Positions 1 through 55,750 are shown, numbered from the stretch's first letter. The stretch: DNA of 55,750 nt from Candidatus Jacksonbacteria bacterium RIFCSPLOWO2_02_FULL_44_20 (GCA_001818155.1 MHJU01000009.1:1-55750); one strand, 5' to 3'. Numbers and translations: made by a program. Notes: a model not told the origin generated them from the sequence alone.

Positions 1-1107
1 TGGCTCTGCGTGGAGAATTTAGGCAACAATGTATGCCTTCGGCATGCCAAGAGTTGTCATGCGATTAAGCGCCTTGAGACGAATCAGAAGTTCAGTGCGT
101 TGATTGACAAACGTGAGGGACCGAAGTTTATCAGTGAAGATTGTTTTCAAGCGAAACATAGCTGTTTCAGCAATGCTCCGTCGGTGATACCCGCTTTCCC
201 GCTTCCACGCCGATCTTCCGATCTGCCGTATGCGGCGCAGGTTTTCATCTCTTGGCAATGGATCGGCTCTCTTGTTGCCATTCTGCCAGATACGCGCGTT
301 TTTCTGTGGAGGAATAGCGATGCGTGGAACAGATTGTTCAGAGAGCGTCTCATAACAGGTTCGTTTGTCAAAAGCGCCGTCTGCCGATACCTGTTTCAGA
401 GCAGTATCTTCCGAAAGTTTGGCAAGGAGGGGTTCCAACATCTCGCAATCAGCGGTATCGTTGCCGGTGACTTCGCCAAGCACGATGTTTCCAGTCTTTT
501 CATCCACGCCAATATGCAGTTTTCTCCATGTGCGCCGTTTGCTCCATCCATGTTGCCGAACCTTCCATTCGCCTTCTCCGTAGACCTTCATACCCGTACT
601 GTCAACAACAAGATGGAGCGTTTCTTTCCGCGCAGGATGGACGCGTATGGTGATGGATAGGGAGCGGGAACGGATAGAGAGCGTTGAATAGTCCGGCGCT
701 TTGACAAGAGCCCCGATCCGTTCAAGCACGCTTACCAGAAACCCCTCAGTCTGACGCAATGGAAGATGAAATACCGCCCGCAGTGTCAGGGCAACCTCAA
801 TAGCGGTATCACTGAAAACTTTTGGCTTCCCTCGCTTCCCTGTTTTATTCCGTTCCTTCCATTGACGAAGAGCGTCTTCAGTAATCCAGAACATGATCTT
901 CCATCGATTAACTAACGCCTCATTATACTCTTTCCAGTTCCTGATCCTATACTTCTTTTTTCCTTTCTTCTTGTTGCTTTTTCCCTTGTTTCCCGATTCC
1001 TGATTTTTTGATTGTTTTGACTGCTTTGATTGTGTGGTATATGGTTTCATATACTTACCATGATAGCAAAAATGGAGGAATAAGGGGAGGATTATTCAAC
1101 AAAGCCA
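1..1107 (-). mobile_element. IS5-family (IS903-like) insertion sequence, apparently complete; left boundary at or near window start
   Basis: Full-length DDE transposase; right end reads ...ggggaggattattcaacaaagcca, reverse complement tggctttgttgaataatcc, resembling IS903-type ends; window begins tggctctg, an imperfect inverted match to the right tip. Confidence 0.8.
19..1050 (-). CDS. IS5-family transposase (DDE)
   Basis: 343 aa; VVDSTGMKVYG, SADGAFDKR and YHRRSIAETAMFRLK motifs typical of IS5 DDE transposases. Confidence 0.93.
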   Translation of the reverse strand: MKPYTTQSKQSKQSKNQESGNKGKSNKKKGKKKYRIRNWKEYNEALVNRWKIMFWITEDALRQWKERNKTGKRGKPKVFSDTAIEVALTLRAVFHLPLRQTEGFLVSVLERIGALVKAPDYSTLSIRSRSLSITIRVHPARKETLHLVVDSTGMKVYGEGEWKVRQHGWSKRRTWRKLHIGVDEKTGNIVLGEVTGNDTADCEMLEPLLAKLSEDTALKQVSADGAFDKRTCYETLSEQSVPRIAIPPQKNARIWQNGNKRADPLPRDENLRRIRQIGRSAWKRESGYHRRSIAETAMFRLKTIFTDKLRSLTFVNQRTELLIRLKALNRMTTLGMPKAYIVA

Positions 1108-1110
1108 TTC

Positions 1111-2463
1111 ATGACCATAAAATCGCCTTTGCAAAATAACCGCGTCCTTATCATGGGTCTCGGGTTGCACGGCGGCGGAGTTGCCTCGGCCCGTTTTTTT
1201 GCGCTCGCGGGAGCCCGGGTTCTTGTAACAGATCTAAAAACAAAACCAGAACTTGCCTCCTCGCTAAAAAAACTCGCGCAATATAAAAATATAACCTATG
1301 CGCTTGGGAAACATAGAAAAACAGATTTTACGCGCGCGGATCTTATTATTAGAAATCCGGCGGTTCCAAACGATTCCGAATACTTGAAAATCGCCCGCGA
1401 TCGCAGGACTCTGGTACATACGGATGTGAGCTTGTTCTTACAACTTTTGCGACAAATTAAAAAACCTCCGGTTGTCATCGGCATTACAGGCACTAAAGGA
1501 AAATCCACAACAGCCGCGTTACTTCATCATGTTCTGATAAAAGCTGGGAAAAAAGTGATGCTGGCTGGAAATATTAGAAAATCGCCGCTTGATTTCATAA
1601 AAATCAAAAATGAATCATTGGTCATTGGGATTTGGGATTTGGTCATTTTGGAATTATCCTCATGGCACCTTGAATCTCTAGACGAACATAAACTCTCGCC
1701 TCAAATCGCGCTCATAACCAATATCCTGCCTGACCACTTAAACCGCTATTCCAAGTTTGAGGAGTACGCAAAAACAAAATTTTTGATTTCAGCTTATCAA
1801 ACAAAGCACGATGCCTTGTTTCTAAACAAAAACGACAGCGTCTCGCGATCTTACAGGAAAAATAAAAAAATCGGAAAAATAATTGAATTTACGGAAAAAT
1901 CAATCAAAAATACGCGCGCGTCTCTGCATCCGGTTTCAATAGGAGCGGTTTTAGCAATTGCGCGGTATTTGAAGGTGAACAAAAAATTAGTTCAAAAAGC
2001 AATCACTGTTTTCCCAGGATTAGAAGGTCGATTGGAATATGCCGGGAAGGTTCATGGAGTACGATACTACAACGACAGTTGCGCGACACAGCCGGATGCG
2101 GCGATATTTGCGATTGAAAAAGTTAAAAATTCCGCTAATACTAAAGGCAATCTTATTCTTATTGCCGGCGGGCAGGACAAAAATCTAAACTATGCAAAAT
2201 TGGCGCTGTGCATTACGCGACATGTGCATACATCTATTTTATTTCAAGGATCGGCATCAGATAAAATCTTTGCTGAACTAAAAAAGATTGATGGAGAAAC
2301 GCGCTGTTTGAATAATATAAGATCAATGAAAGAGGCAGTCGCCCTTGCTAAAAAATACGCAAAATCCGGGGACGTTGTGCTCCTCTCTCCGGGCGCCGCA
2401 AGTTTCGGACTTTTTAATCATGAATTTGACAGGGGAGAACAGTTCAGAATACTAGTTAAATAG
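1111..2463 (+). CDS. murD: UDP-N-acetylmuramoylalanine--D-glutamate ligase
   Basis: Mur ligase motif GITGTKGKSTTAALL, ELSSWHLE, TNILPDHLNRY, YNDSCATQPDA; first gene of a mur cluster. Confidence 0.93.
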   Translation: MTIKSPLQNNRVLIMGLGLHGGGVASARFFALAGARVLVTDLKTKPELASSLKKLAQYKNITYALGKHRKTDFTRADLIIRNPAVPNDSEYLKIARDRRTLVHTDVSLFLQLLRQIKKPPVVIGITGTKGKSTTAALLHHVLIKAGKKVMLAGNIRKSPLDFIKIKNESLVIGIWDLVILELSSWHLESLDEHKLSPQIALITNILPDHLNRYSKFEEYAKTKFLISAYQTKHDALFLNKNDSVSRSYRKNKKIGKIIEFTEKSIKNTRASLHPVSIGAVLAIARYLKVNKKLVQKAITVFPGLEGRLEYAGKVHGVRYYNDSCATQPDAAIFAIEKVKNSANTKGNLILIAGGQDKNLNYAKLALCITRHVHTSILFQGSASDKIFAELKKIDGETRCLNNIRSMKEAVALAKKYAKSGDVVLLSPGAASFGLFNHEFDRGEQFRILVK

Positions 2464-2469
2464 TTTGTT

Positions 2470-3570
2470 ATGTCCAGACACTATTCTTTTAATCACCAAT
2501 TTATTGGCTTAACTTTAGCACTACTTGCGTTTGGCCTCGTAATGCTCACCTCCGCAAGCCAAGTGATTGGATTGGATGACTTTAATGATCCATTCTACTA
2601 CATCAAACATCAGTTAATTTTTGGCGTACTCCCGGGTCTCCTGTGCATGATTCTTGCCTCACATATTCCATACAGACTGTATGAAAAATACGCAATAGCA
2701 ATTTTTGCAGGAACAGTTATTCTGCTTATTCTCATATTCATCCCTGGAATCGGGTTTACTCATGCTGGCGCAAGCAGATGGCTCGCGGTTTTAGGTATTT
2801 CAGTCCAGCCGTCTGAAATAATGAAACTCGCGCTCGTCATTTTTCTCTCATCTTGGTTTGCTAAACGAAAAGATAAAACCAACGACTTTTATTACACTTT
2901 CGTACCGTTTCTTTTGATTCTTGGAGCAGTATCGCTCTTAATCGCGCTACAACCAGATTTGGGAACTCTTGGAGTTGTTATAGCAATAGCGATTTCAATA
3001 TACTGGATCGCGGAAATGCGCCGAACTCATTTACTGATCTTTGTTTTTGTTATTATTCTCGGGTTTGGGATACTTATTAAAGCGGCTCCATACCGCTTAT
3101 CGCGCATCAGCGCATATCTAAACCCGCGCGAAGATCAACTTGGCGCGAGTTACCAAATCAATCAATCTCTCATAGGAATCGGCTCCGGAGGGATTCTAGG
3201 ACGCGGTATAGGACAGTCAAAGCAAAAATATCACTACTTGCCAGAAGTAGCCGGGGACTCCATTTTTGCGGTGATTGCCGAAGAGTTAGGCTTTATCGGA
3301 ACGAGCGGCTTTATTATATTTTACCTTTATTTTATTATTCACGGATTCCGCCTTGGAAAACGAGCGCTAAATCCGTTTGGAAAATATATGATTTGTGGTA
3401 TTATGAGCTGGTTTGCTTCGCAGATGTTAATAAATATCGGCGCAATGGTCGGGCTTCTCCCGCTTACCGGACTTCCTCTTCCTTTCGTGAGTTATGGAAG
3501 CTCGGCGCTTATTGTGACTCTTTCCGGCATAGGAGTGGTTATGAACGTATCAATATCTAAAAAATCCTAA
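2470..3570 (+). CDS. ftsW: FtsW/RodA/SpoVE family peptidoglycan polymerase, FtsW by context
   Basis: Polytopic membrane protein with QPDLGT and LPLTGLPLPFVSYGSS motifs; between murD and murG. Confidence 0.92.
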   Translation: MSRHYSFNHQFIGLTLALLAFGLVMLTSASQVIGLDDFNDPFYYIKHQLIFGVLPGLLCMILASHIPYRLYEKYAIAIFAGTVILLILIFIPGIGFTHAGASRWLAVLGISVQPSEIMKLALVIFLSSWFAKRKDKTNDFYYTFVPFLLILGAVSLLIALQPDLGTLGVVIAIAISIYWIAEMRRTHLLIFVFVIILGFGILIKAAPYRLSRISAYLNPREDQLGASYQINQSLIGIGSGGILGRGIGQSKQKYHYLPEVAGDSIFAVIAEELGFIGTSGFIIFYLYFIIHGFRLGKRALNPFGKYMICGIMSWFASQMLINIGAMVGLLPLTGLPLPFVSYGSSALIVTLSGIGVVMNVSISKKS

Positions 3571-3573
3571 ATT

Positions 3574-4668
3574 ATGCGTATTCTCTTTGTTGGCGGCGGC
3601 ACACTCGGATCGGTCTCTCCTCTTATCGCTATTTTTGAGGATCTGCAGAAGTCGGATGCGCGGGTTGAATGCTTATGGGTTGGCACAAAAAATGGCCCTG
3701 AACGAGCTTTTATCGCTGGATATAATATTACATATCGCGCGATTCCAGCAGGAAAACTGCGCAGATATTTTTCATTCAAAAATTTTGCTGACATTCTCTT
3801 TGTATTTCAAGGTTTTTGTAAATCCGTATTGATCCTTATTAACTTCCGGCCAGACATCATCATTGGAGCAGGGAGTTTTGTGCAAGTGCCAATTCTCCTA
3901 GCGGCAAAATGTTTTTTCAGAAAAACAAAAATCATCATCCATCAGCAGGATATAACTCCCGGGCTCGCTAACCGTCTTTCTGCAAAATGGGCTCATGTGA
4001 TTACAGTAAGCACCGAACAATCACTTAACCATTTTCAAAGAACAAAAAGTGTATTCACTGGAAATCCGTATAGAAAAGAGATCGCAAAAGGCGATATTTC
4101 ACGCGCTTTTGATATATTCAAACTTGAGCCAAAAATTCCGACTATTCTTGTTCTTGGAGGCGGAAGCGGAGCCGTCGCCATAAATAAACTCTTAACTCGC
4201 GCGATTCCGAAACTCGCCATATTTTGCCAAATTATTCATTTAACAGGAACAAACAAGGAAGATGGAGCGCCAAAAAATATCTCACGATACCACGCATACG
4301 AATTTTTAACCTCTTTTCTCAAAGATGCCTACGCTGTTGCTGATCTTGTAATATCAAGAGCCGGTTTTGCCACAATTACCGAACTTGCGGCTCTTGCAAA
4401 ACCATCTATCATCATCCCGATACCAGATACGCATCAGGAAGAAAATGCCCTCTGGCTTTCAAAAAACCGCGCGGCAGTTATAATGCCTCAAAAAACGCTT
4501 ACTCCAAATAAATTAAGCAAAGGCGTTCGCGAAATCATAGAAAACAAAGAAGAAAGCTTTAGGCTCTCATCTAACATTTCTACTATTCTCCCAAAAGACT
4601 CAAATGAAAAATTTTTACAAGTAATGATTGCAACTCTAGAACATGGGATAAGAGTGAAGAAGTGGTAG
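3574..4668 (+). CDS. murG: UDP-N-acetylglucosamine--N-acetylmuramyl-(pentapeptide) pyrophosphoryl-undecaprenol GlcNAc transferase
   Basis: GGGTLGSVSPLIAI, QQDITPGLANR, ADLVISRAGFATITELAAL motifs. Confidence 0.92.
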   Translation: MRILFVGGGTLGSVSPLIAIFEDLQKSDARVECLWVGTKNGPERAFIAGYNITYRAIPAGKLRRYFSFKNFADILFVFQGFCKSVLILINFRPDIIIGAGSFVQVPILLAAKCFFRKTKIIIHQQDITPGLANRLSAKWAHVITVSTEQSLNHFQRTKSVFTGNPYRKEIAKGDISRAFDIFKLEPKIPTILVLGGGSGAVAINKLLTRAIPKLAIFCQIIHLTGTNKEDGAPKNISRYHAYEFLTSFLKDAYAVADLVISRAGFATITELAALAKPSIIIPIPDTHQEENALWLSKNRAAVIMPQKTLTPNKLSKGVREIIENKEESFRLSSNISTILPKDSNEKFLQVMIATLEHGIRVKKW

Positions 4669-4675
4669 TTAATTT

Positions 4676-6085
4676 ATGATTAAACAGCAGTCCAAACCAT
4701 TTGCCTTTCCATCCTCGGTGTTCTTCATTGGCATCGGCGGAATTGAGGTTTCGGCCCTTGCAAAACTTGCGCTCTATGAAGGCGCGCGAGTCGCCGGAAC
4801 TGATCTTTTGGAGTCTGGTATCACAAGAGAATTAAGAAATTTTGGAGCTGAAGTGACTATCGCCAAAACTATAGAAAGCATTAGTCTTCTCGCATATAAA
4901 CCGAAATTGATTATTTACTCTCTTGCTGTGTCGCCTGAACACCAGCTTTTGCGTCAGGCAAAAAAACTGCGCATAAAAACACTTAAGACAAACGAGGCGC
5001 TTGGGGAAATTTCAAAAATACGCTACACGGTTGCGGTTTCAGGCATGCACGGCAAAAGCACAACAACAAGCATGATCGGAGTAATGCTAGAAAGCGCGTG
5101 TTTAGATCCGTTAGTCATTGTCGGAACAAAAGTGCCGCAGTGGAGTGGAAATATAAGAATTAAGAAGCATCAAGTAAGAAATAAGAAACTTCCAAACAAT
5201 GATATATTTGTTCTGGAAGCAGACGAATACCGCTCAAAAATGCTCGCCTTGCATCCGGACATTATTGTACTTACCCGCGTTGAAGAGGATCATCTTGATT
5301 ACTATAAAAATCTCGCTCACATAAAACGAGAGTTCAGAAAATACGTGCGCGGACTAGAAGAAAGAGGAGTAGTAATTGCAAACTGGGAAGATAAAAATAT
5401 ACGCGATATTCTTTCGCGATTATCTGATTCTATTGTAAGATACAATTATCGCGACTTAAAAATAGCGCAAAAAATTAAGAAAATTTTGAAAGTTCCGGGA
5501 AAACATAATGTGCAAAATGCGCTTGCGGCGTATGCGGTCGGCGCGCGCCTCGGATTAAGCGAAAAACAGATACTTAAGGGGCTTGCAAGGTTCAAAGGCA
5601 CATGGCGCCGGCTAGAACTCGTAGGCTACTACAAACTACAAACTACAAACTACAAACTCCCGATAATCTCCGACTACGCTCATCACCCAACCGAAATCAG
5701 AGCATCACTCCAAGCCCTGCGGGAAAAATATCCCAAAAAACGCCTTGTCCTTGCTTATCAGCCACATCAGCACAACCGAACAAAAATGTTGTTCAATCAA
5801 TTTATTGAAAGTTTTGAAACAGCAGACGTTCTGATACTTAATGAAATTTTTGATGTTGCCGGACGGGAAGAAAAAAATGATCAAAATGTTTCGTCGGCGC
5901 AATTAGCAAATGCAATTAAAAAACGTAGAGAGTGGGGTAGAAAACCGATATATTATAGTAAAAATCTTCAGGAAACAAGGAAGAAAATCAAAACTTTAGC
6001 GCACAAAAACGACGTATTAATTATCATGGGAGCAGGGGATATTGATATGATCGCGAGAGAATTAGTTGTGCAGAAAACTGTATAA
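4676..6085 (+). CDS. murC: UDP-N-acetylmuramate--L-alanine ligase
   Basis: GIGGIEVSALA, SGMHGKSTTTSMIG, EADEYR, DYAHHPTEI, YQPHQHNRTK motifs. Confidence 0.93.
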   Translation: MIKQQSKPFAFPSSVFFIGIGGIEVSALAKLALYEGARVAGTDLLESGITRELRNFGAEVTIAKTIESISLLAYKPKLIIYSLAVSPEHQLLRQAKKLRIKTLKTNEALGEISKIRYTVAVSGMHGKSTTTSMIGVMLESACLDPLVIVGTKVPQWSGNIRIKKHQVRNKKLPNNDIFVLEADEYRSKMLALHPDIIVLTRVEEDHLDYYKNLAHIKREFRKYVRGLEERGVVIANWEDKNIRDILSRLSDSIVRYNYRDLKIAQKIKKILKVPGKHNVQNALAAYAVGARLGLSEKQILKGLARFKGTWRRLELVGYYKLQTTNYKLPIISDYAHHPTEIRASLQALREKYPKKRLVLAYQPHQHNRTKMLFNQFIESFETADVLILNEIFDVAGREEKNDQNVSSAQLANAIKKRREWGRKPIYYSKNLQETRKKIKTLAHKNDVLIIMGAGDIDMIARELVVQKTV

Positions 6086-6088
6086 AAT

Positions 6089-6961
6089 ATGTCCTTAAAA
6101 ATTAAACGAAACATTCCTCTCGCTCCTTACACCACGCTAAAAATCGGAGGGATTGCTGATTATTTTACGGAATGCAAAACAGAAGAAGAGGTGATTGAAG
6201 CGCTCTTGTTTGCAAGTGAAAAAAAAATGCCATACTACATACTCTCCGGCGGGAGCAATGTGCTTGTGTCTGATGCGGGATTTCGTGGGATAATAATCAA
6301 AATTAAAACTCTAACATTGCGTATTGACGGCGCAAAAGTTTCTTCTGAAGCAGGCGTTTCTCTGCCGCTACTTGCCAAAAAAACTACCGGGCACGGACTT
6401 TCTGGTTTAGAATTCGGAATCGGAGTACCCGGAACTGTCGGAGGAGCCGTCTATGGAAACGCCGGCGCGTTTGGGCAAGAGACGAAAGATGTCGTGAACT
6501 CGGTCTGTATCGCAAGGAGAGAGACGGACTCTAAAATTGCGGAATTCTCAAATGAGATGTGCGAGTTTGCATATCGCGACAGCATATTCAAACGCCATAA
6601 AGATTGGATTATTCTCTCCGCGGTTTTCACGCTCAAAAAGGACTCAAAAGAAAACTGCGAAAAGCGCATGATGGAAATGTTAAAAAACAAGACAACCAAT
6701 CAGCCGATGGGAGAATTGGCCGCTGGCTCTATCTTCAAAAATCCGCCTGTGACTCCAGCATGGCGGTTGATTGATGAGGCCGGAATGCGCGGAGCCTATT
6801 TTGGAAACGCGAAAGTATCAACTCAACACGCAAACTATTTTATCAACACCGGAGGAGCGACAGCGGCTGATTTTCTTGCATTGATCAGGCTAATAAAAGA
6901 TAAGGTGCAAGAAAAATGCGGAATTCAATTAGAAGAGGAAATCCAATTTGTTGGATTTTGA
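6089..6961 (+). CDS. murB: UDP-N-acetylenolpyruvoylglucosamine reductase
   Basis: TTLKIGGIADYF, LSGGSNVLVSD, GIGVPGTVGGAVYGNAGAFG, AGSIFKNP motifs. Confidence 0.95.
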   Translation: MSLKIKRNIPLAPYTTLKIGGIADYFTECKTEEEVIEALLFASEKKMPYYILSGGSNVLVSDAGFRGIIIKIKTLTLRIDGAKVSSEAGVSLPLLAKKTTGHGLSGLEFGIGVPGTVGGAVYGNAGAFGQETKDVVNSVCIARRETDSKIAEFSNEMCEFAYRDSIFKRHKDWIILSAVFTLKKDSKENCEKRMMEMLKNKTTNQPMGELAAGSIFKNPPVTPAWRLIDEAGMRGAYFGNAKVSTQHANYFINTGGATAADFLALIRLIKDKVQEKCGIQLEEEIQFVGF

Positions 6962-6969
6962 CTGACACT

Positions 6970-7527
6970 ATGAACCTTGACTCGCGCGGAAAAATGAAAT
7001 TATACAGCATTATCTCTGCTTTATTCGCGCTTATCATTGTATTTATCACGCTTCTTCTTCCAAAAGCAGAGGTTCTGATCTCTATAAAAGAACGACAGTT
7101 CAAAAAAACCTATTCCGTGATTCTGGACAATACAATTTCCGTTCCTCTTGCGCCTATAAACCGCATTCCATATTCTACGCTAACAGAAACTAATGCATTT
7201 AAAGAGCATATCATCACCTTTATAAACGAAAAAATCACAAGTGAGATTGACTTAAACAGCGAGCATTTAGATGAAGATGCTCTGCGATACACGCTTGAAA
7301 TAACTGATAAAGAACATGCAATTGCGGAACTTTATGTTGATTCCATTATTCTTCCAAAAATAGATACAGCCGCACTGAAAAAATTAATTCGCGGGAAAAA
7401 AATAAAAGAAGCGCGCGATAATCTCGAGCGCCTGCCATATATTAAATCATCAACTATCACTCTTATTCCCGAATTTTTGGGCTTTGTGCCTCTTATTGGA
7501 GAGCGAATCACAATTACCTATGAGTAA
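6970..7527 (+). CDS. Single-pass membrane protein in the FtsQ position of the cluster; C-terminus resembles domains seen in large CPR membrane proteins
   Basis: ATG at 6970 just after the murB stop; one N-terminal TM; C-terminal LIRGKKIKEARDNLERLPYIKSSTITLIPEFLGFVPLIGERITI. Confidence 0.6.
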   Translation: MNLDSRGKMKLYSIISALFALIIVFITLLLPKAEVLISIKERQFKKTYSVILDNTISVPLAPINRIPYSTLTETNAFKEHIITFINEKITSEIDLNSEHLDEDALRYTLEITDKEHAIAELYVDSIILPKIDTAALKKLIRGKKIKEARDNLERLPYIKSSTITLIPEFLGFVPLIGERITITYE

Positions 7528-7530
7528 GTA

Positions 7531-8586
7531 CTAAATCACACTATGTCGATGGCCCTCTTTCGCGCCTGAACCAGTGATCTCAATAAACCGCGCTTTCTTT
7601 TGGAATTCAGAAATGGTTTTTGCGCCAAGATAGCCCATAGATGAGCGCAAACCCCCGGCAAGTATTCGCACATGTTCGGATAACGAGCCACGATATGGAA
7701 TCATTATGGAAACTCCCTCTGGAACGAGTTTTGTAGGGAGAACGTCCGATTGCGCATACCGATCTTTTGAACCTTCCAGCATTGCCTCAAAAGAACCCAT
7801 GCCGCGAAATATTTTGTATTTTTTCCCATCTTTTTCAATGATTTCTCCAGGCGCTTCATCGGTTCCGGCAAGCAAATTTCCGAGCATCACGGATGAGGCG
7901 CCTGCCCCGATCGCTTTTGCAATATCGCCAGAATGTTTGATGCCGCCGTCCGCAATGACAGGAGTATCTTTTTTTGCCAAACGAACTCCTGCCAAAGCTT
8001 CCATGATCGCGGTGATTTGCGGAACGCCGATTCCAGCGACAATTCGTGTTATACAAACAAAGCCTGGCCCCATACCTACCTTTACAGCATCCGCCCCTGC
8101 TCGCGCAAGATCATAGGCTCCATCGCGCGTTGCAATGTTTCCGGCGATCACATCTATCTTATTGAAACAGGGATTCTTTTTAATCCTGCAAACCATCTCA
8201 ACCACTCCTTTGGAATGCCCATGCGCTGTGTCAACAACTAAGAGGTCGGCTCCTGCCTTAACAAGTGTCTGTGCGCGACGAAACTGTTCATCGCCGGTAG
8301 AAATCGCGGCGCCGACAAGAAGTTTTTTTTGTTTTACGGCCATCACCTCTTTTGCCTGCGAGTCCGCGCTCATGTTTTTATGAATTATGCCAATGCCGCC
8401 CAAATTTGCAATGGACGAGGCAAGAGCGCTCTCTGTTACAGTGTCCATAGCGGCAGAGATAATTGGTATTTGCAGACGAATTCTCCTTGTCAGGCGCGTT
8501 GAAATGTCGGTATCTTTGGGCAAAACCGAGGATTTACAAGGAAGGAGAAGAACGTCGTCAAATGAAAAGGCTTTGATTATTTTCAT
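7531..8586 (-). CDS. guaB: IMP dehydrogenase lacking the CBS (Bateman) module
   Basis: [16 protein letters not shown]-like [29 protein letters not shown] catalytic Cys loop, [21 protein letters not shown] joins directly to [10 protein letters not shown] with no CBS pair. Start taken at [11 protein letters not shown]. Confidence 0.93.
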
Positions 8587-8631
8587 AATTATAGTATAAA
8601 ATAGTATAAATGAGGAGATAAAAAAAGTCCA
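8587..8631. promoter_or_regulatory. Short divergent guaB/guaA intergenic promoter region
   Basis: 45 bp between divergent starts; AT-rich direct repeat atagtataaa-atagtataaa. Confidence 0.45.
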
Positions 8632-10455
8632 ATGATGAAAGACTCTATAACTCACAAGCATATCGCGATTCTTGACTTCGGCTCGCAATATACGCATCTT
8701 ATCTCGCGGCGGCTAAGGGATGCGCGGGTATTTTCAAAAATTTATCCCCACGATACGCCGGCAAAAACGCTTGCTTCCGAACGTCCGATCGGAGTCATCC
8801 TTTCAGGAGGTCCAAAGAGCGTGTATGAAGCCGATGCTCCGTCCTACGACGCGAAACTATTTGAACTCGGGATTCCAATCCTTGGCATCTGCTACGGACA
8901 ACAGCTCATTGCGCGCCAGTTTGAAGGGGAGGTGAAACATGGGAAGGTGAGGGAGTACGGATTTGCCAAATTCAAAATTAAAATTGAAAAATCAAAATTA
9001 TTTCACGATATTGCAGATGTTCTTGATGTCTGGATGTCGCATGGAGATATAGTAACAAAATTACCGGCAGGATTTACAGTAACAGGCGCAACAAAAAATT
9101 GTCCGATTGCGGCGATGGCGGATACTCAAAGAAATATATACGGACTCCAGTTTCACCCGGAAGTGCACCACACAAAAGATGACGACAACATATTACGAAA
9201 TTTTGCATTCAAAATCTGCAAAGCAGAAAAAGATTGGCAAATAGGCGACATTATTGGCGATATTCTTACAGAAATTAAAATACATGTCCGAACAAAAAAA
9301 GTGTTCATGCTTGTTTCAGGCGGCGTGGATTCTACTGTGGCATTTGCCCTTCTGCAAAAGGCTCTTGGTGAAAAAAATGTGATAGGAGTGCATATTGACA
9401 GCGGCCTTATGCGTAAAGATGAATCGCAAAAAATTCTCTCTGACCTCAACAATGCAGGGCTTACAAATATCAACCGCGTTGATGCAGAAGATAGATTTTT
9501 AAAACAGCTCAAAAATATCCGTGATCCGGAGGAAAAAAGGGTGATAATAGGTGAGACCTACATGGACGCGGCGGAAGCATGGCTCTCTGAAAATCAAGGC
9601 GACATACTTCAAAGCGAGAAATGGCTTATCGGCCAAGGAACGATCTATCCTGATACGATTGAATCAGGCGGAACGCTAAAGGCTGACAAAATTAAAACGC
9701 ACCATAACCGAGTTCAAAGAATTCTGACAATGATTGAGCGCGGAAAAATTATTGAGCCGCTAAAAAATCTCTACAAAGACGAGGTGCGGGAAATCGGCGC
9801 AAAGCTTGGTCTGCCGAAAAAACTTCTCTCTCGCCATCCGTTCCCGGGGCCCGGCCTTGCGGTGATGATTATGTGTTCGCAAGCGCGCCTGTATATTCCG
9901 AAAATAGCGCTCCCCAAAGACACAACAATACTCCCGATTCAAAGCACAGGAATTCAGGGAGATAACCGTACTTATGCCTACCCGCTTGCGGTGTGGAAAA
10001 CTTGGAATTTTGAACGTATGTCCAGATTTGCAACAGAGTTCACAAATCATCATAAAAAAATTAATCGCGTAGTGCAGGTAGTCTGGGCAAAAAAAAATCA
10101 AGAAGAGAAGACACACCCTAACTTCAGCCACACGCCGGGGCTATTCGTAACTAAAGATCGACTGGAATTACTGCAAAAAATTCACGAGCGCGTTACGAGA
10201 ATCGTCAAAGATGAGCGACTGTACGATAAAATCTGGGAATTCCCGATTATACTTTTGCCGATCGGCCTTACAAAAAACGGGCAATCGGTTGTGCTACGCC
10301 CGATCTCATCAAAAGAGGCAATGACCGTAAACGCCTATTCGTTGCCTCGCGCGACAGTGCAAAGCATAGTTTACGCGATCAGGCAATTTGATGAAATAGA
10401 GGCGATTTTTTATGACGTGACAGACAAACCGCCGGCGACAATTCAGTGGGAATAA
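8632..10455 (+). CDS. guaA: GMP synthase (glutamine-hydrolysing)
   Basis: GATase class I GICYGQQL and LQFHPEVHH; PP-loop SGGVDSTVAF; HPFPGPGLAV; C-term NAYSLPRATVQSIVYAIRQFDEIEAIFYDVTDKPPATIQWE. At 607 aa longer than typical ~510-525 aa bacterial forms. Confidence 0.94.
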   Translation: MMKDSITHKHIAILDFGSQYTHLISRRLRDARVFSKIYPHDTPAKTLASERPIGVILSGGPKSVYEADAPSYDAKLFELGIPILGICYGQQLIARQFEGEVKHGKVREYGFAKFKIKIEKSKLFHDIADVLDVWMSHGDIVTKLPAGFTVTGATKNCPIAAMADTQRNIYGLQFHPEVHHTKDDDNILRNFAFKICKAEKDWQIGDIIGDILTEIKIHVRTKKVFMLVSGGVDSTVAFALLQKALGEKNVIGVHIDSGLMRKDESQKILSDLNNAGLTNINRVDAEDRFLKQLKNIRDPEEKRVIIGETYMDAAEAWLSENQGDILQSEKWLIGQGTIYPDTIESGGTLKADKIKTHHNRVQRILTMIERGKIIEPLKNLYKDEVREIGAKLGLPKKLLSRHPFPGPGLAVMIMCSQARLYIPKIALPKDTTILPIQSTGIQGDNRTYAYPLAVWKTWNFERMSRFATEFTNHHKKINRVVQVVWAKKNQEEKTHPNFSHTPGLFVTKDRLELLQKIHERVTRIVKDERLYDKIWEFPIILLPIGLTKNGQSVVLRPISSKEAMTVNAYSLPRATVQSIVYAIRQFDEIEAIFYDVTDKPPATIQWE

Positions 10456-10531
10456 CTTACATTCTTTACGTTGACGGTATTTGGGAAGTAGTATACCCTA
10501 CACTACATTACAATACATTACGACGACCTAT

Positions 10532-11242
10532 ATGCCAACACACAAGAAACCATCAACCGATCCGTTTGCGAAACGGATGCCGCCCCCGACCTCTGGATTT
10601 GATTTCAAAGAAAACCCGACATGGCGTATTTTCCGTATCATGAGCGAATTTGTTGATGGATTTCAATTCATCAGCGAACTCAAAAAAGAGGTTACATTTT
10701 TCGGTTCTGCGCGTCTTTCCGAGGGCAATAAATACTACGCTCTCTCTCGCGAACTCGCGCGCCGCCTTTCAGAGGATGGATTCACGATTATCACAGGAGG
10801 AGGTCCAGGCATTATGGAAGCCGGTAACCGCGGCGCTCGCGAGGGAAAAAAGGGCGAATCGATCGGGTTAAATATACAGCTTCCAAAAGAACAGAGAGAA
10901 AATCCGTATCTTTCGCGAGGTATAGGTTTTCACTACTTTTTTACTCGTAAAGTCATGCTCTCCGCGTCAGCTCAAGCTTACGTGTTTTTCCCTGGAGGAT
11001 TTGGCACTCTTGATGAATTTTTTGAAATAATCACGCTTATCCAAACAAAAAAAATTTCAGGCGCTGTGCCGGTTATTGCGATGGGCGCGGAATTTTGGCA
11101 ACCGCTTGACGACTGGATACATAAATTTATGTGCGAATGGGGGATGACTTCAAAAACAGACCCGAAAATTTATAGAATTACCGATTCAGTTGATGAGGCA
11201 TTAAAAATCGTTTCGCAATCAGAAGAGCGACACTTTTTTTGA
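10532..11242 (+). CDS. LOG-family (lysine decarboxylase-like, TIGR00730-type) protein
   Basis: FFGSARLSEGN, TGGGPGIMEAGNRGA, PGGFGTLDEFFEIITLIQT. Confidence 0.85.
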   Translation: MPTHKKPSTDPFAKRMPPPTSGFDFKENPTWRIFRIMSEFVDGFQFISELKKEVTFFGSARLSEGNKYYALSRELARRLSEDGFTIITGGGPGIMEAGNRGAREGKKGESIGLNIQLPKEQRENPYLSRGIGFHYFFTRKVMLSASAQAYVFFPGGFGTLDEFFEIITLIQTKKISGAVPVIAMGAEFWQPLDDWIHKFMCEWGMTSKTDPKIYRITDSVDEALKIVSQSEERHFF

Positions 11243-11246
11243 ACCA

Positions 11247-11963
11247 ATGTCTGTTACACCGATCTATCCGTACAAAATTCAAAAAATTACACAAGAAACT
11301 CATACTACTATCATTTGGGAAGTTGTTCCGGAAAATGGAGATATACCGCATTATGAACCGGGACAGTTTGCAATGATTCATCTCTACAATCCTGACGGAA
11401 CTGTACAGCAAAAAAAAGCCTACTCCATGTCATCTTCGCCGAAGGGAAAAAAATTTCTTGAATTCGGCATCAAAATTCACGGCGATTTCACGCAAAAAAT
11501 GGCAACCCTGCAAAAAAATGATTTAATCGGAGTGCAGTCTCCGTTCGGAAATTTCATCTATAAGCCAAAAATTCATAACAATCTTGTAATTTTCGCTGGC
11601 GGAATAGGAATTACACCTTTTGTCTCAATGATGCGGTTTGCTACATATGACGCGCCGGAAAATAGGATTCTAATGTTTTACTGCAATCAAACAGAGCAAG
11701 ATATAGCTTACAAAAAAACACTTGATGATCTTTGCCAAAAAAATTCTAACATAAAAATTGTCTATTCTGTTGATCGCTCACTTGCCGAACGCACAATGTA
11801 TGAAACAGGATTTCTAAGCGCAGAGCGCGTCATTAAATATGTTACGGATTTTACCGGAAAATACTTTTTTCTTTGCGGACCTATTCCATTTATGAAATCG
11901 GTCAGGGAAATTTTACGCATAAAAAACGTGCCGGATGAACGAATCAAACAAGAAGTTTTTTAG
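11247..11963 (+). CDS. FAD/NAD(P)-binding oxidoreductase of the ferredoxin reductase type
   Basis: KKAYSMSSSP, FAGGIGITPFVSMMRF, FLCGPIPFMKSVREIL. Confidence 0.82.
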   Translation: MSVTPIYPYKIQKITQETHTTIIWEVVPENGDIPHYEPGQFAMIHLYNPDGTVQQKKAYSMSSSPKGKKFLEFGIKIHGDFTQKMATLQKNDLIGVQSPFGNFIYKPKIHNNLVIFAGGIGITPFVSMMRFATYDAPENRILMFYCNQTEQDIAYKKTLDDLCQKNSNIKIVYSVDRSLAERTMYETGFLSAERVIKYVTDFTGKYFFLCGPIPFMKSVREILRIKNVPDERIKQEVF

Positions 11964-12984
11964 AATAACCTCTCCACAAATGGAGGACAAGCGCTATTGG
12001 CTAAAGAATCGTTTACTCATCAACCTAGGCTTTGTGCCTAAGTTGTTTGGTTATACGGATCGTCACCTATATCTCCTGACAAACGGAAAACTGAAAGAAT
12101 ATACAAGCGGCGTGGAATACTATTTCGGAATCACCCTCAAAGGAACGGAAACTAAGCCGGAGCAGTTTCCGCGCGCTCTCACTGAAAACGGCGTCATCCG
12201 CGCCATTCACGCTCCGTTTAGCAAAGACTCGTACCCATACCCATTTCTGCGCAGAATAAAAAAAATAGGAATAAAAACGTTATATCAGTATATCCGATAT
12301 CGCATTATCGCGAGGGCGGACGGAAACGCATGGCATCGCCTCCCGAAAGCGATTGAGATCGCGTCCTCAATCGGCGCGGAGAAAATCACGATCCACGCGA
12401 TTGATATAATTCTCGCTCCGCATGCTAGGCGGCTTTTCCGCGAATTGAACACTTTGGGGAAAAAACGCCGCCTCATGATCTCTCTTGAAAACGTCCCGCG
12501 ATATCCCTCTGATCAAAAATCAGATAAGAGCGAATGGCGAATAGCGCATCATCCTGTAGAACTTATTGAGTATCTAAAAAAGAATCGCTTAGACGCGATG
12601 AAACTAACAGTAGATACAGCTCACCTTGCGGCGTCCGGTTACGACGTTCATGAGATGTGGAAAAAAATTAAGCAATTTACAGGCCACGACATAAATAGCG
12701 CAATTTCACATTTTCATTTGGCTGACTATGACGCGGAGAATGATTTTGACGCGGCAAGGCTCGGAGATGGAGTGATCGGGCTTGAAACCTTTCGCGCGCT
12801 AATTAACGACTTATATCATCTACACTACAATGGCACCATAAGCATTGAGGTCGCGCCTTTGTATTTTCAAAAGAAAATAAAGCTCATCTCTCATGCGCTG
12901 AAACGAGTGATTATGCCCTCTGAAGTTAATTTGCTGGAGGAAGAGGAGTATTTGTTGGGGATGATTCAAGAACTTTTGGACTAA
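11935..12984 (+). CDS. Sugar phosphate isomerase/epimerase-type TIM-barrel protein (AP endonuclease family 2-like)
   Basis: SLENVPRYP, LTVDTAHLAASGYD, SHFHLADY, LGDGVIGLETF; overlaps the upstream CDS by 29 nt. Confidence 0.7.
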   Translation: MNESNKKFFRITSPQMEDKRYWLKNRLLINLGFVPKLFGYTDRHLYLLTNGKLKEYTSGVEYYFGITLKGTETKPEQFPRALTENGVIRAIHAPFSKDSYPYPFLRRIKKIGIKTLYQYIRYRIIARADGNAWHRLPKAIEIASSIGAEKITIHAIDIILAPHARRLFRELNTLGKKRRLMISLENVPRYPSDQKSDKSEWRIAHHPVELIEYLKKNRLDAMKLTVDTAHLAASGYDVHEMWKKIKQFTGHDINSAISHFHLADYDAENDFDAARLGDGVIGLETFRALINDLYHLHYNGTISIEVAPLYFQKKIKLISHALKRVIMPSEVNLLEEEEYLLGMIQELLD

Positions 12985-12986
12985 AA

Positions 12987-14075
12987 ATGAATAAAATCTT
13001 AAACGCGCGCAAAAGGGTTATGGTCGCGCTTTCTGGAGGAGTAGACTCATCAGTTGCGGCGTATCTTCTCAAAAAACAAGGTTTTCATGTGGAAGGCGTC
13101 TATATTCATGTGTGGTCGGCAGAAGATTACTTGAGCGACTGCCCATGGCAAGAGGATATTAAAATTGCGGCAGAGGCGGCAGAGGTTATAGGAATACGAT
13201 TTCGCTCTATTCACCTAGAAGATGAATACAAAAGCCGGGTTGTGGAATATATGGTAGAAGGGTACAGCGCCGGCGTAACGCCAAATCCAGACGTAATGTG
13301 CAATCAGGAAATCAAATTCGGCGTGTTTTTGAAATGGGCTATGCAAGAAGGAGCCGAGTATGTGGCTACAGGGCACTATGCGAGGAATGAATTAGGGATT
13401 ACGGATTACGAATTACGAAAAGGTCTTGATAAAAATAAAGATCAATCCTATTTTCTCTACACACTCACACAAGATAAATTAGCAAAAATTTTATTTCCAA
13501 TAGGAGAATATACAAAACCAACTGTGCGGAAAATTGCAAAAAAAGCATTGCTTCCAAACTGGAATCGCAAGGACTCGCAGGGCATTTGCTTTATCGGCAA
13601 AGTGGAATTGCCAAAATTTTTACAGAACTATATAAAACCGAAAAAAGGCGATATTATTACAACTGACGGCGAAAAAATAGGAGAACATAATGGAATATTT
13701 TACTACACTATAGGTCAGAGACACGGTTTACATTTAGGATCCAAAACCGGTTCTGAAGTCTATTACATAAGAGAAAAGAGGCTCAAGGATAATGTAATTG
13801 TCGTTGCAAAAGGAGAAAACAACCCTCTCTTGTATTCAAAGAAAATTACCGCGATAAACGTAAACTGGATTTCAGGCGAGGAGCCAGAGTTTCCTCTTGC
13901 GGCTCTCGCAAAAATTCGCTATCGTCAGAGTGAGGAGATATGTAAGATAGAAAAAATTGACGATAAGCGTTACCGTGTCATTTTTGCAAAACCACAGTTT
14001 GCAGTCGCTCCCGGACAGTCAATTGTGTTTTATAAGAAGGAAAAGTGTTTAGGAGGAGGGATAATGGAAAGTTAA
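12987..14075 (+). CDS. mnmA: tRNA-specific 2-thiouridylase
   Basis: VALSGGVDSSVAAYLLK, TPNPDVMCNQEIKFG, ATGHYAR, KDQSYFLYTL, GQRHGL, APGQSIVFY. Confidence 0.95.
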   Translation: MNKILNARKRVMVALSGGVDSSVAAYLLKKQGFHVEGVYIHVWSAEDYLSDCPWQEDIKIAAEAAEVIGIRFRSIHLEDEYKSRVVEYMVEGYSAGVTPNPDVMCNQEIKFGVFLKWAMQEGAEYVATGHYARNELGITDYELRKGLDKNKDQSYFLYTLTQDKLAKILFPIGEYTKPTVRKIAKKALLPNWNRKDSQGICFIGKVELPKFLQNYIKPKKGDIITTDGEKIGEHNGIFYYTIGQRHGLHLGSKTGSEVYYIREKRLKDNVIVVAKGENNPLLYSKKITAINVNWISGEEPEFPLAALAKIRYRQSEEICKIEKIDDKRYRVIFAKPQFAVAPGQSIVFYKKEKCLGGGIMES

Positions 14076-14081
14076 AATTTT

Positions 14082-14531
14082 ATGTCTCTAAAACTTACAA
14101 TTCAAGACCAGTTAAAAACATCTCTTAAAACTAAAGATGCAACACGCGTTCTAGTGTTGCGCATGCTCATCTCTGCAATCAAAAACGAAGAAATAGCGCA
14201 AGTGAAACGAGAAGAGGGCTTAAGCGATGAGGAAATTACCGCGGTTATTGCGCGGCAAATAAAACAGCGCAAGGACTCTATAGAACAATTTATAAAAGGA
14301 GAGCGAATGGACCTTGCGGAAAAGGAACAAAAAGAATTAAGCATCTTGCAGACATTTATGCCAGAGCAAATGAGCGATGAAAAAATTCGCTCAATCGCGC
14401 GTGAAATAATCGCTGGCGGAAAATCCGGCTTTGGCGCTGTAATGAGCGCCGTGATGCAACAGGTAAAGGGAAAAACTGACGGTGGAGTAGTAAAAAAAAT
14501 CGTGGAAGAAACATTGACATCCCAGGATTGA
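14082..14531 (+). CDS. GatB/YqeY domain-containing protein
   Basis: 149 aa; LKTSLKTKDATRVLVLRMLISAIKNEEI and QMSDEKIRSIAREIIA. Confidence 0.88.
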   Translation: MSLKLTIQDQLKTSLKTKDATRVLVLRMLISAIKNEEIAQVKREEGLSDEEITAVIARQIKQRKDSIEQFIKGERMDLAEKEQKELSILQTFMPEQMSDEKIRSIAREIIAGGKSGFGAVMSAVMQQVKGKTDGGVVKKIVEETLTSQD

Positions 14532-14576
14532 TATTGACTTAGACAAGAGACGTATTATAATAACTCTGCAAAAAAT

Positions 14577-15023
14577 ATGAATGATCAAGATCTAAAACAA
14601 ATCAAAAAAATAATGCATGAGACTATTGATGAAACAGTCATGCCGCTTATGGATACGGTAATGAATACGGTCGCAGAAATTAAAACTGACGTTGCAGGAT
14701 TAAAGAGCGACGTTGCAGGATTAAAGAGCGACGTTGCAGGATTAAAGAGCGACGTTGCAGGATTAAAGAGCGACGTTGCAGGATTAAAGAGCGATATGAC
14801 AGAACTGAAAACCAAAGTCGGAGTTCTCCAAACTCGTTATCCTGATAAGGCCTATCTTGACGACCGGATAAACGATTTGCGCGGCATCATCGTACAAGGA
14901 AGGAAGCAAGACGGCGCGCGTTTAGATAAACTAATCGCTATTCAGCAGAAAAAGAAATACCTCACAGACGCGGACGTTCAAGAATTAGAAAGATTGCGGA
15001 CATTTGCTCCGTTGCCTGTCTAG
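14577..15023 (+). CDS. Coiled-coil heptad-repeat protein
   Basis: 148 aa with five consecutive DVAGLKS heptads. Confidence 0.75.
   Translation: MNDQDLKQIKKIMHETIDETVMPLMDTVMNTVAEIKTDVAGLKSDVAGLKSDVAGLKSDVAGLKSDVAGLKSDMTELKTKVGVLQTRYPDKAYLDDRINDLRGIIVQGRKQDGARLDKLIAIQQKKKYLTDADVQELERLRTFAPLPV
14688..14792 (+). repeat. Tandem repeat, five copies of 21 bp (gacgttgcaggattaaagagc) in frame
   Basis: Read directly; encodes (DVAGLKS)5. Confidence 0.97.
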
Positions 15024-15029
15024 CACAGT

Positions 15030-16214
15030 TCAGAGTACAAACTTTTTTCCTACAATTTCTGATGGCAAAAAATCTTGCGGAGCAGATGGGTTATTGTGGG
15101 TATAAATGTAATTCTTGCCATAGCCGAGATCTGTCATAAGAGAAGTTGACGCGTTGCGCAGATGAAGCGGTACCGGTAAAGTGCCGCTTTTTTGTACCTC
15201 TTCGCGCGCGGCTCCAATTGCGAGTTTGGCAAGGTTTGACTTAGGCGCTTTTGCCAGATAAATCGCTGTTTGCGAAAGAATAAGCTCTGACTCTGGCCAG
15301 CCAATTTTTCGCACCGCGTCAAAGCACGTGTTTGCAACAACTAAAGCTGTCGGCAAGGCGTTTCCAATATCTTCGGAAGCAAAAATTAACATGCGCCGCG
15401 CGATAAATTCTGGATCCTCTCCGCCTTCTATCATACGGGCAAGATAATAAACAGCGGCGTTTGCATCGCTTCCGCGCATTGATTTTATAAACGCTGAAAT
15501 TATATTATAGTGTTCTTCGCCCGCTTTATCGTAAAGTAAATTTGTCTTATCAAAAATCTCTTTGATAATCTCTTTTGTGACGTTTTCTCCTTTTACTGAA
15601 TGCGAGGAAAGCTCAAGCGCGTTTAAGGCAACACGCGCATCCCCGCCGGAAAACTGCGCAATAAGTTCAAGCTCATTTCTGCCAATTGAAATTTTTTCTT
15701 TTTGTGAAGCGCGTTCTAAAATCTCTACAATAACCTCTTTTGATATTGCTTCAAAAAGAAGAACCTTCACGCGCGAGAGGAGCGCCGAAATCACTTCAAA
15801 CGACGGATTTTCTGTAGTTGCGCCGATAAAAGTTACAGTGCCGTTTTCAACATAAGGAAGAAGCGCATCCTGCTGTTTTTTATTCCAGCGATGAATTTCA
15901 TCTATAAAAAGCACGGTCTGTTTTTGGTAAATTTTATTTTCAACAGCGCGATTTATAGCGACGCGAAATTCTTTCAATCCAGAAACTGCCGCTTCAAGCG
16001 TTACAAAATCCGCGCTGATTTCTGCGGCAAGCAATCGCGCAATCGTTGTTTTCCCGCACCCTGGAGGTCCCCAAAAAATTAAAGAGGGAAGATGCCCCTC
16101 TTTTAATGATTTTATGATTGCTGAAGATCTGCCAAAAAACTGTTCCTGCCCGAGAACGTCGCTTAATTTCTGCGGCCGCATACGATCGGCAAGCGGAGGT
16201 AAAAATAATCGCAT
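15030..16214 (-). CDS. rarA: Replication-associated recombination protein A (AAA+ ATPase)
   Basis: RPQKLSDVLGQE, GPPGCGKTTIARLLA, VLFIDEIHRWNKKQQDALLP, SEDIGNA. Confidence 0.93.
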   Translation of the reverse strand: MRLFLPPLADRMRPQKLSDVLGQEQFFGRSSAIIKSLKEGHLPSLIFWGPPGCGKTTIARLLAAEISADFVTLEAAVSGLKEFRVAINRAVENKIYQKQTVLFIDEIHRWNKKQQDALLPYVENGTVTFIGATTENPSFEVISALLSRVKVLLFEAISKEVIVEILERASQKEKISIGRNELELIAQFSGGDARVALNALELSSHSVKGENVTKEIIKEIFDKTNLLYDKAGEEHYNIISAFIKSMRGSDANAAVYYLARMIEGGEDPEFIARRMLIFASEDIGNALPTALVVANTCFDAVRKIGWPESELILSQTAIYLAKAPKSNLAKLAIGAAREEVQKSGTLPVPLHLRNASTSLMTDLGYGKNYIYTHNNPSAPQDFLPSEIVGKKFVL

Positions 16215-16321
16215 AGCTCTAGCATCTTATCAAAAAAGTCACACGCGGTAAAGCGCAAAATGGCTTTAATCTGGAACATATTGCTACGCTCGTCTCTACC
16301 CTGTACAATACGTATTATTAC

Positions 16322-16909
16322 ATGTCAAGATTACTGATTTTACTGCTTTTAATATATCTTGCCACGCCGACAAAACTCACGGCCCAAACGGAAAACACGG
16401 ACTCCGACGGCGATAAATTGTGGGATCACGAGGAAGTAAAATGGGGCACTGATCCGCACAATCCTGATTCTGACGGAGACGGATATAAAGACAAGGTGGA
16501 AATCATCAATGGATACGATCCGCTCGGATCCGGGCGCCTTCCAAAATGGATCCGCATAGACCTTTCGGAGCAGAGCTTGAGTTACGGATATGGCCCGAAG
16601 GCGGTTGATACGTTCATCGTCTCAACCGGCAAGCGCGGGTTCAAAACGCCAACCGGAGAATTTTCAGTGCTCTACAAACATGAGAAAAAATGGTCTGCGA
16701 CATACAAACTTTGGATGCCATATTGGATGTCGTTTACCTACCAAGGACATGGCATTCATGAATTGCCGTATTGGCCAAACGGATACAGAGAAGGCGCGAA
16801 CCATCTTGGAATTCCGGTTTCTCACGGATGCGTTCGGTTGGGAATCGGCCCTGCTCAAAAACTGTACGATTGGGCGGAGGCGGGGACAAAAATAGTAGTA
16901 ATGGAATGA
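16322..16909 (+). CDS. Secreted L,D-transpeptidase (YkuD) with N-terminal Ca-binding thrombospondin type 3-like repeats
   Basis: Signal peptide; DSDGDKLWDHEE / DSDGDGYKDKVE; catalytic HLGIPVSHGCVRLG. Confidence 0.9.
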   Translation: MSRLLILLLLIYLATPTKLTAQTENTDSDGDKLWDHEEVKWGTDPHNPDSDGDGYKDKVEIINGYDPLGSGRLPKWIRIDLSEQSLSYGYGPKAVDTFIVSTGKRGFKTPTGEFSVLYKHEKKWSATYKLWMPYWMSFTYQGHGIHELPYWPNGYREGANHLGIPVSHGCVRLGIGPAQKLYDWAEAGTKIVVME

Positions 16910-16987
16910 AATACAAGGCAACCTGTCTGCCGTCAAGCAGATTGGAATTTTTTTGGAAACTTGCTATAGTGCACTGCAAGGTTTGCA

Positions 16988-17098
16988 ATGGAACAATTAC
17001 TGCATGAATACGGCTTTCATACAGAGGTCTCCGCGATTAATTACGAACATCAATCTGACATCATATACGCCATAAACGCATTTTTACAAAAATTATGA
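16988..17098 (+). CDS. Possible 36-aa small ORF coupled to alaS
   Basis: ATG at 16988, stop TGA at 17096-17098 in ATGA overlap with the alaS start at 17095; MEQLLHEYGFHTEVSAINYEHQSDIIYAINAFLQKL. Confidence 0.35.
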   Translation: MEQLLHEYGFHTEVSAINYEHQSDIIYAINAFLQKL

Positions 17099-18966
17099 CT
17101 ACCGACTCAATCCGTTCCTCATATCTAAATTTCTATAAAACTCGCGACCATGCGATCGTTCCATCCGCATCGCTTGTGCCGGAAAACGATCCGACAACTC
17201 TTTTCACCGGAAGCGGAATGCAACCGATGATTCCGTATCTTCTTGGCGCAAAACATCCGGAGGGAACCCGCATTGTTGACTCGCAAAAATGCATCCGGGC
17301 GCAAGATATTGAGGAAGTTGGAGACAACCGGCACACTACATTTTTTGAGATGCTTGGCAACTGGTCGCTTGGCGATTATTTCAAAAAAGAACAAATTCCT
17401 TGGATTTTTAAGTTTTTAACAGGCGAGATCGGGCTTGATCCGGATCGTTTGTATGTAACATGCTTTCGCGGAAACTCCGCAATCAACATCCAGAAAGACG
17501 AGGAATCAGCAAAAATTTGGCAGGAGGTGTTTGCAGAGGCGAGTCTCAATGCAAAAATTGTTGATCACCCGGAAACGCGCGGCATGCAAAACGGACGCGT
17601 CTTTTACTACGATGAAACTAAAAACTGGTGGTCTCGTTCAGGGGCGCCGTCACATATGCCTGCCGGCGAACCGGGTGGGCCGGACAGCGAGATGTTTTGG
17701 GATTTTGGAGAAAAAAGAGGTTTGCACGAGCGGTCAACTTTCAAAAATACGCCATGCCACGTAAACTGCGACTGCGGACGATTTTTAGAAATCGGAAACA
17801 GCGTGTTTATGGAATATATAAAAACCGATACAGATTTTGAAAAACTTACCCTGCAAAATGTGGATTTCGGCGGTGGATTGGAAAGAATCTCTGCGGCGCG
17901 CGTTGATAATCCGGATATTTTTACAATTGACCTTTTTTCAGGAGTGATCGCGCGAATTGAGGAAATTACAAAACAATCATATAAAGACGCGAAGGACAAA
18001 AAACCTTTCCGAGTCATAGCCGATCACCTTCGCGCAGTGGTATTTTTGATCGGAGATGAACGGGGAGTAAATCCGTCAAATACGGATCGCGGGTACATTG
18101 TGAGACGCCTTCTAAGAAGAGCAATCCGTTTCGGAAGACATCTAAACATCCAGGAACGACAATGGCTAAACGGCATAGCTGAAATTATCGTCTCTCTATA
18201 TAAAGAGTCATACCCGGAACTTACAAAACACGCGAGTCGCATATACGATGAACTTATGCTGGAAGAGGAGCGATTTAAGAGCACATTGGAAAAAGGATTA
18301 AAAAAATTGAGCGAGTATACGGCAAAGCTTGTTGCAGGCGATTTGCTCCCATCATCTGCGGTGTTTGAACTCTACTCAACATACGGTTTTCCGATTGAAA
18401 TGACTCGCGAGATTGTTAAAGAGCGCGGAATAGCGATTGACGAGGTTGGTGTAGGCGAGGAGTTTAAAAAACATCAGGAGATTTCACGAAACGCCGCGCT
18501 CGGAAAATTCAAAGGCGGGCTTGCCGACAACACTGAAAAAACAACGCGTCTTCATACGGCAACTCATCTGCTAAACGAAGCGTTGCGAATTATTGTTGAT
18601 CCAAACATCCGCCAGCGAGGCTCAAACATAAGAGAAGAGCGGTTGCGGTTTGATTTCAACCTTAACCGAAAACTCGCTGACGATGAAATTAAAAAAGTTG
18701 AAGGATTGATAAACGAAAAAATCGCGGCAAAAATTCCTGTAACAAAACTGGAAATGCCGCTTGAAGAAGCGCTTGAGACAGGAGCCCAATCAGAATTTGG
18801 CGCGCGGTATCCGAAACGCGTAACAGTGTATTCAATCGGAAATTTTTCAAAAGAAATTTGCGGCGGCCCGCATGTGGCAAATACAAGCGAGCTTCGACAG
18901 TTTAAGATTACCAAGGAAGAGTCGTGCGGAGCCGGGGTAAGGAGAATAAAGGCTATACTAATATAA
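17095..18966 (+). CDS. alaS: Alanine--tRNA ligase, short form lacking the C-terminal C-Ala region
   Basis: FTGSGMQPMIPYLLG, RRLLRRAIRFGR, HTATHLLNEALR, CGGPHVANTSEL; 623 aa. Confidence 0.95.
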   Translation: MTTDSIRSSYLNFYKTRDHAIVPSASLVPENDPTTLFTGSGMQPMIPYLLGAKHPEGTRIVDSQKCIRAQDIEEVGDNRHTTFFEMLGNWSLGDYFKKEQIPWIFKFLTGEIGLDPDRLYVTCFRGNSAINIQKDEESAKIWQEVFAEASLNAKIVDHPETRGMQNGRVFYYDETKNWWSRSGAPSHMPAGEPGGPDSEMFWDFGEKRGLHERSTFKNTPCHVNCDCGRFLEIGNSVFMEYIKTDTDFEKLTLQNVDFGGGLERISAARVDNPDIFTIDLFSGVIARIEEITKQSYKDAKDKKPFRVIADHLRAVVFLIGDERGVNPSNTDRGYIVRRLLRRAIRFGRHLNIQERQWLNGIAEIIVSLYKESYPELTKHASRIYDELMLEEERFKSTLEKGLKKLSEYTAKLVAGDLLPSSAVFELYSTYGFPIEMTREIVKERGIAIDEVGVGEEFKKHQEISRNAALGKFKGGLADNTEKTTRLHTATHLLNEALRIIVDPNIRQRGSNIREERLRFDFNLNRKLADDEIKKVEGLINEKIAAKIPVTKLEMPLEEALETGAQSEFGARYPKRVTVYSIGNFSKEICGGPHVANTSELRQFKITKEESCGAGVRRIKAILI

Positions 18967-18999
18967 ATATGCAAAAACCGTTCGTTACAAAGACTTGCA

Positions 19000-20214
19000 A
19001 TGATGAGAATCGCAATTGATATTACGCCGCTTTTAGAAAAACAATGGGGAGGGGTGAGTTGGTATTCGTTCTACATTACTAAAGGTTTGGTAGAATACGC
19101 CGCTCGCGGGCAACTGCGGGTGGTTTTGTTTTATAACCAGCGAAAGCGGTTGCCTGACAATATCTCTATATTGTTAAAAGAGTGGAAGAACGCGCCGAAT
19201 GTTTATGTTGTCGGGTTCAGGATGCCGAATAAAATTTTAAATTTTTCAATGAGTTTTTTGCGGTTTCCGTATCTAGATGAACTTATTGAATTAAAAATTA
19301 AGGAGGTTGATTACTGGATTCTTCTTAATCTTTCATTTATAGCTCTGACCGCTAATACAAAATACATCGCGGTCTGCCACGATCTCTCGTTTGAAATTCT
19401 TCCAGAATTTTTTACGATGAGACAACGCTTGTGGCACCATCTCATTAATCCGCGCCGGTTTTATCAAAACGCCCATCATGTCATCGCTGTTTCGGAAAAT
19501 ACAAAGCAAGATCTTGTTGATTTATACGCGATTGATCCCGAGCGCATTGACGTAGTTTATCCTGGTATGGATCATGGTTTGTTTTATCAACGCGATGATA
19601 CGCGCGCGGTGCGAGAAAAATATCATCTTCCTGAAAACTTTATCCTCTCTGTCGGCACCATTGAACCGCGAAAAAATTATGAGACTCTGTTAGAAGCGTT
19701 TGATATGTTGCTTTCACGGTCTCCAATCCTTACAAAGGAGGGGACTAAGGGGAAATTTGATATTATGAATCTCGTGATAGTCGGCGCCGAAGGGTGGAAA
19801 TACGACCGCATCTACCGCTTTTGGAACCGCATGAAGCACAAATCGCAAGTGAGATTTCTCTTCAACGTTACGCGCGAAGATCTCCCATACATCTACAGCG
19901 CCGCGCGGTTGTTTGTCTATCCCAGTTTCTACGAGGGCTTTGGCTTCCCGCCCCTTGAAGCCGCCGCGTGCGGCACGCCTGTGATTGTTAGTCACAGTTC
20001 CTCGCTTCCGGAAATTATGGGCGACGCGGCATTATACATTGACCCCTTCAACATCGCCGACCTCGCCCGCGCCATGGAGCGGCTGTTGAGCGATTCCGCT
20101 CTCTGTGATACACTGCAAACGCAAGGAAAAGAAAAAGTACGCACTTTTACATGGAATAAAGCTGTGCACACGCTAACAGATATTATCAACGACTACAATT
20201 TTATAGCATCATGA
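19000..20214 (+). CDS. Glycosyltransferase family 4 (group 1)
   Basis: LSVGTIEPRKNYETLLEAF, YPSFYEGFGFPPLEAAACGTPVIVS. Confidence 0.9.
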   Translation: MMRIAIDITPLLEKQWGGVSWYSFYITKGLVEYAARGQLRVVLFYNQRKRLPDNISILLKEWKNAPNVYVVGFRMPNKILNFSMSFLRFPYLDELIELKIKEVDYWILLNLSFIALTANTKYIAVCHDLSFEILPEFFTMRQRLWHHLINPRRFYQNAHHVIAVSENTKQDLVDLYAIDPERIDVVYPGMDHGLFYQRDDTRAVREKYHLPENFILSVGTIEPRKNYETLLEAFDMLLSRSPILTKEGTKGKFDIMNLVIVGAEGWKYDRIYRFWNRMKHKSQVRFLFNVTREDLPYIYSAARLFVYPSFYEGFGFPPLEAAACGTPVIVSHSSSLPEIMGDAALYIDPFNIADLARAMERLLSDSALCDTLQTQGKEKVRTFTWNKAVHTLTDIINDYNFIAS

Positions 20215-20380
20215 AAATATCTACTACACTACATGGTTCATCTGGCCATTCTTCACAAAAAACAGCTATAGGAAAATACTTTTGATTGTTCTTCTTATTA
20301 TCGGACTGCTTTTGGGATTAAGTTTTTATCAATTCATCAAAAATTATACACCTACACCATACCTAGGATAACCTTCAAAT

Positions 20381-20791
20381 ATGATAATAACACTCTCAAC
20401 AACCGACCAAAACAAACTCACTGCTCTTGGGGTGCAATCGCTCTATCTTTTCGGCTCTCGCGCGCAAGGGGTGGCTGGACCTCTTTCTGATTACGATTTC
20501 GGAGTGCTGATGAAAGAGGAGGGGCATAAACGTGGCGGTAAACTTTACGATGCGATTTATGATATTCTCTCCCCGCTCTGTCCGCGCACATTAGAAAACG
20601 ACATCATTGACATTGTATTTGTCCGCGACGCGCCGCTAGAATTGCGAATGCATATTATCCGCTATGGTAAAGTGCTTTTTGACGCCGCCACTCGCGAACG
20701 CGTCCGATTTGAAGATATTACCACAATGCTTTATTGCGACTATCGTCCATTATTAGACATGTTTGATAAAGCAATTCTTGCAACCTTATGA
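20381..20791 (+). CDS. MNT-domain nucleotidyltransferase, MntA-like antitoxin
   Basis: YLFGSRAQGVAGPLSDYDFGV (GS-x-D-x-D), followed directly by a HEPN-type gene. Confidence 0.85.
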   Translation: MIITLSTTDQNKLTALGVQSLYLFGSRAQGVAGPLSDYDFGVLMKEEGHKRGGKLYDAIYDILSPLCPRTLENDIIDIVFVRDAPLELRMHIIRYGKVLFDAATRERVRFEDITTMLYCDYRPLLDMFDKAILATL

Positions 20792-21243
20792 CACTGCCAT
20801 TAGAACGCGAAGCTATTATGCCGCGGATTGACGGCATACGCAAAAATCTCTCCAAATTACAAGAACTTGGCACGCTCCCTTTTGTACAGTTTTCAAAAGG
20901 CGACCCCTTTGACCTCGCGCAACACCACTTGCGTTTAGCGCTTGAAGGAGTGTTTCACATCGGTGCTCATATCCTTTCGCGTCTCCCAGGCGGAAGAACT
21001 GTGGAGTACCGAGAAATCGCTGAAAAACTTGGGTTGAGCGGCGTGGTGGATCAAAACTTTGCAACGAACTCTCTTGTACCGATGGCAAAATTACGGAATT
21101 TACTTGTGCATCACTACGCTGATCTTGATGCCCAAAGGTTGTACGATGTTATCAATAATCATCTTACTGATATTGAAACATTTTTGCGCGCGGTAAAAAC
21201 TGTTGTTGAGGAGCCAGAAAAATTTAAACTGGCTGTTAAGTGA
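20788..21243 (+). CDS. HEPN/DUF86 HepT-like toxin
   Basis: RNLLVHHYADLD matches RX4HXY; 4-nt overlap with the MNT gene. Confidence 0.85.
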   Translation: MTLPLEREAIMPRIDGIRKNLSKLQELGTLPFVQFSKGDPFDLAQHHLRLALEGVFHIGAHILSRLPGGRTVEYREIAEKLGLSGVVDQNFATNSLVPMAKLRNLLVHHYADLDAQRLYDVINNHLTDIETFLRAVKTVVEEPEKFKLAVK

Positions 21244-21262
21244 GCTTGAGGCGTGATAGATC

Positions 21263-23005
21263 TCAAAAAATAACACGCACGCCGCCTAAATCGCCGTAAT
21301 CAAATCGGTGAGAGCGATGGATTGAGCCGATAAAAATTTTATTTTTCCGCACATTATACCGTGAAGAGACCTCGTCAATGACAGCAGTCCCGAAGGGCTT
21401 GTCTATATACATAAGATCAATGGTGAACTTTTCGTAAAAACCTGCTTTCTCTAAATGTGGAAGCGCATCTTTAATTTTTTCGTACTCATCATTAAAAGTT
21501 TTCTTATCGCTTGCGCAGACGACAAGAAGAAGAGCGCGGCTTGATTCATTTCGCTTAATATAATCTAAAATAAGCTGAAGCCGATTGCAGTTGTGGATAA
21601 AAACAACCACAGTGCCTTGTGTTAAACTGCGGAAGTATGCAAGAATCCTCCTATGAACAGGCGGAATTTTTTTCGTAAACTTCAAAATAAGGCGCAAAAA
21701 ATACTCTTGGTTAATCACGATAAATACAACAAAAATTGCGGGAATAAAATATATTTCAAAAAATACAAAATTTTGAGTGTCAATGCGGATATTCCCAAAA
21801 ATGCCTAAAAAGGTTGCGAGAAATGCGCACACTACCATAAGAACTGGCGCGTGATATGTGCGCTTTAAAGTTTTGCGCGTTCGTTTTAAGATAAGATTTC
21901 CAAAAGCAAAAAGGCTCATCACTCCAAGAAAGGAAATTGTGTACACTCCAGCAAGCGAAAGGAAGTTCCCTCTTGTGAGGAGCAGAATTGAACTGCATAA
22001 GAGAAAAAAACTGATAATAATGCGCGGGCAGATCCCTCGTTTGTTCGGACGCGCAAGGAAGAGAGGAAGTGTATCATCAAGCGCCATGCGATTGATGAGC
22101 CCGGACACTCCAATATAGGAAGTGAGCACTGCGCCAGAGAGCACGAAAAACGCGTCAATCACGATTACGTACTTAAAAAACGCGCCTCCGATAACAGACG
22201 CTCCTTCTGCAAGGAGAAAATCTTTTGCTCCTGCGATTGCTTCGTATGGAAGGCTGTTTAAAATAATAAGCGCAATTATAGGATTGAAAACTAAAACTCC
22301 GATAAGCATATTCCGGAGGGTTTTTCTAAACACTCCTTTTTGCTGTTCCTCAACAAAATTCGCAGAGCTTTCAAATCCGGAAACCCCGAGAAGGGACGCG
22401 GAAAACGCAAGGTATAGTGTAATCGCAATGCCGCCTTGTTTGGTGATGAGAGAGACGGTGTGCAGGTTATTGATGTTAAAATAAGACTGGTGTCCGGAAA
22501 AATAATACAGAGCTCCTAATATAATAAAACCGATAAGGCTTATAATATGGATGCAAAAAATCGCAAAAGCGACTTTTGCCGAGTCCTTAATTCCAGAGAT
22601 TACAAGGAGAGCGAAGAAAAGGAGAAGAAGTATCGTTCCTAAAATAACAGGAACCGGAAAAATGGTATGCAAGTATTCAACGCCGACTTTAGCTGAAATA
22701 ACCGCTGTTGCGGTATATGAGAGAATGGTCATTACTCCGGCAACAGCGGCAAATTTTTTTGAGGTTGCATTCAAAAGACAATTATATGCGCCGCCGTTTA
22801 CAGGAAGCGCTTCCACAACCTCTGTATACACAAACTTGTATAAATAGAGTATCCCAACAACAATTAGGAGAACTATCGGAGCATAGATGCCGGCAAAAAG
22901 TATTGCGATGCCGGACACGTAAAGCACAGAACTCAAGATGTCATTGCCGCAAATTGCGGTTGCAAACAGTTGATTAAGCTTTGCGCTGTGATGAGTTTTT
23001 GCCAT
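21263..23005 (-). CDS. APC-superfamily amino acid permease with cytoplasmic C-terminal domain
   Basis: ~12 hydrophobic segments; VEALPVNGGAYNCLLNATSKKFA; 580 aa. Confidence 0.82.
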   Translation of the reverse strand: MAKTHHSAKLNQLFATAICGNDILSSVLYVSGIAILFAGIYAPIVLLIVVGILYLYKFVYTEVVEALPVNGGAYNCLLNATSKKFAAVAGVMTILSYTATAVISAKVGVEYLHTIFPVPVILGTILLLLFFALLVISGIKDSAKVAFAIFCIHIISLIGFIILGALYYFSGHQSYFNINNLHTVSLITKQGGIAITLYLAFSASLLGVSGFESSANFVEEQQKGVFRKTLRNMLIGVLVFNPIIALIILNSLPYEAIAGAKDFLLAEGASVIGGAFFKYVIVIDAFFVLSGAVLTSYIGVSGLINRMALDDTLPLFLARPNKRGICPRIIISFFLLCSSILLLTRGNFLSLAGVYTISFLGVMSLFAFGNLILKRTRKTLKRTYHAPVLMVVCAFLATFLGIFGNIRIDTQNFVFFEIYFIPAIFVVFIVINQEYFLRLILKFTKKIPPVHRRILAYFRSLTQGTVVVFIHNCNRLQLILDYIKRNESSRALLLVVCASDKKTFNDEYEKIKDALPHLEKAGFYEKFTIDLMYIDKPFGTAVIDEVSSRYNVRKNKIFIGSIHRSHRFDYGDLGGVRVIF

Positions 23006-23013
23006 TTGATTAT

Positions 23014-23487
23014 TTACGGCTTTATGCCGAGAATATCGCCGAATGCTCGTTTGATATTTGTACGATTAATGTAGCCGATGAGCTCTTTTTTGGTATTCAC
23101 CACAGGTAGTTGGCGAATGCGGAACTCGGATAGAAGCGCTGAAGCTTCCATAATACTCGTTTGCTGGTAAACAGTCTGAATTTTTGTTGTGATGCATTTG
23201 GCGATCGGATGGGTGGAGAGTTCTTTTACTTGTTTTATCAAAAATTCATCCGCTTCGGAAGAAACGAGTTTGTCTGTTTCAAAATGCGGGACAATATATT
23301 GAATGATGTCCCAGCTTGAAAGTATGCCGACTACCTGATTATTTTTATCAACGACAACGCAACCATTGGTATTTTTTTTGATTAACAGTTTCAGCGCATC
23401 TTTTAATGTGGCGGAAGAGCTTATCGTAACAACATCTTTCTTCATATATTCAGATACGCTGTATTTTTTTGTTTCAGACATAGACAT
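23014..23487 (-). CDS. CBS-domain pair protein
   Basis: TLKDALKLLIKKNTNGCVVVDKNNQVVGILSSWDII and IMEASALLSEFRIRQLPVVNTKKELIGYI; start at MSMSETKK preferred. Confidence 0.82.
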   Translation of the reverse strand: MSMSETKKYSVSEYMKKDVVTISSSATLKDALKLLIKKNTNGCVVVDKNNQVVGILSSWDIIQYIVPHFETDKLVSSEADEFLIKQVKELSTHPIAKCITTKIQTVYQQTSIMEASALLSEFRIRQLPVVNTKKELIGYINRTNIKRAFGDILGIKP

Positions 23488-23550
23488 TATGTATATTATA
23501 TTCAAAAGAAAATGCGGCGTCAAACAACCAATTGAGAAACATGGGATTGT

Positions 23551-23799
23551 GTGATATATTCCCGAAAAGGCTTTGGTTTTTCGCCGTTTGAGGTTGCCTT
23601 ATGCGAGACGCCTGTTATCATAAGCAACGGCTCCCTCGCTTCCAGAATCGCCAACCTCGCGCGGGCGATGAGCGGCTCGTTGAGTGATTCTGCTCTTTGT
23701 GATACACTGCAAGCGCGAGGACGGAAAAAGGTAAACGTTTTTACATGTGGTAAAACAGTGCATGCACTAACAAATGTCATGAACGACAAAGTTTTATAG
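23551..23799 (+). pseudogene. Decayed partial duplicate of the 3' end of the glycosyltransferase at 19000-20214
   Basis: GFGFSPFEVALCETPVII...LARAM...LSDSALCDTLQARGRKKVNVFT...KTVHALT aligns to GFGFPPLEAAACGTPVIV...LARAMERLLSDSALCDTLQTQGKEKVRTFT...KAVHTLT; shared downstream string ttttatagcatcatgaaaatatctact. Confidence 0.88.
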
Positions 23800-23834
23800 C
23801 ATCATGAAAATATCTACTTTTTGAACTTCAAAAT

Positions 23835-24176
23835 ATGACGACCACCCTCTCAAAAACCGAAAAACCGGCCAAAGCCATGACTTTTATCCCGCAAAACCTC
23901 TACCGTTACTTTTGGGACGTTAACCCGCAAACGCTCGCCAAAAAGCACAAAAAACAAATTATTGCGCGATTGCTTGATTATGGAGACACGGAAGCGATTG
24001 GCTGGTGCAAGGAGCAATTTTCAGAAAAAGAAATCACGGAGTGTCTTAAAACAAGCCGAGGTTTGAGTAAAAAATCAGCCAACTTTTGGGCAATTATATT
24101 TGATATACCAAAAAACCAAGTGCTATGTTTACAACCATCCTTCCGCGAGATACACAGGAAACTGTGGAATTATTAA
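23835..24176 (+). CDS. Small protein upstream of AbiEii-like gene, probable antitoxin (DUF6922-like)
   Basis: FIPQNLYRYFWDVNPQTLAKKHKKQIIARLLDYGDTEAIGWCKEQF; overlaps the AbiEii-like gene by 52 nt. Confidence 0.6.
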   Translation: MTTTLSKTEKPAKAMTFIPQNLYRYFWDVNPQTLAKKHKKQIIARLLDYGDTEAIGWCKEQFSEKEITECLKTSRGLSKKSANFWAIIFDIPKNQVLCLQPSFREIHRKLWNY

Positions 24177-24748
24177 AACACACTGTCTTACTTGCAAATT
24201 TCTACTTATCAGGAGGCACTGCCTGCGCGTTACATTTAGGACACCGCCTTTCTGAAGACCTTGATTTTTTTACCCCAAACGTATTTGACGCAAAACAACT
24301 GCGAGACGAGCTTCTGGAGCAAAAAACAGTGCAGATACTCGCTGAAGATAAAAACACTTTTCATTGCATATTCAATAAAACACGTCTTTCATTTTTGCGC
24401 TATAAATACCCACTGATTGAACCGTGCTCGCCCTACAAAGGCATCAATGTCTCCAGTCTCATTGATGTATTATGCACAAAACTTGATACAATAAGCGCCA
24501 GAGGGAGCAAGAAAGATTTTATTGATGTTTATTGCGCTATTCAAAAGAAACGCTACGCGCTTTCAGATATTATCGCCGCCTTTCAAAAAAAATATAAAGA
24601 TGTTGACTACAGTTTACTGCACATTATGAAAGGTCTTGTATATTTTGAGGACGCAGAGGAAGAAGAAATGCCTATAATGAAAATTGAGGCGGATTGGAAA
24701 GAAGTTAAATCCTTTTTTATAGAAGAGGTGAAGAAGACAAAACTATAG
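24125..24748 (+). CDS. Nucleotidyltransferase AbiEii/AbiGii-toxin-family protein
   Basis: FYLSGGTACALHLGHRLSEDLDFFTP and DVLCTKLDTISARGSKKDFIDVY. Confidence 0.85.
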   Translation: MFTTILPRDTQETVELLKHTVLLANFYLSGGTACALHLGHRLSEDLDFFTPNVFDAKQLRDELLEQKTVQILAEDKNTFHCIFNKTRLSFLRYKYPLIEPCSPYKGINVSSLIDVLCTKLDTISARGSKKDFIDVYCAIQKKRYALSDIIAAFQKKYKDVDYSLLHIMKGLVYFEDAEEEEMPIMKIEADWKEVKSFFIEEVKKTKL

Positions 24749-24750
24749 TT

Positions 24751-25410
24751 ATGAAAAAAACTATCACATTTCTTCTAATATTAACCAGCGCCATATTCTT
24801 ATATTTGCCTATCATTGTATACTGCGGCGGCTCTCCTTTATACCGGCCTTCGCCAGAGATAATTTTATGGGGTGGCGGAAAATTGATCTACGGCATATTT
24901 GATCATACATATTGGTGGTCATGTTCACTGTCATATAGCCCCTCTTTGTGGGAATATGGAATTGCGTCTATAGGAATTACAATAGTCATCGGACACATCT
25001 TATTTGCTTTGGTTAACAGCGCGGTCTCTTTGAGTAAAAGCGCTTTACTTACTCGAGCATATTTAACCACTATCACGATACAAACCTTGGCTACTTGCAT
25101 AACCGGCGCCATACTTTTTGTGTTCATGCGGCTGATTATAAAATCTAATTTATACTATTTAAATATCGGCAAAATTTTGTTTTCTCTTATCGGCGTCTCT
25201 CTTTTCTTTGCGTCATTGCTACTTTGGCGATTTCGCAATGCGCGGATTTCTCTTCGGTTGTGGCAGAAACTCTTTTTTCACTTTGAAGTCTTTTTTGCGA
25301 TAGTTGCTTTGGTTTACGTAACGTCTCTCGCCATCATATATGTTAAAAACGATTTTAAATTCAGCAGACCTTATGTTTCACCTCCTTACTACGAGTGCCC
25401 AAACTGTTAA
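24751..25410 (+). CDS. Hypothetical polytopic membrane protein
   Basis: 219 aa, about five hydrophobic segments. Confidence 0.6.
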   Translation: MKKTITFLLILTSAIFLYLPIIVYCGGSPLYRPSPEIILWGGGKLIYGIFDHTYWWSCSLSYSPSLWEYGIASIGITIVIGHILFALVNSAVSLSKSALLTRAYLTTITIQTLATCITGAILFVFMRLIIKSNLYYLNIGKILFSLIGVSLFFASLLLWRFRNARISLRLWQKLFFHFEVFFAIVALVYVTSLAIIYVKNDFKFSRPYVSPPYYECPNC

Positions 25411-25416
25411 TATGCT

Positions 25417-26619
25417 ATGAAAATCGGCATAGACGCCCGACTCTATGGCACGGCTCATGGAGGCATAGGGCGCTACACACAAGAACTCATACGAAACTTC
25501 ACGACCATTGACTCCGCGACGCGGGGTTATGTTTTTTTTGTGTATAGCAAAGATGATGAACAGCAACTGCGCGCGGATATATCGGCGCATATAGAATCCC
25601 GCGTCCGTTTTGTTCTTGCTCCCTATCGGTGCTACACAATTGCCGAGCAAATTTTTATGCCTGCACTCATCGCCCGCGCGAAAGTGGACGTTATGCACTT
25701 TCCGCATTTTAATGTGCCGCTCGTCTACAATAAACCATACGTCGTTACCATCCACGATCTTATTATCCACCACTTTCCCGACGAACGCGCAACCACACTT
25801 CCGAAATGGCTCTATAAAATTAAACTTTGGGGATATAAAAAAGTGATGCGGCACGCGGTGGAGAAGGCGCGAGCAATTATTGCGCCGTCAGAGTTTGGAA
25901 AACAGGATTTGTTGCGATTTTATAATATTCCAGAAGATAAAATTTATGTGATTTATGAGGGTGTATCTGAATTACAAATTACAAATCACAAATCACAAAT
26001 TAACGGAAACACAGATCATCAAAAATCAAAAATACAACTTAAAACTAAAAACTTACTACCTTATCTTCTTTATGTCGGCTCGTTTTATCCTCACAAAAAT
26101 ATAGAACGGCTTATTGACGCGTTTGATATTCTTCGCGCGAAATATAATCTTGATATAAACCTCGCGCTTGTCGGTAAAAAGGATTATTTTCAGCAACAAA
26201 TAAAAAAATATATTACTACAAACTACAAACTACAAACTACAAACTGTATCTTCTATGATTACGCGTCTGACGATGAATTAGCCGAACTTTATCAAAACTC
26301 CGCTCTATACATTTTCCCCTCGCTTTACGAAGGTTTCGGTTTGCCGCCATTAGAGGCGATGAGCTTTGGCGTGCCAGTTGTGGCATCAAACGCCTCATGC
26401 ATTCCAGAAATTTTAGGAGATGCGGCGCTTTACTTTAACCCCGAAAACGCCGAAGATATTGCGACAAAAATCCATATGCTCTACACAAATATCACGCTGC
26501 AAAATCAACTCCGCGAAAAAGGTTTCGCCCAAATGAAAAAATACTCCTGGGATAAAATGGCACAAGAGACGTTGCCTATTTTAGAACTCCCTCCAGTCCA
26601 AACTCCCGCGCCGCGGTAA
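25417..26619 (+). CDS. Glycosyltransferase family 4 (group 1)
   Basis: GIDARLYGTAHGGIGRYTQEL, YVGSFYPHKNIERLIDAF, YEGFGLPPLEAMSFGVPVVASNASCIPEILGDAALYFNP. Confidence 0.92.
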   Translation: MKIGIDARLYGTAHGGIGRYTQELIRNFTTIDSATRGYVFFVYSKDDEQQLRADISAHIESRVRFVLAPYRCYTIAEQIFMPALIARAKVDVMHFPHFNVPLVYNKPYVVTIHDLIIHHFPDERATTLPKWLYKIKLWGYKKVMRHAVEKARAIIAPSEFGKQDLLRFYNIPEDKIYVIYEGVSELQITNHKSQINGNTDHQKSKIQLKTKNLLPYLLYVGSFYPHKNIERLIDAFDILRAKYNLDINLALVGKKDYFQQQIKKYITTNYKLQTTNCIFYDYASDDELAELYQNSALYIFPSLYEGFGLPPLEAMSFGVPVVASNASCIPEILGDAALYFNPENAEDIATKIHMLYTNITLQNQLREKGFAQMKKYSWDKMAQETLPILELPPVQTPAPR

Positions 26620-28015
26620 TCATAACTCTCACCACACGACCGACGAGATCATCGTCGGTTTTTGATTGGATTTCTACGGTTTTAGATGTACGCGTTTTGC
26701 CTACTGCTGTTTTTATGATTTGGATTTCGGATTTTGATATTGATTTGACATTTGGATGTTGATATTTGACATTCTCTACTAACACTTCTACCTCTTTGCC
26801 AACATACTTTTTGTTAGCTTTCAGCGCGCTCTTTCTCAAAATCTCCTCAAGATATTTCTCGCGCCGCTTTTTCTCCTCGCGGGGAACATCGTCTTTAAAA
26901 TACCGCTCCGCAATTGTTCCAGGGCGAGGAGAGTAGCGGGCAAGATACGCCATGTCGTAGCCAACGTACTGCATCGCTTTTACGATCTCCATGAAATCTT
27001 CCTCGGTTTCCCCGGGAAATCCGACAATAACATCGGTTGTGATGGCAACTCCCGGAATCGCAGCGCGGATTTTATCAATGAGTTCTAAATAATGCTTTTG
27101 TGTGTGATGGCGGTTCATTGCTTTTAGAATTTTATCACTTCCGGATTGCATTGGCAAATGAATATACTCGCAAACCTTTTCGCAATCGGCTACGGCTTTA
27201 ATTGTCTCATCCGACATATCCCAAGGATTAGAGGTGAGAAAACGAACCCAAAAATTTCCCTTAATATCATTCACTGTCCGCAAAAGACGAGGGAAATCCG
27301 TAAGCGCGTTCCACTCTCTGTACCGAGTCCGTTTGCCAAGCGCGTCTTTCAAAGTAGGATCAAAATATGTGTTCACGTTCTGTCCTAATAGCGTAATTTC
27401 CTTATATCCTCTATCAATCAAGTGCTCTATCTCATGAACAATATCTTTGTTCGGACGATAACGCTCGCGCCCTTTTGTATACGGTACAGCGCAAAACGTG
27501 CAAAAATTGTTACATCCTGCTTGAATTGGGATGTATGCCTGAAAAGTAGAAGTATAATTCGGTTTTAGCGCAAAAAAATCGTCGTTTGTAACATCTTTGC
27601 TTTTGATGTCGCGACGATCTTCTGAAATATACGCAAAATTAAATTGAGGCAGTAATATGGCAAGCTTTTGAGCAAACTCTTTCGGCACATCGTCTGTTTC
27701 AATAAATAAATCAAACTGTTTGGAAAAAACTTTGCGATCTCGCGGAAGAACGCATCCGGTGAGCAAAGTAACTAAAGGGTGATCAGACGTCCTTTTTTTC
27801 TTAATCTCCATCCATTTATGAATACGGCTGTGTATGCGATCAATTGCCGATTGGCGGATAGAGCATGCCTGAACCGCAATCAAATTTGCCTCTTCTTCCT
27901 TTTCTGTTTTCTTGAAGCCTAATGTATCCAAAAATGACGCAATCCGCTCGGCATCGGAACGGTTCATCTGACAGCCAAGGATTAGTTGATAGTATTTCAG
28001 CGGTTTTAGGTTCAT
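26576..28015 (-). CDS. miaB: tRNA (N6-isopentenyl adenosine(37)-C2)-methylthiotransferase
   Basis: LGCQMNRSDAERI, QAGCNNFCTFCAVPYTKGRERYRP radical-SAM CX3CX2C, LLGQNVNTY, MQSGSDKILKAMNRHHT, DVIVGFPGETEEDF. Confidence 0.93.
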   Translation of the reverse strand: MNLKPLKYYQLILGCQMNRSDAERIASFLDTLGFKKTEKEEEANLIAVQACSIRQSAIDRIHSRIHKWMEIKKKRTSDHPLVTLLTGCVLPRDRKVFSKQFDLFIETDDVPKEFAQKLAILLPQFNFAYISEDRRDIKSKDVTNDDFFALKPNYTSTFQAYIPIQAGCNNFCTFCAVPYTKGRERYRPNKDIVHEIEHLIDRGYKEITLLGQNVNTYFDPTLKDALGKRTRYREWNALTDFPRLLRTVNDIKGNFWVRFLTSNPWDMSDETIKAVADCEKVCEYIHLPMQSGSDKILKAMNRHHTQKHYLELIDKIRAAIPGVAITTDVIVGFPGETEEDFMEIVKAMQYVGYDMAYLARYSPRPGTIAERYFKDDVPREEKKRREKYLEEILRKSALKANKKYVGKEVEVLVENVKYQHPNVKSISKSEIQIIKTAVGKTRTSKTVEIQSKTDDDLVGRVVRVMITAAREFGLEGVLK

Positions 28016-28077
28016 AATCTGTCATTAAAACAAACTCTTGTGGCGAGGTCAAACGTATGATACACTTTTCAAACTAT

Positions 28078-28151
28078 GGGGGTGTGGTGAAATGGTATCA
28101 TGATGCTCTCCAAAAGCATTGTTCCAGGTTCGAATCCTGGCGCCCCTGCCA
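28078..28151 (+). tRNA. tRNA-Trp (anticodon CCA), CCA encoded
   Basis: Cloverleaf by eye: acceptor ggggGTG/CGCCCCT (with wobbles), D stem GTGA/TCAT, anticodon stem ATGCT/AGCAT with loop CTCCAAA, T stem CCAGG-TTCGAAT-CCTGG, discriminator G, CCA. Confidence 0.93.
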
Positions 28152-28167
28152 TACCATAAATAAATCC

Positions 28168-28914
28168 ATGACTATCTGGTTCTACGCCATTGTAAGCGTT
28201 ATAATTGTCAGTTGCATCTCCTTTATCGGAGTTGCATTTTTGTCTTTGAACGCTAAAATTCTAGAACGCGCGCTTTTATATCTTGTAAGTTTTGCCGCAG
28301 GAGCGTTTTTTGGAGACGTTTTCCTGCATCTCATTCCTGAAACAGTAAATGGGAGCGGGGGATGGAGCATCGCGTTTTCGCTTTACAGTTTAGCTGGAAT
28401 CGTATTTTTTCTTATTATTGAAAAATTTATCCACTGGCGGCACTGTCATTACCCTACAAGCGCCGAGCATCCGCATCCGTTTGCGATGATGAATTTAATC
28501 GGAGACGGTTTGCACAATTTCATTGACGGAATGGTAATCGGCGCAAGTTATTTGGTAAGCATACCGCTTGGCATTGCAACAACGATCGCGGTTATTCTTC
28601 ATGAAATTCCGCAGGAGATCGGGGACTTCGGCGTACTTCTTCACGGCGGATTTTCAAAGAAAAAAGCGATTATGTTTAACTTTCTTTCAGCTACAGCATC
28701 AATCATTGGAGCTATCGCGTCGCTTTTAGTGTCTGCCTTCACGCCCGCGCTCATTGATATTTTAATTCCATTTGCAATCGGCTGTTTTCTGTACATTGCG
28801 GGCTCGGACCTAATACCAGAAATCCAAAAAGAACCGGCTCTTGCAAAACCTTACGCGCAGGTGCTCATGTTTATTCTAGGCATCTGCCTTATGGCTGTGC
28901 TTCTTTTTATATGA
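28168..28914 (+). CDS. ZIP-family metal transporter
   Basis: GDGLHNFIDGMVIGASY and HEIPQEIGDFGVLLHGG; start at MTIWFYAIV rather than upstream of the tRNA. Confidence 0.92.
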   Translation: MTIWFYAIVSVIIVSCISFIGVAFLSLNAKILERALLYLVSFAAGAFFGDVFLHLIPETVNGSGGWSIAFSLYSLAGIVFFLIIEKFIHWRHCHYPTSAEHPHPFAMMNLIGDGLHNFIDGMVIGASYLVSIPLGIATTIAVILHEIPQEIGDFGVLLHGGFSKKKAIMFNFLSATASIIGAIASLLVSAFTPALIDILIPFAIGCFLYIAGSDLIPEIQKEPALAKPYAQVLMFILGICLMAVLLFI

Positions 28915-29681
28915 CCCGCGTCATCGGAATCGTCAATCAAAAAGGAGGAGTCGGAAAAACAACAACAGCCATTAACACGGCGAGTTTCCTTGCGTATTTC
29001 GGCAAACGCGTTCTACTTGTTGACCTTGATCCGCAGGCAAACGCGACAAGCGGGTTAGGCATCAATCACAAAGAATTGGGAACTCACGTTTATCACGCGC
29101 TCATCGGCGAAAAATCGCTCCGCGAAATTATTCTCGGCGAAGAACCCGATCGCCTTCATCTTGCGCCTTCCGGAAGCTCGCTTGCCGGAGCAAATATTGA
29201 ACTCGTCAATCATCCGGAGCGGGAGTTTCGCCTTACAGAAGCCCTGAAAATAATCAAAGACGCTTACGAATATGTTATTATAGATTGTCCGCCTTCACTG
29301 GGCATTCTCACCATAAACGGCATTACCTGCGCAGACGAGCTACTCATTCCGGTTCAGGCGGAATATTACGCGCTTGAAGGTTTGGGCCAGCTTCTTGAAA
29401 CAATTGAACTTGTGCGCGCGCACTTAAAGCCCGATCTTTCAATTTTAGGAGCCGTCATCACAATGTATGATAAGCGTACAATGCTCTCGCAAGGAGTGAT
29501 GGAGGACTTATACAAATATTTTCCGAACAAAATTATGAAGTCAGTGATTCCGCGAAATGTGCGCCTTGCAGAGGCGCCGTCATACGGAAAACCGATCTTA
29601 AATTACGACCCCCTTGCCGCCGGCGCCAAAGCGTACGAACGGCTTGCGAGGGAGATTATCAGCATCTATGAACCGCAATAG
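28911..29681 (+). CDS. parA: ParA/Soj-family chromosome-partitioning ATPase
   Basis: NQKGGVGKTTTAINTASFLA, DLDPQANATSGLG, IDCPPSLGILTING. Confidence 0.93.
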   Translation: MTRVIGIVNQKGGVGKTTTAINTASFLAYFGKRVLLVDLDPQANATSGLGINHKELGTHVYHALIGEKSLREIILGEEPDRLHLAPSGSSLAGANIELVNHPEREFRLTEALKIIKDAYEYVIIDCPPSLGILTINGITCADELLIPVQAEYYALEGLGQLLETIELVRAHLKPDLSILGAVITMYDKRTMLSQGVMEDLYKYFPNKIMKSVIPRNVRLAEAPSYGKPILNYDPLAAGAKAYERLAREIISIYEPQ

Positions 29682-29740
29682 TGAATATTCAAAACTGCAT
29701 CTGCAAGAGCTTAAAAAAAAATAAAAATCAATAAAAATCA

Positions 29741-30235
29741 ATGAAACGAATTATTCTATTTTCTATCGTCTTCTTATCTATGTTCGGGATGACGAGCGGT
29801 TGCGCGCTGAAAAAAGAGAATCCTTTCACCGAACCGCCAACAGCTCCGCCATCTTCAATCAAAACTCCAGCCAATAGACCAAATGAAAAAACTCTGATAG
29901 AACCATCTGTAACCTTGCTGTTTGATTTTGGAGATGATAGGATACCGATAAATTTCAAAGTTCAAATTTCAGATGTAAAAATACCGCTGTTATGGTCGAT
30001 TATGCAAGAGGAACTTACGAATAAGGGAATCGCGCTTGAATATGATGACTACGGCCGAGAACTCGGAGTTTTGATCACAAAAATCGGCGACAAAAAAAAC
30101 GGCGAAGATGGAAAGTATTGGCAATATTTCGTAAATGGAGAGTATGCGAAGGTGGGCGTATCGCAGTACGGACTAAAAGCCGGAGACGCGGTTGAGTGGA
30201 AATTTACCGATAATAAGCTCAAATCTAAAAACTAA
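29741..30235 (+). CDS. Probable lipoprotein with DUF4430-like C-terminus
   Basis: Signal/lipobox MTSGC; GKYWQYFVNGEYAKVGVSQYGLKAGDAVEWKF. Confidence 0.7.
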   Translation: MKRIILFSIVFLSMFGMTSGCALKKENPFTEPPTAPPSSIKTPANRPNEKTLIEPSVTLLFDFGDDRIPINFKVQISDVKIPLLWSIMQEELTNKGIALEYDDYGRELGVLITKIGDKKNGEDGKYWQYFVNGEYAKVGVSQYGLKAGDAVEWKFTDNKLKSKN

Positions 30236-30238
30236 AAA

Positions 30239-31531
30239 ATGTCCCGACTTCTTATTAAAGGACCTAAAACATTAAAGGGGGAATTCACTATAAACGGATT
30301 CAAGAACGCGGCAACGCCGATTATCGCGGCAACGCTTTTAATTGAAGATGATTGCATCTTGGATAATGTCCCTCGCGTCGGAGACGTTCTAAAAATGGCC
30401 GATCTCATGAAATCGCTTGGGGTTGCAATTGAATGGACAGACAAAAACCAGCTTACGATCAACACAAAATCCGCGACGCTAAAAACTCTTGACGAGGAGC
30501 TTATAAAAACCATGCGCTCCTCGGTTTTGTTTATAGGTCCGCTTCTTGCGCGATTCAAAAAAATAACAATTCCAGAGCCTGGCGGATGTCTTTTAGGAAA
30601 TCGCGCGCTTACAACGCATTTCTCAATTCTTGAACAATTTGGCGCAAAAATTGACGAGCGCTCTGACAAACAAGGAAAACGCTCATTTACAATTACCCTC
30701 AAGGAACTAAAAGGCGCGGATATAACTCTTCCGGAATTTTCCGTAACAGCAACGGAAAATGCGATTCTCCTTGGCGCTCTTGCAAAAGGGCGGACAACAA
30801 TTCGTCTCGCGGCGCAAGAGCCGCATGTGCAGGATCTTATTAAATTTTTGGATGCCGGAGGAGCGCGCATTCGCGAAAAATCCGGTAATCGTATTGTTAT
30901 TGACGGAGTAGGGCGCATGCGCGGAATTGCGCACACGATCATTCCTGACATGCTTGAAGCCGGCACTCTTCTAGTCGCAAGCGCGCTTGCGGGACGAGGC
31001 GTTATCCTATATGGGGCGGAGCCTGACCACTTGAGCGTAGTTCTTCTGAAACTAAAGGAGATCGGCATAAAATATGAACTTGGGAAAGATTCTAAAAAAG
31101 GCGCGTTTCTTAAAATCCTCCCCTCAAAAGATTTTTTATCATTTAAGTTGCAGGCGCTTCCGTATCCGGGATTTCCAACAGATCTGCAAGAACCTTTCTC
31201 TCTTCTTGCAACGCAGGCAAAAGGCGCGTCCCTCATTCATGACCCGCTTTTTGAAGATCGCATGAAACATATACCAGAACTTATCAAAATGGGCTCGCGG
31301 GCAATAGTATGCGATCCTCACCGCGCGATTATTGTAGGGCCCACTCCGCTTCATGCATACGAGATTAAAAGCCCGAACATACGAGCCGGAGGCATGTTTG
31401 TGATTGCCGGGCTCATTGCTGAAGGAGTAACTGTTATTCACAACGTTGAACAAACTATTGATCGCGGATACGAACGATTTGACGAACGGTTAAACGAACT
31501 TGGAGCCGGCATTCAGAGAATAGACGATTAA
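30239..31531 (+). CDS. murA: UDP-N-acetylglucosamine 1-carboxyvinyltransferase
   Basis: GFKNAATPIIAATLL, PGGCLLGNRALTTHF (active-site Cys), PGFPTDLQ, EDRMKHIPELIKMG. Confidence 0.95.
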   Translation: MSRLLIKGPKTLKGEFTINGFKNAATPIIAATLLIEDDCILDNVPRVGDVLKMADLMKSLGVAIEWTDKNQLTINTKSATLKTLDEELIKTMRSSVLFIGPLLARFKKITIPEPGGCLLGNRALTTHFSILEQFGAKIDERSDKQGKRSFTITLKELKGADITLPEFSVTATENAILLGALAKGRTTIRLAAQEPHVQDLIKFLDAGGARIREKSGNRIVIDGVGRMRGIAHTIIPDMLEAGTLLVASALAGRGVILYGAEPDHLSVVLLKLKEIGIKYELGKDSKKGAFLKILPSKDFLSFKLQALPYPGFPTDLQEPFSLLATQAKGASLIHDPLFEDRMKHIPELIKMGSRAIVCDPHRAIIVGPTPLHAYEIKSPNIRAGGMFVIAGLIAEGVTVIHNVEQTIDRGYERFDERLNELGAGIQRIDD

Positions 31532-31540
31532 AAATTCAAA

Positions 31541-33046
31541 ATGCGCATATCACTCTTTATCATTATTATTTTTACACTGCTAGTCGCGCCTTTTACAGCG
31601 CGCGCGCTTTCTATTGTCCCGAACGACCCTCATTTCACCACTCAATACTACACTCACCAGATTCATGCGGATGAAGCATGGGGATATTCTGTCGGATCAA
31701 AAGACGTAGTTATAGCTGTGATTGACGCTGGAGTTGACATTGATCACCCGGACTTAAAAGATCAAATTTGGATAAACGGCGATGAAATAGCCGGCAATAA
31801 CATAGACGATGATAAAAACGGCTTTATTGACGATCGTAACGGATGGAATTTTGTTGAAAACAACCCTGACACTCGTCCGCAATTTAATGACTACACAATT
31901 GAAGGCGCGAGCCACGGCACTCTTGTGGCAGGCATTATCTCTGCAACCGGAAATAATAAGGAGGGAATCGCGGGAGTGAGTTGGCAGTCAAAAATTATGC
32001 CGATCCGCGCGCTAAATAGCGTCGGGGAAGGAGAGGCGGAAAATGCTACTGCGGCAATCCGCTATGCTGTTGAAAACGGCGCTCATATTATTAACTTAAG
32101 TTTCGTGGGCGGAAAATTCAATCAGGATTTTTATAACGCCATACGCTACGCCTTTGATCGCGGGGTGTTGGTTGTCGCGGCAATCGGGAACGACGCGGCC
32201 GGATCAACGACGAAATTATCAGGAGGCAATTTAGACGAACGCCCATCATACCCAGCGTGTTTCGGGAGCGCTAAGGAACAACTTGTAATCGGTGTCGGCG
32301 CGGTTGATAAAAATAACATCAAAACCGAATTTTCAAATTTCGGAAAAACATGCATTGACTTAAACGCTCCAGCGGTTGATATTGTAGGCGCGCAAGCGAG
32401 AAATTCCGCGCTTGGCTCTCCGTTTACCGCATCATACAGCGGCTTTTGGCGCGGCACCTCGTTTGCCGCACCGCAAGTCAGCGGAGTTGCCGCGCTTATC
32501 AAATCAATCAATCCACGATACACGAACAAAGAAATCACGGCTGTTCTTTTAGATACAGCTGACGCGATTGACGAATACAACACTCCGGAACTAAAAGGAT
32601 TGCTGGGTAAAGGGCTTGTTAATGCGCGCCGCGCGCTTAGGGCAAGCGCTCCGGCTACATTCATCCCGCAAGATCCAATTGAACTGTCGCTTCTTCAACG
32701 CGACAACGCCGCGTTATGGATTTCCGACAGCGTTTCGCAAATCGCAAAACCTTCCGCGCTTTTTCCCGTTACCGTAACATTTAAGAACAAAGGGGGAATC
32801 ACGTGGCAACCTCATCTTATATCAATAGTCATCACTGATTTACAAGGAAAATCAACGCTTTTTAGGGGAGATGCGCTGGGCTACCAAAATGCGCAGAATG
32901 TCCTGCCAAGTCAGGCGGCATCTTTAAGCGGAATTCTCACAACGCCAAAACAACCCGGAGTATATAAAATAATTTTTGAACTCCGCTATAAAGGAGCGGC
33001 TGTCCGCGGAGGAAAAGTGTATAAAACAATCACGGTAAAAAAATGA
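31541..33046 (+). CDS. Secreted S8 subtilisin-like serine protease
   Basis: Signal peptide; VIDAGVDIDHPDL, SHGTLVAGIISA, RGTSFAAPQVSGVAAL; C-terminal Ig-like region. Confidence 0.93.
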   Translation: MRISLFIIIIFTLLVAPFTARALSIVPNDPHFTTQYYTHQIHADEAWGYSVGSKDVVIAVIDAGVDIDHPDLKDQIWINGDEIAGNNIDDDKNGFIDDRNGWNFVENNPDTRPQFNDYTIEGASHGTLVAGIISATGNNKEGIAGVSWQSKIMPIRALNSVGEGEAENATAAIRYAVENGAHIINLSFVGGKFNQDFYNAIRYAFDRGVLVVAAIGNDAAGSTTKLSGGNLDERPSYPACFGSAKEQLVIGVGAVDKNNIKTEFSNFGKTCIDLNAPAVDIVGAQARNSALGSPFTASYSGFWRGTSFAAPQVSGVAALIKSINPRYTNKEITAVLLDTADAIDEYNTPELKGLLGKGLVNARRALRASAPATFIPQDPIELSLLQRDNAALWISDSVSQIAKPSALFPVTVTFKNKGGITWQPHLISIVITDLQGKSTLFRGDALGYQNAQNVLPSQAASLSGILTTPKQPGVYKIIFELRYKGAAVRGGKVYKTITVKK

Positions 33047-34050
33047 AAAATATTCTTATAACCGGCGGCGCTGGATTCATTGGAAGCCATATTGTAGGAA
33101 TGCTTCTTAAAAAGGAGAACGTTAATGTAATTGCGCTTGACAACTTCATAACAAGCGATTTCTACAACATAGAGCCGTTTATGCGAAATCCGCGGTTTGA
33201 ATTTATCAAGCACGATCTGACGCGCGAAATAGAACTTGAAAAATTTACAGAACTTAGTAAATTCAAACTCAAAATTTACGGCATTGAGGAAATATACCAT
33301 CTGGCATGCCCTACCTCGCCAAAAGATTACGACCGCCTTCCTTTGGAAACATGTCTTGCAAACTCGCATGGAGTAAAAAACGCGCTGGATATTGCACGCA
33401 AATACAGATCCGAATTTCTGTTTGTCTCTGCAAGCGCGGTATACGGAAACATCCCGGCGCGCGATGAGAGAGTTAAAGAAACTGCAATGGGCATTCTTGA
33501 AACGCTAGGCGCCAGATCGTGCTACAGCGACGGCAAACGTTTTGCGGAAAATCTGGTAATGTACTACGCCGCGGAGAATAATTTCCATGCAAAGATCGCC
33601 AGAGTTTTCAATACATACGGGCCCGGGATGCGCTTAAACGACGGACGCATCATTCCGGACTTTATATATCAAGCGCTCCGGGGCGAATCTGTGATTATTT
33701 ACGGCGACGAAACCGCGACAGGAACATTTTGCTATGTTGACGATCTTGTTGACGGACTCATAAAACTTATGACAACTGACGTAAGCGGCCCCATAAATCT
33801 CGGAAGCGAACCGGTATATCGTCTTAAAGATGTCGCAGAAGCGATTCAAAAAATCACGCTCTCAAGCTCAAAAATCGTATATCAAGACCCTCTTCCGTAC
33901 AGAACTCCAGAGCCTATTCCTGATATTACTCTTGCAAAAGAAAAGCTTGACTGGATCCCGATCACGCAAATTGAGGACGGGCTTATAAAAACTGTACAAG
34001 CAATGAAAGCAAGTAAAATTATTAAGTTCAATCAATATGACAATCGTTGA
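33043..34050 (+). CDS. NAD-dependent epimerase/dehydratase (UDP-glucuronate decarboxylase-like)
   Basis: ITGGAGFIGSHIV, IYHLACPTSPKDY, NTYGPGMRLNDGRIIPDFIYQALRGE, TGTFCYVDDLVDGL. Confidence 0.9.
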   Translation: MKNILITGGAGFIGSHIVGMLLKKENVNVIALDNFITSDFYNIEPFMRNPRFEFIKHDLTREIELEKFTELSKFKLKIYGIEEIYHLACPTSPKDYDRLPLETCLANSHGVKNALDIARKYRSEFLFVSASAVYGNIPARDERVKETAMGILETLGARSCYSDGKRFAENLVMYYAAENNFHAKIARVFNTYGPGMRLNDGRIIPDFIYQALRGESVIIYGDETATGTFCYVDDLVDGLIKLMTTDVSGPINLGSEPVYRLKDVAEAIQKITLSSSKIVYQDPLPYRTPEPIPDITLAKEKLDWIPITQIEDGLIKTVQAMKASKIIKFNQYDNR

Positions 34051-34513
34051 CCTTATTCTCCTTTTTATTCTCGCATTCGTCGCCGCGGCTGGGCTTTTTT
34101 TTGGCTTGATTCGCGTGCTCGGAGCCATCGCCACAATCATCATAAGCATCTACATTGCCGGCGGATTTTCCGCATCGCTTTCAGAAGTCCTCAAACCGTA
34201 CATTTTCAATAACGAAAATATCGCAAAAGTTGCGGCGTTCATAACTCTCTATTCAGCCTCCTCGCTAGTATTGTCTTTTATAGTGAAACTCGTTAATACT
34301 GTGTTTAATCTTCCTGGGTTAAAAGGTATGAACCGCATGCTGGGCGCGCTTGTCTCGCTCATCGGATCAATTATAATACTTTCCATTTTCTTTTACCTTT
34401 TTGATAAATACGCATGGTCGCCGGAAATCAACACTCTTCTTTCCAAATCGCTTTTTATACCGTACGGAATTACGATAGGGAAATTTGCGAGCTTTGTGAT
34501 ACCTGGATTATAA
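34037..34513 (+). CDS. CvpA-family membrane protein
   Basis: Four hydrophobic segments; VDLILLFILAFVAAAGLFFGLIRVLGAI. Confidence 0.72.
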   Translation: MTIVDLILLFILAFVAAAGLFFGLIRVLGAIATIIISIYIAGGFSASLSEVLKPYIFNNENIAKVAAFITLYSASSLVLSFIVKLVNTVFNLPGLKGMNRMLGALVSLIGSIIILSIFFYLFDKYAWSPEINTLLSKSLFIPYGITIGKFASFVIPGL

Positions 34514-34516
34514 AAT

Positions 34517-35359
34517 ATGTACGACACCCATTGCCATCTGAACTTCCGCGCGTTTGCAGACGATTATCATGATGTTATCAAACATTCATTGGAAAAAGAG
34601 ATGTTTTTGAATATCGTAGGCACGCAGTATGAAACGTCGCTCCGCGCAGTAGAAATTGCGGAAGAATTCGCCGACGCGCCGGTATACGCCTCCGTGGGTT
34701 TGCACCCGTCGCATCTTGAAAAATCTCATGATCCAGAAGAAGGGAACGAGGATATGCGCGCATGGGACTACGAGAAATATAAAAAACTCGGCCTTCATCC
34801 AAAAGTCGTCGCAATAGGGGAAACGGGCATTGACCGGTTCCGTTTGTCGGAGAATGGAAATGAAAAAGAACGCGTGCTTAAAAAACAGCGCGAGGTTTTT
34901 GAAGAGCATATACGCCTTGCGCTTGAACTGCAAAAACCGCTCATCATCCATTGCCGGCCGTCGCGCGGAACTTTTGACGCGTACGAAGATCTCATTTCTA
35001 TTATCACTCGTTACTCGTTACATGGCGTCGTCCATTGCTTTCTTGGCAACTGGCAAATCGCGGAGCAAATTTTGCGCCTCGGATTATACATTTCATTCAC
35101 CGGCATCATCACCTTCAAAAATGCCGACGCGCATCTTCTAGATGTTGTAAAAAAAATTCCGCTTGAGCGCATTTTGATAGAAACCGACGCTCCCTATTTA
35201 ACTCCGGAGCCGTATCGTGGCAAAAAACGTTGCGAACCTCTTGATGTGCGATATGTGGCTGAAAAAATCGCGGAAATAAAAAAATTGCCGGCAGAGAAAA
35301 TAATACAAAAAACCGCAGAAAACGCTAAAAAATTATTCTTATCAAGACGCGATGCTTAA
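34517..35359 (+). CDS. tatD: TatD-family metal-dependent hydrolase
   Basis: DTHCHLNF, VGLHPSHLE, AIGETGIDRFR, VVHCFLGNWQIAE, LIETDAPYLTPEPYRGKKRCEP. Confidence 0.93.
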   Translation: MYDTHCHLNFRAFADDYHDVIKHSLEKEMFLNIVGTQYETSLRAVEIAEEFADAPVYASVGLHPSHLEKSHDPEEGNEDMRAWDYEKYKKLGLHPKVVAIGETGIDRFRLSENGNEKERVLKKQREVFEEHIRLALELQKPLIIHCRPSRGTFDAYEDLISIITRYSLHGVVHCFLGNWQIAEQILRLGLYISFTGIITFKNADAHLLDVVKKIPLERILIETDAPYLTPEPYRGKKRCEPLDVRYVAEKIAEIKKLPAEKIIQKTAENAKKLFLSRRDA

Positions 35360-36354
35360 TGATAAAATAAAAACCTCTCAACAGCTCTTTGAATTTTCTC
35401 ATATTCACTAATCCACTGTATATCTTCACCCTTCCGAAACCACGTCAACTGCCGTCGCGCGTAGGCGTGGATATTCCACTTTAGCCGCTCTCTCATTTCT
35501 GGAAACGACGAAAATTTTCCGGAAAGATAATCGGCGATAACGCGGTACTCAAGACCGAACCTGTGCAACTGTTCAAAGCTCAAACCGCGCGCGCGATGGA
35601 GATTCTCAACCTCTTCTATCATCCCGAGTTTCAGACGTGCCTCTACCCGCGCGTCTATTTTTTTATAAAGTTCTTCACGCGGAAGTGAAATGCCAATCTT
35701 TAACACATTAAACTGCCGCTCTCCCTTGCCACGCTCTCCAGAAAATTTCTTTCCAGTTGACAGCACGTACTCAAGCGCCCTCGCCACGCGCCGAAAATTA
35801 TTTTTTTGAACAAACTCGGCACACGCGGAATCAAGCGATATAAGTTCATTCCATACGGATTCAACGCCTTCCGACGCGATACGCTGTTCAAGTTCAAATC
35901 GTAACGCATAATTTGGCTCTCCTTCCGGGAATTGCCAATTATCAACCACCGCGTCAATATACTGCCCTGTTCCGCCTACTAAAAAATGCGGCGCGGGCGA
36001 CTCGTTTTTAACGAACGCATAAACATCTTTTTGATATAAGGCAACGTTGTACTCTTCGTTTGGCAGAACAATATCAATCATATAATGCGGAACTCCTTCC
36101 AATTTAAGAACATAATCAGCCGGCAAATTAAGATTACGATCACAAAGCGCATTTCGCTGTCTTTTCAAATCCACAAGTTCTTCAAACGTATCAACTTTAC
36201 CGGTCCCGATATCCATATACCGATAAACTTGGCGCGAATCCGCGGAAATAATAAAACCGCCAAACTTTTGGGCAAGTTGCCGAGCAAGTGAGGTTTTCCC
36301 GGAAGCGGTGGCCCCAAGAACGACGATCAATTTTTGACGATTTTGAGTTTTCAT
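35356..36354 (-). CDS. miaA: tRNA dimethylallyltransferase
   Basis: VVLGATASGKTSLARQLA, SADSRQVYRYMDIGTGK, VGGTGQYIDAVV, YARRQLTWFRK. Confidence 0.94.
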   Translation of the reverse strand: MKTQNRQKLIVVLGATASGKTSLARQLAQKFGGFIISADSRQVYRYMDIGTGKVDTFEELVDLKRQRNALCDRNLNLPADYVLKLEGVPHYMIDIVLPNEEYNVALYQKDVYAFVKNESPAPHFLVGGTGQYIDAVVDNWQFPEGEPNYALRFELEQRIASEGVESVWNELISLDSACAEFVQKNNFRRVARALEYVLSTGKKFSGERGKGERQFNVLKIGISLPREELYKKIDARVEARLKLGMIEEVENLHRARGLSFEQLHRFGLEYRVIADYLSGKFSSFPEMRERLKWNIHAYARRQLTWFRKGEDIQWISEYEKIQRAVERFLFYH

Positions 36355-36376
36355 TGTATGGTATGGTACATATTTT

Positions 36377-37639
36377 ATGAACCTCTACTATCTAGGGCCA
36401 GCGGGATCATTCACAGAAGAGGCCGCGAAAAATTTCATAGAAGAGGCGATGTATATCCCATGTTCCAGCATAGAAGATACGCTTGCCGCTGTCAAAACAA
36501 ATCCAAACTCCTTGTGCGTTGTGCCGGTTGAAAATTCTCTTGAAGGAACAGTGCTCCGGACGCTTGATCTTATTTTAGAAAAGAACCTGCGCGTCATCGC
36601 AGAAATTGACTTGCTGATCTCCCAAAATCTACTTTCCAAAGAAAAAACTCTTTCTGCGATTCAAACCGTCTATTCGCACCAGCACGCAATCGCCCAATGC
36701 AGAGTCTGGTTAAAAAAACATCTGCCCAATGCAGAGTATAAAGAAACGTCATCTACGTCCTACGCCGCGGAATTGGTAAGTAAAATGCCAGGCGCCGCCG
36801 CAATCAGCTCGCTTCACGCGGCAGATCTCTACCACCTCAATGTTCTTGGCTCACATATCAACAACCATGCGCATAACCTAACGCGATTCTGGCTGGTGAC
36901 AAAAATGACGCACACCGCTCTACCAATATGGACAAACCGCACCCCGACCAAAACGTCTCTCTATATCGTCCTTAAAGATAAAGTTGGAGCGCTTCGCGAC
37001 CTTTTAGAAACATTTGCAAAAAATAACGTGAGTTTAACTTTTATTGAATCCAGACCGCTCGCCTCAAAACCATGGTGCTACGGATTTTTTATAGATATTC
37101 TAGTTGACGCCAGCGACCCATTTGCGCGAAAAATGTTTGCCGCGCTCAAAAAAGAACATTTGAAAGCGCATCTTATCGGCACTTATCCGCAAGACCGGGC
37201 ATATAATAAGAAATCAACAATCGCGCGCAACCTAAAACGCATTGAACATATCTTTGAAAAAAACCGCCGGAGTCCGTTAATAAGAACAATTTTGGACGAA
37301 GCGCGAAATGAGTGGCATAATTATCAACAAACGCCGAGGCGCGTTCAGAGACTGCTTGATACTCGTTTTCTCCTCATCCCATCAATCGCGCTTAATAAAT
37401 ACAAAAGCGGGGATGGGCTAACCGATCGCCTTCGCGAGCGCGCGCTCTTGCAAAAAACCCGTCATTCTGCTATTTTACATCTCCTTTACGGAGAGTTGTT
37501 CAAACGCTCAAAACAAACGCAAGAAAAAATTATCCGGCTAATAAAAACTAAAAGTATTTTGTCAGAGGATATTCTTAAACTCTCGCTCAATGATGTCCGA
37601 TACTATATTGATTATATTGATACATTGATTATACAATAA
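36377..37639 (+). CDS. pheA: Prephenate dehydratase with ACT domain and ~145-aa C-terminal extension of unknown function
   Basis: YLGPAGSFTEEAA, VVPVENSLEGTVLRTLDLIL, HNLTRFWLV (TRF), FIESRP in ACT region; extension after ~residue 275. Confidence 0.85.
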   Translation: MNLYYLGPAGSFTEEAAKNFIEEAMYIPCSSIEDTLAAVKTNPNSLCVVPVENSLEGTVLRTLDLILEKNLRVIAEIDLLISQNLLSKEKTLSAIQTVYSHQHAIAQCRVWLKKHLPNAEYKETSSTSYAAELVSKMPGAAAISSLHAADLYHLNVLGSHINNHAHNLTRFWLVTKMTHTALPIWTNRTPTKTSLYIVLKDKVGALRDLLETFAKNNVSLTFIESRPLASKPWCYGFFIDILVDASDPFARKMFAALKKEHLKAHLIGTYPQDRAYNKKSTIARNLKRIEHIFEKNRRSPLIRTILDEARNEWHNYQQTPRRVQRLLDTRFLLIPSIALNKYKSGDGLTDRLRERALLQKTRHSAILHLLYGELFKRSKQTQEKIIRLIKTKSILSEDILKLSLNDVRYYIDYIDTLIIQ

Positions 37640-37645
37640 AAAATT

Positions 37646-37954
37646 ATGAATCTCCCAAATAATCTCCTTCAACATCTTGCAACTGCAAACGAAACGATTA
37701 TTTTTACAAACGAAGGTGGTAAACCGGCTTTTGTCGTTTTACCGTATCAAAAATATCTGCAATTCTTAAACAGCGCGGATTCCAGTAATAAAGATGGGTT
37801 GACAAGCGACAAACTTTTAGATAAGATAAATTTGGAAATTGCGGAACGGAGAGAACAACTACCGCTTATAAATGAGGATGATTCTGTTATTAGAGATACA
37901 GACGAAGATGAAGAAGAGCAATTATATTTGGAAGATATAGAGGTAAAAAATTAA
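37646..37954 (+). CDS. Small Phd/YefM-like protein, possible antitoxin-type regulator
   Basis: ETIIFTNEGGKPAFVVLPYQKYLQFL core with acidic C-terminus; no toxin gene adjacent. Confidence 0.5.
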   Translation: MNLPNNLLQHLATANETIIFTNEGGKPAFVVLPYQKYLQFLNSADSSNKDGLTSDKLLDKINLEIAERREQLPLINEDDSVIRDTDEDEEEQLYLEDIEVKN

Positions 37955-38022
37955 TAAAATTAAGAGACAACTGGTAAAAACCTTCTGCTCTTTTATGAAC
38001 GGAGGGGTTGTTTCAAAAAAAT

Positions 38023-39216
38023 ATGGCGGAAAAATTTGAACGTACAAAACCCCATATCAACGTCGGAACAATCGGACACGTTGATCATGGGAAAACTACC
38101 CTTACCGCGGCAATCCTTAAAGTATTGCTTGCGCATGGGAAAAAAGCGCAGGATAAATCGGTTGATCAAATTGATAACGCGCCGGAGGAACGCGCGCGCG
38201 GCATCACGATTGCAACTGCGCATGTTGAATATGAGTCCGACAAACGACACTACGCTCACGTTGATTGCCCTGGGCACGCTGATTATGTCAAAAATATGAT
38301 TACCGGCGCGGCGCAGATGGACGGAGCGATTCTGGTAGTTTCTGCCGCAGACGGCCCAATGCCTCAAACGCGCGAACACATCCTTCTTGCCCGTCAGGTC
38401 GGAGTTCCTTACATTGTTGTATTCTTAAATAAAGTTGACCAAGTGGAAGACCCTGAACTTATTGATCTTGTTGAGGAAGAAATCAGGGATCTTTTGACAA
38501 AATACGAATTCCCAGGCGATAAAACTCCGATTATTCGTGGCTCTGCTTTGCAGGCGCTTGAAAATCCGTCTGACGAATCAAAAGCAAAGCCGGTCCTAGA
38601 CCTTATAAGTAAACTTGACGAATACATTCCAGAACCAGAACGCCAGATTGACAAACCATTCCTCATGCCTATTGAAGACATCTTCAGTATTGAAGGCCGT
38701 GGCACTGTGGTAACCGGAAGAATTGAGCGAGGTATTGTTAAAGTAAACGAGGAGATTGAGATTGTCGGAATGGCGGAAAAAAGTTCCAAAACTGTTGTCA
38801 CTGGAATTGAAATGTTTAATAAGCAACTTGACGAAGGGCGTGCGGGGGATAACGCAGGCGTGCTTCTTCGCGGCACTAAAAAAGATGAGGTGCAACGCGG
38901 GCAGGTGCTTGCAAAACCTGGAACAATCACACCGCACACGGAATATCAGGCAGAGATTTATATTCTTTCCAAAGAGGAAGGCGGACGCCATACACCATTT
39001 TTTAAGGGTTATAAACCGCAATTTTATATCCGCACAACTGACGTTACAGGTGAAGTTGAACTGCCGGAAGGAGCAGAAATGGTGATGCCCGGCGACACGG
39101 TAAACTTAAAAATCAAATTGATTGTTCCGGTTGCCTTGCAGGAACAGCAACGCTTCGCGATCAGAGAAGGCGGTAAAACCGTCGGAGCGGGCGTGGTAAT
39201 CAAAATCTTCAAATAA
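38023..39216 (+). CDS. tuf: Translation elongation factor Tu
   Basis: [69 protein letters not shown]. Confidence 0.98.
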
Positions 39217-39231
39217 AATACGCTCATCAAC

Positions 39232-39266
39232 AAGCCCCCGATCAAAACACCAATGGTCGGGGGCTT
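39232..39266 (+). terminator. Stem-loop after tuf, candidate (weak U-tract) terminator or attenuator
   Basis: aagcccccga ... tcgggggctt, 10-bp perfect stem with 15-nt loop, followed by cgtttgt. Confidence 0.65.
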
Positions 39267-39291
39267 CGTTTGTACAGTAACACAGTAACTT

Positions 39292-39810
39292 ATGACAGAA
39301 GAAACCACAATTCCATCAGTCAATGATCCGGAAAAACTCGAGACAAAGCCTATAAAACCGGCGCGAAAACGGGCTGTGAAAAAAGTGACTGTGGAAAAAG
39401 CTACGAAAAAAACGCCTGAAAAAGCTCATCTTGAGGAACCTGTCAAAAAAACAAATTCCCCGCGAACAGGCGCGCGAAAAAAAGCCGCTCAAAAAGAAGA
39501 AAAACCGAAAACTCGCATTCGCATCAGAATTTCCGCGTACGATCATAAAGTCATTGACAAGTCAGCAAAAACGATTATTGACACTGCGCGCAGAAGTGGC
39601 GCAGAGGTGATAGGCCCGATTCCGCTTCCGACCAATATCAAAAAATTTACCCTTCTCCGCTCAACATTTGTGCATAAAGATGCGCGTGATCAATATGAAA
39701 TCCGTACCCATAAACGCCTAATTGACATTTACGAGCCGACTGGAAAAACAATGGAAGATTTAACGAGCTTGGGTTTGCCGGCTGGAGTGGACATTGAGAT
39801 TAAAATGTAG
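39292..39810 (+). CDS. rpsJ: 30S ribosomal protein S10 with ~75-aa Lys-rich N-terminal extension
   Basis: [40 protein letters not shown]...[24 protein letters not shown]. Confidence 0.95.
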
Positions 39811-39820
39811 AAATTGAGAC

Positions 39821-40444
39821 ATGAAATTTATCGTTGGCAAAAAACTTAACATGACACAGCTTTGGAGCGAAAACGGAAAACGCCTATCTGTTAGCGCAGT
39901 TCTAGCAGGCCCTTGTTTTATAACGCAGATAAAAACAAAAGATACAGACGGTTACGACGCGGTGCAGATCGGTTTTGAGGAAGTGAAAGAAACACGATTT
40001 ACAAAACCAGAAAAAGGACATCTGAAAAAAAGTGGAAAATACCTTAGAACAACAGTAGAATTTCGATTAAAAGGAAGATCAATAGAAGAAAAACTTAAAG
40101 TTGGAGAGCAGATATCTGCAACCATTTTTCAAGAAAATGATCGCGTAAGCGTACAAAGCATTTCAAAAGGAAAAGGGTTTCAGGGGGTTGTGCGACGGCA
40201 TGGATTTTCCGGAGCACCGGCAACCCACGGCCATAAAGATCAGCTACGTATGCCTGGATCTATTGGAGCCACAAATCCACAGCGCGTTACAAAGGGTCGC
40301 CGAATGGCCGGACGAATGGGGAACGACACTGTAACAGTGCAAAATTTAAAAATCATAAAAGTTGACGGAGAAAATAATGTTTTATACGTGAAAGGCGCGA
40401 TTCCTGGAGCGCGAGGAGCGATAGTGAAAATTAAATCCGTATGA
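39821..40444 (+). CDS. rplC: 50S ribosomal protein L3
   Basis: KLNMTQLWSENGKRLSVSAVLAGPCFITQIKT; KGKGFQGVVRRHGF; PGSIGATNPQRVTKGRRMAGRMG. Confidence 0.96.
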   Translation: MKFIVGKKLNMTQLWSENGKRLSVSAVLAGPCFITQIKTKDTDGYDAVQIGFEEVKETRFTKPEKGHLKKSGKYLRTTVEFRLKGRSIEEKLKVGEQISATIFQENDRVSVQSISKGKGFQGVVRRHGFSGAPATHGHKDQLRMPGSIGATNPQRVTKGRRMAGRMGNDTVTVQNLKIIKVDGENNVLYVKGAIPGARGAIVKIKSV

Positions 40445-41079
40445 CCATTTCGATCTACAACCAAAATGCCGAGAAAACAGGAGAATTAGAGGTTAATCCT
40501 GCGATTTTTGATGTTAAGATAAAGACGTATGTGATGAATGAAGCTGTGCTCTCGGGACGATCTCTGGCGCGGGAAAATATCGCTCACACAAAAGACCGCG
40601 GAGAAGTGCGAGGAGGAGGAAAAAAACCTTGGAAGCAAAAAGGGACTGGCAGAGCCAGGCACGGTTCAATCCGCTCACCGCTTTGGAAAGGCGGAGGCGT
40701 AACATTTGGCCCCCGCAACACGACAAATTTTGCAAAAAAAATTAACAAAAAAGTGAAACGACAGGCGCTTTGCATGGCGCTCACAGAACGCGCCAAAGAC
40801 AAAGCGATCAAGGTGCTTGAAAATCTATCTGCGCTCATAGATAAAGGGAAAACAAAGAATCTTGCAGAGCTTTTGAAACGTTTTGATATAAACAACAAAC
40901 ATGTGCTTATTTCGCTTGCAAAGGGGGATGAGAAAATAATACGAACAATACGAAATTTACAGTCTGTAAAATTAACCGCGCCAAACAGTTTGAATGTGCG
41001 CGATATTTTATGGGGGGATGCAATCCTCACAACTGTTGAAGGAATTCGCTCAATGGAAAAAACATATGGCACTGCTTAA
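40441..41079 (+). CDS. rplD: 50S ribosomal protein L4
   Basis: RAHTKDRGEVRGGGKKPWKQKGTGRARHGSIRSPLWKGGGVTFGP. Confidence 0.96.
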   Translation: MTISIYNQNAEKTGELEVNPAIFDVKIKTYVMNEAVLSGRSLARENIAHTKDRGEVRGGGKKPWKQKGTGRARHGSIRSPLWKGGGVTFGPRNTTNFAKKINKKVKRQALCMALTERAKDKAIKVLENLSALIDKGKTKNLAELLKRFDINNKHVLISLAKGDEKIIRTIRNLQSVKLTAPNSLNVRDILWGDAILTTVEGIRSMEKTYGTA

Positions 41080-41470
41080 AAAATTAACGGAAAAATTACA
41101 ATCAAAAAAAAAGGTCAGCGAGAAATTGACAGAGAAAAAAGCTGTGGTGGAAAAGCCTGACATTGCGATAAAATCAAGCACGACCGCTTTATATAGTTCA
41201 ATCCTGAAACAAGCTCATGTAACGGAAAAAAGCACTCACGGCGCGGCAAATTCTCATTATGTTTTTAATGTATCTACAAGCGCAAATAAAAATGAAATTA
41301 TTAAAGCGGTGTTTGCACTATACGGAATCAAGCCCGTGTCGGTGAATGTCATGCGCGTCAAAGGAAAAAAAATTAGGTTTGGAAAAATTAGCGGCACGCG
41401 CAAAAATACGAAAAAAGCAATTGTAACGCTTCCTAAAGGGAAAAAAATTTCTCTCTACGAAGGAGTATGA
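41066..41470 (+). CDS. rplW: 50S ribosomal protein L23
   Basis: VTEKSTHGAANSHYVFNVSTSANKNEIIKAVFALYGIKPVSVNVM; position between L4 and L2; start ATG at 41066. Confidence 0.92.
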   Translation: MALLKKLTEKLQSKKKVSEKLTEKKAVVEKPDIAIKSSTTALYSSILKQAHVTEKSTHGAANSHYVFNVSTSANKNEIIKAVFALYGIKPVSVNVMRVKGKKIRFGKISGTRKNTKKAIVTLPKGKKISLYEGV

Positions 41471-41471
41471 T

Positions 41472-42314
41472 ATGGCGATAAAACTTTACAAACCAACAAC
41501 TCCCGGAAGACGCGGCGCCAGCGTTGTAAACACTTCGCATCTTGACCAAAAGAGACCGGAGCGCTCCTTAAAAGTTATCATTAAAGAAAAGGGCGGACGA
41601 AACAATCAAGGTAAAATCAGCGTACGACATAAAGGTGGAGGCGCAAAACGATTTTATCGCATTATTGATTTTAAGCGCAACAGATATGACGATGCGGCAT
41701 TGGTAATCGCGCTTGAATACGATCCAAACCGAACCGCTCATATCGCGCTTATCCAATATCCGGACGGGGAAAAACGATATATCTTAGCTCCGGAAGGGTT
41801 GCAAAAAAATCAACAAGTTTTATCCACTCGCTCTCAAAAAATTCCGATTGAACCTGGAAACGCTATTCCTCTGAAAGATATTCCGCCTGGCATGTCAGTG
41901 CATAACATTGAGATTGAACCATGTAAAGGCGGTGTACTGGTGCGTTCCGCTGGACTTTCAGCAACACTGCAAGTAGTGGAAGGCGGTTATGCACAGCTTA
42001 AAATGCCATCAGGAGAAGTGCGAAAGGTAAAGGAACTCTGCTTGGCTACGATCGGAGTCGTATCAAATTCGGACTACAGAAATGTTCGACTCGGCAAAGC
42101 GGGACGGATGCGGCACTTTGGAATCCGTCCAACAGTTACTGGAAAATCAATGAATCCAGTAGACCATCCGCATGGGGGAGGAGAGGGGCATCAGCCGATT
42201 GGATTAAAAGGGCCAAAAACGAAATGGGGCAAACTCGCGCTCGGAGTAAAAACACGCAGAAAGAAGCCAACAGACAAATTTATTTTACAAAGACGTAAGA
42301 AGAAGAAAAAATAA
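41472..42314 (+). CDS. rplB: 50S ribosomal protein L2
   Basis: KPTTPGRRGASVVN, MNPVDHPHGGGEGHQPIG. Confidence 0.97.
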   Translation: MAIKLYKPTTPGRRGASVVNTSHLDQKRPERSLKVIIKEKGGRNNQGKISVRHKGGGAKRFYRIIDFKRNRYDDAALVIALEYDPNRTAHIALIQYPDGEKRYILAPEGLQKNQQVLSTRSQKIPIEPGNAIPLKDIPPGMSVHNIEIEPCKGGVLVRSAGLSATLQVVEGGYAQLKMPSGEVRKVKELCLATIGVVSNSDYRNVRLGKAGRMRHFGIRPTVTGKSMNPVDHPHGGGEGHQPIGLKGPKTKWGKLALGVKTRRKKPTDKFILQRRKKKKK

Positions 42315-42328
42315 TTTAAACTTTTTTC

Positions 42329-42664
42329 ATGTCACGCTCACTAAAAAAAGGGCCATACATCAACGAAAAATTAGTAAAAAAAATAACAGATTTACCGCGC
42401 AATTCAAAAACGGTTGTTAAAACATGGGACAGAGCTTGCACGATCACCCCGGAGATGGTAGGGTACACAGTCGGCGTGCACAATGGGAAAGTGCATGTTT
42501 CTGTTTTTATTACAGAGGAAACGGTCGGGCATCGCCTTGGCGAATTTTCTCCAACACGCAAATTCATACGACATGGAGGAAAAATGCAGAGAGAAATTGA
42601 ACAAAAAGCCGCAACAGCAACAGCGGAAAAATCAAAACTTGAAACAACGCCGCAGAAGAAGTAA
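42329..42664 (+). CDS. rpsS: 30S ribosomal protein S19
   Basis: [26 protein letters not shown]-region equivalent, [13 protein letters not shown]. Confidence 0.96.
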
Positions 42665-42690
42665 TACCTTTTCTCAAAACTAAATTCACT

Positions 42691-43209
42691 ATGGAAGTTA
42701 TTGCAAAACTTAATAAATACCGACAATCGCCGCGCAAGGTGCGCATAGTGGCCGACCTTATACGGGGCATTCATGCAAACGAAGCTATGAACCAACTTGA
42801 ATTTGTCAATAAACGAGCGGCTCTTCCAATTAAAAAACTCCTCTCTTCCGCAATTGCAAACGCTGTGAACAATTTTTCATTGAAAAGAGAAAATCTGTAT
42901 GTTAAACAAATTGCTGTTGACGGCGGGTCGGTTATCAAACGATGGATGCCGCGGGCATTCGGACGAGCGTCGGAAATCCGCAAACGCACGAGCCTGATTA
43001 CGATAGTGCTTGATGAAAAAATTGAAACAAGAGAGAAGGGCGATCAAAAAAAATCTAAAACCAAAGAAGCGGCAAAAATCAAAGAAAACGTAAAAGTCGC
43101 ACAATCAGCGTCGCGCAAGACAGTAGAAATTTTACCGCAAAAAACGCGTGGCGCAGTTAAAACCTTGCGCGGTTTTGCGCCAAAAATATTTCAGCGAAAA
43201 TCGGGATAA
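42691..43209 (+). CDS. rplV: 50S ribosomal protein L22 with extended C-terminus
   Basis: QSPRKVRIVADLIRG, KRWMPRAFGRASEIRKRTSLITIVL. Confidence 0.94.
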   Translation: MEVIAKLNKYRQSPRKVRIVADLIRGIHANEAMNQLEFVNKRAALPIKKLLSSAIANAVNNFSLKRENLYVKQIAVDGGSVIKRWMPRAFGRASEIRKRTSLITIVLDEKIETREKGDQKKSKTKEAAKIKENVKVAQSASRKTVEILPQKTRGAVKTLRGFAPKIFQRKSG

Positions 43210-43215
43210 TACTAT

Positions 43216-43890
43216 ATGGGTAAAAAAGTTAATCCACTCATCTTCCGTATATCAAACATTAAAAATCCGGCGATCGCCTGGCACGCTCAATGGATTGCCA
43301 AAAAAAACCAATTTGCAAAATATCTTCAAGAAGACGAGATGATCCGTAAAAGCATCAAAAGTCAGACACGCGATGTTGGCATTGATAAGGTAATAATACA
43401 GCGATCCGGAAAAGAGGAAATGGAAATTATTCTTTCTGTTGCAAAGCCGGGAGTAATTATTGGACGGGGTGGCGAAAAAAGCGAACGGTTAAAACGCAAT
43501 ATTGAATCTGTTATTGGTAAAAAACATAAAATTAAACTCACAATCAAAGAACTGCAGAAACCAAATACATCGGCAGAGGTTCTTCTTGAAGAAGCGCGCC
43601 GTTTTATAGAACGAAGGATGCCGTTTCGTAAAGTAATGAAAAAAATTATTGACCTTGCGAAAAAAGCTGGAGCGCAGGGAATTAAAATTTCCATGGCAGG
43701 ACGATTAAATGGAGTAGAAATAGCACGGTATGAAAAACTTGCAACAGGCAAAATGCCTCTTCAAAATCTTAGGGCAAACATTGACTACGCGCGAGGAGCC
43801 GCCTCCACGAAATGGGGGCAGATTGGAATTAAAGTTTGGGTATACAAGGGTGAGGTATTTGAAAATGAAGCTGACCGGGCGCTAACTTAA
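43216..43890 (+). CDS. rpsC: 30S ribosomal protein S3
   Basis: MGKKVNPLIFRI, PGVIIGRGGEKSERLK, GVEIARYEKLATGKMPL. Confidence 0.97.
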   Translation: MGKKVNPLIFRISNIKNPAIAWHAQWIAKKNQFAKYLQEDEMIRKSIKSQTRDVGIDKVIIQRSGKEEMEIILSVAKPGVIIGRGGEKSERLKRNIESVIGKKHKIKLTIKELQKPNTSAEVLLEEARRFIERRMPFRKVMKKIIDLAKKAGAQGIKISMAGRLNGVEIARYEKLATGKMPLQNLRANIDYARGAASTKWGQIGIKVWVYKGEVFENEADRALT

Positions 43891-43892
43891 AT

Positions 43893-44309
43893 ATGTTATT
43901 ACCAAAAAAATTAAAACACAGAAAATGGCACAAGGTAGCCGGCAATAGCGGCGCGGCAATCGCATCGCGCACGAATACTCTAAGTTTTGGCGGATTTGGT
44001 CTACAGGCTCAAACAGAAAGCTGGGTGAGCTCGCGACAGATTGAAGCCGCGCGCCGCGCAATGCGTCATGCTCTGCAAAAAGGAGGTAAAATCTGGATTC
44101 GCATTTTCCCTGATAAACCGGTTACCGCAAAAGGCAACGAAATACCAATGGGCGGAGGAAAAGGCGCTCTTGACCGGTTTGTTAGAAACGTCAAACCAGG
44201 CACTGTAATGTTTGAGATTGATGGAGTTTCAAGAAAAGAAGCTACAGAAGCGATTAGACTTGCGTCTCGCAAACTGCCGGTTAAAACAAAGTTACTGGTT
44301 AAAGAATAA
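43893..44309 (+). CDS. rplP: 50S ribosomal protein L16
   Basis: LSFGGFGLQAQTESWVSSRQIEAARRAM, IRIFPDKPVTAKGNEIPMGGGKGALDRFV. Confidence 0.97.
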   Translation: MLLPKKLKHRKWHKVAGNSGAAIASRTNTLSFGGFGLQAQTESWVSSRQIEAARRAMRHALQKGGKIWIRIFPDKPVTAKGNEIPMGGGKGALDRFVRNVKPGTVMFEIDGVSRKEATEAIRLASRKLPVKTKLLVKE

Positions 44310-44314
44310 CGACT

Positions 44315-44497
44315 ATGAAACCACAGGAACTGCGACAACTGGATACTGCGGCTTTGATTCGTCTTCTAAATGAAGAGCGTGAAAAACTTAGGGAATTGCG
44401 ATTTAAGACAGGGCAGGGACAACTTAAGAATGTGAAAGAGATTAAAGCGGTTAGAACGCTCATCGCTCAAATTAAAACCATAACTCATAAGATATGA
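44315..44497 (+). CDS. rpmC: 50S ribosomal protein L29
   Basis: LNEEREKLRELRFKTGQGQLKNVKEIKAVRTLIAQIKT. Confidence 0.93.
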   Translation: MKPQELRQLDTAALIRLLNEEREKLRELRFKTGQGQLKNVKEIKAVRTLIAQIKTITHKI

Positions 44498-44736
44498 AAC
44501 ATCCATCAAAAAAAAGGCAATTTACTGGAACTGTAGTATCTAGTAAGATGAATAAAACTGTTGTGGTTGAAATTGCGCGAGTCACTGTTCAGCCAAAATA
44601 TCGTAAACGATATACAAGGGTGGTGAAATTCAAAGCTCATGATGAAAAAAATTCGTGTCAGCCTGGAGAAATAGTTACCATTCAGGAATGTAAGCCCATC
44701 TCAAAAGAAAAATCGTGGAGGGTGATTAAAAAATAA
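44494..44736 (+). CDS. rpsQ: 30S ribosomal protein S17
   Basis: [44 protein letters not shown]. Confidence 0.95.
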
Positions 44737-44738
44737 CA

Positions 44739-45110
44739 ATGGTTCAACCACGTTCCTTCTTACAATCAGCAGACAACAGCGGAGCAAAAAAATTAATGGT
44801 GATTCGTGTTCTCGGGGGCTATAAAAAACGTTATGCGCGTATTGGCGACATTGTTACCTGCAGTGTGAAAGAAGCACTTCCGCGTTCAAGCGTAAAAAAG
44901 GGAGAGGTCGTGCATTGTGTTATTGTTCGGACAAGAAAAGAATTCATGCGCAAAACAGGAATCGGCATCCGATTTAATGAAAATGCCGGAGTAATTATTG
45001 ATAAAAAATCAAAGGAACCGAAAGCAACACGCATATTCGGGCCGATACCAAGAGAATTGCGTGATTGGGGATATAAAAAAATTATTTCCTTGGCTCCAGA
45101 GGTATTATGA
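44739..45110 (+). CDS. rplN: 50S ribosomal protein L14
   Basis: [51 protein letters not shown]. Confidence 0.97.
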
Positions 45111-45418
45111 AAATTAAACGCAACGACATGGTGCATATTCTATTAGGCAAAGATCGCGGTAAAACCGGGAAAGTGTTGCAGGTATTTCCAAAACTAAAAC
45201 GAGTAAGCGTTGAGGGTGTTAATATCCTTATTAAAAACTTAAAACCAAAGAAGAGCGGCGAGAAGGGACAACGAATCAATTATCCGTCTCCTCTAAATAT
45301 ATCCAACCTTGCCCTTTTGTGCACAAAATGCGGAAAGCCGACACGAGTTGGGTTTAAAATTTTAGAGAACAAGAAAAAAGCCAGGGTCTGCAAAAAATGT
45401 AAAGAGATTATTGAATAG
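45107..45418 (+). CDS. rplX: 50S ribosomal protein L24
   Basis: [27 protein letters not shown]. Confidence 0.95.
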
Positions 45419-45425
45419 TACACAT

Positions 45426-45962
45426 ATGAATTTTCAAGATCATTACAAAAAAGATGTTATACCAGAAATGAAAAAAAAATTCGGTTACATGAACGATCTT
45501 GCCGTTCCAAAAATTCTGAAAACAGTGCTTAACGTTGGACTCGGAAAAACGATGAGAGAAGAAAAAACACGCGAACACGTGGATCGCACATTAAAAGCGA
45601 TCACTGGACAAAAACCAATTTTCACGCGCGCTAAAAAATCAATCGCCGGATTTAATATCCGCACAGGAACTATTCTTGGCGCACAGGTAACGCTTCGCGG
45701 AAAACGAATGTATGATTTTCTTTCCAAACTGATCGGCATTGCTATCCCTCGCGTTCGCGACTTTCAAGGACTGCCGCCGACAATCCTTGACAGGAAAGGA
45801 AACTGTACTATAGGGTTAAAGGAATATTTTATATTTCCGGAAGCGCAATTAGAGGACGCGTCGCTCACTCATGGTTTGGAAATTACCATCAGAACGAGCG
45901 CGAAAACAGACTCCGAGGCGCTAGAACTTTTGCGTCTTATGAAATTTCCGTTCAAAACTTGA
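45426..45962 (+). CDS. rplE: 50S ribosomal protein L5
   Basis: [50 protein letters not shown]-like [12 protein letters not shown]. Confidence 0.95.
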
Positions 45963-45975
45963 AAGCTTTTTCAAA

Positions 45976-46161
45976 ATGGCTAAAAAATCTGATATAGAAA
46001 AAGTTAAGCGAAAACCAAAATTTTCAACGAGAATTATTCGGCGTTGCTGGCGTTGCGGAAGAAATCGCGGATATATACGTTTTTTTAATATGTGCAGAAT
46101 CTGCATTCGCGAAATGGCGGAGCGTGGCGACATTCCTGGAATGAGAAAATCATCGTGGTAA
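45976..46161 (+). CDS. rpsN: 30S ribosomal protein S14, zinc-binding type
   Basis: [26 protein letters not shown]. Confidence 0.96.
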
Positions 46162-46176
46162 ATTTATCTTAAACTT

Positions 46177-46563
46177 ATGCATACAGATCCGATTTCCGAT
46201 ATGTTAACCAGAATACGAAACGCGCAAACAGTGAAAAAGAACACTGTCCGCATTCCGTTCTCGCGAATTAACGGAGCTATTTTGATAATCCTCAAAGAAA
46301 ATGGGTTTATTGAAGACGTAAAAATTGATGAGTTTGTAAGTATTGAAGCCACGCTTTCCCGTGATGAGGATGGCCGCGCAAAGATCAAACATATAGAACG
46401 GATCAGTAAACCGGGCAGAAGGTTATATGTGGGAAAAAACGAGATCCCAAGAGTATTAAATGATTATGGCATCGCCATTCTGTCAACGCATAAAGGACTG
46501 ATGACAAACAAAGAAGCGCGCAAAATCGGAATCGGAGGAGAAATAATCTGTGAAGTATATTAA
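46177..46563 (+). CDS. rpsH: 30S ribosomal protein S8
   Basis: DPISDMLTRIRNAQ, RISKPGRRLYV, GIAILSTHKGLMTNKEARKIGIGGEIICEVY. Confidence 0.97.
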   Translation: MHTDPISDMLTRIRNAQTVKKNTVRIPFSRINGAILIILKENGFIEDVKIDEFVSIEATLSRDEDGRAKIKHIERISKPGRRLYVGKNEIPRVLNDYGIAILSTHKGLMTNKEARKIGIGGEIICEVY

Positions 46564-46566
46564 AAT

Positions 46567-47118
46567 ATGAGCCGCATCGGTAAACAACCAGTTATTATTC
46601 CGCCTGACGTTGACGTAGAAATCAAAGAAACATTTGTTATAGTTAAAGGAACAAAAGGAGAGATAAGTGTCGCAATTCCGAAATTAGTCAAAATTACAAA
46701 ACAGGACAATGCGATAACGGTTCAAGTAGAAAATCCGGAAAATCACTTAGAGCGGTCTTTATGGGGAACAATACAGCGTCTTTTAGGAAACGCTATTACC
46801 GGGGTTACAAACGGATTCACAAAAAAATTGCTCATCTCCGGCGTCGGATATAGAGCGCAGATGAAGGACAAAACGCTTGTACTTGAGGTAGGATTCACGC
46901 ATCCTTTAGAATTCGCTCCGCAGGAAGGCGTCACTGTTACAGTTGAAGGAACAAACATAATACTTGTTTCAGGAATTGATAAACAACGCGTCGGAGCTCT
47001 TGCATCGCGCATCCGCGCCGCAAAAAAACCTGAACCTTATAAAGGAAAAGGCATTGCTTACGAAGGAGAAAAAATTCAGCGTAAGGCCGGCAAGCAAGCG
47101 GCGGGAGCTACAAAATAA
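46567..47118 (+). CDS. rplF: 50S ribosomal protein L6
   Basis: MSRIGKQPVIIP, LLISGVGYRAQM, PEPYKGKGIAYEGEKIQRKAGK. Confidence 0.97.
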   Translation: MSRIGKQPVIIPPDVDVEIKETFVIVKGTKGEISVAIPKLVKITKQDNAITVQVENPENHLERSLWGTIQRLLGNAITGVTNGFTKKLLISGVGYRAQMKDKTLVLEVGFTHPLEFAPQEGVTVTVEGTNIILVSGIDKQRVGALASRIRAAKKPEPYKGKGIAYEGEKIQRKAGKQAAGATK

Positions 47119-47119
47119 T

Positions 47120-47449
47120 ATGAATAGAATACAACGGCACAAACGATTGAGAAAACGCATTCGCGGCACAAAAGAACAGCCGCGACTTTCCGTGTATCGC
47201 AGTTTAAGAGGTATGTGGGTACAGATTATAGACGATGACGCGCGGACGACTCTCACCTCAACGAGCCATAAAAAAATCGCCAAAAAAATTTCAAAAATGG
47301 AACAAGCGCTTTTACTCGGGCGCATGATTGCGGAACAGGCAAAAGGAAAACATATTTCAAAAATTGTTTTTGATCGCGGGGGTTATCGTTATCACGGACG
47401 AGTCCGCGCTCTTGCCGAAGGCGCGCGAGAAGGCGGATTGTTATTTTAA
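47120..47449 (+). CDS. rplR: 50S ribosomal protein L18
   Basis: RHKRLRKRIRGTKEQPRLSVYRSLRGMWVQIIDD, VFDRGGYRYHGRVRALAEGAREGGL. Confidence 0.95.
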   Translation: MNRIQRHKRLRKRIRGTKEQPRLSVYRSLRGMWVQIIDDDARTTLTSTSHKKIAKKISKMEQALLLGRMIAEQAKGKHISKIVFDRGGYRYHGRVRALAEGAREGGLLF

Positions 47450-47452
47450 TCT

Positions 47453-47923
47453 ATGCAACAGAGAATGAGACAATCAAATATGCGCGGCGCTGGAACTCCG
47501 GATGATGGAATCAATTCAGTTATTTTGGACCTTGCACGCGTTACGCGTGTGCAGAAAGGAGGCAAACGTCTCCGATTTCGTATCTGTGTTGGCATCGGGG
47601 ACAAAAAAGGAAAAGTGGGAATCGCTCTTGCAAAAGGAGCCGACGTGCAAATTGCAGTTGAAAAAGCGACGCGAAAAGCAAAAAAAGATGCGATCACTCT
47701 TCGGATTACAGAAAACGGCACAATTCCGCATATAATTGACATATCGTTTAAGGCCGCGCGTATTCTTTTGAAACCGGCTCCGCCTGGCACTGGAATCAAG
47801 GCTGGCGGCGTAATCCGGACCCTCTGCGATTTAGCCGGCATTCAAAACATTACGGCAAAAATGCTTGGAAACAATAATAAAATCACAAACGCGCAGGCAT
47901 TTATTCGCGGATTTCAAAAATAA
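47453..47923 (+). CDS. rpsE: 30S ribosomal protein S5
   Basis: VTRVQKGGKRLRFRICVGIGDKKGKVGIALAKGADVQIAVEKA, PGTGIKAGGVIRTLCDLAGI. Confidence 0.97.
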   Translation: MQQRMRQSNMRGAGTPDDGINSVILDLARVTRVQKGGKRLRFRICVGIGDKKGKVGIALAKGADVQIAVEKATRKAKKDAITLRITENGTIPHIIDISFKAARILLKPAPPGTGIKAGGVIRTLCDLAGIQNITAKMLGNNNKITNAQAFIRGFQK

Positions 47924-47938
47924 TAACAAAAAGCTAAT

Positions 47939-48394
47939 ATGCCAGTAAAAATTCACAATCTTGCAAGTGTTTCTAAAACTAAACCAAAAAAACGCCTCGG
48001 ACGAGGAAACTCAAGCGGAAAAGGCACATATTCAACTCGCGGTATCAAAGGCCAAAAAGCGCGCTCCGGATCAGGAGGAATGCGTAAACGTTCCGTAATG
48101 CGGCAACTTATCAAAAAAATTCCGAAACTGGGCGGATTCCGCACTCCAGGACCGTTGCCTGTTTCACTTTCTCTTGAAATAATTCAAAAATTTTACGAGG
48201 ACGGAGAAACTGTGAATCGCGCATCGCTCGTTGCAAAAAGAATAATCACAGCGCGTAAAGCGCGTGGAATAATTAAAATCATCGGAAACACGAAAATAAA
48301 AAATCGCCTGCTCATAGAAGGCATACGGCTTTCAAAACAAGCGCAGAGTCTGATTGAAAAAGCGGGCGGCTCGCTTCTGAAACAGGAAACATGA
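47939..48394 (+). CDS. rplO: 50S ribosomal protein L15
   Basis: KKRLGRGNSSGKGTYSTRGIKGQKARSGSG; follows rpsE directly with no rpmD. Confidence 0.95.
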   Translation: MPVKIHNLASVSKTKPKKRLGRGNSSGKGTYSTRGIKGQKARSGSGGMRKRSVMRQLIKKIPKLGGFRTPGPLPVSLSLEIIQKFYEDGETVNRASLVAKRIITARKARGIIKIIGNTKIKNRLLIEGIRLSKQAQSLIEKAGGSLLKQET

Positions 48395-49683
48395 ATATCG
48401 CGAAATTGAAACAAATATGGCATGCGAAAGACTTGAGGAACGATATACTCTTTGTTCTTGGCATTCTCCTCATTTACAGAATCCTAGCTCACATTCCGAT
48501 TCCTGGAGTGGACGTTGCCGGACTGAAAAATTACCTGGCCGGCAATCAAATTTTGGGTCTCTTAAATATTTTCACAGGCGGGGGACTTTCAAATTTTTCT
48601 CTTGTGATGCTCGGACTTGGCCCTTACATTACCTCTTCAATCATCTTTCAACTTTTGACAATGGTTATCCCGCAGATTGAGGAACTCTCAAAAGAGGGGG
48701 AGCGTGGACAACAAAAAATCAACCAATGGACGCGGTATGCGACAGTGCCGCTTGCGATTCTTCAAAGCTACGCCACAATTGCTCTCATCTCGCGGACCGG
48801 ACAAGGGGCTGGCGCAATTGTATCGTCAATGACAAATTTTGAATTGATTACAGCGATTATAAGCGTTACTGCCGGAACAGTTTTTTTAATGTGGCTCGGG
48901 GAATTAATTTCAGAAAAAAAAATCGGCAACGGGGCTTCTATTCTTATCTTTGCAGGTATCGTCACAGCCCTTCCGCAAGCGGTTATTCAGGCTTGGAGCG
49001 ATCTTTCAACAAATCCCGGAGCGCTTACAGAATATATCATGTTTCTCGCAATCGCCCTTATCTCCATTGCCGCAATTGTGTTTATCACTGAAGGAGAACG
49101 AACAATTCCGATCTCTTATGCAAGGCAGGTTATCGGCTCGCGCATTTACGGAGGATCAAAAACGCATCTTCCACTGCGCGTAAATCCCGCAGGCATGATT
49201 CCGATTATCTTTGCTGTTTCTATCATAGTTTTTCCTTCATTCATTGCGCAATTTTTTCTAGGCGCGCAATCGCCGTTTCTTGTCAAAACCGCGCAATTTA
49301 TTATTGATCTTCTTAATCCAAATCATATTTTTTACGGCGTTTTCTACTTTCTGCTCGTTGTGGGCTTCACTTACTTTTACACAGCGATTATATTTCAGCC
49401 GGCAAAAATCGCTGAAAATCTTCAAAAACAAGGAGGTTTTGTGCCTGGAGTCCGCCCGGGAACCGAAACCGCAGGGTATTTAGGCGGAATTATGAATAAA
49501 CTTCTTTTGGCTGGTTCCTTATTTTTAGGCGCAATCGCGCTTCTGCCGATTCTCATGCAGGGAACCTTTGGGGTAAATCTTGTAATATCCGGCGCTTCAA
49601 TGCTCATTGTTGTCGGAGTGGTTATAGAGACCATCAAACAAATTGACTCTCAACTCATGATGCGCACGTATGAAAATCAGTAA
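48391..49683 (+). CDS. secY: Preprotein translocase subunit SecY
   Basis: RILAHIPIPGVD, GLGPYITSSIIFQLLT, PLRVNPAGMIPIIFA, KQGGFVPGVRPG. Confidence 0.97.
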   Translation: MNIAKLKQIWHAKDLRNDILFVLGILLIYRILAHIPIPGVDVAGLKNYLAGNQILGLLNIFTGGGLSNFSLVMLGLGPYITSSIIFQLLTMVIPQIEELSKEGERGQQKINQWTRYATVPLAILQSYATIALISRTGQGAGAIVSSMTNFELITAIISVTAGTVFLMWLGELISEKKIGNGASILIFAGIVTALPQAVIQAWSDLSTNPGALTEYIMFLAIALISIAAIVFITEGERTIPISYARQVIGSRIYGGSKTHLPLRVNPAGMIPIIFAVSIIVFPSFIAQFFLGAQSPFLVKTAQFIIDLLNPNHIFYGVFYFLLVVGFTYFYTAIIFQPAKIAENLQKQGGFVPGVRPGTETAGYLGGIMNKLLLAGSLFLGAIALLPILMQGTFGVNLVISGASMLIVVGVVIETIKQIDSQLMMRTYENQ

Positions 49684-50338
49684 ACAACACAATCTCCTTA
49701 TCTTTGGCCCGCAAGGGTCCGGCAAAGGAACGCAGGCCGAGATTTTGTCAAAAAAATTTGGCATACCGGCTATCTCTGCTGGAGCGGCTCTGCGGCGAAT
49801 TGCGGACGAAGACAGCGAGCGCGGAAAAAAAGTAAAAGAATATCTAAATAAAGGCGAGCTTGTGCCAGGGGATCTTACAAACGAAATTATGAGAGAACGA
49901 ATTCTTGAAGATGATTGTGAAAAAGGTTTTATCTTTGACGGATTCCCGCGAAACGAAAAACAAATGAACTTTATTCTTAAACAAGGTATTCCGATTGATC
50001 TTCTTATCGTATTACAACTTTCGGATGAAGATGGAGTGAGCCGCATCGCAGGACGGCGCACATGCGCAAATGGGCACCCTTACCATATCAAGTCTGATCC
50101 GCCGAAAATTGAAGGTTTTTGCGATGATCCTTGCAAACTTCCTCTTTTTCAAAGAGAAGACGAAACAGCGGAAGCGATTAAAGAACGCCTGCGCATTTAT
50201 CATGAAGAAACCGAGCCGTTGATAGAAACTTTACGAGAGCGAGGTATTCTAACTCTTGAAATTGACGCAAGGCCAAAAATTCAGGAAATCGCAAACGAAA
50301 TACAAAAAAAGATCTTAGAAACGCATGGTTCATTATAA
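49670..50338 (+). CDS. adk: Adenylate kinase
   Basis: IFGPQGSGKGTQAEIL, GFIFDGFPRNEKQ; overlaps secY by 14 nt. Confidence 0.95.
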   Translation: MKISKQHNLLIFGPQGSGKGTQAEILSKKFGIPAISAGAALRRIADEDSERGKKVKEYLNKGELVPGDLTNEIMRERILEDDCEKGFIFDGFPRNEKQMNFILKQGIPIDLLIVLQLSDEDGVSRIAGRRTCANGHPYHIKSDPPKIEGFCDDPCKLPLFQREDETAEAIKERLRIYHEETEPLIETLRERGILTLEIDARPKIQEIANEIQKKILETHGSL

Positions 50339-51104
50339 AACTCCATCTGACATTGCCGCAATGAGAGAAGGCGGACGCAAACTCGCGCAAATACTTTCTT
50401 GTATTGCTTCTCTGGTAAAACCGCTGGTTTCTGCAGAAGAACTTGAACAAATAGCAAATACGGAAATAACAAAAGCGGGAGCAATCCCTGCTTTTTTGAA
50501 TTACGACACAGGATATATGGGGAAATTTCCCGCGGCGCTTTGTATATCGGTAAACGACGAAGTTGTGCACGGAATTCCCGCGCGCGACAAAATTTTCCGC
50601 GAAGGCGATATTATCGGAATTGACTGCGGAATCTGGTATCAAAATTTGTGCGTTGACTCTGCCATAACGGTTCCATGCGAAAAAATAAGCGACGAGGCGC
50701 GCCGGCTTATCTCTGTGGCAAAAGAGGCGCTATCAATAGGGATCAGCAGGTGTCGTGCGGGAAATCATATAGGAGATATAGGCGAAGGCATTCAACGATA
50801 TGTGGAAGCGAACGGATTTTGTGTAATTAAAACTCTTGTGGGGCATGGAGTTGGACGCGCTGTGCATGAAGATCCGCAAATTCCCAATTTTTTTCCGTTT
50901 GATAAGCGTCGCCCAAAAAATCGCGGAGCAAAAATTAAAGAGGGAATGACGCTCGCCATTGAACCTATGATCTCGGCGTCTTCTGAAAAAACAAAGAAGG
51001 GCCGCGACGGTTACGCCGCGGTTACATCTGACGGATCTCTTTCAGCGCATTTTGAGCATACAGTTGCGGTAACAGGAAAAGGCACTCTTATATTAACGCA
51101 ATGA
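50325..51104 (+). CDS. map: Methionine aminopeptidase type I
   Basis: AICISVNDEVVHGIP-like ALCISVNDEVVHGIPA, GIDCGIWY, LVGHGVGRAVHEDPQIPNF, EHTVAVT. Confidence 0.95.
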   Translation: MVHYKTPSDIAAMREGGRKLAQILSCIASLVKPLVSAEELEQIANTEITKAGAIPAFLNYDTGYMGKFPAALCISVNDEVVHGIPARDKIFREGDIIGIDCGIWYQNLCVDSAITVPCEKISDEARRLISVAKEALSIGISRCRAGNHIGDIGEGIQRYVEANGFCVIKTLVGHGVGRAVHEDPQIPNFFPFDKRRPKNRGAKIKEGMTLAIEPMISASSEKTKKGRDGYAAVTSDGSLSAHFEHTVAVTGKGTLILTQ

Positions 51105-51460
51105 AGCATCTTGCCATTGACTACGGAACAAAGCGAATCGGACTTGCAGTTTCAAACGCGCGCGGAACAATGGCGCTTCCGTTTGGAATTTTTGAAAATA
51201 ACAGCGCGCTGATGATGAACCTCGCGCGTATCATCAAAGAAGAGGGGATCGCGAAAATAGTTGTCGGCACTCCGGACTACAATAAAAAAACACCTCTTTA
51301 TAAAGAAATTCAGCGATTCATAGCAGAACTAAAATCTTCGCTTTCTCTTCCGGTTGTTTCCAGCGATGAACTGTTAACCTCCGGGCGAGGCAAACAAAAA
51401 AGCCGCCACGATCTGGCGGCCTGCCTTATTTTGGAATCGTATCTTTTTGGCGCCTGTTAA
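51101..51460 (+). CDS. yqgF: YqgF/RuvX-family putative pre-16S rRNA nuclease/Holliday junction resolvase
   Basis: LAIDYGTKRIGLAVSN; SRHDLAACLILESYL. Confidence 0.85.
   Translation: MKHLAIDYGTKRIGLAVSNARGTMALPFGIFENNSALMMNLARIIKEEGIAKIVVGTPDYNKKTPLYKEIQRFIAELKSSLSLPVVSSDELLTSGRGKQKSRHDLAACLILESYLFGAC
51391..51420 (-). terminator. Rho-independent terminator for rpmA, lying inside the yqgF coding sequence
   Basis: On the minus strand: GCCGCCA-GATCG-TGGCGGC followed by TTTTTTGTTTG, 42 nt past the rpmA stop. Confidence 0.85.
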
Positions 51461-51461
51461 A

Positions 51462-51740
51462 TTATTCTAAAACCACATTCACAAACGTTCTCTTCACGAG
51501 GTTGCCGGTGAAATTGCGCACCTTTTTGGTTTTGAATTCAACGACTCCGTCTTTCATCGCGAATAAAGTGTCGCCTTTGCCGCGCTTCACGTGAAACCCG
51601 GGATGAAAATGCGTGCCGCGCTGACGGATGATCACATTCCCAGCGCCGACAACCTGTCCGCCATATACTTTGACGCCGAGATATTGCGGATTAGAATCTC
51701 GCCCTAAACGGGTAGAACCGCCTGCTTTTTTATGTGCCAT
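51462..51740 (-). CDS. rpmA: 50S ribosomal protein L27
   Basis: [48 protein letters not shown]. Confidence 0.97.
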
Positions 51741-51751
51741 AGTATTAGTTT

Positions 51752-51768
51752 AAGCACGAATCGTGCTT
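51752..51768. other. Hairpin in the rpmA 5' leader
   Basis: aagcacgaatcgtgctt, 7-bp perfect stem, 11 nt upstream of the rpmA start. Confidence 0.5.
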
Positions 51769-51881
51769 GTATGAAATAAGCACTATAGCACAAAATAAAA
51801 TCGCTGTAAACTGCCCGATTTTGCCTTGTTCAAAGGAGAAAGCTGTGGTACACTTGGAAGCGTAAATTTCACTTTACATGT

Positions 51882-53039
51882 ATGAGCAACTTCATCAGCA
51901 ACAGCGCTAATCAAACACTAAAAAGCCGTCTAAAAACGCTTATCGCAAAAAGCGAAGAGCTTAAATTTTTAGTAGGCTTTTTTTATTTTTCCGGCATTAG
52001 GGAATTGTACGAGAGCCTGAAAGAAAAAGAAAACCTCTCCCTCAAGGTGCTTGTCGGGCTTAATGTGGATAAGGCGATTTGGGGACTTGCAGAGTACAGG
52101 ACTGGAACATATCAAAACGAGGAGGAAGTATTCGCATTCTTTGAGTCAATCAAAAAATCTTTCAATACCGATGATTTTGACACAAAAGAATTTTACGAGC
52201 AGGTTCGTTTTTTCATCAAATTATTGCTGGAAGATCGGCTTATCATACGCAAAACCGAACATCCGAATCACGCCAAGCTCTATATCTTCAAGCTGGAAGA
52301 AGACCAAGTTGGCAGAAACGCGCTTTTTATAACCGGAAGTAGCAACTTAACTAAAGCGGGACTTTCCACGCAAGGAGAATTTAATGTGGAAATAAGCGAT
52401 TACGGCGTGGAAGACGCGAATAATTATTTTGATGAGTTATGGCGCCGCGCGATTATCATCACAGAAAAGCATGCGCTTAAAGAAAAATTGATACGAGTGA
52501 TAGAAGAAGAAACGCATCTTAAACAGCTTACCCCATTTGAAGCATTCGCGCTTGTTTTAAAAACATACCTTGAAGCCGCGCGGAGAAAAGACATCAGCCA
52601 AAGCGCTATAGAGAAAATGAAACAAGCCGGCTATACGCCGTACTCCTACCAAATAGACGCGGTCGGCCAAGCCAAAGCGATTGTGGAAGAATATAACGGC
52701 GTTATTATCGCGGATGTGGTGGGCTTGGGAAAATCAATCATCGCAAGTATGCTGGCGCATGATTTACACTCTCGCGGCGCAATCATCTGCCCGCCGGGGC
52801 TAATCGGCGACAAAAGCAAAACAACGGGCTGGAGAAAATACACTGAAGAATTTGGTTTGTATGAATGGGAAGTTTGGTCAATGGGAGAATTAGACAAAGC
52901 GCAGAAGTGGATTAAAAAAGCCGGCAACCCACCACGCCCTCGCTTGGGGAACGGAAATTTGCGGCGACTAAATTACTGCAAAGACTCACTAAGGATACTT
53001 CGAAAAGTTTCCTCTTCAAGCGCAGGTAGAATTCTATAG
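51882..53039 (+). pseudogene. Truncated PLD-nuclease/SNF2-like helicase; recognisable to ~52925, remainder reads into unrelated DNA
   Basis: N-terminal PLD region HAKLYIFKL...FITGSSNLTKAGL; Walker A ADVVGLGKSIIASMLA and ICPPGLIGDK; no DEAH box or helicase C domain follows; terminal ~35 aa (NPPRPRLGNGNLRRLNYCKD...) look non-native and run antisense to the next gene. Confidence 0.8.
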
Positions 53040-53701
53040 GCACCCACAAAATTTAACCGACGCATCAGCGCACGAACTTTATCCTCTTTGAATTGTTCAA
53101 AATATTTTGGATTATTTGAAATAAAATCAAGCAAAACATGAACAAATGAGTCGGATTTACCAAGAGAGCCGTCTAACTGTCTTGTGTACTCGTAAAGCGC
53201 AAAAAATTCTCGCGTAAGCTCAAAAGGGTCATCCCTTTTTTCATCGTAAGTCATGTGTGCTCCCCACCAAAGTAAAGCGATGCCGTGCCGTAAATACGCC
53301 GTGGTTGTTTGTGTGTTTACAAACCAATGTTGAGCAATGTACCGCGCGCGTTTTTCTTCCGCCTGATCTGTGACTGGCCAGCGTTTTGCCATATAGTCCA
53401 TGAATGGCACATGAGCTAACCATGCCCATAGTCGTTGATCTGATGCCATAGTACGATCTAACCCGCGCAATGCTTCATAAAGAACTCGAGCATTTTCAAA
53501 TGCGGTAAGATTGGCATCAAGTTTTGGTAGTGCCTCAATCTCAATAACAGTGTCTTTAACATCGGAAGCAGAAAAACTTGGGGCTTTGCCTGCAATATAT
53601 CCACGAATTATATCTTCGCTCTGGAGCCGTTGGCCCAGTCTTTGAAGAAATGGTGTAGTAAAAACTTTAATGCGTTCCATAATTTTAGTCTTCTGGCTCA
53701 T
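52973..53701 (-). CDS. Uncharacterised protein resembling DUF6339-type family
   Basis: RLWAWLAHVPFMDYMAKRWP...RYIAQHWFV...AYLRHGIALLWWGAHMTYDEKRDDPFELTREFF; family name from memory. Confidence 0.6.
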   Translation of the reverse strand: MSQKTKIMERIKVFTTPFLQRLGQRLQSEDIIRGYIAGKAPSFSASDVKDTVIEIEALPKLDANLTAFENARVLYEALRGLDRTMASDQRLWAWLAHVPFMDYMAKRWPVTDQAEEKRARYIAQHWFVNTQTTTAYLRHGIALLWWGAHMTYDEKRDDPFELTREFFALYEYTRQLDGSLGKSDSFVHVLLDFISNNPKYFEQFKEDKVRALMRRLNFVGAYRILPALEEETFRSILSESLQ

Positions 53702-54524
53702 CTATTATTTCTTTTAATCCTGACAGCATCCGCTCAACCGGCATTTTTAGTATAGTTTGCACAATGTTAGAGATATTTTCCTTGCTCCATTCAAAATTTG
53801 CCTTTTCAGCGCGTTCTTTCAGAACACTGAACCACATAAATTGCTGATGGTATTCAGTGTCCTCAAAAGCATATTGCATGGCAATAAGAATCGCCGGAAA
53901 GGCAACACCTGATTGAATTATTGAGTTTAATTTTTCTGTTTTTGATCCTGCGAAAATTGCTAGCTTGTCATAATCAATACTGGGCAATCTGACAATGATC
54001 TTATCTTGGTTTGAATCTACGATCATCGGACCAGAAAGGTGCGGATCACGAACTACCTCAAGAAAATCAGAAATGTTTCTTGTCCCAGCATATCTCTTTC
54101 TGGCCTCAAATTTTTCCGACCCACCATCAGCAAGAATGTCGCCTTGAACAAGGTTGACGGTTGCACCTTCGTAATCAGAATGTGCCATACTATTTGCGTA
54201 ATCTGAAATGTCTTTTGTCGCAATAACAAAATATCCTAAGGATACGACACCTCGAAGATCAACTGCTGGAACAGAAACCTCAAATTGGCTATCTGTAAAA
54301 AGATGACATCGGCGAAAGTGCGTAGCAATGCATGTAATTTGCAGTACATACTTTGCCCGCCCGCTATCTATTAAGTCTTGGATTGTCTTATTATCCAAAT
54401 TAAAATTACCACGAATAACGATGGTATCCGGTCCTAAATTGACTTCGACAATCGGTGAATATGTGCCAGAAATTGCATCGCTATCACCGAGCACTGGCCA
54501 AGGATAATGTGAGGTTATGTTCAT
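53685..54524 (-). CDS. Uncharacterised 279-aa protein, second gene of the terminal operon
   Basis: Tight overlaps with both neighbours (17 nt and 4 nt ATGA). Confidence 0.7.
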   Translation of the reverse strand: MNITSHYPWPVLGDSDAISGTYSPIVEVNLGPDTIVIRGNFNLDNKTIQDLIDSGRAKYVLQITCIATHFRRCHLFTDSQFEVSVPAVDLRGVVSLGYFVIATKDISDYANSMAHSDYEGATVNLVQGDILADGGSEKFEARKRYAGTRNISDFLEVVRDPHLSGPMIVDSNQDKIIVRLPSIDYDKLAIFAGSKTEKLNSIIQSGVAFPAILIAMQYAFEDTEYHQQFMWFSVLKERAEKANFEWSKENISNIVQTILKMPVERMLSGLKEIIDEPED

Positions 54525-55750
54525 GGCAAAATTCGCAAATTAGGTTCTAGGGCAACAATCCACGGTTCTTTTAATTGAATAGAGAGATATGCGCTTCCTG
54601 AATCGTCTAGAGAAAAATCACAATGTTCTTGCCCAGGCTTAAATATTTTTGTTCCTCTTTCCCCAACTGCATTGGACATGGGAAGTAGTTCGTCGCTTCC
54701 ATCGTCTGCACGAGCATACAACCTCATTCTAACTACGGGCTTCTCATTTTTATTATCAGTATGAATAATGACACGATATAATCGTCCATCTTTCGTTTTA
54801 TTTCCTACAATATACCGAACTGTTGCATTCTCCAATTCTTGGGATTTAACCGATCTACCCTTTTCATCAGGTTCCGGTAGCGGATTTGGTACATCAAATG
54901 GTCTTGGAGGGGTAGGAGGGCTTGGTGGTGTCGGCGGGTTTTCTGTACGCACTTTTATATATCGTGCGACTCTAATGGGTCGTATTGTATGAACTGAGCT
55001 GACTGTGTCCTCTACATCAGAACCAATCTCAATGCCAGTTTCTTCTTCTACCACCTCTTTTACTTGATTTTTTGCCTCGCCGATATTTGCACTACTTCCT
55101 TCTTTTGTCGGTAAGCCAATATGTTCTGCCAAGCCCGGGATGCTTGTTGATTGCGATACCGGAGCATACAACAAACCCCCAAGCCCACCAGCTATAAAAA
55201 GTTCTAGTTCGTTATAGGCAGTTTTTCCATCCTCGACATGATGTCCGTGTTCGTCTTTCCAATTATGCCAATCCCACTCTGTATGTGCGGGATTTTCCAT
55301 TTTTCGAAGTATCTCACTACCTTCTTTATTTCTGCATTCAAAAATTGCTGCATATTTTGTTAGATGAGATGATCTCCCCTTGAAGCCAATAATCATGCCG
55401 GTATTTCTAACAAGTGCGGTTTTGTTTGGATATGGCAAATCGTCAGAAGTACGACCATAAAAGGAAACTTCTCCAAGCACATCAGGACTTTCAGTCAATT
55501 TTTTCTCGGAGTTGGTGTAAGCATCAAAAAAATGTAGTGGATTATATGGTTTAAAAGATTTTTTTTCATCTAGCGAAAAAAATTCACTCATCCGTTCACG
55601 CAAATTGGTGGCGTTAAACTCCTTATCGCCAACTTTTACAGTAAGAATGCCCCAATGTATTGATGGCCAAAACCAACCCAAAACCGCGCGAGAAATTGTA
55701 TCTTGCCAGTCGTTATTACCTAGAAAATTAACAACCCAAATATCAGTGCC
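54521..55750 (-). CDS. C-terminal part of a larger protein, probable GHKL/HSP90-like ATPase; 5' end beyond the window
   Basis: Reading frame stays open to the window edge: GTDIWVVNFLGNNDWQDTISRAVLGWFWPSIHWG...; the listed start is only a TTG. RNTGMIIGFKGRSS...AIFECRNKEGSEILRKMENPAHTEWDW resembles the C-terminal part of defence-associated GHKL ATPases. Confidence 0.6.
   Translation of the reverse strand, partial: GTDIWVVNFLGNNDWQDTISRAVLGWFWPSIHWGILTVKVGDKEFNATNLRERMSEFFSLDEKKSFKPYNPLHFFDAYTNSEKKLTESPDVLGEVSFYGRTSDDLPYPNKTALVRNTGMIIGFKGRSSHLTKYAAIFECRNKEGSEILRKMENPAHTEWDWHNWKDEHGHHVEDGKTAYNELELFIAGGLGGLLYAPVSQSTSIPGLAEHIGLPTKEGSSANIGEAKNQVKEVVEEETGIEIGSDVEDTVSSVHTIRPIRVARYIKVRTENPPTPPSPPTPPRPFDVPNPLPEPDEKGRSVKSQELENATVRYIVGNKTKDGRLYRVIIHTDNKNEKPVVRMRLYARADDGSDELLPMSNAVGERGTKIFKPGQEHCDFSLDDSGSAYLSIQLKEPWIVALEPNLRILP

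Follow-up and report, generated by a model that had tools for sequence, protein, structure and literature searches.

A contig-end copy of the PDC-M33 phage-defence candidate in a Patescibacteria genome, and a small gene that may accompany its MORC-like ATPase

The window analysed here is the whole of the 55,750-nt contig C9 from Candidatus Jacksonbacteria bacterium RIFCSPLOWO2_02_FULL_44_20, whose genome comprises 1.07 Mb in 41 contigs. Three genes, designated A, B and C, run in from its far end and meet the remnant of a helicase gene on the opposite strand:

51882..52913, plus strand: PLD-SNF2 helicase remnant, first ~346 of ~1100 residues (Pfam PLDc_2 2.1e-8, RE_NgoFVII 5.7e-6)
52973..53701, minus strand: gene C, 242 aa, PDC-M33C / DUF6339 (PADLOC PDLC04586 1.7e-41, Pfam PF19866 8.3e-48)
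53685..54524, minus strand: gene B, 279 aa, PDC-M33B (PADLOC PDLC04583 8.9e-51)
54521..55750, minus strand: gene A, C-terminal 409 residues, PDC-M33A (PADLOC PDLC04582 1.2e-31, profile 228-619 of 627)

The three co-oriented, tightly overlapping ORFs of the original prediction are borne out: A and B share an ATGA (4 nt), and B and C overlap by 17 nt. Its assignment of the third protein to DUF6339 also stands, with a PF19866 score of 162.9 bits against a Pfam gathering cut-off of 23.2. The middle protein had been described as belonging to no recognised family and the set as a poorly described system; B matches PDC-M33B, and PADLOC already lists the set as phage-defence candidate PDC-M33. Because the PADLOC matches to PDC-M33A, B and C occur in order, the set is a catalogued phage-defence candidate, and the window holds a further member of it, incomplete here. 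Compared with the corresponding genes of a Parcubacteria relative (L003, the source of the closest homologue found), which are 60-66% identical at the protein level, substitutions at codon positions 1/2/3 number 97/70/209 in A, 67/49/161 in B and 73/51/132 in C, and no stop codon is present; this third-position bias together with the unbroken frames indicates that all three are real coding genes. Two alternative identities were considered. PDC-M33 profiles account for every PADLOC match of the three proteins except a single weak one of C to Csx1/Csm6, which makes lactococcal AbiR, a system linked to a C5-type restriction system, less likely; GrwAB of V. cholerae is a DUF262/GmrSD-type system and unrelated. 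A literature search found neither PDC-M33 nor DUF6339, and no experiment on any member.

Gene A is open at position 55750, which is the true end of the contig; since contig C9 stops exactly at this base, the window edge is the assembly end. The PDC-M33 set has a complete A gene, and here residues 1-227 of A lie beyond the contig end; a search for them across the 41 contigs of the genome found nothing. The TTG at 55681, listed as the start of A, is not its true start. The incompleteness of A reflects the limit of the assembly and bears on the intactness of this copy, not on its family membership, and it is nearly certain that the segment is what the assembly end has left of a Patescibacteria PDC-M33 cassette, namely its 3′ part.

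The complete A protein of L003 has 636 aa, and A in the window aligns to its residues 228-636 with 66% identity. In an alignment of 22 A-type proteins, an N box (QN..DA), a G1-like box (D..T.G) and a G2 box (G..G.GK) are invariant or nearly so, and a GT motif follows the G2 box; the canonical G1 box is one residue shorter than the D-x-x-T-x-G of these proteins. As this part is missing from the window, the three boxes are assigned to the window gene by homology with L003. What the window gene does carry is the S5-like half, with an invariant R-x3-M and the motif ENPxHxxW (ExxxH), which reads ENPAHTEW here and whose E379 and H383 are invariant in alignment A3. In the account by Iyer, Abhiman and Aravind (2008; PMC2292703), ExxxH near the end of the S5-like region is the mark of paraMORC2. 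Because the motif occupies the place given there, A is filed as a paraMORC2-type GHKL ATPase, and by the published description of motif and neighbourhood it very probably belongs to that family. Profile methods gave no further match: none of 13 A-type members matches a Pfam HATPase family, a PDB profile search with A returned nothing, and hhalign comparison with GyrB and MORC-like proteins was not significant, although the N and G2 boxes were brought into register. When all three boxes were searched for with a regular expression, which was too narrow to be used for counting, the only matches outside genes adjacent to the small gene described below were two A genes. The GHKL (MutL/MORC-like) reading in the original prediction is thus upheld by the N, G1 and G2 boxes found in the relatives' counterpart of the missing half, but not by any significant HATPase or PDB profile match; motifs and context leave it largely supported.

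The alignments of B and C were inspected for conserved catalytic residues and gave none, the invariant residues being structural. B has a conserved start motif, YPxPVL, and its AlphaFold2 model, built from eight sequences (pLDDT 77), has a beta-rich N-terminal half and a helical C-terminal third; fold searches in the PDB gave nothing beyond weak Fn3/Ig-like matches, and viral contigs scanned with B gave no match. C has a conserved aromatic/aliphatic core and no catalytic motif, and its model, likewise from eight sequences (pLDDT 71), is all-helical, with no convincing match among PDB and viral proteins. Both may well be structural or recognition subunits.

In every intact locus long enough to judge, A, B and C are adjacent and co-oriented, in Bacteria, on an archaeal plasmid and on phage contigs. 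Homologues of all three genes were expected to co-occur if the prediction was right, and A-B-C indeed recurs in this order across several phyla and on phage contigs. The cassette is found on plasmids of Lactococcus, Priestia, Arthrobacter, Paenarthrobacter, Ligilactobacillus, Planococcus and Deinococcus. The middle gene is less similar in the Synechococcus and Halomicrobium loci, and in L023 and L024 it is in place without a match to the B profile. Within Patescibacteria, the cassette was detected in 3/380 sampled genomes of the phylum and 5/381 of the class, the Jacksonbacteria genome being counted in both. Serine recombinase genes lie near L003, L012 and L027, which makes mobility of the cassette plausible.

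A C5 methyltransferase adjoins the cassette in 16 loci, often together with Vsr, against a background of two C5 methyltransferase genes in the whole Jacksonbacteria genome; the association of such ATPases with C5 methyltransferases and Vsr-like nucleases named in the original prediction is seen in relatives. Three complete loci from the window's own class (L085-L087) read C5 methyltransferase-Vsr-S-A-B-C on one strand, where S is a small gene. In L. salivarius, N6-type rather than C5 methyltransferases go with the cassette, and a recognised C5 methyltransferase is absent in L004, L018 and L027. Restriction enzymes near the cassette are frequent and of unrelated types (HpaII, HNH, MutH/Sau3AI and AlwI), and the combination of a varied nuclease with a constant cassette suggests an accessory that serves many restriction systems. 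The contig stops before any methyltransferase or nuclease of the system is reached, so the window holds neither; beyond the edge, the GHKL half of A and gene S are expected, and vsr and dcm probably follow.

Gene S encodes a conserved protein of ~75 aa with the core LxGNLSNxxxYxY, directly upstream of A, for example at:

L003:7872-8090, L005:7837-8067, L086:5599-5817 and others: S, upstream of A

When any one of the first 12 members was left out, the profile built from the others recovered it with values of 1e-25 to 1e-31, and the full profile gave no further match in the set of loci searched with it. Searches of Pfam, NCBIfam and PADLOC returned no family for S, and no copy was found in the Jacksonbacteria genome. 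The region upstream of A is available in 20 loci (L085-L088 included), of which 16 have S before A, and in L028 a methyltransferase gene stands between the two. It is absent from L004, L018 and other plasmids of the L018 species, L024 and L029, and is missing from the Lactobacillales and haloarchaeal loci. S is not confined to A-B-C: it also occurs elsewhere (L036, L037, L038, L040, L053-L060), ahead of several GHKL/MORC-like ATPase genes that are unrelated. On alphaproteobacterial plasmids it lies 10-12 nt upstream of GHKL-type genes, three of which have weak HATPase_c_3 matches. Among the 380 sampled Patescibacteria genomes, S is confidently present in 10; two of these loci are PDC-M33, and in seven S seems to share an operon with a different GHKL-like gene, so that a GHKL/MORC-like ATPase gene accompanies S in 9/10, PDC-M33 included. 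The partner in L056 scores above the HATPase_c_3 cut-off of Pfam and has a PDB match to human MORC4, that in L053 falls just under the cut-off, those in L055, L058 and L060 can be recognised as related to A, and those in L057 and L059 have an N-box-like motif only. In L054, S stands beside a type ISP restriction enzyme, and no GHKL gene was seen.

This presence beside several GHKL genes outside A-B-C makes it probable that S generally accompanies MORC-like ATPases. We consider it slightly favoured that the real system is S-A-B-C and that prokaryotic GHKL ATPases of the MORC/paraMORC type have S as their general companion in several otherwise unrelated defence loci, namely PDC-M33, MORC beside dcm and Vsr, and GHKL beside Gabija-like genes, which would imply a shared mechanism of assembly or regulation. 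The recognition of S as a fourth, previously unlisted gene, together with the neighbourhood evidence, is what is new in this work. Two of the plasmid loci are Gabija-like loci with a GHKL subunit:

L036:5022-10213: Agrobacterium plasmid, S and a GHKL-type gene ahead of GajA and a UvrD-type helicase
L038:4983-10210: Dinoroseobacter plasmid, S and a GHKL-type gene, followed by a GajA-like gene

The closest described systems share parts of this arrangement. All three window proteins match PDC-M33 of PADLOC-DB 2.0 in order, with C as DUF6339, but A is incomplete in the window and the S found in relatives matches no PADLOC profile. In mismatch and very-short-patch repair by MutL with MutH or Vsr, an ATP-gated clamp licenses a nuclease of restriction-enzyme fold, with methylation as the mark; the logic proposed below is alike, but A has no MutL homology by profile and the partner proteins differ. 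With paraMORC2 (PMC2292703), the cassette has in common the GHKL motifs (in relatives), the ExxxH motif, a neighbourhood of C5 methyltransferase and Vsr, and a patchy distribution in Gram-positives and cyanobacteria. The restriction-modification neighbourhood is seen in relatives, the window's upstream side being off the contig. In that account, paraMORC2 operons mostly contain SF2 helicases, whereas such a helicase was not seen as a constant neighbour of this cassette, and the sections consulted contain no description of B, C or S. Type I-D Shedu VcSduA is a fusion of a GHKL ATPase with a nuclease that has tested antiphage activity and is proposed to gate the nuclease (PMC12137116); a GHKL ATPase, identified by motif in the case of A, is common to both systems, but VcSduA is a single-gene fusion without B, C, S or a linked C5 methyltransferase.

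Beyond the observed gene identities, order, neighbourhoods and motifs, we infer a mechanism comprising an ATPase activity, a clamp, a use of methylation, a nuclease partnership and an antiphage effect. A would dimerise on ATP like MutL/MORC and close as a clamp on DNA, and S, B and C, as non-catalytic subunits, would build the complex, aim the clamp or read the DNA. The 5-methylcytosine made by the neighbouring methyltransferase would mark self, and a clamp on unmarked or damaged DNA would recruit or license a nearby nuclease, for which Vsr-like, HNH, HpaII, Sau3AI/MutH or AlwI-type enzymes are the candidates. The outcome would be an ATP-dependent restriction. Against this reading stand the Lactobacillales and haloarchaeal loci without S, the N6-type methyltransferases of L. 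salivarius and the lack of a significant profile match placing A among the HATPase families. This clamp mechanism, with methylation as the self mark and a licensed nuclease, is put forward tentatively, as a possibility somewhat short of even; the explanation as a whole, PDC-M33 identity combined with a methylation-guided clamp defence, is the best available and has about an even chance of being right.

The neighbourhoods can be read differently. S-A-B-C might be an autonomous defence, acting by DNA compaction or abortive infection, that merely travels in islands with restriction-modification genes and uses neither methylation nor a neighbouring nuclease. Such independence would suit the changing type of the nuclease, the lack of a recognised C5 methyltransferase in L004, L018 and L027, the presence of the cassette on two filamentous-phage-like contigs (L025, L026) and the pairing of S with a GHKL gene beside GajA and UvrD-type (Gabija-like) genes. 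It accords poorly, however, with the finding that in the closest taxa a C5 methyltransferase and Vsr directly adjoin the cassette in the same orientation, and with the C5 methyltransferase carried by 16 loci, and we regard it as rather unlikely. The same co-occurrence with C5 methyltransferase and Vsr, and the action of MutL-kind GHKL ATPases in repair, would fit a MutL/Vsr-like accessory that mends the T:G mismatches arising from deamination of 5-methylcytosine at the sites of the neighbouring methyltransferase. Repair of this kind appears improbable, given that a C5 methyltransferase-Vsr system on contig C30 of the same genome lacks the cassette, that B and C match no repair family, and that the cassette resides on phage contigs and on mobilizable or conjugative plasmids.

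A further doubt concerns this copy rather than its function, and it arises at the 3′ border. As had been predicted, a broken PLD/SNF2 helicase lies beside the cassette: it is 59% identical to full-length relatives of ~1100 aa up to position 52913 only, the homology ending at residue 346, 60 nt from the stop codon of C, and the ORF continuing to 53039 without homology. Its near relatives include two frames of ~1100 residues in genome G443 (L083, L084). Either the end of this gene has apparently been replaced by the cassette or the contig is chimeric there, and the G+C content of the cassette (0.41, against 0.43 in the rest of the contig) does not decide between gene replacement and chimera. The segment might accordingly be debris, or an assembly chimera joined to the ribosomal-protein contig at ~52.9 kb: the PLD-SNF2 gene breaks off just where the cassette begins, a search of the genome did not find its remainder, the contig ends within A, and the assembly is fragmented into 41 contigs. 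Set against this are the three open frames with their strong third-position bias relative to L003, a G+C close to that of the rest of the contig, and the occurrence of the cassette in other members of the class and phylum, and we judge debris or chimerism improbable. The PLD-SNF2 gene itself was rejected as a member of the system, since it is truncated, is coded on the other strand and was not found next to the cassette in the relatives examined. DISARM, with its DrmA, DrmB and DrmC genes and a DrmD-type helicase, was rejected for the remnant, which has only weak DrmD/DrmC/DrmA-type matches, and the cassette genes match no Drm profile.

Elsewhere in the Jacksonbacteria genome, contig C30 (L016:8659-12389) carries two C5 methyltransferases with a 491-aa frame between them and Vsr, among core genes. 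It is a second system, apparently complete; being separate and flanked by core genes, it was rejected as the missing flank of the cassette.

A proposal of 2008 has MORC-like ATPases of prokaryotes drive restriction-modification through DNA remodelling, and a literature search found no experiments on this branch. A compact cassette with defined partners, in which a methyltransferase and a nuclease recur and a tiny companion is shared with other MORC-like loci, offers a concrete set of proteins to reconstitute, and it could help to explain the action of eukaryotic MORCs on methylated chromatin. Its presence in Patescibacteria indicates that even very small genomes retain the cassette.

Several loci depart from the simple arrangement. 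A-B-C, or B-C, lies on viral contigs resembling filamentous phages (L025:1-3434 and L026:3-1615), the latter of which also carries a gene for a Zot-like ATPase. On an L. salivarius plasmid (L020:3994-8714), A is split and is separated from B by a gene for a group II intron reverse transcriptase, and on a haloarchaeal plasmid two A-like genes (L024:1-1564 and 7956-9848) flank a C5 methyltransferase. On Listeria plasmids, DUF6339 genes that are short or split (L034:7010-7570, L035:5010-5569) occur with neither A nor B and are probably remnants of the cassette.
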